A stretch of 64,000 nucleotides of DNA from assembly GCA_029204225.1 (NCBI GenBank), contig CM055112.1, positions 30,282,203-30,346,202 on the forward strand, in the 5' to 3' direction. Source of the DNA: Diphasiastrum complanatum. Taxonomy: Eukaryota > Streptophyta > Lycopodiopsida > Lycopodiales > Lycopodiaceae. Of this stretch, positions 1 to 64,000 are shown piece by piece. Under the pieces are notes generated by a model, which saw nothing but the letters and a program-made list of their open reading frames with translations, had not been told where the DNA came from and made no database searches. The translations under genes and the position numbers were made by a program. Each line of letters starts with the position of its first letter. Position 1 is the first letter of the stretch.

Positions 1-566
1 AAACTCTCTAGGAACTTACTTTCAACACAAACACAATAATTTGTGTGAAATGAAGAGTCTAAGACCTCACAAAACTCATCCGATTCTACTTGATTGACAA
101 TGAATTGTAGATCAAAACACTAAATAGGTCAATATACTTGTTCAATTCCATTTTTTGAATTCACATGCTGGATTTGGCCAATTTTTGGATCATTGGTTCA
201 GCCTAAGTGGTGGCTTATAGATTGCATATTAATTTTTCAGCATTTGCATGTAAATTTGGAATAGTCAATTTTTTGTGATTTTGTCAAAACCCTAATTTTG
301 ATTGGATCTCTAGATAGTGAGGTTGCTGGACTTCATTTGAGTGTGTTTCAATCTTAGGAAGTGGAAAAAGTCATTAGATTGAGGATAGATCATAGGTTGA
401 TCAAGATTCCATGATTCTATGTGTTGATTTGCTTGGATAAGTGCTAGAAGAGAATTTTTGAGATAGTTTCAAATCTTGGTGATTTCTTTTGAAAGCATTT
501 GTTGTCGTTAAAAGGAGTGCTTTGTGCATTGAAGTAGGCTGAAAGAGAAGATCAGGTCATTGCTAC

Positions 567-3308
567 ATGGCAACCTCAATTGGAGTCATGTTGGATGCCA
601 ATGATAGGCTTACCTCAGGTGACTATTCATTATGGAAAGTGAGGATGGAGTCACTTCTTGAGATGAATGATGTTTTGGATATTGTTGTAGGCTTGGAGGA
701 GAGACCAGCAACACAACAAAATCAATTGAGGTATGACAAGAGATCCAAGAAGGCTCTACACATGATAAAGATGAATGTTACCAATGAACTTCTTAAGGAA
801 GTTGGTAAGTGCACATCATCTTTGGAAGCTTGGAATTCATTGAAGAAGCTTTATGAATCCAAGTCTACTTCTAGAGTGTTGACTCTAAGAAGGCAAATCT
901 TTTCTTGTTTGCAAAAGAATGAAAAAATTCCAAGTACTTTTGTTTTGAGAATGAAAGCATTGAATGATGAGTTAGCTTGCATAGATGAAAGCATTAAGGA
1001 AGGAGAGCTTATTCAAGTGATTCTTAATGGCTTGTTGGATGCACATGCTAACATTGTTCAAAGTATTGCTATTCAAAAGACTTTGCCAAGTTTGATGGAT
1101 CTTCAAGAGATCTTGATCAATGAGGAATATAGGCTTCAAGCAAGAGGTGGATCTACATCAACACTTCAAGAGGATGCTATGTTCACAAAGGGCAAATTCA
1201 AGGGCAAAACCAAAAGCAAGTGGTCTAAAGGGCAAGATCAAGTGGATGCTTCTTCAAGTAGCAAAAAGAAGGATAGATCAAAGCTCAAGTGCTTCTATTG
1301 TGGCATCAAAGGACACTTTGCAAGTGAGTGCTACAAGAAGAAGAGAGATCAAGGAGACAAGCAAGGTAATTTTACTCTTGATGAGGATGGTTTGGATGTG
1401 CAAGATGCAAATGATGATGCTTTTGTGATGTCTTCATGTATGCTTGCTAATGATGGAGATCTAGATCCTTGGTGGATTGATAGTGGAGCAAGTTCACACA
1501 TGACCTTTCACAAAGAGTACTTCACTTCTTTGTTGGCATATGGAGATGACAAGAGGGTGATCTACACGGCCAATGATGGTGAGTGTGCAATCAAAGGGAT
1601 TGGCACAATTCCTATTTCTCTCTCTACAAATAGGAATGTTCATTTGGAGGATGTCTTGTTTATTCCATCTATTACCAAGAATTTGCTTAGTGTGAGTCAA
1701 ATGCTAAGTAAGGGCCTCAAGGTGGAGTTTGATGGAGATGCTTGTTTGATCAAAAGGAAGGATGTCTTGATTGGAAAAGGTAAAAGGCAAGGGAAGTTGT
1801 TCAAACTTGATGCTTGTGTTATTGCTAAGCAAGTTGGATGTGTTGCAAGGGAGCAAATTTCTAATCAAGAGGTTTGGCACAAAAGGATGGGACACCTCAA
1901 CTTCAAGTCATTGGAGGTAATGGCAAGGAAGAAGGTTGTGATTGGTCTTCCAAGTTCCTTAAGTAATGACAAGCATGTTTGTGAGTCTTGTGCTTTGTCT
2001 AAGTCACATAGACTACCTTATACTAGATCTATTTCTAGATCTACAAAGCCTTTTCAACTTGTACATTCGGATATTCATGGATTTACTACAATTAGCAATA
2101 GTGGAGCTAAGATGTATGTAACATTCATTGATGATTTTAGTAGATTTTGTTGGATCTATCTACTAAAGAGCAAGGATGAAGTGTATGATGTCTTTGTCAA
2201 GTTCAAGAATGCAAGGGAGAACCAATTCTCCACAAAGATCAAGTGCTTGAGAGGTGACAATGGTGGTGAGTACATATCTAACAAGTTCAAGGCCTTTTGT
2301 GATGAGCATGGGATCAAGAGGGAGTATACAACATCAAGGACCCCACAACAAAATGGAGTGGCTGAAAGGAAGAATAGAACTTTATGTGAAAGTGCTAAAG
2401 CTATGAGGTTAAGTGCTAATCTTGACAAACCATTTTGGGATCAAGCTTTGTTGTGTGCCAATTTCTTGTGCAATAGGTGGCCGAGTGCTATTTTGGATGG
2501 AAGGACACCTTTTGAGATGCTATTCAAGAGGAGGCTGAGTGTCAACTTTCTAAGAACCTTTGGATGCACATGCTATGTCAACATTACTCTTGATGATAGG
2601 ACCAAGAAGGATCCATCTTCAAGAAGAGGTATTTTTGTTGGATATAGTGAGGTGAGTAAAGCCTACAAGGTTTACATTCCTTCTACTAACAAAGTGATTG
2701 TTGGTAGAGATGTCATTTTTGATGAGGGAAACATTCCAAAGGTGTCTTCAAGCATGATTGATGGTAAAGTAGATGGATCTAACATTCTTGATGTTGATGA
2801 GAAGGATCCTACTTTGGATGGTGATGATGATGGACCTTCATCAAGTCAAAAGCCAAGGAGAACATCAAGAGAAAGACAAGTACCTTCAAGGCTCACATAT
2901 GATCAAAAGGGTAAGCAAGTAGTTTCTGGAAATTATGTTGCTTTCCTAACCTCTTTGGATGAGCCTACAAGTGTAGATCAAGCAAGGAAAGAAGAGGAGT
3001 GGATCCAAGCAATGGATCTTGAGTATCAAGCTCTTATGAAGAGTGGAACATCTTTTGGAGGATCTTCTTGTGTACATGGAGCTATGCAAGTGGATGGATT
3101 TTATCTTGTTGTAAAATCAAGTAATGGATCTGGAAAACAAATTTTGTTCAATGACTTTGATGGTCAAGTTGAAGATCAAGAGGTTGATCTCAAAGCGCTT
3201 CAACTAGTCAAAAGGGAAGTTGGCAATTTGGAGCTAGTCAAGAGCATCAAAGGAGAGGTAATTAGCAAAGGTGTTATGGATCTATTTTTGCAGCATATTG
3301 AAGACTAA
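567..3308 (+). CDS. Copia A1 Gag-protease-integrase reading frame (fossil)
   Basis: The 913-residue frame starts with a UBN2/Copia-type Gag (SGDYSLWKVRMESLL near residue 18). A CCHC zinc knuckle CFYCGIKGHFASEC lies near residue 242. The aspartic protease motif WWIDSGASSHM is near residue 302, and the GAG-pre-integrase motif WHKRMGHLNF near residue 437. The integrase core begins around residue 500 (HSDIHGF, then FIDDFSRFCWIYLL, GDNGGEY and TPQQNGVAERKNRT, which hold the D,D,E residues). The last 90 or so residues no longer resemble Copia pol. In the family the polyprotein packages RNA, cleaves itself and integrates cDNA. As a host annotation this is a retroelement remnant, not a cellular gene. 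Confidence 0.93.
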   Translation: MATSIGVMLDANDRLTSGDYSLWKVRMESLLEMNDVLDIVVGLEERPATQQNQLRYDKRSKKALHMIKMNVTNELLKEVGKCTSSLEAWNSLKKLYESKSTSRVLTLRRQIFSCLQKNEKIPSTFVLRMKALNDELACIDESIKEGELIQVILNGLLDAHANIVQSIAIQKTLPSLMDLQEILINEEYRLQARGGSTSTLQEDAMFTKGKFKGKTKSKWSKGQDQVDASSSSKKKDRSKLKCFYCGIKGHFASECYKKKRDQGDKQGNFTLDEDGLDVQDANDDAFVMSSCMLANDGDLDPWWIDSGASSHMTFHKEYFTSLLAYGDDKRVIYTANDGECAIKGIGTIPISLSTNRNVHLEDVLFIPSITKNLLSVSQMLSKGLKVEFDGDACLIKRKDVLIGKGKRQGKLFKLDACVIAKQVGCVAREQISNQEVWHKRMGHLNFKSLEVMARKKVVIGLPSSLSNDKHVCESCALSKSHRLPYTRSISRSTKPFQLVHSDIHGFTTISNSGAKMYVTFIDDFSRFCWIYLLKSKDEVYDVFVKFKNARENQFSTKIKCLRGDNGGEYISNKFKAFCDEHGIKREYTTSRTPQQNGVAERKNRTLCESAKAMRLSANLDKPFWDQALLCANFLCNRWPSAILDGRTPFEMLFKRRLSVNFLRTFGCTCYVNITLDDRTKKDPSSRRGIFVGYSEVSKAYKVYIPSTNKVIVGRDVIFDEGNIPKVSSSMIDGKVDGSNILDVDEKDPTLDGDDDGPSSSQKPRRTSRERQVPSRLTYDQKGKQVVSGNYVAFLTSLDEPTSVDQARKEEEWIQAMDLEYQALMKSGTSFGGSSCVHGAMQVDGFYLVVKSSNGSGKQILFNDFDGQVEDQEVDLKALQLVKREVGNLELVKSIKGEVISKGVMDLFLQHIED

Positions 3309-4200
3309 AGTAAGGTCAAAGGAGCAGCAAGGAAGTGTTGTTCAAGTTTACTTTACTTGTTCTATCTCATGTTTGAGCAATTTCATGTGGATGTGTGCAA
3401 ATTGTCAAGATATGGTAAAACTAGCTACATTGGTGAGCATTGTTTTGATGTTGGATTTGTACTAGCATTCTTGGCTGATTTTGCTGATGAAAATGAAGCT
3501 ATTGGAGGTTCATTATGTCACTCATCCATGGCTAAGTTCTCAAGTGTTGAGCTACTTGCTGCCAATACTTGGAGATTGTCAATTTTTGGTGAATTCATGG
3601 TCATTTTCTTGTGTCAAGTAGATCTTGAAGATGGACTAGTGAAAACTACTTGGTTTATGGAGTCATGTGATGCTGGATTTGCATCATTCATGTACTCACC
3701 TACTCATGGATTTCCAAGGTTTGATGGTTTCTTGTGGCAAGATGAAGATGGAGGCTCATTCATGGAGTCTCATGGTGGATACAAGGCAACAAAGGACAAA
3801 GGAGGAGGAGACATGCAAGCAAAAGTTGATCACTCACATTTATTTTTTGTTTGCTGTATTTTTCCAGAGAGTTCAGAGTTGGAAGCATAGTGGAATCATC
3901 TCACTTACATTCTATTTGATTCTTCATGTTCTAGTCACATTTTTACATGTAAAATTGATGTAAGAAATAGTGAAGCATCCCAAGTGGACACTATTCTCTA
4001 TATCAATTATGGTTGTTTCTATTTTGAGAATTACATAATCATTGAAAGGAGATCTATTCTTAGGAAGAAGATAATTCTCATGATGGATCAAAGTTCTATT
4101 GGCAAAAACTATGCTAGGAGCATTGGAAGCTAGGAAAGCGATTTTTTGAGGTACATCATTGGAACTCAAGATTTTGGCATATTGTATGAGGGATCATCAC
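3030..4200 (+). other. Stretch inside A1 with no recognisable Copia pol
   Basis: Between the integrase part and the RNase H part, where reverse transcriptase is expected, the sequence gives open frames (3010-3308 and 3357-3890) with no RT motif such as YVDD. The 177-residue frame at 3357-3890 is rich in F, G and D and matches no family I know. It may be host or other sequence taken up by the element, or strongly diverged element sequence. I cannot decide which. Confidence 0.4.
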
Positions 4201-4304
4201 CTAATCTTTTTGGATTTTCAGATTTGGACTATGCTGGAGATGTAATGGATAGGAAATCCATTAGTTCTTATTGTATTTTCATAGGTGATGGAGCTATATC
4301 ATGA

Positions 4305-4706
4305 ATGTCAAAGAAACAAGCCACTATCTCATTGTCATCTAGTGAGGCCGAGTACAAAGCTCTTACACATTGCACAAAGGAGATGGTATGGATCAAGAGG
4401 ACGATCAAGGATCTTCACTTGCTAGATTTTTCAGAGAGCTCAATCATCTTTTGTGACAATCAATCAGCCCAAAGAATGGCATCCAATCGTATCTTTCATG
4501 CTAGGAGCAAGCATATTGAGATACAATATCATTCTGTGAGGGAGAGAGTCATTGCAAAGGAGGTGGAGCTTCAACATGTGTCTTCAAGGGAATGTGTAGC
4601 TGATATCTTCACCAAAGCATTGGGAAAAGACTTGTTCATGAAGCATAGGACTTCACTTGGAGTATTATCAAAGTCTATGCTAAAACTAGTTGAAGAGGGA
4701 GTGTGA
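4305..4706 (+). CDS. Copia A1 RNase H region (fossil)
   Basis: The 133-residue frame has the end-of-pol signature of Copia RNase H: QATISLSSSEAEYKALT at the start, CDNQSAQRMASN in the middle and ARSKHIEIQYHSVRE with VADIFTKAL towards the end. It stops a few bases into the 3' LTR start. A polypurine stretch (tgaagagggagtg) sits directly before the LTR, as expected for plus-strand priming. Confidence 0.9.
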   Translation: MSKKQATISLSSSEAEYKALTHCTKEMVWIKRTIKDLHLLDFSESSIIFCDNQSAQRMASNRIFHARSKHIEIQYHSVRERVIAKEVELQHVSSRECVADIFTKALGKDLFMKHRTSLGVLSKSMLKLVEEGV

Positions 4707-5351
4707 AAGATTCAACTAGTTTCATCACATTTTGCAATATTTTCATATTTGGCATATTGAGGCCAAAACTTGTTTTAGACTTAGAGGTTGACTTTTCAAA
4801 GTTCATTAGTCTAAATTTCATTTGAATAAACACTTTTTGAAAGTGTGGGAAAGATAGAATGCGAGTTTGAGTAGATTCAATTTGAATAAGTTGGGTACAT
4901 TGAATCTAGACCCAAAATTGGTAGGGTTAGCATTTTGGTGGGAAAGCCAAGTGGCCAAATAGGGTTTGGACCTGCTATAAAAGGATGTAACTCATGGAGA
5001 GAGTCATCTTCTCTCTTCTCTATCTCATTTCATGCTTATACATGGTTCTCTTGGGTTCTACTATCCATTGGTGCACTATCTTGGTGATTGCTTGCAATTC
5101 TATGTGTAGAATGATCTATATTTGCTATTTTTGGATCCACACGTGTGAAATACAATAGCTTGCTGGTTTTGTGCGGACAGCAACAGTACATAATCATTTC
5201 ATTCAAGTTTGATCAAGTTCTATTAGTGTTTGCATCTCAAATTGTGTGTAGATGCTGATTTTTCTACAGTGGTGAAATTGGTAGTGTATTTCTCTTTCTA
5301 ACCAAAGATCATTCAAGTAGATTGGATCTTAAGGATCTGAAATCTTTCACA
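4702..5351 (+). repeat. 3' LTR of Copia A1
   Basis: The 650-bp repeat begins TGTGAAAGATTCAAC and ends GAAATCTTTCACA. It matches the two LTRs of A2 (39413-40063 and 42509-43152, opposite strand) almost base for base by eye. It contains a TATA-like tataaaagg near 4976 and the palindromic CACACGTGTG-type motif near 5143. Confidence 0.9.
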
Positions 5352-6355
5352 ATACCTACTCGTGTCTTATTTTTACAAATGAAGTCAAGAAGTCCTCCTA
5401 ATCCAAAGGTAGTGCCTCCAAAGATCCTCTAAGTAACCTGCAAGCTCCAAGATTCTCCCCAACTCCAAGCTATGATGCCTCCACCTACAAGTAAGAATCT
5501 TCAAGCCTCTATGGATCTCTCCTCTGTGAAAAATGCAAAAATAAGCTTGGTAGAGGCCAAAAATCTTGTATATAGATAAACACACATGTGTGGAGCCTGT
5601 TTCCACGTGTGAAAATAGTGTACTTGTCATGTACCATAATCATATAGGTTGTACATATGATTTAATTCAAGTTCTAGTGGCTAAAAAGGCCAAAAACTAG
5701 TTTTCTAGACATATGACACATGGCATCAATCTATTGATTGCATGAGCCACATCCTTTGGTTAGGTGTCATATCACATGTGTAGAGGACAGCTCACATGTG
5801 TGGAATAAGCTGAAGTAGGCTAATTTTGACTTCTAGAAGATTTCCAAGTAGATCTCCATATAGAAGGAAAATGGACTAAAAGTGCCAAAATAGAAGGTTT
5901 TGTCCAAGTGTCAGTTTTGCATGATGAATCATCATATGACAAAGCACCTTCACACATGTGGGATCAGAGGGATGATTAGTACCACGAGCTCTCACTTATT
6001 GTATATATAGAGCCACATTTGGCCATAATCATTGTGAGACACCAATCTTGGTTTTGAAAGCAATTTGAGTGATTCTCTCCATTTGTCTACATTTGTTTTG
6101 ATTGTTTTGAGGTTCTATCAATGTGTACTTGATTTTCAGGTTGGAGTCCATACTCAGACAATGTTTCACACGTGTGAAACTAGAAAGTACACCTACCTTC
6201 AATTAATGATTGTTCTTGTTAGGATTTTGTGTCTAGAATTGATCTAGATAGATCTTAATCTCAGGTAGATTGATAGATCAAGTAATCTGACAACCAATCC
6301 CTCTTGAGGATCAGATTAGGATCCACTCTTGGTCCTTTTTGTACTCTTTTGCACA
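5352..6355 (+). repeat. 5' LTR of Copia M (left edge uncertain)
   Basis: The right edge is fixed by ...TTTTGCACA followed at once by the primer-binding site. A TATA-like stretch gtatatatag lies near 6000. Several ACACGTGTG or ACATGTGTG palindromes occur (near 5583, 5604, 5774, 5793, 5950 and 6168). The left edge could be anywhere from just after the A1 LTR to about 5640, because no second LTR of this family is present for comparison. Confidence 0.6.
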
Positions 6356-6371
6356 TGGTATCAGAGCCTAG
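6356..6371 (+). other. Primer-binding site of Copia M
   Basis: The sequence TGGTATCAGAGCCTAG is complementary to the 3' end of plant initiator-methionine tRNA, the usual minus-strand primer of plant Copia elements. It directly follows the LTR end. Confidence 0.9.
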
Positions 6372-8510
6372 TACATAGGAACTCTTTTCACACGTGTGAG
6401 GCCGTACAGCTCCGGTTTTGACTCAGAAATTTCAAAAATTTGTAGAATTTGACTCACATACCCAATTTGAGTGATTTTTAATGCAAAATCAAGCATTTTC
6501 TATAGTGAGTCTAATCCCTTGATTAGTTCTTGGATTAGATCAACCAAAAAATTAAAACTGAAGTTTGAAAAAGGTGCATTAATTGATCTTCTCTGATTTT
6601 TTGAGTGTATGTTGAAGTTAAGAGAGATTTTGCTAAAAATCATAGATTAAGGAGTAATATGCAAGGTGTGAGATTGAAATCCATTGTACCATCAGTCTAG
6701 ATTTGTTGAAGAGTGATAGGGTCAAGTTTAGAAGCATCAATTTGCTAGAAAACATCTTTGGATCTGTCCTCCAAGTGAAACCTTTGAGAGTTTCTAGTGC
6801 ATATAGAGCATCTATGCAAATCTTTTGTAGAATTTGACATAGATTGGCTTAAATTGAGAGTTCTAGAAAAGAGATTGAGATCCAAGTCACATTGTTCAAC
6901 CCTACTCAATTTGTTTGAGTGATTGTAAGGTTTGAAAAGAGTCATTAAGGTTTCTATGACAAATGTGTAGAGAGAGATCCAATTTTCTAAGAGTTCCTTC
7001 CTTTGTAGAAGGCAAGATCTAGAAGCTCATTTTGTGTCGTTATTGGTGGAGAGTTTGTCTCTTCCTAGGTGATCAAATCTTTCTAAGTGGCATTAGCTCT
7101 TTGAAGCACAATATCTTAGTGAGAAAAATCACAAATTTTGATTTTGAATTTCATTCCAAGTCTTAAGAAGTAGAGTAATTGGTGGAATCCAATAGGGGTG
7201 ATTGAATCAATTTATTGAGCAGAAATTGACATAGTATGTATGAAACTCAAATTAGTTCTATTCAACTTTCTTTGTGAGAGTGTGAGGATCAACTTGAGAT
7301 TCCATTGGATGTCTAGAATGAGGAGGAGTCCATATCTGAGTATTCATGCATGGTTGAGATCTTTGTAATCTCTAGTTGTCTAATTTTTTAAGCTTTGTGA
7401 AAAATTGGTGGTATAGTTTGTTGTCAAATCAAATAAAATTCATTCTAGATCTCAAGTGTGAGATTATTTGGGTCAAGAGTGAGTCCAAAAGTAGTGATTA
7501 AGTTTTATTTTCATGTATTTGAAACAAAACCCATTTTTTGTTCATGAATCTCAAGTGTTGAGAGAACTAGTCAAGTGAAAAGGAAAATCTAGGTGTCAAA
7601 TCTTTTTCATATCCATTTCAACTTTCAAAAGAAAGAGTCATTGGTATTTGATGAGTCCAATAGGAGATTGGATCTGATTTCTTTAGTGATTTGATTCAAA
7701 GATTGTGTGCTTTTGTCTTAGTGATCAAAGCAAAGTTTCCAAGTGACTAATCATTACTGTAAAGATTGATTCTTAGGTTTGTGAGTAGATCTTTTGTAGA
7801 TCCTTCTAGATTGTTGAAGATGTTCAAATCTAGTCTCTTGAAAGTCACAAATTACATTTGTAGAATCATATTCACATGGCATCAATAGGTGGCATCCCAT
7901 TGAAGGAAAGAAAGGATCCTGAGTGCAACCTTTGTGGCAAGGGAGGATATTTTTTCTCAAGATACTACAAAAAGAAGACAATCCATCCAAGGAGAACCAG
8001 AGCAAGGGGCCAAAGGTGAAGGATGGAGCTTCAAGTTCAAAATGCAAATACAAGAAGGACAAGTCCAAGGAAAGGTGTTTCCTTTGTGGAAAGGTGAATG
8101 AGGCTTGGAGTCTCACAAGGACTTGCACATGTCAAATCTTTTGAAATTTTTCATTTGGAAGTGCATTGTTTGGTTCAAGATGCAAAGATAGATGTCACTT
8201 TCATGAAAGTAACTTGGATTTATTTTATGTCCTTGGAAAGTACTTTGCTTGGAACTTTATATAAGTTCAAACTTATTGTTATGATCCAAGAGAAATCAAT
8301 CAAGAATAAGGAGCAGCAATCACAAAATGAGAATAGTTTCATTTACGCTATCATGTCAACTTATGAAGAACCATTTTGCTTTGAAGAGATTTTTGTATCT
8401 CAAAGGTGGATTAAGGCAATACTAGTTGAGTGTGATGCCTTAAAAGATAGCAAAATATGTTTTCCTTGTAAGCTTACATTAGTTATGAAGTCAAGGAAAT
8501 GAAAATATCT
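6372..8510 (+). mobile_element. Copia M leader and coding remnants (fossil)
   Basis: About 1.5 kb of AT-rich leader without long frames is followed by coding remnants at 7878-8502. These show two zinc-knuckle-like clusters (CNLCGKGGYFFS and CFLCGKVNEAW), then a segment like the start of Copia reverse transcriptase (EEPFCFEEIFVSQRWIKAI). The interior is badly broken and no 3' LTR is seen, so this is an old, partial copy. Confidence 0.6.
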
Positions 8511-8639
8511 TCATAATGTAGGATTTTTTGGTTTCAATATGATCATGAATGATGTGTTCATTCATAAAGATGAAAATTGTAAGTTTTCAATCCTAAAGAC
8601 AAGCTGTAAACTTCTTATGAGAATAAGTGAAGCATTTAA

Positions 8640-9535
8640 ATTGACTCAAATACAATCTGTTTGTATGAAACCATTTGCCTAGAACCTATAAATTTTGTCT
8701 AAATCACATATAGATGAGATTGTGCAACTTCTAGATGAATTTTGTGATCATTTAAGCAATAAATGACATGTACACACAATTTGCCACAGGTCTAAGCACC
8801 CTACCTACGACTCTTCAAAAGCTTATAACTTTTGATTGGCTTATCCAACTGTCATGAATCAAATTGCATTAGATTCTACAATTTCTAGCTTTCTAGTGGG
8901 CTAATTTGCATGAAATTTGGATCTAAGGTGAGGGAGAACCACCAAACTGAAAATGGGCGGATTTCACACGTGCCAGCATGTGAAATTTCATACAGTACAT
9001 GATTTGGACCATTCAAAGTGGTTTGAAGCTCTAAATCACCAGAAAACTGCAAACTAGCTAGAAAGTAGAATCTAGACAATTCCTAGCTTGAAATCTGATC
9101 AAATCTACAAACTTGTTGATTAGATTTGCTTGTAAAACTTAGGTAGGCTCTAATACCATGCTGAATTCACATGTGTGGGACACCCTACACATGATCTCCT
9201 AAGCCAAATAATACCATAAAAATCAGACTAGCATTGGTTGACAATAGGAAAGCTGATCATACAAGAAATATTATTGTGTTACAAGCATGATCTGTCAGCA
9301 AAACTTAAGACTAAGCATTATAAATGCCTCAACTCGACTAGAGAGAGAAATTAGGAAGTACAAAACTCATGTAGAGAGAGAGGGCACAAAGAGCTTGTCT
9401 CCAAATTTGCATTACACACAAATTTCATCATTTTCTCAATGAGAGTACATCACATATATATAGATCCATGGACTCTCCTCCTACTTTGAGTTGAATTGGA
9501 GTTGTGGATCCACTTCTCAAGTTATCTAGACTTAT
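8640..9535 (-). mobile_element. Copia N: leader, primer site and partial 5' LTR (minus strand)
   Basis: Read on the minus strand, an LTR (about 9535 down to 9162, ending ...GTGTGAATTCA) is followed by CATGGTATTAGAGCC, a one-mismatch initiator-Met primer site, and then leader sequence to about 8640. The LTR matches the 3' LTR of Copia B (57040-57422): shared text includes the ctccatggatctatatatatgtgatgtactctcattgag region, in pieces shorter than the whole. Only the LTR end nearest the primer site is present. The LTR abuts Copia C. Confidence 0.75.
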
Positions 9536-11288
9536 CCAGGATGTTTTTAATACAGCCATCAAATTTTGTGGTTTCTTTGACGAACTCAAACATTCGAGGA
9601 AGTTGCTGATGGACCAGATAAAGATCGCTGGATTCAAGCAATGGAGGACGAAATGTCATCCATGTATAAAAACAATGTACGGACACTTGCACCTATTCCT
9701 AATGGCAGAAAACCAGTCAAATGCAAGTGGATCTATAAGATCAAGACATGTTCTGATGGAGAGAACATTAGATATAAAGCAAGGTTGGTTGCTAAAGGAT
9801 TTTCACAGAAGTATGGAATCGACTACATTGATACTTTCTCACTGGTAGTCAAACATACATCAATTCGCTTGTTATTCGCATATGCAGTAGCTCATGGTCT
9901 AAAAATCTATATTGTGGATGCAGCTTTCTTGCATGCAGAATTGGAAGAAGACTTATTCATGGACCAACCACTTGGTTTTGTAAGCCAAGAATATCTAGAA
10001 TACGGATGTCACATGAATAAAAGCGTTTATGGTCTGAAACAAGCAGCAAGACAATGATATAGAAAGAAGGATGATGCACTACATTCCTTAGGCTCCAGAC
10101 TTCTGTTTGTTGAATCAAATGTCTATATCAAACATGTCCATAATGAAATAATCATTCTAGCTGTCTATGTTGATGACACACTTATCTTCTCAAGAAAAGA
10201 TAAGTTAATCTTAGATGTCAAAAGTGACATTTCTGAAATATTTGAGATCACTGACCTAGGAGAAGCTAAAATCTATCTAGGCTTGCAGATCATGAGAAAC
10301 TTTGAAGGTGGTAAGTTGTATCTTCACCAACGAAAATACAGCCAAAAGATTATTGAAGACTTTAATATGCTCGAATGCAAAGGCATGCATACTCCCATGA
10401 TACCTGGAACAATACTGAGCAAGGCAGATTGTCTGCAGACTCTCGAGGAAGAAGAACGAATGGCCAAAACACCCTATCGTAGACTGATTGGATCATTGCT
10501 ATATCTAGCAGACAACACCAGACTTGATTTAGCGTTTGCAATATATAGACTGATCCAATATAATCAGAATCTAGGATCGTTGCATTGGAGGTTAGCAAAG
10601 AGAGTACTACAATATCTCCTGGAAATGAAAGACTATGGACTGTGTTATTCGAAGGAAGTTGGATTTCACATCGAATCTTATAGTGACGCAAGCTAGACAT
10701 CCATGAAGGATGATAGCAAAAGTATTTCAAGAGGTTGTACTCTAGTATCTAGTGTAGCCATATATTGAATAAGCAAGAAGCAAACAATAGTAGCTCAATC
10801 TTCCTGTGAAGCGAAATATCTTGTAGCAGCCAAGATGGCAAACGAGCTGATTTGGATCAAACAGATGTTGAAAGGATTTGATGAATCTATTTCTGAACCT
10901 TATGTCTTGTTAATGGATAATACTTTAGCAATCTATCTTACAAAAGATCCTGTATTTCACTAAAAAACGAAACATATAGCTATCAAGTATCATGTAATTT
11001 GGGACTTAGTCGAGAAGAAGATACTGAAGATAGTTTTCATACCCATAGAGGAAATGATAGTTGATATCTTCACAAAGCCACTAAGTAAAGCTTTGTTCGA
11101 GAAGCAATGAAGAAGATTGGGGTTAATCCAACTGCCCACTTTGAGAGGGAGCTGTCAAACACCCGATCAAACAGATCTTGATTCTACTAACAAAGTGCAC
11201 AATACTCAAATTGACAAAGGTTAAGAAACTCGAAACTCGAACAGTTCACAAAACTGAGAAGCTTGAACACGAAACTTGAACAAATAAT
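9536..11288 (+). mobile_element. Copia C: reverse transcriptase-RNase H part and start of 3' LTR (fossil)
   Basis: Plus-strand frames carry Copia RT motifs: KCKWIYKIK, YKARLVAKGFSQKYGIDY, DAAFLHAELEEDLFMDQP, SVYGLKQAARQ and AVYVDDTLIFS, then DLGEAKIYLGLQI and LIGSLLYLADNTRLDLAFA. RNase H-like text (SSCEAKYLVAA) lies near 10800. A polypurine stretch (gagagggagc) at about 11143 precedes TGTCAAACACCCGATC, the probable 3' LTR start, which is cut by Gypsy E at 11289. It is the same family as Copia F (58636-60300). The coding part is broken in a few places. Confidence 0.88.
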
Positions 11289-11628
11289 TGTTGGAAGTAT
11301 TTCTACTTTCTACGGTGGCTAGGTCTAATGAGGGGTTTGTGCATAGTATAGTGGTAGACCGGTCGTCCACCTTCTAAGTTCTACAGGCTTTCAATTGTGA
11401 ATAAAACATAAACAAGGAGGGAGCACCAAGGCTTTCCCAACTGGTGCTCAAAACGGAAATAAAACTAACTAAGGTTTGGCTAAGGCGGTACCCAACTAGC
11501 CAGTGTCCAATAAACAAAATAAACTTGCTAAGGCTTACCCAACTAGCAAGGATCAATGAATAAACTCTTGCTAAGGCTTCCTAACTAGAAAGAGGACTAA
11601 ATCCTACTTAACACCCAAAAAGGATTAG
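11289..11628 (-). repeat. LTR of Gypsy E, 3' copy (recognisable part)
   Basis: This matches 14882-15222 with roughly eighteen differences over 340 bases by eye. The full LTR may run on to about 12057, but the second copy is not long enough to prove it. Confidence 0.8.
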
Positions 11629-13394
11629 AAAATATGACTTGCGGCTAATACTAAGCATTAAGCAAATAAAAGCATGCCACAAGTAAAACCAATGAAAGGA
11701 GGCAAGAGGAGGCCCGAGCACCTTCCCTCAAACTATGCACCTTCCTATGGAAACACCAAGAAATAGAATGATAATCTCAATAGAGAGCAATTTAGCATAA
11801 TCTTAGAGTGTTATTTTACAAGGGAAATGCCTCTCTTCTTATAGCAAGAAGGGCCTTCCATAAGCTTCTACTAACTTATGGGATTAATTTCTAAACTTGC
11901 AATTCTAAGACTTCTAAACTTCTCCACTTCTAACTTAGAAAGCATAAGACTTAGAACTCAAGATAACTTAGAATCTTTTATTTTCTAAGCTTAAGTTTCT
12001 AAGTTTAAGTTCTTTAAGTTAAGTTTTCTAACTTAGATGTTTAGAATTTAATTGGTGGTTCAATGCCAATGGTAATAGAAAGAACCCCGCTCCTTATGGT
12101 GTGGGTGGAGTCAAAGTCGGTGCCGCTTGTAGATATGGAACTTTTTGTGAAGTGCTGCTCCGTAGGAGATGAAGCTTTGAAGATGGATGAGCGTCTCCAG
12201 AGAATTGGCTCTTTGATGGTTTGTATTTCCAATTGCTCACGCCGATGATTCAATGGATGATGTACAAGAGCTTGGGTTGTTGAACAACACAAGGTGAGAA
12301 TGAATGGTAATGAGATGAAGGTGAGGGTAAGTGGCAAGATGTGAGTTGGATATGGGGGGTGGTAGAGGTGGACAAATAGATTAAAGGTTTGTTGCTCATA
12401 GTTGTCTCTTGGAAACATAATGTTGGCAGAATTGGGATTGTCGCATTGTAGCTTAATTGTACCGTTGAGAGCTCCATCAAAGACTGCTTGGAATAGAGGC
12501 TTGAACAATCGCCCTTCTCCCCCCCCCCCCCCCCCCCCCCCCCTTCTTTTTTTTTTTTTTGCATAAAGTAGTGCCCTTTGAATAGTCAACAAGTGAATAA
12601 CTTGATTATTTATGTAACTGCGAAAACACCACTTGTTGTTTTGTAAAAAATCTCCAAGGTCCTTTTGATAATATACTTGTCTTGGCTCGTCGAGAGTTCT
12701 GAATTGGCATCATTTGTATGATGCAGATGTTGTAGACTTGTCTGCTCCATGAAGTGTTTCAAGTGAGAACTAGAGCAAGTTCAAAATGATCAATCGAGTG
12801 GGAATGAGGACTTGAAGCATGGATGAGAAAAGTGAGATGAAGCTTCAACATTAATTATATGGTGGAACATGGGGGAAGGAATGGGTGTGGACAAGGGATG
12901 ATTGGGATCTTGTGTGTCTTTTTATGCATGTTCATAACCAATGCTCAATATACAATTTTCCAAAGAGTCATCATTGTGTGGCATTGAAAATGACATTTGT
13001 CCTTGGGATTGTCTATCTATAACTCCATTCACTGATGGATTCTGGATTTCTTCGTCATGGCAGCTTTTGAGCTTGTTGAAGTACCTGGCCTGGATAAATA
13101 GCTGGAAAAGCATGGATTTTGTATTGCTTACGTAAAATTAACTGCTTATTGAAGTTGATTGTGGTTTTTGTGAACATTCCATCTTGTTGAAAAGATGGAT
13201 CTTTTGTTGGATAATATTGGCAGCCAAATAATGTGCTCCATTAGTTTTCAAATAGAACATTTGTTGTGAAGTCCCTTAACTGCTTTTCTCCAATCTGTAT
13301 GTTGTTTCTTGGGAGTCCACTCATGAAAAAAAATACTGCATGGAAGCATGTGTGAGTAGTCTCTGGCTTGTGTCTTTTGAGTAGTGATTTTTTC

Positions 13395-14034
13395 TCACAT
13401 TTGAATTGTGCTTTGGGGTTGCACAACATCACTTGTAAAGATATTTGGTGTTGGCCACACACTGGTAGATAATATCTGATGGAGTATGTCGGACCCTTTG
13501 TCTTCTTCGCAAATGTCATCAGTCATTACATCCTTAAGTTGATCATAAAGATCAACTGGTTTCAGTTCTCGGCGGATACTTCTAGGGAGTCCAACCATGA
13601 ACAATTTGATGGCCATTCGTTTGGTGATATTCTCATCAACACATTCTATTTTGAACATTTAAAATGTTCAATGTAGCTTCTTACAGACTCTTCACGACAC
13701 ATTTTGATATGTGTGATTTGGATGAATGGGCTTTGAGTCAGTTTAGAAGGTTTAAAGCACTTGATAAGAGCGTCTTTGAGGGTGGTCCAACAAGCAAGAT
13801 AAGGAGCTTTGAGATTCAAGTACCACTCCTTGCGGTTCCATAGAGTACCATGGAAAATAGGCAAAGCTTTTCAATTTCAGAGGTATCTCCATAAAAATGA
13901 CATGCATTATCAAAGTCTTGGAGAAATCGGACTGGGTCAAATTCGCCATCATACTTTGGTGCATCGATACGTGGAATTCTTTCTCCTAGTCGTGGAGGAG
14001 CCGGATTAGAAGATTCAGCACAATCACGAGACAT
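13395..14034 (-). CDS. Gypsy E gag domain remnants (fossil)
   Basis: Overlapping minus-strand frames (14034-13816, 13864-13646 and 13658-13395) contain a Retrotrans_gag pattern: RIDAPKYDGEFDPVRFLQDF, then a tryptophan/leucine-rich middle (YLACWTTLKDALIKCFKP) and EESVRSYIEHFKC, then MAIKLFMVGLPRSIRREL. In the family this is the capsid part of Gag. It is broken. Confidence 0.75.
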
Positions 14035-14865
14035 GATGCAGAATACAGATGAGCATGTAAGTACTATACTTGGCAGAAAGATAGTTTGCTTGCAGAATTG
14101 ATAGTGTAGGACAAAAACTGGTCTTTCTGGTCGTGATAGAATTCGCGGACAGGCTGAGAAATCGTGGAGAGGCAGATAAATTGAACTGTAATACTCGCGA
14201 ATGTTGACAGAGAGTTCTGAATGTTAGAATAGTGATTTTTTAGATTTTCTGGAAAAAAATTGTACTTTCAAAATTCGTGGGTAGGACAGGCAAATCGTAC
14301 TCTTTGAGAACAATTTCTTAGGCTGGATGACAAATTCTGACAGAGAGGTTTGATTGGCAGATAGGGAATATGGAAAAAAATGTGACTTTCTGACAACAAA
14401 CAGGCAAAATCTCTAAGATAGAATTCGCGGAACTGCTGGAGGACTGATCTTGGTGAGATCTAGCCTCAGTGAAGCCGGTGAATTCTAGGACAAAGATTTG
14501 GGTGACAAATAAGGGATTTTGGCAATATATCAGGCTGTTTTCTCAAAATTTGACCGTGGTCAAAATTTATGGAGGTGATAAAATGAAAGATCAGGGTCTG
14601 TTAGGGCTACAAACAGGTTGGCAAATTCTAATCTACTTGGTTGGTTTGGAAAAATGTCACTTGGGTCACTTCTTTTCAAGGAAAAGCCCAAGTTGACTCT
14701 TTTGTTGCTTCTCCCTAGCTTGACAAGTTGTTTTGCAGCTCGTGTAGGACCAGGAGAGAAGACGCGTGCTGTTGTTGGTAGATATAAACAAGCAAACAAG
14801 CAAACATACAACACGAAAGCAAGAAAACAAAAAGGAGAAGAAGCTAGGTAAAAAATACTTGAAAA

Positions 14866-14881
14866 GCGGCAACGGCGCCAA
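14866..14881 (-). other. Primer-binding site of Gypsy E
   Basis: On the minus strand the bases next to the LTR read (T)TGGCGCCGTTGCCGC. This motif is widespread as a primer site in plant Gypsy elements of the Athila and Tat type. Confidence 0.75.
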
Positions 14882-15222
14882 TGTTGGAGGTATTTCTACT
14901 TTCTACGGTGGCTAGGTCTAATGAGGGGCTTGTGCGTAGTATAGTGGTAGACCGGTCGTCCACCTTCTAAGTTCTACAAGCTATCAACTATGAATATAAC
15001 ATAACAAGGAGGGAGCACCAAGGCTTTCCCAACTGGTGCTCGAAACGGAAATAAAACTAAGTAAGGTGTGGCTAAGGCGGTACCCAACTAGCCAATGTTC
15101 AATAAACAAAATAAACTTGCTAAGGCTTACCCAACTAGCAAGGATCAACGAATAAAATCTTGCTAAGGCTTCCTAACTAGAAAGAGGACTCAATCCTACT
15201 TAACACCCAAAAGGGATTAGAA
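14882..15222 (-). repeat. LTR of Gypsy E, 5' copy (recognisable part)
   Basis: It begins at TGTTGGAGGTATTTC next to the primer site and shares sequence with 11289-11628. Similarity stops near 15222, where sequence of element P begins. Confidence 0.8.
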
Positions 15223-15224
15223 AG

Positions 15225-15843
15225 TTTACCATCAAATTTCAAAAAAAATCACAATTTTGTCTCTTTCATGGTCCAATGTTTCAAAAAAGCAAAAAAATTT
15301 GTGTTAGGGCCTCTTTTTAAGTTTGCCTAATTACGTTTGTTCCTTGTTTTTTCTATGTCAATAACTTTTCCGTTTTAAGTCAGATTTCAGTACAGTCAAA
15401 AGCAAAAGTAATCAGATCATCGAGCTTGACACTATTGTCTGTACATTCAAAATCATCATTTAATTTTTTGTAATTTCAACCCATTTTCCCTTAATTGTTA
15501 CACTTTAGAATCTACTTCTTCAAACTTCCATATCTCTTCCGTGTGACCTTGGATTGCAATGCGGTACAAAGCAAAAGTGATCATTACCTCAAGCTTTACA
15601 TAATAACAGTGGTATAAAAGCCAAAACTGATTGGTGAAACAAACTTGACATATTGCCAAAAGCTATTAGTGTTCTCTATACCTTACAGGTTACAAGGATT
15701 CGGGGACTCAAAATTTTGGGACGGTGGAGAAGAACAAATTTGTTACAAAAAATTTTACTCGTGAAGTCAATAATTGCTCCAAATTATTTTCACTTCATTC
15801 AATTTTGTAGACCCATAACCCACTGACTGCATGTCACTATACC
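15225..15843 (+). repeat. Spacer of Gypsy-like family P, shared with 36120-36520 (inverted)
   Basis: This AT-rich stretch has two loose internal copies of an ataacttttccgttt...cagatttcag...aaaagcaaaagt pattern (near 15360 and 15530). It ends with ctcaaaattttgggacgg followed by tggagaag near 15703. The reverse complement of 36120-36520 has the same elements in the same order, so both derive from one repeat family. No coding capacity was seen. Confidence 0.6.
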
Positions 15844-16674
15844 ATGGACACTGATAATGAATATATGTCCGATTATGAAGATCAAGGGGATGGAAATGAT
15901 TATGAGTACGATAACCAAAGTGACTGGTATGATGATGGTGGTGATGATTGTCAACATGATGTTCAGCAATGTGATGACACAGACGAGCATGAACAATATT
16001 CTAGTGGGGATCTCGTTTGTCAACCAGATGACCAGGAATATCAACTTGGTGATGCAGACAAATATAACGATGGCCCAGATGAAACCAAGTATAACATCGT
16101 TGATTATGAGGGTCATAATCATTCTGAATGGCAACATGAGGACCAATATGAGCCTACAGGTCAACCAAATGATATCTCTGAAAGTTGTGACTATGATGAA
16201 GAAGATCCAACGGTTCACAACATGTACAACAAAAGATTACATTGTCAAGAGACAAAAGTGCATCCCAATCATTACATCGGTGATGATGGAGACTGCAATG
16301 ATGATAACGCGGCTGATTCTGAACAATACAAAGTTGAAGAAGATAATTTTGAATACCAATCTTCTCTTTGTACAATGGCATTCAACGGTACATCCATGCA
16401 AACAGAAGGTGCTTCCGTTATGGCATTTAAACCAATTGTTGGAATTACTAGGTTACAAACAATATGCAATACTAGTTGTGAGAGCATACTGATCATTCTT
16501 AGTTCTTGTTATAGTAGTGTGAGCAGTTCGTCAGAAATAACTCAATGTGAACGGATCAATAATTTGGATTCTGAGTTTTGGAGAACCCATAGGAAATGGG
16601 TTCTCCAACTGAAGTCACTCGAAGATCTTGTAAAATGGATCTATGAGGTGTTGAACAATAATCCAAGATATTGA
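15844..16674 (+). CDS. Uncharacterised acidic ORF, opposite strand to a Gypsy gag
   Basis: The 276-residue frame starts MDTDNEYMSDYEDQGDG. Its first 150 residues are extremely rich in D, E, Y, Q and N, with no basic stretch and no recognisable domain. The last 70 residues are of ordinary composition (FWRTHRKWVLQLKSLEDLVKW). It faces the minus-strand gag of element P tail to tail and overlaps a minus-strand frame at 16556-16674. Some plant Gypsy elements of the Tat lineage carry an extra ORF on the opposite strand near the 3' end, and this may be one. The codons give a biased but continuous protein, so chance is possible but less likely. It is named hypothetical. Confidence 0.4.
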   Translation: MDTDNEYMSDYEDQGDGNDYEYDNQSDWYDDGGDDCQHDVQQCDDTDEHEQYSSGDLVCQPDDQEYQLGDADKYNDGPDETKYNIVDYEGHNHSEWQHEDQYEPTGQPNDISESCDYDEEDPTVHNMYNKRLHCQETKVHPNHYIGDDGDCNDDNAADSEQYKVEEDNFEYQSSLCTMAFNGTSMQTEGASVMAFKPIVGITRLQTICNTSCESILIILSSCYSSVSSSSEITQCERINNLDSEFWRTHRKWVLQLKSLEDLVKWIYEVLNNNPRY

Positions 16675-18204
16675 TACAAGTTGGATTTATATGGAATAAT
16701 GAAATCTCTTCATTGCGGACAATATCCTTGTTGAATACCTTATACTCCATTAGATGGTTGTCAAAAATAAAAATATTCTCAAAATCTCCCAAATCAAATT
16801 GAATTGGTTTGCAGATTGGATCGTTTAAATAGCCACTCAATTCCAAGCCATGGAATGTCGGTGTCATACAGTCCTCAATCTAAAAGCTTGGTGAATACTT
16901 TGATCGACTTTCTTTGGGCATAGCAATATTCTCAATCTGACGATCCATAGTTGCTTGTTCATTGACCAAATTAAGGCATTGATGTAGGTCAAGTTCCAAA
17001 CTTTGATGGTCGAAGTGAAACTTGAAAGGATGTTCAATTATCTTCACATCTGGATCTGAGACTTGACTTTCATTGTCACTTTGCTCATCTAACTCATTGT
17101 CCTCACTTTGCTCATCCGCTTTGTCGTTATCACTTTGCTTATCAGACTCATTGATGGGATCATCTTCATCTGTAGAAGTTTCTTCCCTTTCATTCACATG
17201 CAGTTGTCGATCCACTGATGCTTTAGTGTACACACTCACTTTTTGAATTCGCATCTTCATTTTCTCAAACCATCTGAATTTTTCTTCTTTCCTTTCAGCT
17301 TCCAACTTAAGCCTTTGTTCTTGTTGCTTGTACTTTAAAACATATTCCATAGTTTCCCTTAATCGAAACCTAGGCTGGAGAGAAGTAGTTTGTAGATAGT
17401 TTTCTACAATGCTTCGATATTGAGGTTGTAAGCCATATATATAGCATTGTACAAGATATACTTCTCCATAATTGAATACTGGAACCATTTGTTGGAATTT
17501 TCTATTGTACTCAGATACTGTAGTTGTTTGGTCCAAAAAACACCATTGGATGAAGTCAGATTGATCAAAGTTCTGTCTACAAACTCTTTTGAAAGTTAAC
17601 CAGTTCTCAGGAAGAAAGTCATGAACGATGTTCCACCATGACTGAACATGTCCTTGGAAACTCGATGAGGCAAAGAAAACTATATCACTGTCACCAATAC
17701 CTCCACTATAGTAGAAGTTATAATCCAAATCCTCTAGCCAATTGTCTACATTAATGGAGTGGATGCTTCCATCAAAGGTAGGACTAACGTATTCAGACAA
17801 TCGTTGGTTGTAATAATAAGGTTTCCGTTGAGCGGTGACTTTCCACCATTCATTGATATGGTTTGTAGATAAGTTCTCCAGAGCAAGTGCACAATCCATC
17901 ATATTGCACAACTCCATAAAACTAGAGGCATAAATGGATTTGGAAGAAGTTGGTTGAAGCACATTCTTTATAGGCGTTTGAAGGAAACCCACATAGTAGT
18001 TCAAACATTTTCTATGCTCAAATTTTGTCTTCTGAACCAATGCCAAGAATTGCTGATTAAATTGTTGTACAGAACCAATTGTTTGAGAGATTCAGATGAT
18101 TTCTCATAAAATCTGATAATACTATCGATGCAAGCAATTTTGAATTGACTCCAAAGCTTTTTGTCCAAATGTAAGACAAATTCAAATAAATTGAGACTAT
18201 TCAT
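16556..18204 (-). mobile_element. Gypsy-like element P, gag part (fossil)
   Basis: The main frame (18046-16880, 388 residues) has the Retrotrans_gag layout: PTFDGSIHSINVDNWLEDL, VFFASSSFQGHVQSWWNIV, WLTFKRVCRQNF, TTTVSEYNRKFQQM, YIYGLQPQYRSIVENYL and a glutamine/arginine-rich KQQEQRLKLEAERKEEK helix. An acidic tail (residues about 285-340) follows, rich in DEQSDNE repeats. No zinc knuckle, protease or RT was seen. A related gag fragment lies at 35760-36100. It appears non-autonomous or partial. Confidence 0.7.
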
Positions 18205-18759
18205 AGTCTCAATTCATACATGTCAATTTTAAATATCCAAATAAATGATGACCATAGAAGAGTCACATAGCATGTTACAAACAATTTTTTGTGTCGTCTA
18301 TATTCTTAATATGTAATGATGGTCTTAGTAGGTATCACAAACAATTTGCTATATCAATCAAGAAGATGACAAATAAATTCAGAATATATATTCACAAATG
18401 TATCCCAGTTGACGGGTGTAGGCTCAACTTTAATACTGCTCACAACCATGCAATAGAGCGTCAAAATGACCACCTCCAAACAAACCAATGTGTCAAAGCC
18501 TGCATCCAAGTAATGCGCCTCCTAATGCCTTGTCATAGTGCACATGAAATGCACTGACAAAGCACATCCCTTAGTATTCTAGGGCCAAAAGGATGCCTCC
18601 AAGGCTAGAAAAAGAGCACTAGTTTTCTCTACCAACCTTTCAACCACTTCATGCAACTCGTAATCTTTATTATCGCAAAGTCCCAATGAACCAAGTGTAC
18701 ACACCACTAGCGAGAAACTACACAAATGTAGAGTGTTGAGAAAAACATATTGAAACATC

Positions 18760-18764
<5 letters not shown>
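18205..18764. other. AT-rich spacer, nothing recognised
   Basis: No frame with a recognisable domain, no RNA gene and no clear repeat was seen. It may include the 5' leader of element P. Confidence 0.5.

Positions 18765-18797
<33 letters not shown>
18765..18797. repeat. (CT)n microsatellite
   Basis: Pure CT/TC dinucleotide run of about 33 bases. Confidence 0.97.
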
Positions 18798-18799
<2 letters not shown>

Positions 18800-18925
18800 T
18801 TAGCTATTTATTTTTATCACCACAACACAAGCAAAAAAAAAATTGCGCTTTCCATCATGTCATTGCACATTTAGCATCACCATAAAAATAAATAAAACAA
18901 CAAAGTTATAAATTTTATATTGTTG

Positions 18926-19117
<192 letters not shown>

Positions 19118-19337
19118 CTTGTATTTGCATATTGGACCATTGTAGGGAAAAATGTATGTTGTAGGTTTTATCCATAACCTGCATTTTAAAGTGCTGAACC
19201 TTTCAGCTTATATATATGTTCTTCGATTTCAAAATGTTCTTCAATAGGTATTGAGACATGTTGCAATCTCATTGGCATTGGATTGTAGTCCCCAATAATT
19301 TTCGATTCTAATTTTCTTTGACTTTTTAACATGGACA

Positions 19338-19690
19338 TTATGCTTTTGAATGAAGGTGCATCTCTTGATGTTGGCATTTGTTGTCATCTTTGTACTGCGC
19401 ATCTTCTTCATTGTCAGAGTCCATTGCAAATGGATCTTTTGGTTGAGGAATCGAAGACAATAGTTTTTCCAAATTTGGGATCATATTAGCAGGAGATGTA
19501 CCCATGGACGACATAATCACACACCATCTTTGAACCACTCAGCTATGGTTCCTCACTTCATTGTAAAAAGATCTTAAAAATGCAATGTGAGTAGGTGAAT
19601 CAACCAAAGATATAACATGCCTTTGCTTAGTTATAGTGGCACGTCCTAGCACTCCCCCCGTGAAAGCATCAATAACAACTTCAGAGTCAC
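19338..19690 (-). pseudogene. Piece 6: motif I-like C-terminal exon
   Basis: The exon opens after TATAG and encodes DSEVVIDAFTGGVLGRATIT, then KQRHVISLVDSPTHIAFLRS F. It resembles the D-P-F-x-G-S-G-T motif I with the following helix and acidic strand end, found at the C-terminus of permuted (beta-type) DNA methyltransferases. One in-frame stop follows SFYNEVRNHS. The same frame continues with a serine/proline and acidic tail (KDPFAMDSDNEEDAQ). Confidence 0.5.
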
Positions 19691-19829
19691 CTATAAACAC
19701 AAAAATAAATAATAAGAAATGAACGCAAATAAAAAGCGATATTTACTAAAACAATATGCTTTGGACAAAACAAAAACTGACATACAAAGAATGTGTGAGA
19801 CAAAAAATTATTAAACAATGAAAACTTAC

Positions 19830-20415
19830 ATGTCAACCATGTAACCAGCTTCTCGAAAACCATGGATGATTTCACATTGGCATAAATTTCACCACCAACC
19901 ATCCCAACAGACTCAAATTTTGGTGTCTCAATTAAAAAATGATGTCCAATCATTTTTAAGGCTTTTTTAGAAATTTTGTCGTCGTCATCTGCAGATGTTG
20001 CATGGAAAGAGAACATAGGCTCTTCTATTTCTTTAAAATACAAATTGAAATTCTTTCGATGCAATTCTTCGTTAGGATATGGAGTGCTAGTATCAACTGC
20101 AATGAAACAAAACACCATAAAATCTTGATTTGAATGAAACATATCTTGCGATTTATGATTTATGTATGTGTAAGTCCCCACTTTAATGTGAGCATTCATC
20201 GACAAGTTATGCATTGCTTGCATACATGTATATAGCCCTTTTGTTCCGTGAACAAATACAACAAAAGAAAATCTTTCCATGGTTGTAGACTCCACAATAG
20301 CATGAAATTTTTTTAAAAATGAATCTTGTGACCAAGATTCATCCAATTTGTGAGAAGCATCAACCACAGCCAAACTTACTCGCTTTTTAGCATCTATAAT
20401 ATGTGCTTCGCTCAA
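19830..20415 (-). pseudogene. Piece 5: methyltransferase motif IV-like region
   Basis: The frame reads MSEAHIIDAKKRVSLAVVDA, then SHKLDESWSQDSFLKKFHAI and FSFVVFVHGTKGLYTC. The order of strand-D-x-x-x, tryptophan, helix, strand VVFVHG is like motif IV and the next helix-strand of N4/N6 amino-methyltransferases. The usual DPPY/SPPY is replaced by DASH, so activity is doubtful even in the ancestor or this is a different Rossmann-type enzyme. The piece ends KLVTWLT at a GTAAGT donor. Confidence 0.5.
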
Positions 20416-21017
20416 ACAAACGAAACTTGGCTCTTGTATATGTTATAACCCATGGCTCTAAATTGGAACTGGCCACCTTATGTTTGATCAAATCATATTT
20501 TGCTTTCAAAGATGATCTAACAATTGGTGGGAGCTCAGTTGTCTTTGCAGTCCTTTTTGAAGCCTCTTCACACCAGGAAGGACATCTGCTACACATGTCA
20601 TCAATAAAGCTAGTAGCAATATGATATCACTTAAATACATCAATTTGTGACAATGTGACATTGTACTCTTCTGACATGTGCTCCATAATTGCCTTACCCA
20701 TGTGTCTTCTATTTTTTGTAATGTCACAGTATTCCTTGAAGGATAATACTTTGGATGGAAAATACAATGGACCCATCCAACAACTTATCAAAAACTAATG
20801 TTACTTCAGAATCCAATAAGTTTTGCCATGGTCTTAAAAGATATGGTGTAATTGTGTCGGGATTTATCTCACCCTTTAGATTCATCAAAGAACCGTCGAC
20901 CCATTTCTTTATCACCCGCATCCACTTCTTCCAAATCATGTCAGAAGAAAATAATATACAATAGCATTCTTTGGGTTCTTTTCATCGCATAACATCCTCC
21001 AACATTGACCTAGAAGC
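20404..21017 (-). pseudogene. Piece 4: middle region of the ParB/methyltransferase-like gene
   Basis: After an acceptor-like TTTTGTAG (ending at 21018) the minus strand encodes LLGQCWRMLCDEKNPKNAIV. In shifted frames follow WMRVIKKWVDGSLMNLKGEI, LLRPWQNLLDSEVTLVFDKL and then FIDDMCSRCPSWCEEASKRT. The content is helical and charged, as in linkers between a ParB-like domain and a methyltransferase domain. No catalytic motif was recognised here. Confidence 0.45.
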
Positions 21018-21134
21018 CTACAAAACAAACAAAATTTCACAACTCGTATACATCTATTTTTAAAGCATATGTATCTCTAGAGACAATAAAAAAATCAGGA
21101 CTCAATCCATACATGAATAATATGTACTTTTCAC

Positions 21135-21464
21135 TTATCACATGTTCGACCACCCCCGATTGGTCTTTCTGGACATCCACAAAATTCCCATTGTGCTCTC
21201 GCTTGATGCAATAACTCGGGATATGAACATTTTAATTTGTATTCATTGTTTAACTCATTCAACGCCCGAGATATCTGTACACACTCTACAGGTGTAACTT
21301 TTATGACTTAAAATCTGAGCACTATGTTGTTGATATTGTTGCCTCACACCAGCACAATCTGGTAGCTTATGCGCATCCAAGACCCACATCAAATTTTTTG
21401 CAGCCTGAATTGTATGTTGTCCATCCACAACATAAAATTTAATTTCTGAAGTTTTTTCTTTCAG
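21135..21464 (-). pseudogene. Piece 3: DGQH motif and following helix of ParB-like domain
   Basis: The minus strand encodes KFYVVDGQHTIQAAKNLMWV at about 21440-21380. This resembles the ParB/Srx signature (hydrophobic pair, D-G-x-H-R, A-A-K) with threonine where arginine is usual. A second frame from about 21302 reads VIKVTPVECVQISRALNELN and ends with CGCPERPIGGGRTCDK, a cysteine-containing tail. The likely donor site for the first intron follows. Confidence 0.55.
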
Positions 21465-21965
21465 TTACTTCCTGTCAAGCACTATCACAAACTTGCCAGT
21501 TTTCTCATAATAAGGGATTACATCTGCTGGAGGCAATTTCACTCCAACGGTATTAAACAAGGATCGTTGCAAAGAATCACAGTAATCCCTATTGAACAGC
21601 CTACAATTATATTGTGCAGGAGGCAGTTCACACCCAGTCACATTAATTCGGACCTTATTTTGGATGCCCAATGGATACAATTTTTTAAATGCATTCAACC
21701 TGTTATTTGTTTGGGCAATTGCTTCTTTATCACAAGTCTTTGTATCAACTTTTGACCTCTTAGAAATCTCTTCAATAAAAACTTCTTTTCTGTCCTCAAC
21801 AACTTTCTTTCTCTTTTTTTTGGTTGATATTGGAGGAACACTTCGAAGTGGCTCTGGCTCCACCAAAGCAACCGTCAATTCCATTTGTTGAGTCTCGATA
21901 AAGTTGCTCTTTTGCGCACTTGTTTCCTCAACATCTCTATTGTTGTCTTGCCTTGCTACTAGCAT
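21465..21965 (-). pseudogene. Piece 2: basic linker and first half of ParB-like domain
   Basis: This 166-residue frame has a low-complexity linker with a likely nuclear localisation signal (STKKKRKKVVEDRKE). It is followed by RINVTGCELPPAQYNCRLFN, DYCDSLQRSLFN and LPPADVIPYYEKTGKFVIVL. The pattern (an opening R-N-x-R-like line, a short helix, then a strand before the DGQH motif) fits the N-terminal half of a ParB-like domain. It ends at a stop, but the same frame continues directly into the DGQH segment. Confidence 0.5.
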
Positions 21966-22428
21966 TTCTTTTGTTCATCTCAACAAAAGTTGGATCATTT
22001 GCAATTCGTAGTTTTGCATTTGGAAACCCTTCAATGAACTCTTTGTGAGATATGTCACAAACATCATAATTGTGCACTATCCAAATCAATCCATAACAAG
22101 AATTAACTTCTTTGTTAACACCCGTCATCATAGATATATCGTAATCTTCAATGCTTGCATGCAACTCCAAATATTTGCCATTCTGTTTAGTAAACACTTT
22201 TAAAAATACAGAACCCAAATCATCAAAGCCTTCTTGAATATCAACAACACATCCATCGTTCAATTTCCTCCCTTTATTTTTTCGTAATAAAAAAAAGAAT
22301 ATGTCTCTTCTCTTGTCATTCTCAAATACCTCAAAGCACCACCTATATCTATTGTCAATTTGAACAAAACTGTCTAATGCACCAATAGGTGGAACAACGT
22401 ATTCTTGCACGGAAGCCATATCTACCAA
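21937..22428 (-). pseudogene. Piece 1: N-terminal module of the ParB/methyltransferase-like gene
   Basis: The 163-residue frame starts MVDMASVQEYVVPPIGALDS. It is a mixed hydrophobic and charged globular sequence with aromatic pairs (YRWCFEVFE, CYGLIWIVHNYDVC) and a repeated-K stretch RKNKGRKLND. I do not recognise the fold. It overlaps the next piece by 29 bases in another frame, with no room for an intron, so a small indel is likely. The start is the first ATG after stops and lies 235 bp from the palindrome array. Confidence 0.5.
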
Positions 22429-22654
22429 AATAACAACATCAAATTAGATTTCTCTATATCTACAGAAGTCATCAAAGATCTTTGTAATTGTGAAAATAAA
22501 AATAAAAACACATAAATAAATATATTGATTAAAACCTATAATAATATACATATGTACAGTTCTAAGGCAACTAAGCAAGCCATGGTCTCATAAAGTTCTA
22601 CATCCACTTCGATATTCTATATGTCAATTGTTGTTCGTCCACGAATGAGACTAG

Positions 22655-23064
22655 ATAGCTGTAACTCGAACATTGTTCGAGTTATTAGCAACAAAAGGAT
22701 GTTTCTGAGAGCCTATAGTCGTAACTCGAACATTGTTCGAGTTATTAGCACAGAAGAGATTGTTTCCAAGACCATGTAGCCATGACTCGAACAATGTTTG
22801 AGTTATTGCTACAACAAGAGATTGTTCCTGAGACCATATAGCTATAACACGACCACTGTAAGAGTTACTAGTATGGAAGAGGTTGTTCATGAGAACATAT
22901 AGATGAAACTCGAACATTGTTCGAGTTATTCTTACAAAAAGAGGTGGGTGTTGCTAAGATTATATGAGACCATATAGTTCTAACTCGAACATTGTTCGAG
23001 TTATTTGTACCAAAAGAGATTATTCTTGAGAACACATGAATCATATGAACTGTTCGAGTTATAA
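22655..23064. repeat. Tandem array 1: about 60-bp units with a 21-bp palindrome
   Basis: Seven units are spaced 60-75 bp apart, with palindromes starting near 22663, 22723, 22784, 22846, 22907, 22982 and 23042. The consensus palindrome is AACTCGAACATTGTTCGAGTT. Between them the unit reads roughly attagcacaaaagagattg then ttcctgagaccatatagct. Two further lone palindrome-like copies lie near 23166 and 23300. Confidence 0.92.
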
Positions 23065-23850
23065 GTATAAAAAAAGTTGATCATGAGATGATAATAACAT
23101 CATGTGGCTTCAATAAAACCCCTCAGCAACACTATCCTAAAATTCCAATGATAGAATCATATTACGACTCAAGAAGTGTTTGAGTTGGCTATTTCATTAT
23201 TCCAGCTCAAGAAAATTTCCTCAGCAACACTACCCTAAAATTCAAATGATAAAATCATTGCTTAAAATGAAGATAAAAAATAGTACCAGATCCAGCCAAC
23301 TCGAGCAATGTTCGAGTCGGCTAGTACATGTGTCTTCTAATAAACAAGGCAAAAAACCACTTGCTTAAGAATCATAAACATTAAGAAACATCTATTTTTC
23401 TATATGTATTTTGTGAATGAACATTATCTTTAACTTTTTCCAAGAAAAACATTTAACTTCATTGAGCTCTAGTTAGGATCTATTGAAATGAGGCCATGTG
23501 GGAGTATCCTCTAAAAAGCAAGAGAGAATTCTGGTATTGTCTTATAATCAAAGAAATGATTTGAATTATTTTGACCATATGAGACCACATGAGACCATAT
23601 TGTTTACATTTTCAAATTAGTAGGATAAAATATCTATATCTATACATATTTTTATAGATATTCTTGAAAATTGCTTTGGGCATAGTATTTACCTATCTCT
23701 CTTATTCTAGCTTTCTATTCTATTTCTTATGCTATCGATTTGAAATTGCGTTCCCTCTATCAAGTGTGCTATCGGAGACCAATCTAGAGTTCCTACCTTA
23801 ACCATTTAGGTGCCACTGTACTATATTGAGGATATCAGTTTGAAATGTCT
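23065..23850. other. Spacer between the two arrays, left part
   Basis: AT-rich sequence with two degenerate palindrome copies and no recognisable gene. A short aaaacccctcagcaacactat-like line recurs at 23118 and 23214. Confidence 0.5.
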
Positions 23851-24371
23851 TTCCTTTATTGTGAAAATTTCAGACATCAAATATTTCTCTATCGAGACAA
23901 GAGGTGCATCTCTACAATGTAAAGACTATAACAAACAGATCACTCATCGATGACAAGGGACGAGTAATGAGCTCTATAGGACACAAAATTTGCATGCAAA
24001 AAGGTCAATGAACTTCGACATGGTATAGCGGAAGCGTAGAGGAAATACCAAGATCAAAAGTTGTTGGTGTGTTCATTGTGCAGCGACAGAAGAAAAAGTT
24101 GTATGCACAATTTGAAATTTGAAATGTCTTTCCCTCCATTTTGAAAATGTTAGAAATCAAATATCTTTCTATGGAGACAAGATCTGCATCTCTACAATGT
24201 CGAGACTATAAGCAAATAGGTCACTCACCAATGGCATCAAAAGAGAAGCAATCTATAGGACGGGGAGTTTGTACACAAAAAGGTCAACGATTATCAACAT
24301 GGTATAGCGAAAGCACAGAGGAAATCTCAAGATCAAAAACTATTGGTGTGTTCAGTGTGCAATGAAGGAAG
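23851..24371. repeat. Direct tandem duplication of about 265 bp
   Basis: Bases about 23851-24115 and 24118-24371 are diverged direct copies, sharing gcatctctacaatgt, catggtatagcg and gttggtgtgttca-type lines. Identity is roughly 80% by eye. One copy has a 74-residue frame (24141-24365), but the other does not preserve it well, so coding is unlikely. Confidence 0.75.
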
Positions 24372-25112
<741 letters not shown>

Positions 25113-25357
25113 TCGAGCTAAAGTTGCCGATAGTAGCGACCAGTATTAGACTATAATAGAGAAGGCATGGAAAATTTTTCTATCCATAGCCTGCTCTAGT
25201 TGGTTGGGTCATATTTATAGTGACCTCCAAATCTCATTTTCTTGATATGTTTCTTTCTTCAATGTAGATTCAGATAAGGAATAAATAAGATGTGTCCTGT
25301 CACAGATAGGGATATTGTTAAAAGTATCTAAATAAAATAGAGTATAAAAAATTGTTC

Positions 25358-26475
25358 TAACTCGAGCACTGCTCGAGTTGCCCATAATAGTTCTCATATG
25401 TTGTCACAATTTGGGATATTCTTCAAAGTATTCAAGACAAAAAAGCTATCAAAATAGTCCTAACTTGAGATTGCTCGAGTTGCCTGGTAACTTGAACAGT
25501 TTGAGTTGCAGCTATATTGTCTCATATGGTCTCAGTAACAATTTCTTCTATATTAGTAACTCGAATAGTGTTCGTTATAGCTATGTGGTCCCATATCTTC
25601 TCAGAAACAGCCTTTTCTTGTAGTGATAACTCGAATAGTGTTCAAGTTACATCTATATAGTCTCAAGAAGAACCTCTTGTTTTACTAATAACTCAAACAG
25701 TGTTCGGGTTACAGCTATGTGATCTTAGGAACAACCACTTCTTCTACTACTAACTTGAACAACATTCAAGTTATAGCTACATGGTCTTAGGAACAACCTC
25801 TTCTGTACTGGTAACTCGAACAGTGTTCAAGTTACAACTATATGGTCTCAAGAACAACCTCTTCTATACTGATAACTCCAATAGTGCTCTAGTTACAGCT
25901 ATATCGTCTCAAGAACAACTCCTCTATACCACTAACTCAAACATTGTTTGAGTTACCACTATATTGTCTCAATAACAACCTCTTATACACTACTAACTTG
26001 AACATTGTTCGAGTTACAGCTATATGGCCTTAGGAACAACGTTACCCTTCTATACTAGTAGCTCGAACAATGCTCTAATTACAGCTATATTGCTAATATG
26101 GTCAGGAACAATCTTTTTCTTGTACTCATAACTCTAATAATCTTCCATTTATAGTTATATGGTCTCATATGGTTTCAGGAAGAACCTCTTGTTGTACTAA
26201 TAACTCGAACACTGTTCGAGTTACAACTATGTGATTGTAGGAACAACTTTTTCTTGTACTACTAACTTGAACACCATTTAAGTTACAGGTATATGGTCTC
26301 AAACACAACCTCTTCTATACTGGTAACTCGAACAGTGTTTGAGTTATAACTATATGGTCTCAAAAACAACCTCTTCCGTACTGGTAACTCGAACAGTGCT
26401 CGAGTTACAGTTAAATCCCTCATATGGTCTTAGGAATGACTACTTTTTGTAATATTCGAGTTACAGCTATATGGT
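25358..26475. repeat. Tandem array 2: the same unit in opposite orientation
   Basis: About seventeen units of 60-75 bp read acagctatatggtctca, then agaacaacctcttctgtac, then a palindrome such as AACTCGAACAGTGTTCGAGTT. This is the reverse complement of the unit of array 1, so the arrays face each other. The palindromes are more varied here; many paired changes keep the two arms partly matched (for example aactcgagcactgctcgagtt at 25360). Confidence 0.9.
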
Positions 26476-26984
26476 CTCCAAAACAACATCTTTTTGTATA
26501 TCCAACCTTGGATACACATATTTGTCAAGCATTGTCCATGCTTTACCTTAAACACATGCACAAACAAATAAAAAACATAAACATCAAAAATTACTTAACA
26601 TTATTTATAGAGGTTGGTACATGGGAGAGGCCATTGCATGCACATGCCTATGGTTTCTTTGATGTTGTAAACATATGAGGGTGAAAAAGCTCCCAGCCTA
26701 TGGGTGATGAGCACTTTGAACATAAACACATACATGAAAAAACATAAAAATCGTAAAAGTAATTTTCTCCAGCTCCAAGCGCATAAACTCCATCTCTAGA
26801 TACAGCATAAACTCCATCTCCATTTCTAGCTCCAGCATAATTTCCATTTGTAACTCCAACTCCTCATCTATAGCGCTCTCTTGATTAACCCTTGTAGATT
26901 TACATCATCCAAGGTCATGTACGTTGTTGCTACAACCTTAGTGCATGATGTGAAAATGCACTTAAACCTGTAAATCAGTTCTAA
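26476..26984. other. Spacer, nothing recognised
   Basis: It contains a few short repeats of ctccatctctag/ctccagcataa near 26770-26840, and no gene. Confidence 0.5.
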
Positions 26985-27227
<243 letters not shown>

Positions 27228-28744
27228 TCTAACATCATGTATAATTTTGTTTTGGCTAATCCAAAACTATGAGACTTCTCTTCATTGGTGTAACACTGTT
27301 CACTACTTGTTTCGTGTAAATATCAAGACAAGAGATACGTTAATATGAGTATAATGTTTCGAGCATAGGGAGCTTGAAAAACATCACATGGTTTTCTGAC
27401 CACATGTTTGACATGACTTGATATCACGTGACTTTCTAACTTCTCCAATGGTTGGGAGTAACATCTGTAATATTACAATGTTTAAGGTATTTGTACTTGT
27501 ACCTCATAATCCACACAACTATGGAAACTCGATAAATAGCCCTAGAAGACATCGAAATTTAAGTTTTTTTGGAACTTTTATATATTGACGGTTAAATCAA
27601 CATAGAAAAATTTTGAATACCTAAGAATCGATGGTTATAAAATCCATTAACTAAAATGAGAGGGTATATTAAAATCACAATATTCTTTGTAGCAATTGTA
27701 TTTGTAGAAGATTTGAATTTGGAGCTAGTTTTCCCAAACCTATCAATCTATATTTGGAGTCTTATTACTTGTTTTATGTAGGTTTCTATCTCAAGCTTGT
27801 GCCTACCTTGTTTGTAGCTACAGCCTACATGCATAATTATGTGATTTGCTAGCTCGATCGCTTATGGGGCGTGCAAGTTTTAAGCCAGTCATCGAATATT
27901 GTGGGGGCACAAAAATTGGAGGGGCGTTTGCAATAGGCTCTTTGTTGCAAGCATAAGCACTTGCTACTTTTAGTACTTCTGCAATGGGCTACACAATATA
28001 TATTTTGGATGAAAAGGGACACCCTTTAATAAGTTTGACAATGTTTTGTTGTGTCTTATCTTTCATCTTCAATTGGAAAGTAAGAAACAATCTCAGAGAA
28101 GACTTCTTCTCTTGGATTGCTAGTCACATATAGATACTTGCTAAACTCAGTGTCCATGCTGGACGTCATTTATTAAACTCCATTGTCTGTGAGGCCATTC
28201 ATGATAGGTTTGTCGACAACACTCCTCAATGCAAACCATTTCAATGTCTACTTCAAAAAAATGCCTCGATACCGTGGAAAGGTTGACCTTATTTAGTAAT
28301 TTTACAAACTGCTCCAAAGTTTGGAACACATTTTCCTATAAACAATGCAAAGAGGTTTGATATTTGTTAAGTCTAAAGTCAGTGATGATTGGATATGATC
28401 ACATCATCTAGGCAAAGGGTGCAATAGACGCTACAGTTTAGGACAACAATTTTCTAAAAAAGATCCTATGTGATTGAGCCAAACCAGGTTGCGCTTGCTT
28501 CTTAAAGCTCAAGGATAATATAGGTGCACAGAGCTCGGCTGCAGAATCGGTTAACTTTTTAATTCCTCAACTGGCTGCAAATTTTCAGATGGCATGGGGA
28601 TGAGTTTGAACAAACAGCAGGTGGACATTACCTTTCAAGCAGAAAGAAATATTCAAAAATGCCTTTTCATTGACAGATTGATTGATTTTTGGCCTTTTAT
28701 TTGAAATCTAAGTTAATATAAAGTAAAGTTTCAAATTCTTACAT
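27228..28744. other. 1.5-kb spacer, nothing recognised
   Basis: Stop-rich on both strands; no domain, RNA gene or clear repeat was seen. It precedes Copia G and may contain worn element sequence. Confidence 0.5.
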
Positions 28745-31700
28745 GTGTTAAATTGCTTTAAGAAGAAAAACCAACTCAAGCAAGCTAATCTCTCCAAAGA
28801 GATTGAAGAAGATTCTGTTGCAAGTGATGGAGAAGGAGCACTCATGGTGTCCAGTTTTTCTTCATCACCTTTCAAGAAAGATGGAGCTTCTTCACATATG
28901 TGTTCTTCAAAGGAGTCATTTGACTCAATTATACCTTACAAAGGACTCAAGAGATCTATTTACGCTGCTAATGATCATGAGTGCCCTATAGAAGGAACTG
29001 GCAACATTCCATTGAAACTTGCTTCTTCAAAAGTTCTTGAACTTTCTAATGTTCTTTTCATTCCAAAACTCACAAAGAACTTAATTAGTGTGGGAAAGTT
29101 GCTTGATAATGGTTGTGATGTAAAGTTCAACAATACTTGTTTTATCAATCAAAATGATGAGATCCTAGCTGATGGATCTAGATGTGGTGGAATTTTTAAG
29201 TTGAATTCTTATGAGAATGCAAACCTTTGTGAAGTTGGTTTGTTATCTAAGGAGGAGCTGTGGCATAGAAGGTTGGGTCATCTCACTTTAAATCTATGTC
29301 TTCTATGGTCAAGAAAGTGAAGGCTATTGGTCTTCCAAAATCTCTTTCCAAAGATTTCAAGCCTTGTGAGGCTTGTGCTATTGCAAAGTCACACAGAAAG
29401 CCATATCAGAAGTCTTTCATAAAGACTTCTCATCCTTTGGAGCTCATACATTCAGATGTAGATTTTTCCTCTTCTAAAAGTATTGGTGGTGCAACATGTT
29501 TGTCACCTTTATTAATGACTTTACTAGATATACTTGGTTGTATCTACTTTCTTCAAAGGCTATGGTTTTTTATCACTTCCTAATCTTCAAAGCTTATGTT
29601 GAGAAACAGTTTTCTTTCAAAGTTAAAGCTTTAAGATGTGATGGAGGAGGTGAATACATCTCCAACAAGTTTCGTGATTATTGTGAAGGTGAAGGAATAA
29701 AGAGAGAGTTTTCTTGAGCTTATTCTCCATCTCAAAATGGAGTAGCTGAGAGGAAAAACAGATCTTTATGTGAATGTGCTAAAGCAATTCGAGTAGCAGC
29801 TTCTATGCCTATTGAATATTGGGGTGAAGCTATAAATTGTGCAAAGTATTTGTGCAATAGATTACCTCACAATGCACTTGTTGGAAAATCACCTTTTCAA
29901 GTCTTGTTTAAGAAGAAACCTAAGGTAGATCACCTTAGAGTTTTTGGTTGTGCTTGCTTTGTTCATGTGCCCTTGGAAACAAGGGAAAGAGATGATCCTA
30001 ATTCTATTAAAGGGATCATGGTTGGATATGCATCCAACAAGAAAGCTTACAGAATCTATGTTCCCTCTACCTCAACTATAATTGAGAGTAGGGATGTTAT
30101 ATTCCATGAAGATAAAAAATACATTCTTGAGAAGGCCGAGATCAAAGAAACTCCAATCATCACTCTTGAAGACTATCATGGAGAGATGGGGCCAAGAATT
30201 GAGAAGGAGTCACCTCGAATCTTTTCACCAAGGAGATCTTAAAGAGAAAGATCCGAGCCTAGAAGGCTTACCTATGAAGATAGAGGCAATCAAGTGGAAA
30301 TCAACTCCACTAATTGTGCTTATTTTATTTCTCATGAGGAGCCGAAGGATGTGTATGATGCTCTCAACTCGAAGGAATGGTACCTTGCCATGAAGGAGGA
30401 ATATGATGCTTTGATGGCCAATAAGACATGGGACTTGTGGATCTTCCATCCAACAAGCACACCATTGGTTGCAAGTGGGTTTTTCGAATCAAGTATAATC
30501 AAGATGGAACAATCAACAAGTACAAGGCTAGGCTTTGTGCCAAAGGTTTTGCTCAAGTTTATGGACTTGATTATGAGGAGACCCTCCAGTTGCAAAGATG
30601 GTATCAATTAGAATCATAATTTCTCTTGCTTGTTTTTTCAATTGGCAAGTTCTTCAACTAAATGTCTCTAATGCATTTCTAAATGGGTATCTAGAAGAAG
30701 AGATTTATATGGATCAGCCTATTGGGTTCATCCAAGACAAAGAAAAAGTTTGCTTGCTCTTCAAAAGTTTATATGGATTGAAGCAAGCTCCAAGATCATG
30801 GTATTCTCGACTTAACACCTTTCTTGAGTCACTAGGATTTAATCTTAGTAACTATGATCCTTTCTTATATGTCAAGTTTTTTGATAAAGATATTGTCATC
30901 CTTCTTATTTATGTTGATGATATCATTCTGACATGAAGTTGTATCAAGCTAGTTGAGGAAAGCAAGATTGCACTTGGAAAAGAGTTCAAGATGCAAGATC
31001 TTGGAAAAATTCACTATATTTTAGGATTAGAGATTGACTTTCTTATAGATAAAGCTTTTGTATGTCAATCCAAGTATGCTCTTTCAATGTTAAAGAAGTT
31101 CAATATGTTGAATTGTAAGAGTATAGAAACACCTATGGAGCAAAATGTAAAGGACTCTAACAAAGGTGATGAAAGATCCTTCGTGGACATCACACTTTCT
31201 AGAAGCCTTATAGGCTCCTTAAATTGGCTCACAATAACTAGATCTAACATAAGCTTTAGTGTTCATAAGTTGAGTCAGGCTATGAAAAATCCTACTATTT
31301 ATCATTGGAAAATGGCCAAGAGAGTTCTAAGATATATATCTTCAACTTTTGATTTTGGTTTATTGTATAAAAGTGAAGATCTTTCTATTATTGGTTATTC
31401 TGACTCAGATTTTGCAAGTGATAGAGCAGATCAAAAATCTACAAGTGCTTATGTCATATATCTTGGAGGAAACTTGATATCTTGGCTTTCCAAAAAGCAA
31501 GATATTGTATCACTCTCATCATGTGAAGCTGAGTACAAGGCACTCACTACAACAACAAAGGAAGTGCTTTGGATCAAGAGGTTACTAGTAGAGCTAAAGA
31601 AAAGGATCTACCTATGATCATGTGTGACAACATTTCAGCCCAAGCCCTTGCCAACAATCGGATATTCCATGAAAGGAGCAAGCATATCGAAGTTGCACAT

Positions 31701-31860
31701 CACTTCATGAGAGAGAGGGGAAATCAACTTGAAGCACATTGACACATCATCTTGTATTGCTGATATGCTCACCAAACCTTTGAGAAAAAATTCCTTCATC
31801 AAGCATAGAGCCAATCTTGGAATTATACCAAGATCCATGCTCAAATCAATATAGATTATT
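28745..31860 (+). mobile_element. Copia G, gag end to RNase H, no LTRs seen (fossil)
   Basis: Plus-strand frames in Copia order show the end of a zinc knuckle (CFKKKNQ), protease (GASSHMCSSKESF), pre-integrase (ELWHRRLGHL), integrase (HSDVDFSSSKS, RCDGGGEYISNK), RT (YKARLCAKGFAQVYGLDYEE, LNVSNAFLNGYLEEEIYMDQ, LLIYVDDIIL) and RNase H (KQDIVSLSSCEAEYKALT, RSKHIEVAHH). It is the same family as Copia B and J. No gag start or LTR is visible at either side; on the right it runs straight into the CT-rich complex. It is broken in several places. Confidence 0.9.
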
Positions 31861-31864
31861 TTAG

Positions 31865-34499
<2,635 letters not shown>

Positions 34500-34500
<1 letters not shown>

Positions 34501-34620
34501 ATGTCACACCTAATGTCACACACTAATGTCCCCCAAATGTCACACACTAGATCATCGGGCGCCTGTCACACACTAGATCATCGGCCTAATGTCACGCACT
34601 AGATCATCGGCCGCCACCTA
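34500..34620. repeat. Short tandem repeat tgtcacacactagatcatcgg
   Basis: Four to six partly complete copies of about 15-33 bp; the longer form holds cactagatcatcggscgcc. Confidence 0.85.
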
Positions 34621-35676
<1,056 letters not shown>

Positions 35677-35759
35677 CGCGACACAATTTTCAAACCAAGA
35701 GCCAATTTTCCCCTAAATTGACCACTTTTATTTTCTCTAACTTGTCCATTTTAGGTGGC

Positions 35760-36520
35760 AAAGAGTTTCAACATACGAATATAGTCTCAATTTATTTGGA
35801 TTTGTCTTATGTGCTTGAGTATCCCACCATGCTCGAACTTGACCTTGAAAGCACAATGAAGTGAAATAGATTTTATCTTCTTCAGAATAATGGCGATGAC
35901 AAAAATAAACTTATAATTCAGTCAACCAATCATCAATATTGATTGAACTTGGTTGTCCGTCAAATACAAGGCTGTAACGTACTATTTCAGATTGTATTTC
36001 ATTAATAGATGGAAATTGAATGTTTTGACTATAACGGTCCATAATTAATGACTAGTGAAGACTTGTGGACTATGAATTCACCATCTAAAATTTATTCAGA
36101 ATGGTATTTTACAAGCTGGTAAAATTGCTCTTCTCCACCCACTTAAAAATTTTGAGTCCTCAAAAAATTAAGCGGCTGTGAATGGAAAGTGTAACAAATT
36201 AAAATGAAGTAGCAGTTGTGTTCGATTTGTCACTACGAACAATTTTGCTTTTTACAGTGTCGAATTCCAAACTCAAACGGAAAAGATATGAAGATTTGAA
36301 AATTACTAATGGAAACACCAAAAGACTGACTCAAGAAGAGGGGCTTGAAAAAAAAATTGAAAAGTAATAATTACAAAATTTCAATAACTTAGCAATGTCA
36401 GGCTCGTCATTCTGCTCACTTTTAGTTTCTGCTTCGCTGAAATCTGAACTCAAACAAAAAAGTTATGGAAGTTATAGAATAAAAAGCAAAATTGAATTTA
36501 ACTACTTAGAATAAAGGGTT
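35760..36520 (-). mobile_element. Gypsy-like family P fragment, minus strand (fossil)
   Basis: The minus strand has the family P spacer (36520-36120) with ggactcaaaatttt and gtgggtggagaag lines. A short gag-like piece follows, reading FDGQPSSINIDDWLTEL and IYFTSLCFQGQVRAWWDTQ, clearly related to the gag at 17850-17600. No LTR edges or pol were found, and it is badly worn. Confidence 0.65.
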
Positions 36521-37439
36521 ATAAAATTTTAACAAACTTGATTTTATACAGTTTGAAATCCATGAGATGTTTTGGTGCTCGGGAGAAATTGTAGGAACCG
36601 TAGGAATTAAGAAGTTTTATAGTAATTTTTTTTTTTAACGGATGTCTATATGGTGCATTTGGGTGCTCGTGAAGGATTGTGGGCAACTGTAAAATTTCTT
36701 TGAGAAAACCGAAATTTTTTTTCCGAGGCAGGGAAAGAATTCGACCAAAAAAGAGAGGGGTAGAGGAGAATGTAACCAATGAAGTGTAGAGAGAGAGAGA
36801 ATGTAACCGATGAAGGTGCACTTGTGTGGGGTGCCTCGTATCTAAGAAGCACGTAGTGGTTTGGCCTCGGTGTGCTGACAGCCACATATATTTATATTAT
36901 ATATGTATTTTTAAATGGCTATCTGGAGTGCCACATCACCATGCAGCTAGAAACAATATCCCATAGTCAATCCCACGCTTTTTCCATGAACCCATATAAC
37001 TGCAAATTGGACCCTAATCTCACATGCATGCGGGTGCTCGGGAGAATGGCAGGTGGCGCATGCATGCAATTGCTGGGGAGAGTGGTGTTGGGTCACTTGG
37101 GAAAAAATGGCACCCCATAATATGCCTCTAAGCGGACATTACAAATCTTATTATGTATCACAAAAGTTTTGCTCATAAATAAAACCCCTAGATAGAGGTC
37201 GAAGGATTCCATCCTAGAAGCTCATTATTTGCATATTGCATCTAAGAAGGCTTGGAGTTTGTGGGTTGAGAATCTCAAGGATTCTAAAGTAATGTGTACA
37301 GGCTCCAGCAAGCATTACAAATTGTCCGCTTGTTACACAGGGAGGCCTTGAGGTTTCTATACTTTGAGAGAGGGGTACCAAGGCCTCTATACTTTGAGAG
37401 AGGGGTACACAGAGAGTAATCTTAACCGGAGCCGGAGGA
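36521..37439. other. Spacer with a gggtgctcgggaga line, no gene
   Basis: The line ggtgctcgggagaa or a variant occurs near 36570, 36660 and 37030. A 27-bp direct repeat (ttctatactttgagagaggg type) lies at 37357-37410. No gene was recognised. Confidence 0.5.
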
Positions 37440-37690
37440 GAGAGAATGGGTTAGAGAGAGAGGCATCTCAACCGGAGGAAAGCGAGGTATAAAGAAAAAA
37501 AACTCGACCGAAGGAGAGAGGGTAGAGAGAGAGTGGAAGTAACCGAAGCAATGTAGAGATAGAGAGGTAACCGAAGCAATCTAGAGAGAGAATGTAACCG
37601 ACTCGATGTAGAGAGAGAGAGCAGGTAACCGAATCAGCGTATAGAAAGGGAGAGGAGGTAACCGAAGGAATTTAGACCGATGCAACGAGG
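37440..37690. repeat. Degenerate minisatellite, about 30-bp unit gtaaccgaagcaatgtagag
   Basis: Six or more variants of gaggtaaccgaagcaatctagagagaga follow one another. Related lines (aatgtaaccgatgaaggtg) occur near 36773-36815. Confidence 0.8.
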
Positions 37691-38089
37691 ATTGGGATCT
37701 CGACAAACTCATGGCGCAGAAGTGAGAGTAATCAGTTCACGTGCAATGATTATCAGTCGATCGATATAACTGAACATGGATTTGTAATTCTTTTGACAGC
37801 TGACAGTGGTGAAACTAAGGATGATGTTCGTCTTCCTACTGATGTTGAGCGGAAATCGCTAATGTTGCTACTACGTCAGGGAGCAAGGACAGGTAGAAAC
37901 GAGGACTAATCACTTATGCGGCTATGCCACAGATGCTATTGCGCTAGTATACGTTCTATGAGTAATGGCTGACGCTGTGCAGCCCATGTTTGCAACAATG
38001 GATCTGGCATCATGGTTGCAATAGAAAGAAAGAGAACTGGATCGCGATCTCTGCCGGCGAGAGAGAGAGAGAGAGGTGAATTAGGGTTA
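37691..38089. other. Spacer, nothing recognised
   Basis: Somewhat higher in G and C than its neighbours, with no domain or RNA gene recognised. Confidence 0.4.
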
Positions 38090-39408
38090 GGTTAGGCTAG
38101 GTCGAGTAGGTTATGGCTGGAATGGTAGGTAGGGTTAGGTTTTTTTTCTTAAACCTTCAAACTGAAAAATTTGAAAAAAATTCACAAAGAAAACGAAACT
38201 TCAGATCTGAAAATTTGAAGTGATTCTCTATCCTTGTAAAAAAAATTCCAAGGTTTCAAGCTAATCTGACCCATCTCTAATAATTTGATCATAACTTACT
38301 CAATATTGATTCAAATCACACAACCTCAGTACTTCTGAAAAGCTTACAACAAGCTCTATCAGGCTATAGTATTATATCAATGATTGAATGTGATTTGGTA
38401 GGTCAAATTTACAACAGAACAGGGTTGAGAACTTTGAAAAAAGAAAAACTAACAAAACTAGAGCTACAAATCAATTTGTCATAACTTTTTGGATACTAAT
38501 CCAAATGACCTGCCATATGGATCATATCAAAGCTAAGACAATGCACTAAAATCTTATGTAAAGAAACTTGAAGTAAAAATTCAAATCAAATCTGAAAAAT
38601 GCAAACAAAGTGAAAGGAAAATTCTAGTCACCTATTTTGATAGCTTTTTGAAAAAAGTGCAATAACTTTTGCATCTCTTATCCAAATGCCTTGAGAATTG
38701 GTGCAAATGAAAGCTAAGACAAAGCTCTACAGACTTATAAATCAAATTAATAATGAAAAACAAAATTGAATGTCAAAAATTGGTTTGAGCATACTTGAAA
38801 ATTTCAAACTTAAAAATTAGCAAAAAGAAAGCTAAAAATGCAATAAACTTATCAAATCTAATGGAATCCACATAGAATCATCATGAATCATGGATCTATG
38901 CTTTGATACCATGAAATGTCAAGTTCCAAATCCCAAACTAATAGCAATAACAATGAAGTAAAGCTAGAAGCAAGAAGATAACAAGACAATCATGATAACA
39001 TATCAATAGAAAGCTAGAAACATGGAGATCACCATAGAATCACATTAGTAATGAAAGAAAGAGTACAAGATATAAACATGCATGTGGATAGGGCACATGA
39101 GACCTAGCAATGGAGATCCCTATGACTCACATTCACAAGAAAGCTAGAAGCTCTCACAAATGAGCCACAAAATGATGTCTCTTGCCTAGTTATAGACAAT
39201 GCTCTTATTTAGCTTAACTTACCTATCTTGAAAGATAGTTAGTATTATTCAAACTACATTGGGCCCTTATTCCTATTATCCTTATTTTGAAGGGCCTAAA
39301 GAGGGAACCGCCTTGTTCTTAAGACTAATAGCTCTTTTTGGGCCTACAAAGCAAACAATGGATATTATATTGTCTTGAAAAGCACTGATGTACTAAAAGT
39401 ACATGACA
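38090..39408 (-). mobile_element. Copia K: 5' LTR, primer site and leader, minus strand (fossil)
   Basis: A 492-bp LTR (39408-38917) begins TGTCATGTACTTTTAG and ends GGAACTTGACA on the minus strand, with TGTCA/TGACA ends. After five bases comes CATGGTATCAAAGC, a near match to the initiator-Met primer site. Leader sequence then runs to about 38090. No coding part remains. Copia A2 lies immediately at its outer LTR edge. Confidence 0.8.
38917..39408 (-). repeat. LTR of Copia K
   Basis: It has inverted ends TGTCA/TGACA, 492 bp, and is placed beside a primer-binding site at 38904-38912. The single copy prevents dating. Confidence 0.8.
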
Positions 39409-39412
39409 AGAT

Positions 39413-40063
39413 TGTGAAAGATTTCAGATCCTTAAGATCCAATCTACTTGAATGATCTTTGGTTAGAAAAAGAAATACACTACCAACTTCACCAATGTAG
39501 AAAAATCAGCATCTACACACAATTTGAGATGCAAACACTAATAGAACTTGATCAAACTTGAATGAAGTGATTATGTACTGTTGTTGTCCGTACATAACCA
39601 GCAAGCTACTGTATTTCACACGTGTGGATCCAAAAATAACAAATATAGATCATTCTACACATAGAATTGCAAGCAATCACCAAGATAGTGCACCAATGGA
39701 TAGTAGAACCCAAGAGAACCATGTATAAGCATGAAATGAGATAGAGAAGAGAGAAGATGACTCTCTCCACGAGTTACATCCTGTTATAGCAGGTCCAAAC
39801 CCTATTTGGCCACTTGGCTTTCCCACCAAAATGCTAACCCTACCAATTTTGGGTCTAGATTCAATGTACCCAACTTATTCAAATTGAATCTACTCAAACT
39901 CGCATTCTATCTTTCCCACACTTTCAAAAAGTGTTTATTCAAATGAAAATTTAGACTAATAAACTTTGAAAAGTCAACCTCTAAGTCTGAAACAAGTTTT
40001 GGCCTCAATATGCCAAATATGAAAATATTGCAAAATGTGATGAAACTAGTTGAATCTTTCACA
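39413..40063 (-). repeat. 3' LTR of Copia A2
   Basis: 651 bp, ends TGTGAAAGAT/ATCTTTCACA-type, matching 42509-43152 and A1's 4702-5351. Confidence 0.93.
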
Positions 40064-41774
40064 CTCCCTCTTCAACTAGTTTTAGCATAGACTTTGATAA
40101 TACTTCAAGTGAAGTCCTATGCTTCATGAACAAGTCTTTTCCCAATGCTTTGGTGAAGATATCAGCTACACATTCCCTTGAAGACACATGTTGAAGCTCC
40201 ACCTCCTTTGCAATGACTCGCTCCCTCACAAAATGATATTGTATCTCAATATGCTTGCTCCTAGCATGAAAGATAGGATTGGATGCCATGCTTTGACAAA
40301 AGCCCTTAAATTTGTTAGATATGTACTCACCACCATTGTCACCTCTCAAGCACTTGATCTTTGTAGAAAATTGGTTCTCCCTTGCATTCTTGAACTTGAC
40401 AAAGACATCATACACTTCATCCTTGCTCTTTAGTAGATAGATCCAACAAAATCTACTAAAATCATCAATGAATGTTACATACATCTTAGCCCCACTATTG
40501 CTAATTGTAGTAAATCCATGAATATCCGAATGTACAAGTTGAAAAGGCTTTGTACATCTAGAAATAGATCTAGTATAAGGTAGTCTATGTGACTTAGACA
40601 AAGCACAAGACTCACAAACATTCTTGTCATTACTTAAGGAACTTGGAAGACCAATCACAACCTTCTTCCTTGCCATTACCTCCCATGACTTGAAGTTGAG
40701 GTGTCCCATCCTTTTGTGCCAAACCTCTTGAATAGAAATCTGCTCCCTTGCAACAAATCCAGCTTGGTTAGCAATAACACAAGCATCAAGTTTGAACAAC
40801 TTCCCTTGCCTTTTACCTTTTCCAATCAAGACATCCTTCCTTTCGATCAAACAAGCATCTCCATCAAACTCCACCTTGAGGCCCTTACTTAGCATTTGAC
40901 TCACACTAAGCAAATTCTTGGTATTAGATGGAATAAACAAGACATCCTCCACATGAACATTTCTATTTGTAGAGAGAGAAATAGGAATTGTGCCAATCCC
41001 TTTGATTGCACACTCACCATCATTGGCCATGTAGATCACCCTCTTGTCATCTCCATATGCCAACAAAGAAGTAAAGTACTCTTTGTGAAAGGTCATGTGT
41101 GAACTTGCTCCACTATCAATCCACCAAGGATCTAGATCTCCATCATTAGCAAGCATACATGAAGACATCACAAAAGCATCATCATTTGCATCTTGCACAT
41201 CCAAACCATCCTCATCAAGAATAAGATTACCTTGCTTATCTCCTTGATCTCTCTTCTTCTTGTAGCACTCACTTGTAAAGTGTCCTTTGATGCCACAATA
41301 GAAGCACTTGAGCTTTGATCTATCCTTCTTTTTGCCACTTGAAGAAGCATCCACTTGATCTTGCCCTTTAGACTGCTTGCTTTTGGTTTTGCCCTTGAAT
41401 TTGCCCTTTGTGAACATAGCATCCTCTTGAAGTGTCGATGTAGATCCACCTCTTGCTTGAAGCCTATATTCCTCATTGATCAAGATCTCTTGAAGATCCA
41501 TCAAACTTGGCAAAGTCTTTTGAATAGCAATACTTTGAACAATGCTATCATGAGCATCCAACAAGCTATTAAGAATCACTTGAATAAGCTCTCCTTCCTT
41601 AATGCTTTCATCTATGCAAGCTAACTCATCATTCAATGCTTTCATTCTCAAAACAAAAGTACTTGGATTTTTTTCATTCTTTTGCAAACAAGAAAAGATT
41701 TGCCTTCTTAGAGTCAACACTCTAGAAGTAGACTTGGATTCATAAAGCTTCTTCAATGAATTCCAAGCTTCCAA
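40059..41774 (-). CDS. Copia A2 Gag-protease-integrase/RNase H frame (fossil)
   Basis: The 571-residue frame carries part of Gag, the zinc knuckle CFYCGIKGHFTSEC, protease WWIDSGASSHM, pre-integrase WHKRMGHLNF, the front of integrase (HSDIHGF, FIDDFSRFCWIYLL, GDNGGEY) and the RNase H end (ARSKHIEIQYHFVRE, VADIFTKAL). Gag continues upstream to about 41910 (ATG matching MATSIGVMLEAN). No RT domain is present. The protein is near-identical to A1 wherever both have it. The long open frame in a compact element suggests a defective family that still spread by using helper proteins. Confidence 0.88.
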   Translation of the reverse strand: MEAWNSLKKLYESKSTSRVLTLRRQIFSCLQKNEKNPSTFVLRMKALNDELACIDESIKEGELIQVILNSLLDAHDSIVQSIAIQKTLPSLMDLQEILINEEYRLQARGGSTSTLQEDAMFTKGKFKGKTKSKQSKGQDQVDASSSGKKKDRSKLKCFYCGIKGHFTSECYKKKRDQGDKQGNLILDEDGLDVQDANDDAFVMSSCMLANDGDLDPWWIDSGASSHMTFHKEYFTSLLAYGDDKRVIYMANDGECAIKGIGTIPISLSTNRNVHVEDVLFIPSNTKNLLSVSQMLSKGLKVEFDGDACLIERKDVLIGKGKRQGKLFKLDACVIANQAGFVAREQISIQEVWHKRMGHLNFKSWEVMARKKVVIGLPSSLSNDKNVCESCALSKSHRLPYTRSISRCTKPFQLVHSDIHGFTTISNSGAKMYVTFIDDFSRFCWIYLLKSKDEVYDVFVKFKNARENQFSTKIKCLRGDNGGEYISNKFKGFCQSMASNPIFHARSKHIEIQYHFVRERVIAKEVELQHVSSRECVADIFTKALGKDLFMKHRTSLEVLSKSMLKLVEEGV

Positions 41775-42508
41775 AGATGATGTGCACTTACCAACTTCCT
41801 TAAGAAGTTCATCTCAAGAAGTGACTCCATCCTCACTTTCCATAATGAATAGTCACCTGAGGTAAGCCTATCATTGGCTTCCAACATGACTCCAATTGAG
41901 GTTGCCATGTAGCAATGACCTAATCTTCTCTTTCAGCCTGCTTCAATGCACAAGGCAATCCTTTGAACGACAACAAATGCTTTCAAAAGAAATCACCAAG
42001 ATTTGAAACTATCTCAAAAATTCTATTCTAGCACTTATCCAAGCAAATCAATACATAGAATCATGGAATCTTGATCAACCTATGATCTATCCTCAATCTA
42101 ATGACTTTTGCCACTTCCTAAGATTGAAACACACTCAAATGAAGTCCAGCAACCTCACTATCTAGAGATCCAATCAAAATTAGGGTTTTGACAAAATCAC
42201 AAAAAATTGACTATTCCAAATCTACATGCAAATGCTGAAAATTTGATATGCAATCTATAAGCCACCACTTAGGCTGAACCAATGATCCAAAAATCGGCCA
42301 AATCCAGCATGTGAATTCAAAAAACGGAATTGAACAAGTATATTGACCTATTTAGTGTTTTGATCTACAAAAGATCCAATCTACAAAAGCAAAAAATCCG
42401 ATTTTGGTGTAGAATCCTCTCTAGCATGCTCTAGACTTGATATCTTCACCAAATCATTGATAGATATGATTTTCTCCTTCATAACCTGAAACACAAGCTC
42501 TGATACCA

Positions 42509-43152
42509 TGTGAAAGATTTCAGATCCTTAAGATCCAATCTACTTGAATGATCTTTGGTTAGAAAGAGAAATACACTACCAACTTCACCAATGTAGAAAA
42601 ATCAGCATCTACACACAATTTGAGATGCAAACACTAATACAACTTGATCAAACTTGAATGAAGTGATTATGTACTGTTGCTGTCCGTACAAAACCAGCAA
42701 GCTACTGTATTTCACACGTGTGGATTCAAAAATAACAAATATAGATCATTCTACACATAGAATTGCAAGCAATCACCAAGATAGTGCACCAATGGATAGT
42801 AGAACCCAAGAGAACCATGTATAAGCATGAAATGAGATAGAGAAGAGAGAAGATGACTCTCTCCACGAGTTACATCATTTTATAGCAGGTCCAAACCCTA
42901 TTTGGCCACTTGGCTTTCCCACCAAAATGCTAACCCTACCAATTTTGGGTCTAGATTCAATGTACCCAACTTATTCAAATTGAATCTACTCAAACTCGCA
43001 TTCTATCTTTCCCACACTTTCAAAAAGTGTTTATTCAAATAAAATTTAGACTAATGAACTTTGAAAAGTCAACCTCTAAGTCTAAAACAAGTTTTGGCCT
43101 CAATATGCCAAATATGGTAATATTGCAAAATGTGCTAGTTGAATCTTTCAAA
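42509..43152 (-). repeat. 5' LTR of Copia A2
   Basis: It is 644 bp, next to the primer site ending at 42508, and pairs with 39413-40063. It includes the CACACGTGTG palindrome near 42714. Confidence 0.93.
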
Positions 43153-43344
43153 AAGATTTTTCTTTCGGAGAGCCTCCAAATGGGGGTTATGAAGTAATTG
43201 GCTCTTTCTTTGGCATGTGTTGGTGAGACTCTGATCGTGGATCAGTTGCCAGGATCTTTCACCATTTTGATGCTATTATCCCATAACGAGACTTCTAGCT
43301 TGTAATGGGCTTCATCCTCAGCTAGGTCCCAATCTATGCATTCT

Positions 43345-44400
43345 CTGTTAGTAGATTCCAGGGAATCCCCAAATGTCGAGCCAAGCTAAAGACATAGATT
43401 ACCCATGACCGAGGAGGTCTCAAAAGGAGGAGAGCATAGAAAGCTGAGAGCCGAGCATGAGAGCCGAGGATTACTAGCTAGGGTAACAATGATTATTCAT
43501 GTGAGCCTACATGGTGAATCCCAGAGAAGGAATGACCATGTAGGAGCTAGTAATATTTCCTAGGCATTGTAAATAAGCGTAGACCCCCTTAAATAATTTA
43601 GAGTGAGCCACCTTTTGATGGTGACCTCTAGTGGAAGGGCAAATTCCACTTGTATTTTTCAAATTAGTGGAATTGCCACTTGGACTCCACATGGGCAGCC
43701 TTCTTGCTTATTTAAAGGCCCCCTTCTCTTGTGAGAGAGCTTTGATTGTATTGTCATTTGCTCTTGAGTGAATAAAGAAGATCTTCCACGAGTTCTTGAT
43801 GACTGTGAAGCTCCTTGTTCATGGCAATCTTCTTGAGTGAAATTTCTATGAGCATGTTCTGATTTTCCTTTGTGTTTATGGATTAATTAGATTTCTTGCA
43901 TACTCTCTTGCTTGTGGAATGTAGATGTGCATTAACTTTCTTGTTTTTTGAATTTGTAGTTTCAGCATGCAGGTAAACTATAGAGGCTGAGATTGTGGAT
44001 TTGATTTGCATACCTTCTAACAATCTTATCCTTGATTGTTCTTGGGTATCCCAAGCATCAAGAAATGGGTGTTTCTTGATCCTTGGGCTGCTAGAATGCT
44101 GTTAGGATGCTAGTTTTCTTGTTTCTTGTTTCTTGTTGAGTAGTTTAATCTTGTCATTGCCTTGTTCTATGATTTTGGTAGATAGATTATAGATTTGCTC
44201 CCTGATTCAGAACGTTGATCTATACTAAGCTAGGACTGGTTGCATGGCTTGTATATGCATGTAGTTGAGTAACATATCTGTCTCTCCCCACTGACAGACT
44301 GGGAATACACAGTGTAATCTGAGAAACACTTCTGCTTGGAAACCGTTCTAACAAGAAGACCAAACCATAAGAACTGTAACCAACGGAAGTAACAAAAAGA
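43345..44400 (+). repeat. LTR family L, plus-strand copy (edges approximate)
   Basis: This matches the reverse complement of 49990-50955 over most of its length and also matches 49555-49985 directly. It has a TATA-like ttatttaaagg near 43718 and a downstream CT-rich start region, as in LTR promoters. Terminal TG/CA ends could not be fixed. The three copies are moderately diverged. Confidence 0.7.
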
Positions 44401-45239
44401 AGAAGAACGAATGACAAAATACCATGTTCACAGATTCAGTGGGATCTGTGAACATTCTCACAAGAGACCGTCATTGAGAGGGTCCAAAGTACTAGCTCTC
44501 ACATGGTCTTCCATCTTTTGGGAATTACCATGGGGCTCACAATATATGCACTTAGCCTAACACTAGTAGTTCTCGTGCTCTCAAGCTTGGCTCTCAATGA
44601 CATCTCCACTAGAAGCCCTTTTGAGTGGTGAGGCACTGCATCGACACCTCAGGGGCATGGCATCAGCTAACTTTCGCAAACCTCAATTATTTGTTTTTTA
44701 TCGACTCATGTCCCATAGGCCCAGGGAAGGGCTCAGCCGCTGCACCGCCTCGATCCTTGATGCATCTTAGCAATAGGTTTGGTTTTATTGGCCGGCTAGG
44801 TGCCTCATTCTCATATCCTTTCGAAAAGAGGATAATATTGAAGATGCTTTCATTGAGGCAAATGAGGCCATAGCTCTAATTTGTTAAAGCAGAATCGTGC
44901 TAGGTGGTTGGCAGCATGACCAATAAATTGCTTAGCCCATGATGGATCTTGCCCCAGCTCTTTGTTGGCATCATTGGTCTAGCTCCATCAATGACTCAAG
45001 TAGTAGCCAACAAAAGTTTAGTTATTAGAAAGTTACGGCTTAGGTAGCCCTTTCTTTGCAATGGTGGCCTCCATTGATGGCTCAGACAGCTCTCCATTGG
45101 CAATGATCGCCTCCAATGGCAGCGATGGCCTAGCCTCACTTATGGCTCAAGTAGCTCTCTCTTGGTAGTTATGGCAACAATTGATGGCTTATATAGTTCT
45201 TTTGGTTGATATGTTTAACATTCTATCTTATTGGAAGAC
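44401..45239. other. Spacer with loose tandem repeats (gatggctcaagtagctctc)
   Basis: Variants of ttgatggctcagacagctct recur near 44985, 45072, 45140 and 45183 at about 45-85 bp spacing. No gene was recognised. Confidence 0.5.
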
Positions 45240-45809
45240 TTACATTTTATTTCTCTCAATTGATGGCAATTTTGATAAATTCACACGTGTGGGATACCCT
45301 ACACATGTACTTTTGACTCCATTTTGTTGAGGAGTGTAAGGACAAGAAGTCTCTTTCTTGATCCCTTCCTCCTCACAAAAGGCCTTGAACTCATTGGAGA
45401 TGAATTCTCCACCATTGTCACTTCTAAGAATCTTGATGCTATGATTATGATGCTTTTCCACAAACAACTTGAACTTTACAAAAGTATCAAATACTTGAGA
45501 CTTGAAGGAAAGTAAGAACACCCAACAATATCTTGAGTAGTCATCAATGAAGGTTAAAAACATGGATGAACCTCCATTAGATTTGGTGCTAGCAATGTGC
45601 ACATCCGAGTGTATGAGTTCAAGAGGATGAGATGACTTTGTGATGGAGTTAGGAAACACCTTCTTATGTGCCTTGGATAAGGCACAAGCTTCACAAACCT
45701 TGTCTTCCTTCCCAATAGACCTTGGTAGGCCTAAAGCATACTCCTCCTTGACTCCTTGATCATAGCCTCCATGGAACCCGAGTTGACATGTCCAAGTCTT
45801 TTGTGCCAT
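45240..45809 (-). CDS. Copia H integrase part (fossil)
   Basis: The frame includes CEACALSKAHKKVF (zinc-binding end), HSDVHIASTKSNGG, FIDDYSRYCWVFLL, RSDNGGEFISNEF and YTPQQNGV. These correspond to the integrase core with D, D and the approach to E. The last residues are not integrase. Confidence 0.88.
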   Translation of the reverse strand: MAQKTWTCQLGFHGGYDQGVKEEYALGLPRSIGKEDKVCEACALSKAHKKVFPNSITKSSHPLELIHSDVHIASTKSNGGSSMFLTFIDDYSRYCWVFLLSFKSQVFDTFVKFKLFVEKHHNHSIKILRSDNGGEFISNEFKAFCEEEGIKKETSCPYTPQQNGVKSTCVGYPTRVNLSKLPSIERNKM

Positions 45810-47140
45810 AAAGTAAAGGTAGATATTTTGCTCTTCTCGGCCAACATGACAACATTAGTATCCACAAATGCATCCAGCTTATAAAGTTTGCCAAGTCTAG
45901 TGCCCTTAGCCACTATCTTACCCTTCTTCTTGATGAAACATTCATTTGAAGCAAAGTCAACATTGAAACCATTGTCTACCATTTGGCCAACACTTAGTAA
46001 ATTCTTTGTTATTGTAGGAATGTACAAAACACCTTCTATGTTGATCTTTTTGGAAGATCCTAAGCAAAGGGGAATGCTACCAACTCCTTCAATCTTACAA
46101 GCTTCATCATTTGCTATATAGATAGACTTTATAGGTCCATCATAAGATAAGAGAGAAGAGAAAAACTCCCTTTTACTAGTCATGTGTGAACTAGCACCCG
46201 AGTCAATCCACCACGGATCTTCTCCTTTGAAGTTTGTTGAAGAAAATATGGACATCATGAGAGAGTCCTCATGTGAACTCTCCTCCTCCTCTTTGCTCAT
46301 GTTGGCTTGGCTTTGATCTTGCTTCCTCTTGAAGCATTCCGAGGCATAATGCCCCATCTGGCTACAATAGTAGCACTTCACCTTTGATTTGTCCTTCTTG
46401 ACTTTGGTGGTTGATGGAGATGTCTTTGGGGGTCCTTCTTGATCCTCAAGCTTTGTAGACTTCTTGAATGTTGATCCTTTGCCTTTGGACTTGCCTTTGC
46501 CTTTGGTGAAGAGAGCTTGGTCATCTCCACCTTGGATGGAAAGCCTATCCATCCTCTCTTGCATTTGGCTCCTTCTTGATTCCTCGGCCATGAGTGTGCC
46601 TTGGAGTTCTTCAAGTATGGGTAGCTTACCCATAATTGCATATCCCTGAGCCAAATTGTCAAATTCAAATCTTAGTCCATTCAATATGAGTTGAACAAGC
46701 TCTTCATCCTTGATAGGGTCACCTATAAAGGCTAGCTCTTTGTTCAATTCCTTTACTCTTAGGACAAAAGTATGTGCACTCTCTCTTTTCTTTTGATAGC
46801 TTCTATAGATTTGATTCTTCAAAGCTAACATTCTAGTTTGGTTCTTGAATTCATAGACCTTTTGCAAAGTCTCCCAAGCATCTTGAGCTGAAGTGCAATC
46901 TCCTACCTCTCTTAAGAGTTCATTTGCAACATTCATTTTTATGCAATGTAGTGCAACATTGCACCTCTTGATGTATTTGGCTTTTTCTTGAGGATGAATA
47001 GGTTCACCCTCCTTACCATTTACAATTTCCATCAGATCTTGCATGATCATGATAGATTCCATTCTAACTTTCCATATGGAATAGTTAGTTTTGTTGAGCC
47101 TTTCATTAGTATCCAAAAGATATGCATTTATAGATGCCAT
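45731..47140 (-). CDS. Copia H Gag-protease-pre-integrase frame (fossil)
   Basis: The 469-residue frame starts MASINAYLLDTNERLNKTNY. Gag motifs are NYSIWKVRMESIM and AQDAWETLQKVYE. The zinc knuckle CYYCSQMGHYASEC is near residue 253, and the protease WWIDSGASSHM near residue 313. Pre-integrase WHKRLGHVNSGSM lies near residue 447. A lysine-rich stretch precedes the knuckle. Its leader and primer site lie directly upstream. Confidence 0.9.
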   Translation of the reverse strand: MASINAYLLDTNERLNKTNYSIWKVRMESIMIMQDLMEIVNGKEGEPIHPQEKAKYIKRCNVALHCIKMNVANELLREVGDCTSAQDAWETLQKVYEFKNQTRMLALKNQIYRSYQKKRESAHTFVLRVKELNKELAFIGDPIKDEELVQLILNGLRFEFDNLAQGYAIMGKLPILEELQGTLMAEESRRSQMQERMDRLSIQGGDDQALFTKGKGKSKGKGSTFKKSTKLEDQEGPPKTSPSTTKVKKDKSKVKCYYCSQMGHYASECFKRKQDQSQANMSKEEEESSHEDSLMMSIFSSTNFKGEDPWWIDSGASSHMTSKREFFSSLLSYDGPIKSIYIANDEACKIEGVGSIPLCLGSSKKINIEGVLYIPTITKNLLSVGQMVDNGFNVDFASNECFIKKKGKIVAKGTRLGKLYKLDAFVDTNVVMLAEKSKISTFTLWHKRLGHVNSGSMEAMIKESRRSML

Positions 47141-47951
47141 CTAGTCTCCTAATCAAGGACTTGACACAAGTGAAGGTTACTTCTATTGGTTTTATTGAAG
47201 GTCTACCTTATCCCACTTCTTAGGGACCTGAAAAGATCAGTAATAGACTTCCTATAAAGATCTAAGAATGATCTCTAACAAAATCAAATCATAGAATACT
47301 AGAAACAATGCACTTGCTTGATTGAAGTAGACAATACTAGTAGAATTGCCCCTCTTTCTATAAAGAACATTAAAGCTTCCAAATGATCTGATCAAGAGTG
47401 AATTTCAGCAACCTAATATACTTCCAAAATCACTTGTAAAAGATCTAAATGGAACTTAATGAGGATGCAACACAATCTACTATCCAATCACAAGCAAAAA
47501 ATGATCAAAATTGATGAAAAATTGATCTAATTTGGTGCATAAGTCAAGCAATGGTTGGACTGAACCTAAATCACTTTAGGAGGTGTCTACTACACCTTAG
47601 AACAGCCTTGAAGAGTCCCCAAAACTCTGATCTTCCCTCTCCTTGAATGCTAGAAAGCCTCCTCTATGAAATCACCTCCAAAACTCGCTTAGAAATCAAT
47701 GCTTGGAGCAACCAAAACTTGCTATCTTGGTAATGTGAATTGAATTCAACTTTGCCTCTGGTTTTAGACACCTAAACACCTGAAAATGAAGTCACACAAC
47801 ACCAATCTCCAATGTATTTGACTCACTTTGAGTTCTAGAATCAATAGTAGATGCTAAGATCCAATCTACACAAGATTTAGATCAAAAATTGTGATCAAAT
47901 TGAATGAAAACCAAGGATTTAGCTCATTTCAGCCTTTAGGCTCTGATACCA

Positions 47952-48633
47952 TGTAAAAATTACAGCAAATAAGGATCCTAAAACACTTGAAATGATGAGA
48001 GAAACAATAGATTATGATTTCATAAGATTAGCACAAGTTGAACCATCAAAATCCATCAAAAATCTATGCTTGAACCTCACTAAATGGCCCAAATCCTTGA
48101 AGAAGGCTTAACACGTGTGAAAGTACGGCCTCCCACAGTCTGAGTACTGTACACCAGACCTACATTCAATCCTATAATCATTAGTAATCACAAGTACTCA
48201 AACAAGTATGAACATAGAGAGCGATTGCACCATTATGAGAGAAAAAACATGAAATTGCTTGATTAATTTTGGTGAGATATCATCACCTATATATACATGA
48301 TCCATCACGGTTTTGGGCAGGTATGAGTAGCCCTAAACCTATCCCTAATTCTAATTTTGGTGGATCTTTCATCCCTACCAGGTTAGGGTTGGAATCTTGG
48401 AGATCCCTCAACAATGCAAAAACTACCAAAAATAGCTCCTATTTTTTCTCCCTTGTATCTAAGCATAATTTGGACTCATTCCAAAGGTTCTAACACTTAG
48501 GTCTACTTGAGAACATCCTTATGAATGGAATCCTATGCTATTTGGCACGTGTGACAAGCCACATCATGACCATCTAACTATTTACAAGTCATATGACCAA
48601 AACTAGTCAAGCTAGAATTGTGAATTTTTAACA
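47952..48633 (-). repeat. 5' LTR of Copia H
   Basis: It is 682 bp with imperfect inverted ends (tgtaaaaatt / aatttttaaca on the plus strand), next to the primer site. CACGTGTG motifs lie near 48112 and 48545. Confidence 0.8.
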
Positions 48634-49094
48634 TCCTCTTCTCTGCAAAGGTGCCAAATCAAAAGGGATATCCACATGTAGATTGTACAATGTCATTATC
48701 AAAAAAATAGTAGAGTAATCAGTTGCATCAAAGTACTATGACCGGATTCTATGAAGCAAAACAAAATACTCATCTTTGATTATATCGTATACTATGTACG
48801 ATCAATCCAATCTCCATGCTTGTATGCTTGATTCAAATTTGGAAAGGCCACTCATTTTTTCATTCCAATAGGTAGTTGGTGCTCATATTTCCATTCCAAG
48901 GTGATTATGGCGTTCATAATTGGAGATGGCACCCATATTTCCATTCTCGTGGAAGGAATGCATATGTAGACATTTTGCAATTTTTTTTTATTCAAATTTG
49001 GGGATGGCGGTCATATTCTAGATCCAGTGAAATATTGTCCTTTTCGTAACCAATGGAGGGAATATTTTTGACTTTAGTCAAGTTATACTTCGAA
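48634..49094. other. Spacer, nothing recognised
   Basis: A loose repeat of catatttccattcc occurs near 48880, 48935 and 48855; otherwise nothing. Confidence 0.5.
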
Positions 49095-49545
49095 CTATTT
49101 ACAATTCTTAACTGTGACTATAGACACTGTGGTTAGATCATTGGGAGTTGGGGAGGCCTCGGGAGTGGTGGAGGCAAGCAAATAAACAATATTGTTTTTT
49201 TTATATCCTACATGGCATTTCTTAAAGAGTCTTTTTGATATTGAGAACTCCTCTAATGTCAGCCTTGTTCCTTCTCTTTGGGTTGTACCTACATTCATAT
49301 GATGAATGCTTAAACCAGCATCTATCGGCTGTGTGTCCCGGCTTTTGACAGTGATCACAAGAAGAGGTTTGTCGATTGTTTCTACCTTTTGTCGAATACT
49401 TTGATTGAGTCTTGTCAAATCTTGGGTTGTTCTTATTCTTTTCTTTCTCCCTTGTGAAAAGGGCCTTCTCCTGGTCGCTGCTTCCTTCTCCCTCATCTCT
49501 CATTAGTCTCTCATCAGCAACAAGACTGATAGGTCGCTCGAACAA
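49095..49545 (-). mobile_element. Copia gag fragment with zinc knuckle, minus strand (fossil)
   Basis: Overlapping frames (49545-49222 and 49496-49095) carry EKALFTREKEKNKNNPRFDK, then SSCDHCQKPGHTADRCWFKH, a CX2CX4HX4C zinc knuckle. This is the C-terminal Gag region of a Copia family different from A, B and H. It abuts the LTR L copy at 49555. Confidence 0.8.
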
Positions 49546-50955
49546 GAAAATCTTTCACGAGTTCTTGATGATTGTGAAGCTCCTTGTTCATGGCAATCTT
49601 CTTGAGTGAAATTTTCACGAGCATGTTCTGATTTCCCTTTGTGTTTGTGGATTAATTAGATTTCTTGCTTACTCTCTTGCTTGTGGAATGTAGATGTGGA
49701 TTAACTTTCTTGTTTCTTGAATTTGTAGTTTCAGCATGCAGGTAAACTATAGAGGCTGAGATTGGGGGTCTGATTTGCATACCATCTAACAATCTTGTCC
49801 TTGATTGTTCTTGGGCATTCCAAGCATCAAGAAATGGGTGTTTCTTGATCCTTAGGCTGCTAGAATGCTGATAGGATGTTATTTTTCTTGTTTCTTGTTT
49901 TTTGCTGAGTAGCTTAATCTTGTCATTGCATTGTTCTTTGATTTCCTAGATAGATTGAAGATTTTCCAAGCATCAATTCACAGTAAGTATTCTCCAACCT
50001 GTCAGTGGGGAGTCACGGATCCGATACTCAGTTACATGCATAAACCAGCCATGTAACCAGACTTAGCTCAAGAAGATCAACATTCTGGAATAGGGAGCAA
50101 TCCTACCACTGTCTACTAAATCAGAAAGCAGTCAAGAACAAGATTAACTACTGGAACAAGAAACAAGAAACAAGAAACAAGAAACTAGATTCCTAACAGT
50201 ATTTTGACAGTCCAAGAATCAAGAAACACTCATCTCTTGATGCTCAGAATGCCCAAGAACAATCAAGAATTGAAATGTAAGAAAGTATGCAAGATCTACA
50301 CCACAAACCAGCCTATTTAGTTTACTTGCATGCTGATTCCTACCTTATTCCACAACAAGAAATGAATTCTAATCCACAACTAAGCAAGGAAGAAAACAAG
50401 AACCTAGGAATCCACAAGACAAGGAAATCAAAACATGCTCATAGAAACTTCACTCAAGAACATTGCCATGAACAAGGAGCTTAGTAATTATCAAGAACTC
50501 GTGGAGGATCTTCTTTATTTACTCAAGAGGACTTGACAATATATTCAAAGTTCCCTCACAAGAGAGGGGGGCCCTTAAATACACAAGAAGGCTACCCATG
50601 TGGAGCCCAAGTGGCAATTCCACCAAATTAGAAATTACATGTGGAATTTGCCTTTTCACTAAAGGTCACCATCAAAGGTGGCTCACTCTAACTAATTTAA
50701 GGGGGGTCTACATTTATTTACAATGCCTAGGAAATATTACTAGCTCCTACATGGTCGTTCCTTCTCTGGGATACACCATGTAGGCACACATAGATATTTC
50801 ACTGTCATCCTAGCTAGTAATTTCTCGGCTCTCATGCTCGGCTCTCAGCTTCTTCTGCTCTCCTCCTTCTGAGACCTCCTCGGTCATGGGTGAGAGATAT
50901 TCTGTGTCTTCAGCTTGGCTCGGCATCTGGGGATTTTCTGGAATCTGCTAGCAAG
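49546..50955. repeat. Inverted pair of LTR family L sequences
   Basis: Bases 49555-49985 read in the same direction as 43790-44200. Bases 49990-50955 read in the opposite direction and match 43345-44330. The two arms meet near 49985, so about 430 bp on each side are self-complementary and could form a long hairpin. Lines such as caagaaacaagaaacaag (50155-50180) are small internal repeats. Confidence 0.8.
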
Positions 50956-52435
50956 AGGAACGAACAAGAGTGCACACGTTGATCCGATATTGTTAGGACG
51001 AGATTGAAATTTGTCGCGAGCACACGTTAGAAGTGGCTGATATCGATTCAGCGCGCCTGAATGACTCCGACTATGCACTATTTGGGAAGGCGCACGTCGA
51101 TTCGATATCGCGAGATAGAAATAAAACAAAAAGACTAGTGAGTTCAAAATAAAAGATCACGGAATCGAAATATGGCAAGTGGTGCCCATATTTATAGCCA
51201 ATTCATGTTGATCACAGCCATACATTTGTCAAATAACGAATTGAGAAACATAGTCTATATTTATCCACCAATCAGAGTGAGACAAATTTGTACCAACACT
51301 AGAATACATTAACTAGTCTATCACTAGATTTAACAAATCATCATTAGCCCTGACCCTAGAATTTGTACATGCGCTAGAATACATTAAATATTCAATCAGT
51401 AGCCTCCTCGAATAATCATTAAACAAATAATAAACAAATGATAAATGAACATCATTAAAAAACGTGTACAAGGAGAATTATTACAATCTCTTGCCCTATT
51501 TAAGCACCGTAAAGACTAGATTTTTTCTTTTGAGATAATGTTCATTCAGAACATTTTCATTAGTCATTCATAATGTGCTCCAATAACATTTTTTTGCGTA
51601 TTAGATATCGGATCAATGCGCTTGACAGAAGATGGTTATTCTCTATTTGGACTGCACACGTCGAATTGCTATTGCAGGAACAAAAAGATTTTTGAAATTT
51701 TGAAAACTATTGGACCCTATTATGCATGCTCAAAACTTGATTCGGTAGACTCTTCATATTGCTAAAAATTACGCAGAATCTATCGAGTCAAGCTCTGATT
51801 ATTCATATTTTGTCCAATATTTGTTCAGTGCGAGAGAATAGCACCTCTGGTTTTCACATGCTGTATATGCGCGTCGATTAAATATTGAATGAAATACTGG
51901 CATTTAGAATTTTCGAAAATCATAATGATTGGATATAAGAAAGATCAGATATTTAAAGCTTAACCTTGTCAGTTTTTGCAATAAATTGTAGATGTGACCA
52001 TACTTTTGTAGCTTTGATTGTACATGTGACCATACTTTAGTTAAAATTAATTCTAGTTTATTCGATATCGACTAATCATTTTGATGATAGATGGATATTA
52101 AGTTTAATTTGATTGACAAGCCTCAGAGTAATCATCATCGTAATCCGAGCCTCGGACATCCAACCCACTATGTTTGCAATCATTTCAGATTTTCTCTATA
52201 TATACTGATGGACAACGTTGAATTTTTTTGCTTAAAGTTCTTATAGTTCTCTACATCCATGCGATATCGATTCAACGTGTTTGAAACAAACTTCCTACGA
52301 TCCGCTATTACTCGCACACACCCATCCACTACCAACTATCGGTTTGGTTGAGCTCAGGTATCGGTTCGACGCGTTCGACCTGACTTCTGATCATGGGTTT
52401 TTCTTCATCACGCGTTGATCCGATATTGGAAATTA
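50956..52435. repeat. Spacer with recurring GATATCGATTCAACG-type motif
   Basis: The motif, in either orientation, occurs about ten times: cacgttgatccgatattg near 50977, gatatcgattcagcgcg near 51042, acgtcgattcgatatcg near 51091, gatatcggatcaatgcg near 51606, gcgcgtcgattaaatatt near 51864, ttcgatatcgacta near 52059, gcgatatcgattcaacgtg near 52261, ggtatcggttcgacgcg near 52357 and cgcgttgatccgatattg near 52411. The last copy ends eight bases before the ATG of the next gene. Spacing is irregular. No coding frame was recognised. Confidence 0.7.
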
Positions 52436-52810
52436 ATGGCATGGACCAAGCAAACAGCACGAGGCCACCCTGGTAGAATACCAATCTCAGGAGCGGGTCA
52501 TGGAAATCCACCACCACCACCTCCTCCTAGGCCAAGGGACAGAAAAAGCGACCCACCCTGGCTCAAGGATATTCAGAAGCTACATAAGACAAATAATCTT
52601 CTAATTCTGAATGCTCACATACAGAGATCCATCAGAGACGTTACAAGAAGTCTATCTGCAGATGTGAGATGGACGGTAACGACAATTGAGATGCTGCACA
52701 CTGCATATGAGGATTTCCAGGTGAAATTTTTTTTCAGATACTGTTGTTGCAGCTGTCCATGCCAAGAGGGTGACCATCATGCCCAAGGATTTCAACATTG
52801 TGTTTAGGCT
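52436..52810 (+). pseudogene. Histone H3-like domain of the fused gene
   Basis: The ATG at 52436 begins MAWTKQTARGHPGR. T3, K4, Q5, T6, A7 and R8 of the H3 tail are kept; R2 is W (TGG, one transition from CGG) and K9 is G. A run of seven prolines replaces the K14-K36 part. The fold part reads WLKDIQKLHKTNNLLI (H3 alpha-N, with K56 kept), IQRSIRDVTRSLSADVRW (alpha-1 and loop), TIEMLHTAYEDFQVKFF (alpha-2) and AAVHAKRVTIMPKDF (loop 2). The last contains eleven straight residues identical to canonical H3. The reading frame slips by one in an eight-T run near 52730. Tail marks K9 and K27 could not be carried. It is too diverged for a normal replication or H3.3 histone. Confidence 0.85.
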
Positions 52811-52855
52811 TCGGGACACATATTTGCAAAATACTTTAGACCTGCTCTCTCCTCT

Positions 52856-53377
52856 CCTCCAAAACAAGATTCAGAGAGGAGAAAACGAAAGCAATCTCAA
52901 CCATTCCGGCTTGTTATTTGTAAACAGAGTGGGAGTGTTTCAAAAAAGAGGAGGTCTCTTGACCCTCCAAATAAAGCGAGGGATTTTTCCAAGCCATCTC
53001 CTCTGGATGAGATTATTTCTTCTAGGCATTCTCCTCCCAATTCTCGTCCTAAGTTTCCTTATTCTCCTCCCAGAACTCCATCTTTACCTTCTCCTGCTAA
53101 ATCTTCCTCTCCTAATAAATCTCCTCCTCCTATTCCCATAAATATTAGTTCCCATCCTCCTGTTCTAGGAAATGATTTAGATGATTTTGTTAATGTAAAA
53201 GTAGAATCAATTTTGAATGACAATTTTTTTCCTGGTTTATTTGTATTACTTTCGTTACCCCCTGCACTTGCCTTTGTAAATACTCCTCAATATGTACAGT
53301 ATGACCAATTGTTAAACACGTATCTTAAAGTTTTAGGATGCCGACGACCAATGCTGGTCTCCCCATTTCTAGTTTAG
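52856..53377 (+). pseudogene. Basic, proline-rich linker of the fused gene
   Basis: Frame with DSERRKRKQSQPFRLVICKQ, then SGSVSKKRRSLDPPNKARDF, SPPRTPSLPSPAKSSSPNKS and DLDDFVNVKVESILND. The first part looks nuclear, the middle disordered. The end (VNTPQYVQYDQLLNTYLKVL) may be the first helix of a Ulp1 domain. It is in the same frame as the H3 tail but not as the HAKRVTIMPKD part. Confidence 0.5.
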
Positions 53378-53448
53378 ATACAAGTGAATTAGAAAGTAGG
53401 GATAAAATGCTAGGTGACAATGTAGGAGGTGGGGCCATTCAGTACTAG

Positions 53449-53790
53449 ATGGAGTTTTTTCAAACCCCATTTTTTATAGATGTAGCATTGTTTCTCTTTC
53501 AATTCAAGGTTGCATTTGATTTCCCTAATTTCAAAAGTCTACACGATGATATGCTCCAATATGTCAGACTAGGGACTCCAATTCTCGTGCTGCCATACAT
53601 AACAAAGTAAGTGTCTTTTTTTCAGATTTTATTATGTCGAATTTTTCATATGAATTTTGATTTCACATTGATTGTCATAAATTTATTGTTTTCTGATTGT
53701 AGTGATCATTGGAGCTTCTATGTGTTGTCCTTATATGTCAATAATGAGGGTGTATGTAATCTAGTTTGTTTAAAGATGAACTCTATTACA
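53449..53790 (+). pseudogene. Ulp1/C48-like protease part with one intron
   Basis: MEFFQTPFFIDVALFLFQFK then FKSLHDDMLQYVRLGTPILV and LPYIT lead to a GTAAGT donor at 53607. After the acceptor at 53702 the frame continues NDHWSFYVLSLYVNNEGVCN. In C48 proteases a line of the type I-P-V-N-x-x-H-W-x-L-x-V holds the catalytic histidine. The resemblance is short, and the other catalytic residues would lie beyond the Copia insertion. Other alpha-beta folds are possible. Confidence 0.45.
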
Positions 53791-54083
53791 CACACACACG
53801 AGGGATCTCTTATGGTCTCGAGTTTTTCTTCATCACCTTTCAAGAAGGATGGTTCATGGTATATCGACAGTGGAGCTTCCTCACATATGTGTAGCTCCAA
53901 GCATTCTTTTTCATCCATGACACCTTATGAAGGAGCCAAGAAGTCCATCTACATAGCAAATGATCATGAGTGTGCTATTGAAGACATAGGGACCATTCCC
54001 TTAAAGCTTTCATCATCAAAAGTTCTTTTTCTAAAGTACTTTTTGTTCCTAAGTTAACAAAAGATCTTACTAGTGTTGGGCAA

Positions 54084-55397
54084 TTGTTTGATAGTGGACT
54101 AGATTTGAATTTCAATGTTCATACATGTACAATCAAGAAGCATGATGAGATCCTTGCATTTGGGTCTAGACATGGTGGAATCTACAAGCTTGATTTCAAA
54201 GAGTATGCTAACTCTTGTGATGGTGCTTTTGCTTCTCATATGTCTTTGGAGGAACTATGGCATAGAAGGTTGGGGAATCCTAACTATAGTTCTATGGTGT
54301 CCATGGTCAAGAAAGCCAAAGCTATTGGCTTGCCTAATCTTATCTCCAAGAATTTCAAGCCATGTGAGGATTGTGCCATATCTAAGTCTCATAAGAAGCC
54401 TTTTTCAAAGTCATCTACCAAGACTACACATCCATTAGAGCTCATACACTCGGATGTGCACTTCTCATCTTCAAAGAGAAAGGGTGGTGCTACTTGCTTT
54501 GTAACTTTCATTGATGATTTCACAAGATTTACTTGGTTATATCTTCTAGCTTCAAAGTCTATGGTGTTTGACTATTTCCTAAAGCTCAAAGCTCTAGTTG
54601 AAAAGCAATTTTCATACGAAATCAAGATTCTTAGAAGTGATGGAGGTGGTGAGTACACTTCCAATAAATTTCATGATTATTCTGAACTTGAAGGCATTAA
54701 AAGGGAGTTTTCTTGTGCATATACACCATCTCAAAATGGGGTGGCTGAAAGAAAGAATAGAACATTGTCTGAATGTGCCAAAACCATTAGAATTGAGGCA
54801 TCTTTGCCAAAAGACTTTTGGAGTGAGGCCATCAATTGTCCAAACTATCTTTGCAATCGACTCCCTCATGTTGCACTTGGAGGAAAGTCACCATATGAAG
54901 CACTTTATTTGAAGAAACCTAAGGTTGATCACCTTAGAGTATTTGGATGCATTTGCTTTGTCCGTATTCCCTTGGAAACGAGAAAGAAGGATGATCCTTG
55001 TGCAAGCAAAGGAGTAATGGTTGGATATTCATCCAACAAGAAAGCCTATCGAATCTACATGCTCTGTACTTATAAAGTAATTGATAGTAGAGATGTAGTT
55101 TTTCATGAAGAAGAAAAGTACAATCTTGGAGGGGCCGAGATCAGGCAACCTCAAAATCTATCACCTTTTGTTATTGAAGACAATCAACATATGGAGGAGT
55201 CAAGATTTGAAGATGAAAGTCCTCGGATTTTCACTCCTAGAAGAGCCATGAGGGAGAGATCCGAGCCTAAGAGGCTCACTTATGATGACAAAGGAAAACA
55301 AGTGGATCTTGATTCCACTTATGCTTATTTTGTTTCTCACGAGGAGCCCAAAGATGTCCAAGAAGCCTCAATACCAAGGACTGGTATGAGGCCATGA
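54084..55397 (+). CDS. Copia B pre-integrase and integrase frame (fossil)
   Basis: The 437-residue frame has ELWHRRLGNPNYSSM, CEDCAISKSHKKPF, HSDVHFSSSKRKGG, FIDDFTRFTWLYLL, RSDGGGEYTSNKF and YTPSQNGVAERKNRT, then the integrase C-terminal region with DHLRVFGCICFVRIP and SSNKKAYRIYM. The core D, D and E positions are visible. Confidence 0.9.
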   Translation: MFDSGLDLNFNVHTCTIKKHDEILAFGSRHGGIYKLDFKEYANSCDGAFASHMSLEELWHRRLGNPNYSSMVSMVKKAKAIGLPNLISKNFKPCEDCAISKSHKKPFSKSSTKTTHPLELIHSDVHFSSSKRKGGATCFVTFIDDFTRFTWLYLLASKSMVFDYFLKLKALVEKQFSYEIKILRSDGGGEYTSNKFHDYSELEGIKREFSCAYTPSQNGVAERKNRTLSECAKTIRIEASLPKDFWSEAINCPNYLCNRLPHVALGGKSPYEALYLKKPKVDHLRVFGCICFVRIPLETRKKDDPCASKGVMVGYSSNKKAYRIYMLCTYKVIDSRDVVFHEEEKYNLGGAEIRQPQNLSPFVIEDNQHMEESRFEDESPRIFTPRRAMRERSEPKRLTYDDKGKQVDLDSTYAYFVSHEEPKDVQEASIPRTGMRP

Positions 55398-56638
55398 AGA
55401 TTGAATATGATGCCTCGATCACCAACCACACATGGGAGCTAGTGGATCCACCATCTCACATGCATATCATTGGATGCAAGTGGGTGTTCAAGGTCAAGTA
55501 CAATCATGATGGCTCCATCAACAAGTACAAGGCAAGATTATGTGCTAAAGGCTTTGCACAGATATATGGCCTTGACTATGAAGAAACCTTTGCTCCTGTA
55601 GCAAAGATGGTGACAATAAGAATCATAATCTCTCTTGTCTTATTTTTTAAGTGGAAATTGTATCAACTTGATGTCTCCAACGCTTTTTTGAATGGCTTGA
55701 AGCAAGCACCTAGATCATGGTATTCAAGACTCAACAACTTTATACTTTCATTAGGATTTGTGCTTAGTGACTATGATCCTTCTATGTACTTAAAGTTTGA
55801 TGGTAGTAATATTGTCATTCTTCTAATCTATGTAGATGACATTATTCTTAGTGGAAGTTGTTTGATGCTAGTTCAAGAAACTAAAGATGCATTAGGAAGA
55901 GAGTTTAAAATGCAAGATCTAGGAGAGATCCATTACATTTTAGGCCTTGAGATTGATTTTCATAAAGAGTATGCTTTTATTTGTCAATCTAGATGTGTCT
56001 TTTCTATGTTGAAAAAATTCAATATGCAAAATTGTAAAGGCATAGATACTCCCATAGAGCAACATGTAAAAGATCCTATTAAAGGTGATGAAAGATCCTT
56101 CGAGGACATCACACTTTATAGGAGTCTTATAGGCTCTTTAATTTGGCTTACTATCACTAGACCCGATTTGAGCTATTGTGTGCACAAATTGAGTCAATTT
56201 ATGCAAGATCCTAAGATCCAACATTGGAAGATGGCCAAGAGAGTTCTAAGATATGTATCTTCTACTCAAGATTATGGTTTATTGTATAAGAATGAAGATC
56301 TAACCATTGTTGGCTATTTAGATTCCGATTTTGCAAGTGATAAAATGAATTGAAAGCCCATTAATGCATATACTATCTTTCTTGGAGGCAATCTTGTGTC
56401 TTGGATTTCAAAGAAGCAAGATACCATATCTCTATCTTCTTGTGAGGCAGAGTACAAAGCACTCACTACAACAACTAAAGAGGTGCTTTGGATCAAGAGG
56501 CTAATCATGGAGCTAAAGTGCATCAAAGAGGATGATCTTCCCTTGATCAAATGTGACAACATATCGGCCGAAGCTCTTGCAAACAATCCTATTTTTCATG
56601 CAAGAAGCAAGCATATAGAAGTGGCACAGATTTCATAA
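55394..56638 (+). CDS. Copia B reverse transcriptase and RNase H frames (fossil)
   Basis: Frames 55394-56353 and 56396-56638 show YKARLCAKGFAQIYGLDYEE, FAPVAKMVTIRIIISLVLFF, LDVSNAFLNGLKQAPRSWYS, LLIYVDDIIL (catalytic YVDD), DLGEIHYILGLEIDF, then KKQDTISLSSCEAEYKALT and ARSKHIEVAQ of RNase H. It is next to the 3' LTR. Confidence 0.9.
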
Positions 56639-56811
56639 GGGAAAAGCTCATTGGAGGTGAAATCAACTTGGAACATGTTGACACATCTTCATGTATTGCT
56701 GATCTTCTCACAAAGCCACTTTGCAAAAGTGCCTTCTCAAAGCATAGATCTAATCTTGGTCTTATCTCAAGATCAATGCTTGATCCACATTAGATACATT
56801 TTTAGGAGGAG

Positions 56812-57422
56812 TGTCAAAATATTGGAAAAATTTAACTAATGTTGTGAGTAGGGGTCCTAAAAATGCCAAAGATGAATTAAGCTCTTTTGGCTTCGTAAAA
56901 AACCATTTTAGAATAAAATATTCAAGGTAGGTAGAAGTAGAAACTCAAGCTACCATAGGAATTGCCATTTGTACTTTGCATGCCACATTTAATGCATGAA
57001 AAGACTAGGTGGCACAATTAGACATATTGAGGTGGCTTGAATAAAGTCTAGATAGCTCGAGAGGTGAATTCATAACTCCAATTCAACTCAAAGTAGGAGG
57101 AGAGTCCATGGATCTATATATATGTGATGTACTCTCATTGAGAAAATGATGAAATTTGTGTGTAATGCAAATTTGGAGACAAGCTCTTTGTGCCCTCTCT
57201 CTCTACTCGAGTTTTGTACTTTCATTTTCTCTCTCTAGCCGAGTTGAGACATTTATTGTGCTTAGTTTCATGTTTTGTTGACAAATCTTGCTTGTAACAC
57301 AATAATATTTCTTGTATGATCAGCTTTCCTATTGTCAATCAATGCTAGTCTGATCTTTATGGTATTATTGGGCTTCGGAGATCAAAAGTACATGTGTAGG
57401 GCGTCCCACACGTGTGAATTCA
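56812..57422 (+). repeat. 3' LTR of Copia B
   Basis: 611 bp from TGTCAAAATATTGG to GTGTGAATTCA; the last 380 bases match Copia N's LTR in inverted orientation. A TATA-like ctatatatatgtg lies near 57113. Confidence 0.88.
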
Positions 57423-57429
57423 ACAACAT

Positions 57430-58635
57430 TCTCGGCAAAAGGATGTATATTGTCCCTTGTAGGGACATTCCGTAATTCTGTGTCCTTCGTCGCATCCGTA
57501 GCAGCCATAATTTATTCCGTCCTGATGCTGAGTTTGAGTTGCATAGGCTGCAACATATTCATTTATGGAAGGATCCATAAATGGTTCATCTGGTCTGTAC
57601 CATGCTGCTGCTTAGGTTGAGGTGGCATTTGAATCTCTGGTTTAGCTGCTGTTAGGTTTACATGGGCCACTTGTTGATTGACTGGCCCTGGTGGTGCAGG
57701 TAAGGCCATACGTTGTTGTTGATTCGGTGCATCATACCTTGCTGCCATGTTGGGTGCCCCTTGATAGTAAGGATAAGAAGTATGATAAGGACTTCTCTAC
57801 TGTTGAACAATCCAGGGGTCAAACGGGCAAAATGTCGTCTTGCATAGTATAGCCCTCCTGCCTGTCAACAAGGGTTAGTTCACTGGATAGGCACCTAACT
57901 ATGCATAGATGCTATTTTTAGTTAGTTTCCTACTTTGCATCTAACTCTACCTCCGTTAAGACTACTCACTCTAACTCTACTCTTCCTAAACTAGCTTCAT
58001 CATGATTTTGGGTGAAGAGAGAGGATAGAATAGAAGAGGAAGAAGAAGGGGAAGAGAGAAAGAGAGAGATGGAGGTTAGCTCAAATGCTCAATTTCATTG
58101 CTTATGGAAAAACCTTAACTAGCATAAATCAAAAAGCATGGGAAATGGAAATAACAAGCAATTACAACAAGAGCATAAGCAAGAGTGATTAGAAAATGAG
58201 GATGCTTGAGCTCTTAAAATGATAGAGTCTCCTCCTCTCTATTAAGCATGAAAATAATGTGCAATTGGTGTCTTTTTATGAAATGGGGAAGGCCCTTGCC
58301 CCAAAATCCTATTGGCTAATATTTACATTGATCCTATCCATTCATCTTGGACCCAACTAGATCCAAGGGTCCATAAAAAATACATTGAAATTCACAAGAT
58401 TCATGTGAGTCCCAATTTGGACCCAACTCTAAAAAGTAATCTCTAAGTTTAAAAATGACTTTGGGCCTCTAGTTTTATTTTGATTCAAAGGCCCAAGTCT
58501 ATTTTATTCTATTTACACTTAAGCTTGCATGCTCATTGGGCCATGGGCTTATACGCGCAGGATGCCATGCCCTCGCAACACATTTTATTTTTTGATTTTA
58601 TTTATTTACACTTTGTTGGGAGTACCCCCAACAAA
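57430..58635 (-). mobile_element. Gypsy gag end and leader/LTR-like sequence, minus strand (fossil)
   Basis: The minus strand has a proline/glutamine-rich Gag tail (MAARYDAPNQQQRMALPAPP) and then CYGCDEGHRITECPYKG, a CCHC-type knuckle near 57470-57507. Upstream (57800-58635) lies non-coding sequence with cttgcatagtatagccct-like and adenine-rich lines, similar in style to the Gypsy E LTR. A hairpin tgttgggagtacccccaaca at 58614-58633 may mark an LTR edge. Confidence 0.6.
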
Positions 58636-60300
58636 CACAGTCTATAGTCTTTCGTTTCTTGGAGATATTGTAGTACTCTCTTTGCCAACTTCCAATGCAA
58701 CGATCTTGGGTTCTGATTGTATTGGATCAATCTGTAACTGCAACCGCTATATCAGGTCTGGTGTTGTCTGCTAGATATAACAATGATCCAATCAGCCTTC
58801 GATAGGGTGTTTTGGCCATTCGTTTGTGGACAATCTGCCTTGCTCAGTATTGTTCCAAGTATCATGGGAGTATGCACACCTTTGCATTTGAGCATATTGA
58901 AGTCTTCAATGATCATTTGAGTGTACTTTTGTTGGTGAAGATACAACTTACCACCTTCAAAGTCTCTCACAATCTGCAAGCCTAGATAGATTTGAGCTTT
59001 TCCTAGGTCAACGATCTCAAATATTTCAGAAATGTCTCTTTTGACATTTCAAATTAACTTATCTCTTCTTGAGAAGATAAGCGTGTCATCAACATAAACA
59101 ACTAGAATGATTATTTCATTTTGGACATGCTTGATGTAGACATTTGATTCAGCAAATAGAGGTTGGAAGCCTATGGGACGTAGTGCTTCGTCTTTCTTTA
59201 TATACCATTGTCTCGCTATTTGTTTCAGACCATAAATGCTTTTATTGATGTGACATCCGTATTCTGGATATTCTTGGCTTACAAAACCAAGTGGTTGGTC
59301 CATGAATAAATCTTCTCCAATTCTGTGTGCAGGAAAGCAGTTTTCTCATCCACAATATGGATTTTTAAATCATGAGCCACTGCATACGTGAATAACAAGC
59401 GAATTGATGTATGTTTGACTATCATTGAGAAGGTATCAGTGTAGTTGATCCCATACTTCTGTGAAAATCCTTTAGCAAATAACCTTGCCTTGTATTTGAT
59501 GTTTTCTCCATCAGGACTTGTTTTAATCTTGTAGATCCACTTGCACTTGACTGGTTTTCTGCCATCAGGTATAGGTGCAAGTGTCCATACATTTTACTTA
59601 TACATGGATGACATTTTGTCCTCCATTGCTTGAGTCTAGTGATCTTTATCTAGTCCATCTATAGCTTTCTCGAATGTTTGAGTTCGTCAGAGAATCCACA
59701 AAATTCGATGGCTGTATTGAGAATATTTTGACCATACCTTTCTGGTGGTTTTCGTTGTCTGTTTGATCTTCTCATAGGTGGTTTTGAGTTCGATTCTACA
59801 GGTTTTGAGTTTGATTTTGATTCGGAATTTGAGCTGGCAATTCGAGATTGTCAGGTACTCGATCTTGACCTCCCTCTGGATTTGGTAACTCTCTTTCATC
59901 TTTTGTTTGTTTTTCTTCTGTTGTCATAGGAAGCTCATGATAATTTTTGAAAATTTCATAGCTGACTAGATCACTGTCTACTATGTATTTCATCTCATCA
60001 AATTTAACATCTCGAACGATTTTTATCTTGCCAGTTTTGGGTATATAAATATGATAGTATGACGAATGTAACTCGAATCCTACCAGAAAACCTTCTTCTG
60101 TCTTTTCATTGAGTTTCTTTGTCATCTTATCTGGTGTGTGCATATACACTATGCATCCAAATGTTCGAACATGTGCAAGATTCGGCTTCGACTTCCACCA
60201 TATCTCATGAGGAGTTTTATCCGACATTCGATATTTCAGAATACGATTCTGAAGATAATTTGATGTAGCCACTGCTTTTGCTCACAATTATTCTGGTGCT
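58636..60300 (-). mobile_element. Copia F: integrase end and reverse transcriptase (fossil)
   Basis: Minus-strand frames: integrase C-terminal part (60272-59796: MATSNYLQNRILKYRMSDKT, NLAHVRTFGCIVYMH, KIKIVRDVKFDE) and RT (59700-58750: MDQPLGFVSQEYPEYG, INKSIYGLKQIARQWY, VVYVDDTLIFS, FEGGKLYLHQQKYTQ). The protein is close to Copia C on the plus strand. No LTRs were found. It is broken in several places. Confidence 0.88.
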
Positions 60301-60329
60301 TTCACATGAGCCATCATACAACTTGCAGC

Positions 60330-61010
60330 TTCCATTAGTGTATGAGGTGTGTAAGATGCAATCTTCATGTGCATACATAGCCAAAAATCCTAAGATGATC
60401 TACCTTAGGCTTTTTCTTATACAACATCTCAAATGGTGTTTTCCCTCCTATTGCAAATTTAGGAAGCCTATTACAAAGATATTTTGCACATGCAACTGCT
60501 TCTCCCCAAAACTCTTTAGGTAGAGAAGCTTCTAGCCTAATGGCTTTTGCACATTCACACAAAGTTCTATTTTTTCTCTCAACAACTCCATTTTGTTGAG
60601 GAGTATAAGAACAAGAAAATTCTCTTTGTATTCCCTCTCTCTCACAAAAGTCTTTAAACTTATTGGAGGTGTATTCACCTCCACTATCACTTCTCAAAGC
60701 TTTCAACTTGAAAGTAAACTACTTTTCTACATAAGCTTTGAAAGTAAGGAAAACATCATAAACCATGGCTTTAGAAGACATCATATAGATCCAAGAATAT
60801 CTTGTAGAATCATCTACAAAGGAAACAAAGCAATTTGCTCTTCCTTTGCTCTTAGTTGATGAGAAATGAACATCAGAGTGCACGAGTTCAAATGGTTGCT
60901 TTGTTTTGATGCTTGATCTAGGAAAAGGTCTTCTGTGTGATTTTGCCAAAATACAAGCTTCACAAGGTAGAAGCTCCTTTGACAATGTCTTTGGTAGTCC
61001 AACAACTCTT
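60330..61010 (-). mobile_element. Copia I: integrase part (fossil)
   Basis: Minus-strand frames 60985-60719 and 60706-60365: CEACILAKSHRRPF, HSDVHFSSTKSKGRA, FVDDSTRYSWIYMM, RSDSGGEYTSNKF, YTPQQNGVVERKNRT and DHLRIFGYVC. It is of the B/G/J kind, not the F kind, yet abuts F near 60300, so two families meet here by insertion or recombination. Confidence 0.88.
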
Positions 61011-61015
61011 CATTA

Positions 61016-61314
61016 TGCCCATTACCTACAAAAGTGGCTCCTCAACCTTGGGCCCTAAAATGAAACTAACAAAGATCCTCCTCACCAAATGGTGGTACAA
61101 CCCAAATGAACCGATGGAACCAGGAGCCGATCTAGCCCTATATTTGCAGATACGTGATCAGACTGCCAAAGAATGCAAGACACTGAACGAGATGTTTTAC
61201 TTTCAAATCCTGGATGGGTCCGACCCAATATTGGTAGATGCTACCGAGAATGACACCCTTTACACAGGAGAGTTGAAACATCGAAGGACTGAGCTATGTA
61301 AGAATACCCTATGA
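61016..61314 (+). pseudogene. Uncharacterised gene fragment, 5' side of Copia J
   Basis: The frame reads MPITYKSGSSTLGPKMKLTK, ILLTKWWYNPNEPMEPGADL, ALYLQIRDQTAKECKTLNEM and GELKHRRTELCKNTL. It is a soluble, charged sequence matching no family I know. A similar short line (VGELALLERRKTAL) reappears after Copia J near 63120, so the two sides may be parts of one gene or repeats of a module. It is called a fragment because both ends run into retroelements. Confidence 0.35.
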
Positions 61315-62021
61315 AAAAAAATAATAGGTTCACATTGCTCTAGTCGGTTGTAGACAGAAATTTTTTGGTAGATTATTTTTACTTTGAATTCAAGCTAGGA
61401 ACATCTCATTTAAATCGATGGTGTTTACAAGATCAAATCTCGTCTTCGATCTGTGAAACCTTTTTGACAAGTAGTCAATGAAGTTGCAACGTCCATGCAC
61501 TCTACACTCACGCAATATTAGACATGGCACTGGTATCCTGCATCCATGTTAAATCACTAAAAAAGGGTAGAGAGAGAAAGCTAGAAATCCAATAACTCAC
61601 AAAATCCATGAAATCACCAAATCAATTAACATCAAAATGAGGAGTACAATGATACTAGTAGGTCCACGAGCTACCACTATGCTTAACTATGATTGGACCA
61701 CATTTTGTCACCTCTTGATCCTATTGGATCATTGACCTATGCACCTCTTAATTCTATTGGACTATATTCAAGCACACCTCAATTTCCTATTAGACCTCTT
61801 GGAATTCATCAAACAAAAACTTTACACTTGTCTACACTCTAATTAGCAAGTGTTTAGCCTCTTACTCTATTTTGGCTCAATAGTGGCATTACAAGTGGAA
61901 ATGCATAATTTTGCCATCTATGCCAAATTTATTCCTATCAACATCCTACACCTAGATGCTTGATGTAAAAAACATAAGACCCCTATATCTAACATAGATA
62001 ATCTTTTTCAATTCTTCACAC
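61315..62021 (-). repeat. Probable 3' LTR of Copia J (outer edge uncertain)
   Basis: On the minus strand a polypurine stretch (tttaggagtg) ending near 62021 is followed by TGAAGAATTGAAAAAG, the probable LTR start. The outer edge lies somewhere in 61320-61390. No second copy is present to confirm it. Confidence 0.5.
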
Positions 62022-63130
62022 TCCTAAAAAATTATCTATGAAGATGTGAGCATTGATCTTGATATAACTCCAAGATTAGATCTATGCTTGATGAAAGCAC
62101 TTTTGCTCAAAGGCTTGGTGAGTAGATCGGCAATACAAGAGGACGAGTTGACATGCTCCAAGCTTTTCTCTCACAAAATGGTGTGCCACTTCTATGTGCT
62201 TGCTTCTTGCATGAGATATGGGATTATTGGCAAGAGCTTGGGCTGAGATGTTATCACACTTGATCATTGGTAGATCATCCTCCTTGATGCACTTTAGTTC
62301 CATTAATAACCTCTTGATCCAAAGCACTTCTTTGGTAGTTGTAGTGAGTGCTTTGTACTCGGCCTCACATGAAGAGAGAGATATAGTATCTTGCTTTTTG
62401 GAAAGCCAAGATATTAGATTGCCTCCAAGAAAGATAGTGTATGCACTAATAGACTTTCAATCCATCTTGTCACTTGCAAAGTCCAAATCCGAGTAGCCAA
62501 TAATGGATAGATCTTCACTTTTATAGAGTAGACCATAATCACAAGATGAAGATACATGTCTTAGAATCCTCTTGGCCATCTTCCAATGATGGATCTTAGG
62601 TTCTTGCATAAATTGACTCAATTTGTGCACACAAAAACTAAGATCGGGCCTAGTAATGGTAAGACAAATCAAGGAGCCTACAAGACTCCTAAAAAGTGTG
62701 ATGTCCTCAAAGGATCTTTCATCACCTTTATTAGGATCTTTTACAATTTGCTCCATTGGAGTATCTATGCTCTTAGAATTTTCCATATGGAATTTTTTCA
62801 ACATAGAGTGAGCATATCTAGATTGGCATATAAAGACATGATTTTCATAAAAATCAATTTCTAGGCCTAGGATGTAATGTATCTCTCCTAGATCTTGCAT
62901 TTTAAGCTCACATCCAAGTGCTAGCTTGGTTTCATCAACTAGCTTGATACAACTTCCACAAAGAATAATGTCATCAACATAAATTAGAAGAATGACAATA
63001 TTACTATCAACAAACTTTAGATACATGGAAGGATCATAGTCACTAAGAGTAAATCCTAGTGAGATAAGAAAAGAGTTAAGTCTTGAATACCATGATGCAT
63101 TTTGGTATTTTGTCAGTAGGAGAGCTTGCC
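62022..63130 (-). mobile_element. Copia J: reverse transcriptase and RNase H part (fossil)
   Basis: Minus-strand frames 63167-62457 and 62327-62082: NASWYSRLNSFLISLGF, LLIYVDDIIL (YVDD), DLGEIHYILGLEIDF, GSLICLTITRPDLSFCVHKL, then the RNase H end LWIKRLLMELKCIKEDDL and ARSKHIEVAHHFVRE. It is close to Copia B and G in protein but with a different LTR start. The left side joins an LTR; the right side joins the coiled-coil gene. It is broken. Confidence 0.9.
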
Positions 63131-64000
63131 CTACTTGAAAGGAGGAAGACCGCACTTGTAGCACCATAACAAGTCGATCTTAGCTCCATTGAGATCGTTG
63201 ATGTTGACACAGGATCAAGTCAAGCTACACAAGACTCAGTGCCTAAGGATGTTGTTGTGTCAAATTCTGTGGCTGACACTTCAATGGCAGATGTAGAAAC
63301 AGAAGAAGACAACTAGGACTCTACAACTTTTCGAATTGAGCAGATCCGAGAGGTTGTGGATAATGTTATTGATGTTGTTATTGATACAACTACAACAACT
63401 GCTGCTACTACCACTGACACAGAAGACATACTCGATGAGCAAAAAGATCAGACGCCAGAGCCAGATACTCCAGATTGGCTGGCTGATGTGAATCCAGAGG
63501 TTCGACAGATGATCACGTACCTACGCAACATTGATGTAGTGAGGAGAGGGTACGAGCTAAAAATCACCAAGCTCGAGGGGATGAACAAGGACTTGAAAAA
63601 GAAGATGACGAAGCTTCTGGAATAGTTCAACACCATGGAGCAAAGCAACAAAAAATTTGAAATTAAAGTAAGAAAATCTAATGATAACTCTTTGTCTCTT
63701 CAGTCCGAATTGGACAAGAGCAAAAATGAATTATCTGCTGCCTGGAAGCAAATTGCTTCATTTGATTCAGAGTGCATTGCTCTATCACATAAGGTAGACT
63801 TCTACCAGAAGAAGGCCAAAGACCTACAACAACAGTTGGATGCAGAAAAGTTGGCAAGAATTAGTGCCGACAATGCCTTGCAGTGTTGTTCAGATGGAGG
63901 CACCATCAAGGTGGATGCTACCAAATGGAAGCAGGTGCAGGTATCTCTGCAAGAAACATTAAAGGCTGAGCTCCTCCAACCATTGTATGAGGAGAAGAAC
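63131..64000 (+). pseudogene. Uncharacterised coiled-coil gene (runs past window end)
   Basis: Plus-strand frames give an acidic, serine/threonine-rich first part (DVDTGSSQATQDSVPKDVVV; DTTTTTAATTTDTEDILDEQ), then TPDWLADVNPEVRQMITYLR. A long coiled coil follows: LKITKLEGMNKDLKKKMTKL, SLQSELDKSKNELSAAWKQI, KVDFYQKKAKDLQQQLDAEK. Two in-frame stops are seen (near 63314 and 63624), so this copy looks damaged unless introns remove them. Coiled-coil tails of this style are common in plant multicopy proteins of unknown function. The end is outside the window. Confidence 0.4.

Follow-up and report, generated by a model that had tools for sequence, protein, structure and literature searches.

The locus described here raises the question of whether a histone H3-like domain and a Ulp1-like protease encoded side by side in the genome of Diphasiastrum complanatum belong to a single protein and, if so, what kind of gene specifies it. 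The window, that is, the whole stretch of DNA analysed (64,000 nucleotides; C21:30282203-30346202 of a 1.74 Gb assembly), had received a first-pass annotation that proposed such a fusion and named two separate genes or transposon cargo as alternatives. The locus at 52436-53799 is, with little doubt, a dead copy of one gene from a multi-gene DNA transposon, in which an H3 tail and histone fold are followed by a basic and proline-rich linker and by a C48 (Ulp1-like) protease domain with a 96-nt intron. Its family, F3, is one of three divergent families (F1, F2 and F3) recognised in this genome.

All parts of the gene lie on the forward strand. The first H3-like piece (52436-52735; PF00125, E = 6.8e-8) starts with the tail MAWTKQTARG at 52436 and continues through a proline stretch and the fold as far as helix 2. 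The second piece (52734-52829) is in a different frame and, taken alone, matches PF00125 below the curated cut-off (E = 1.4e-4). Read across this one frame break, the two pieces together cover profile positions 26-122 of 122 with E = 4e-16, which bears out the H3-like helix series reported earlier. The HAKRVTIMPKD signature (52758-52790), in a frame other than that of the tail, is identical in canonical H3 of the same genome. TKQTAR and HAKRVTIMPKD have one occurrence each in the window, and none of 100 dinucleotide-block shuffles contains either. The best solved-structure match of the window H3 part is H3.Y (E = 5.2e-16, alignment from residue 1), and a protein database search with the window gene returned 37 matches at E ≤ 1, all histone-bearing or histone-like and covering 21-35% of the query. 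The basic and proline-rich linker (52809-53338) is found in the frame of the tail, and 52436-53338 aligns with locus L046 (F3) in one frame with one stop. The first half of the C48-like domain (53329-53606), which extends to the end of exon 1 in a third frame, is 82% identical to L046 and is covered by an F3-F2 profile match. It is followed by a GT-AG intron (53607-53702, 96 nt, phase 2), at a position common to 12 other copies, and by exon 2 (53703-53799), which runs from NDHWSFYVL to KMNS, includes the catalytic-His motif and is 39.5% identical to the F2 exon (E = 4.7e-6). This copy is broken, as first described: the frame changes within the H3 part and near 53330, and there is an extra in-frame stop at 53446-53448. 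A Copia insertion truncates exon 2. The Copia interruption had been recognised, with the gene ending at 53790; the gene is in fact recognisable to 53799, where Copia begins. F3 alignments end exactly at this base in 9 of 14 loci, at 53798 and 53765 in two others and earlier in three.

The gene lies within an F3-type element segment (51062-53799, forward strand) that is 82% identical to L036 over 51062-53798. The left limit of the segment is at or before 51062, since the alignment begins with the first base of L036. A reversed F2-type left-end fragment (48634-49258, reverse strand; 93% identical to L029 and 83% to L030, with a tblastn match to the F2 transposase start) is a separate insertion outside the window's F3 copy. 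Its terminal CATTAG side is at 49258, its first transposase exon occupies 48634-48696 and the matching L030 end is base 9106. A comparison of 18 element peptides with the window recovered nothing beyond H3, the C48 exon and a transposase start of 21 residues, the last in this F2 fragment.

A PF00125 search of the genome gave 153 matches from the best 150 of 6,325 first-look candidates; those listed begin with 13 canonical H3 at E = 1e-45 and continue with dispersed divergent H3-like frames. Twenty loci were fetched from this search. In F1 (14 of the 20) the gene starts with MARTKQTARD, carries a long Q/P-rich insert and a C-terminal H3 fold, and is without C48. In F2 (6 of the 20) MDRRKQTRRD precedes the H3 fold, a basic/proline-rich stretch and a C48 domain over three exons. 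F3 follows the same plan as F2; the window fold, used as query against its own genome, retrieved at least 150 F3 matches of 81-93% identity, a lower bound drawn from the best 150 of 6,150 candidates, with duplicate contigs among the matches. The F2/F3 set used below comprises 20 fetched loci, 14 of them F3. Because F1 has an H3 gene without C48, the protease is not essential to this kind of gene.

The other copies bear directly on the unity of the protein. The frame is free of stops from the H3 tail to the intron in 6 of the 20 F2/F3 loci (L018, L020, L024, L044, L045 and L046, the near-identical L044 and L045 both being counted), and the paralogues do not end as separate short H3 genes. Both L018 and L024 (F2) lack a stop in any of their three exons. 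L046 provides the clearest F3 frame (417 aa) and is not fully intact, because exon 3 contains a stop and its acceptor is unlike the pattern common to other copies. Intron position and phase are identical in 13 loci of two families (the window and 12 others). Moreover, among the matches listed (137 H3 rows, the 13 canonical rows being left out), an H3 match is found no more than 2 kb from 17 of the best 150 F2 C48 exons, where 0.05 would be expected, and in 17 of 17 pairs the C48 exon follows the H3 match on the same strand at a distance of 858-1028 bases. A reading as a pair of distinct genes or as neighbours by chance, which could appeal to the three frames of the window copy and to the F1 genes with H3 and no C48, is rejected by the stop-free exon 1 of the six loci, by the PF02902 match of L018 that begins within that exon, by the common intron position, by the shuffles and by the strand and spacing of the pairs; it must be considered extremely improbable. 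The fusion proposed in the first-pass annotation is real, and an intact gene would in all likelihood encode one protein, composed of an H3-like tail and fold, a basic proline-rich linker and a C48 domain over two introns. The alternative of transposon cargo also holds, in the form of a resident gene of a DNA transposon; "fusion" and "transposon cargo" are both correct because the gene resides in a multi-gene element. Its identity and mobility can be stated with great confidence, the F3 element context having been partly deduced.

PF00125 is matched over positions 26-122 of 122 in L046 (F3; E = 3.1e-20) and L018 (F2; E = 4.7e-28), and identity of the fold to canonical H3 is 42-55% across F1-F3. 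Equivalents of H113, D123 and R129, which presumably have their roles in the nucleosome context, are kept in all three families according to sequence alignment. Most of the 24 readable tails (the window and 23 copies) retain the K4 region, and in F1 and F3 no part of the tail is better conserved. Lysine 9 is found in none of the 24; it is present in the canonical H3 of the genome and in the relative P0058. CENH3 proteins are characterised by a diverged tail and a longer loop 1. An origin from CENH3 is not supported: the tail start is of the H3 type, and loop 1 has the canonical length in F1 and F3 and one additional residue in F2.

The C48 assignment rests on F2. Spliced L018 matches PF02902 with E = 4.8e-11 (43.4 bits, cut-off 20.7) from inside exon 1 to the Cys exon. 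PF02902 has no match in any of four F3 copies searched on their own after splicing (L046, L034, L044 and L047), and F3 copies by themselves have no PDB match. The profile check therefore upholds the claimed C48 similarity in F2 and not in F3 taken alone, and the window's family is linked to C48 via F2 only, through a 200-column alignment of their C48 parts (hhalign probability 99.3, E = 8.6e-21). Searched in six frames with PF02902, the genome gave 3 exonic matches only. The PDB matches of the F2 domain are weak (SENP2, E = 0.021; Ulp1, E = 0.034; ranging, with SENP5 included, to 0.75), and in these weak alignments His-Trp, Gln and Cys-Gly are in register with SENP2 and Ulp1. The usual catalytic Asp was not seen, its place being taken, depending on the alignment, by the Met or the Asn of KMNS. 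The Cys is lost in some copies (L014, L020 and L036). Judged from these residues, protease activity is in doubt because the usual C48 Asp is absent.

At F1 and F2 loci the H3 gene is accompanied by a transposase-like gene and by genes B and C. Matched gene pieces of the two families are ~30-64% identical, and gene order and direction differ. Genes B and C (L016, L018, L021 and L025) show ~29-36% identity between F1 and F2 and match no Pfam family. The F1 element L025 (with L031) measures 8,955 bases, from CATTAGGGC... to ...GGCCCTAATG, and the F2 element L030 (with L024) 9,305 bases, from CATTAGAGG... to ...CTAATG. The units are ~9 kb long, with inverted repeats and precise ends (CATTAG...CTAATG). 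An F1 end 32-mer has 653 exact occurrences in the genome and its reversed control none. The ends of F1 elements (e.g. L025 1459-1490) form a near-palindrome, GGGCCCTTTTT...AAAAAGGGCC, in which a hairpin is possible. Counted over the same listed H3 matches, 22 of the best 120 F1-type transposase matches have an H3 match within 6 kb (0.11 expected), on the opposite strand in 21 of the 22 pairs. The F2 transposase gene of L014 is interrupted at 784-1873 (counted in the direction of its H3 gene) by an insertion of 1,090 bases that has F1 ends, and L016 shows the empty site; here an element of one family landed in an element of another. At C1:67871296-67872435, facing F1 ends 1,140 bases apart probably delimit another short non-autonomous derivative. 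None of the three elements with both ends seen, the L014 insertion among them, has a target-site duplication. In the short stretches of the 14 F3 loci fetched, no transposase or gene C was seen, and gene B was found in one (L042).

The transposase core is predicted by a structure model to adopt a RAG1-like fold and is 12-14% identical to RAG1 when the structures are aligned; the fold search used the model of the core, that of the whole relative P0041 being poor (pLDDT 52.9). The transposase has no Pfam match. Its alignment reached no significant match in a PDB profile search (best E = 0.064) and gave only coiled-coil chance matches in NCBIfam. Asp 18, Asp 113 and Cys 133/136 are nearly invariant in this alignment, and HITH at 339 has the form H(2)H, the RAG1/Transib pattern being D, D, E with C(2)C and H(3-4)H. 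The Glu in GMEKSH, in the next exon, is proposed as the third catalytic residue.

A protein database search with F2 gave 16 matches, all histone, of which P0058 alone extends past the fold, with a relative-looking extension. P0058 combines MARTKQTMRK, an H3 fold and a long extension in which no Pfam C48 match was found. The fern Adiantum nelumboides contributes the protein model P0048, in which part of a transposase is joined to part of an H3 (PF00125, 6e-9) and to a faint C48 trace (13.4 bits, under the 20.7 cut-off); its PKQEDDHSCGW region is 50% identical to the F2 Cys exon over 22 residues (E = 1.1e-4). P0048 and P0049, from the same fern, are annotated proteins in which transposase pieces are fused to unrelated or element sequence; both are apparently element fragments annotated in error. 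In a tree of 15 H3 folds, F2, F3, P0058 and P0048 group together (support 0.945), with F1 next (0.747); because the branches are long, this sequence-based grouping is a hint only.

Selection was estimated from pairs of copies, which are non-independent; pairs with fewer than 4 differences, gapped matches, query coverage below 90% or identity below 68% were left out. For the H3 part, dN/dS is 0.40 in F1, 0.17 in F2 and 0.19 in F3 (fold, first half). For C48 it is 0.21 in F2 exon 2, 0.49 in the C48 end of F2 exon 1 and 0.31 in the C48 half of F3. The F1 and F2 H3 values are biased downwards because the copies were picked by histone score, and the C48 values were not so picked. Higher ratios were obtained for the F1 tail insert (0.75), the F1 transposase (1.63, from few differences) and the F2 linker (3.16, from one pair).

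That other copies keep the frame open across the H3-C48 join suggests a selfish element supplying a chromatin protein of its own. The reading we favour, put forward tentatively, is that this protein may oppose host silencing. The H3-like part would place it in or on the chromatin of the element, perhaps within nucleosomes. Its tail would keep the K4 region (ARTKQTAR) and, without K9, would offer no site for the heterochromatin mark. The protease part could strip SUMO or a related tag off host silencing proteins at the element. With a K9-less tail and SUMO removal, the element would stay transcribed, in the manner of VANDAL elements with their VANC proteins, and the transposase would move it between its CATTAG...CTAATG ends without visible target-site duplication. 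Against this reading stand the unseen Asp and the copies that lost Cys, the lack of a PF02902 match in F3 alone and the 3 exonic matches genome-wide, the F1 genes without a protease, the K9 of P0058, the sparse element context of F3 and several high dN/dS values, among them the 0.49 of the C48 end of F2 exon 1. More tentative still is the wider picture of a plant lineage of RAG1-fold transposons with a histone of its own, one that retains the K4 end of the tail and lacks K9 and that several families link to a SUMO-type protease. The element would build or mark chromatin on which silencing by K9 methylation is unwritable, the protease would strip SUMO off silencing proteins, and the fusion would be old and common to this genome and ferns.

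The main rival reading is that the H3-C48 protein might be part of the transposition machinery, its H3 fold, alone or with H4, binding or wrapping element ends or target nucleosomes and its C48 domain processing element or host proteins, much as RAG2 serves RAG1 as a chromatin-reading partner. The PHD finger of the RAG-lineage partner reads H3K4me3, and the K4 region is the best kept tail part in F1 and F3. The RAG1-like core predicted for the transposase, and the linkage of a selected H3 gene to the transposase gene, also agree with such a role, as does the PHD-finger partner described for the RAG transposon lineage in PMC4411706. Against it, no PHD or kelch partner was found among genes B and C, which contain no recognised domain, and we consider this role rather unlikely. 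There is much less to be said for a passive passenger, with H3 and ULP sequences taken up from the host and multiplied along with the element while serving no function. Many copies are indeed broken, and plant transposons are known to capture host sequences including Ulp1 (PMC13317346); however, the low dN/dS of the H3 and C48 parts in F2 and F3, the H3 fold kept in three divergent families and a C48 domain with the same intron position in two of them make this very improbable. Some large DNA viruses carry histone genes and Ulp1-like proteases, which would suit a viral origin in place of a transposon, through capture of a gene or integration of a virus. Such an origin is hardly credible in view of the ~9-kb units with inverted repeats and precise ends, and of the 23 pattern matches that the transposase alignment produced in a scan of viral contigs, none was confirmed as a relative.

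No transposon is known to us that counts a histone among its conserved genes, and word searches of open-licence PubMed Central found no paper on a transposon-encoded H3 or H3-Ulp1 fusion. If the anti-silencing proposal is true, a mobile element resists silencing by means of a histone unable to carry the silencing mark, and the predicted protein would offer a natural chromatin-targeted protease for study. The RAG1 fold group is best known from animals and fungi and would be extended by the RAG1-like transposase.

Among known systems, RAG1 and Transib share the modelled fold of the transposase core. To our knowledge no structure of a CACTA-type transposase has been solved, so the RAG1-like match does not place the transposase in the CMCT group (CACTA, Mirage, Chapaev, Transib, Plavaka, ESTA). 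It differs from RAG1/Transib and this group in its low (12-14%) identity to RAG1 and in matching no Pfam family, and the elements differ in ends that begin CATTAG and in having no target-site duplication in 3 of 3 cases. Transib elements, in contrast, generate a 5-bp duplication. One 5-base example appears in PMC4411706. The protease part resembles SENP/Ulp1 (Peptidase C48) in its PF02902 match (4.8e-11) and its weak similarity to SENP2, Ulp1 and SENP5 (E = 0.021 to 0.75), and departs from them in having no Asp at the usual place, in its fusion to H3 and in being transposon-borne. The histone part has a full PF00125 match, the ARTKQTAR tail start and HAKRVTIMPKD in common with histone H3; unlike H3 and its variants, it has lost lysine 9 and gained a large insert (F1) or a C-terminal protease (F2 and F3). 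A further comparison is offered by the TET/JBP or SET transposons of fungi and oomycetes, whose genes act on epigenetic marks (PMC12730594); they carry DNA- or histone-mark enzymes and no histone. The nearest precedent is VANDAL, the non-TIR MULEs of flowering plants with Ulp1-bearing VANC/KIU (Kaonashi) genes. VANDAL elements too are plant multi-gene DNA transposons with a Ulp1-type domain in a non-transposase gene (PMC13317346); VANC proteins counter silencing (PMC10398659; PMC13317346), and some of them include a Ulp1 domain whose function is unknown (PMC13317346). The transposase described here, having no Pfam match, has no MULE transposase match. In the present elements, unlike VANDAL, the Ulp1-type domain sits on an H3-like body, between terminal inverted repeats and in company with a transposase whose core is modelled as RAG1-like.
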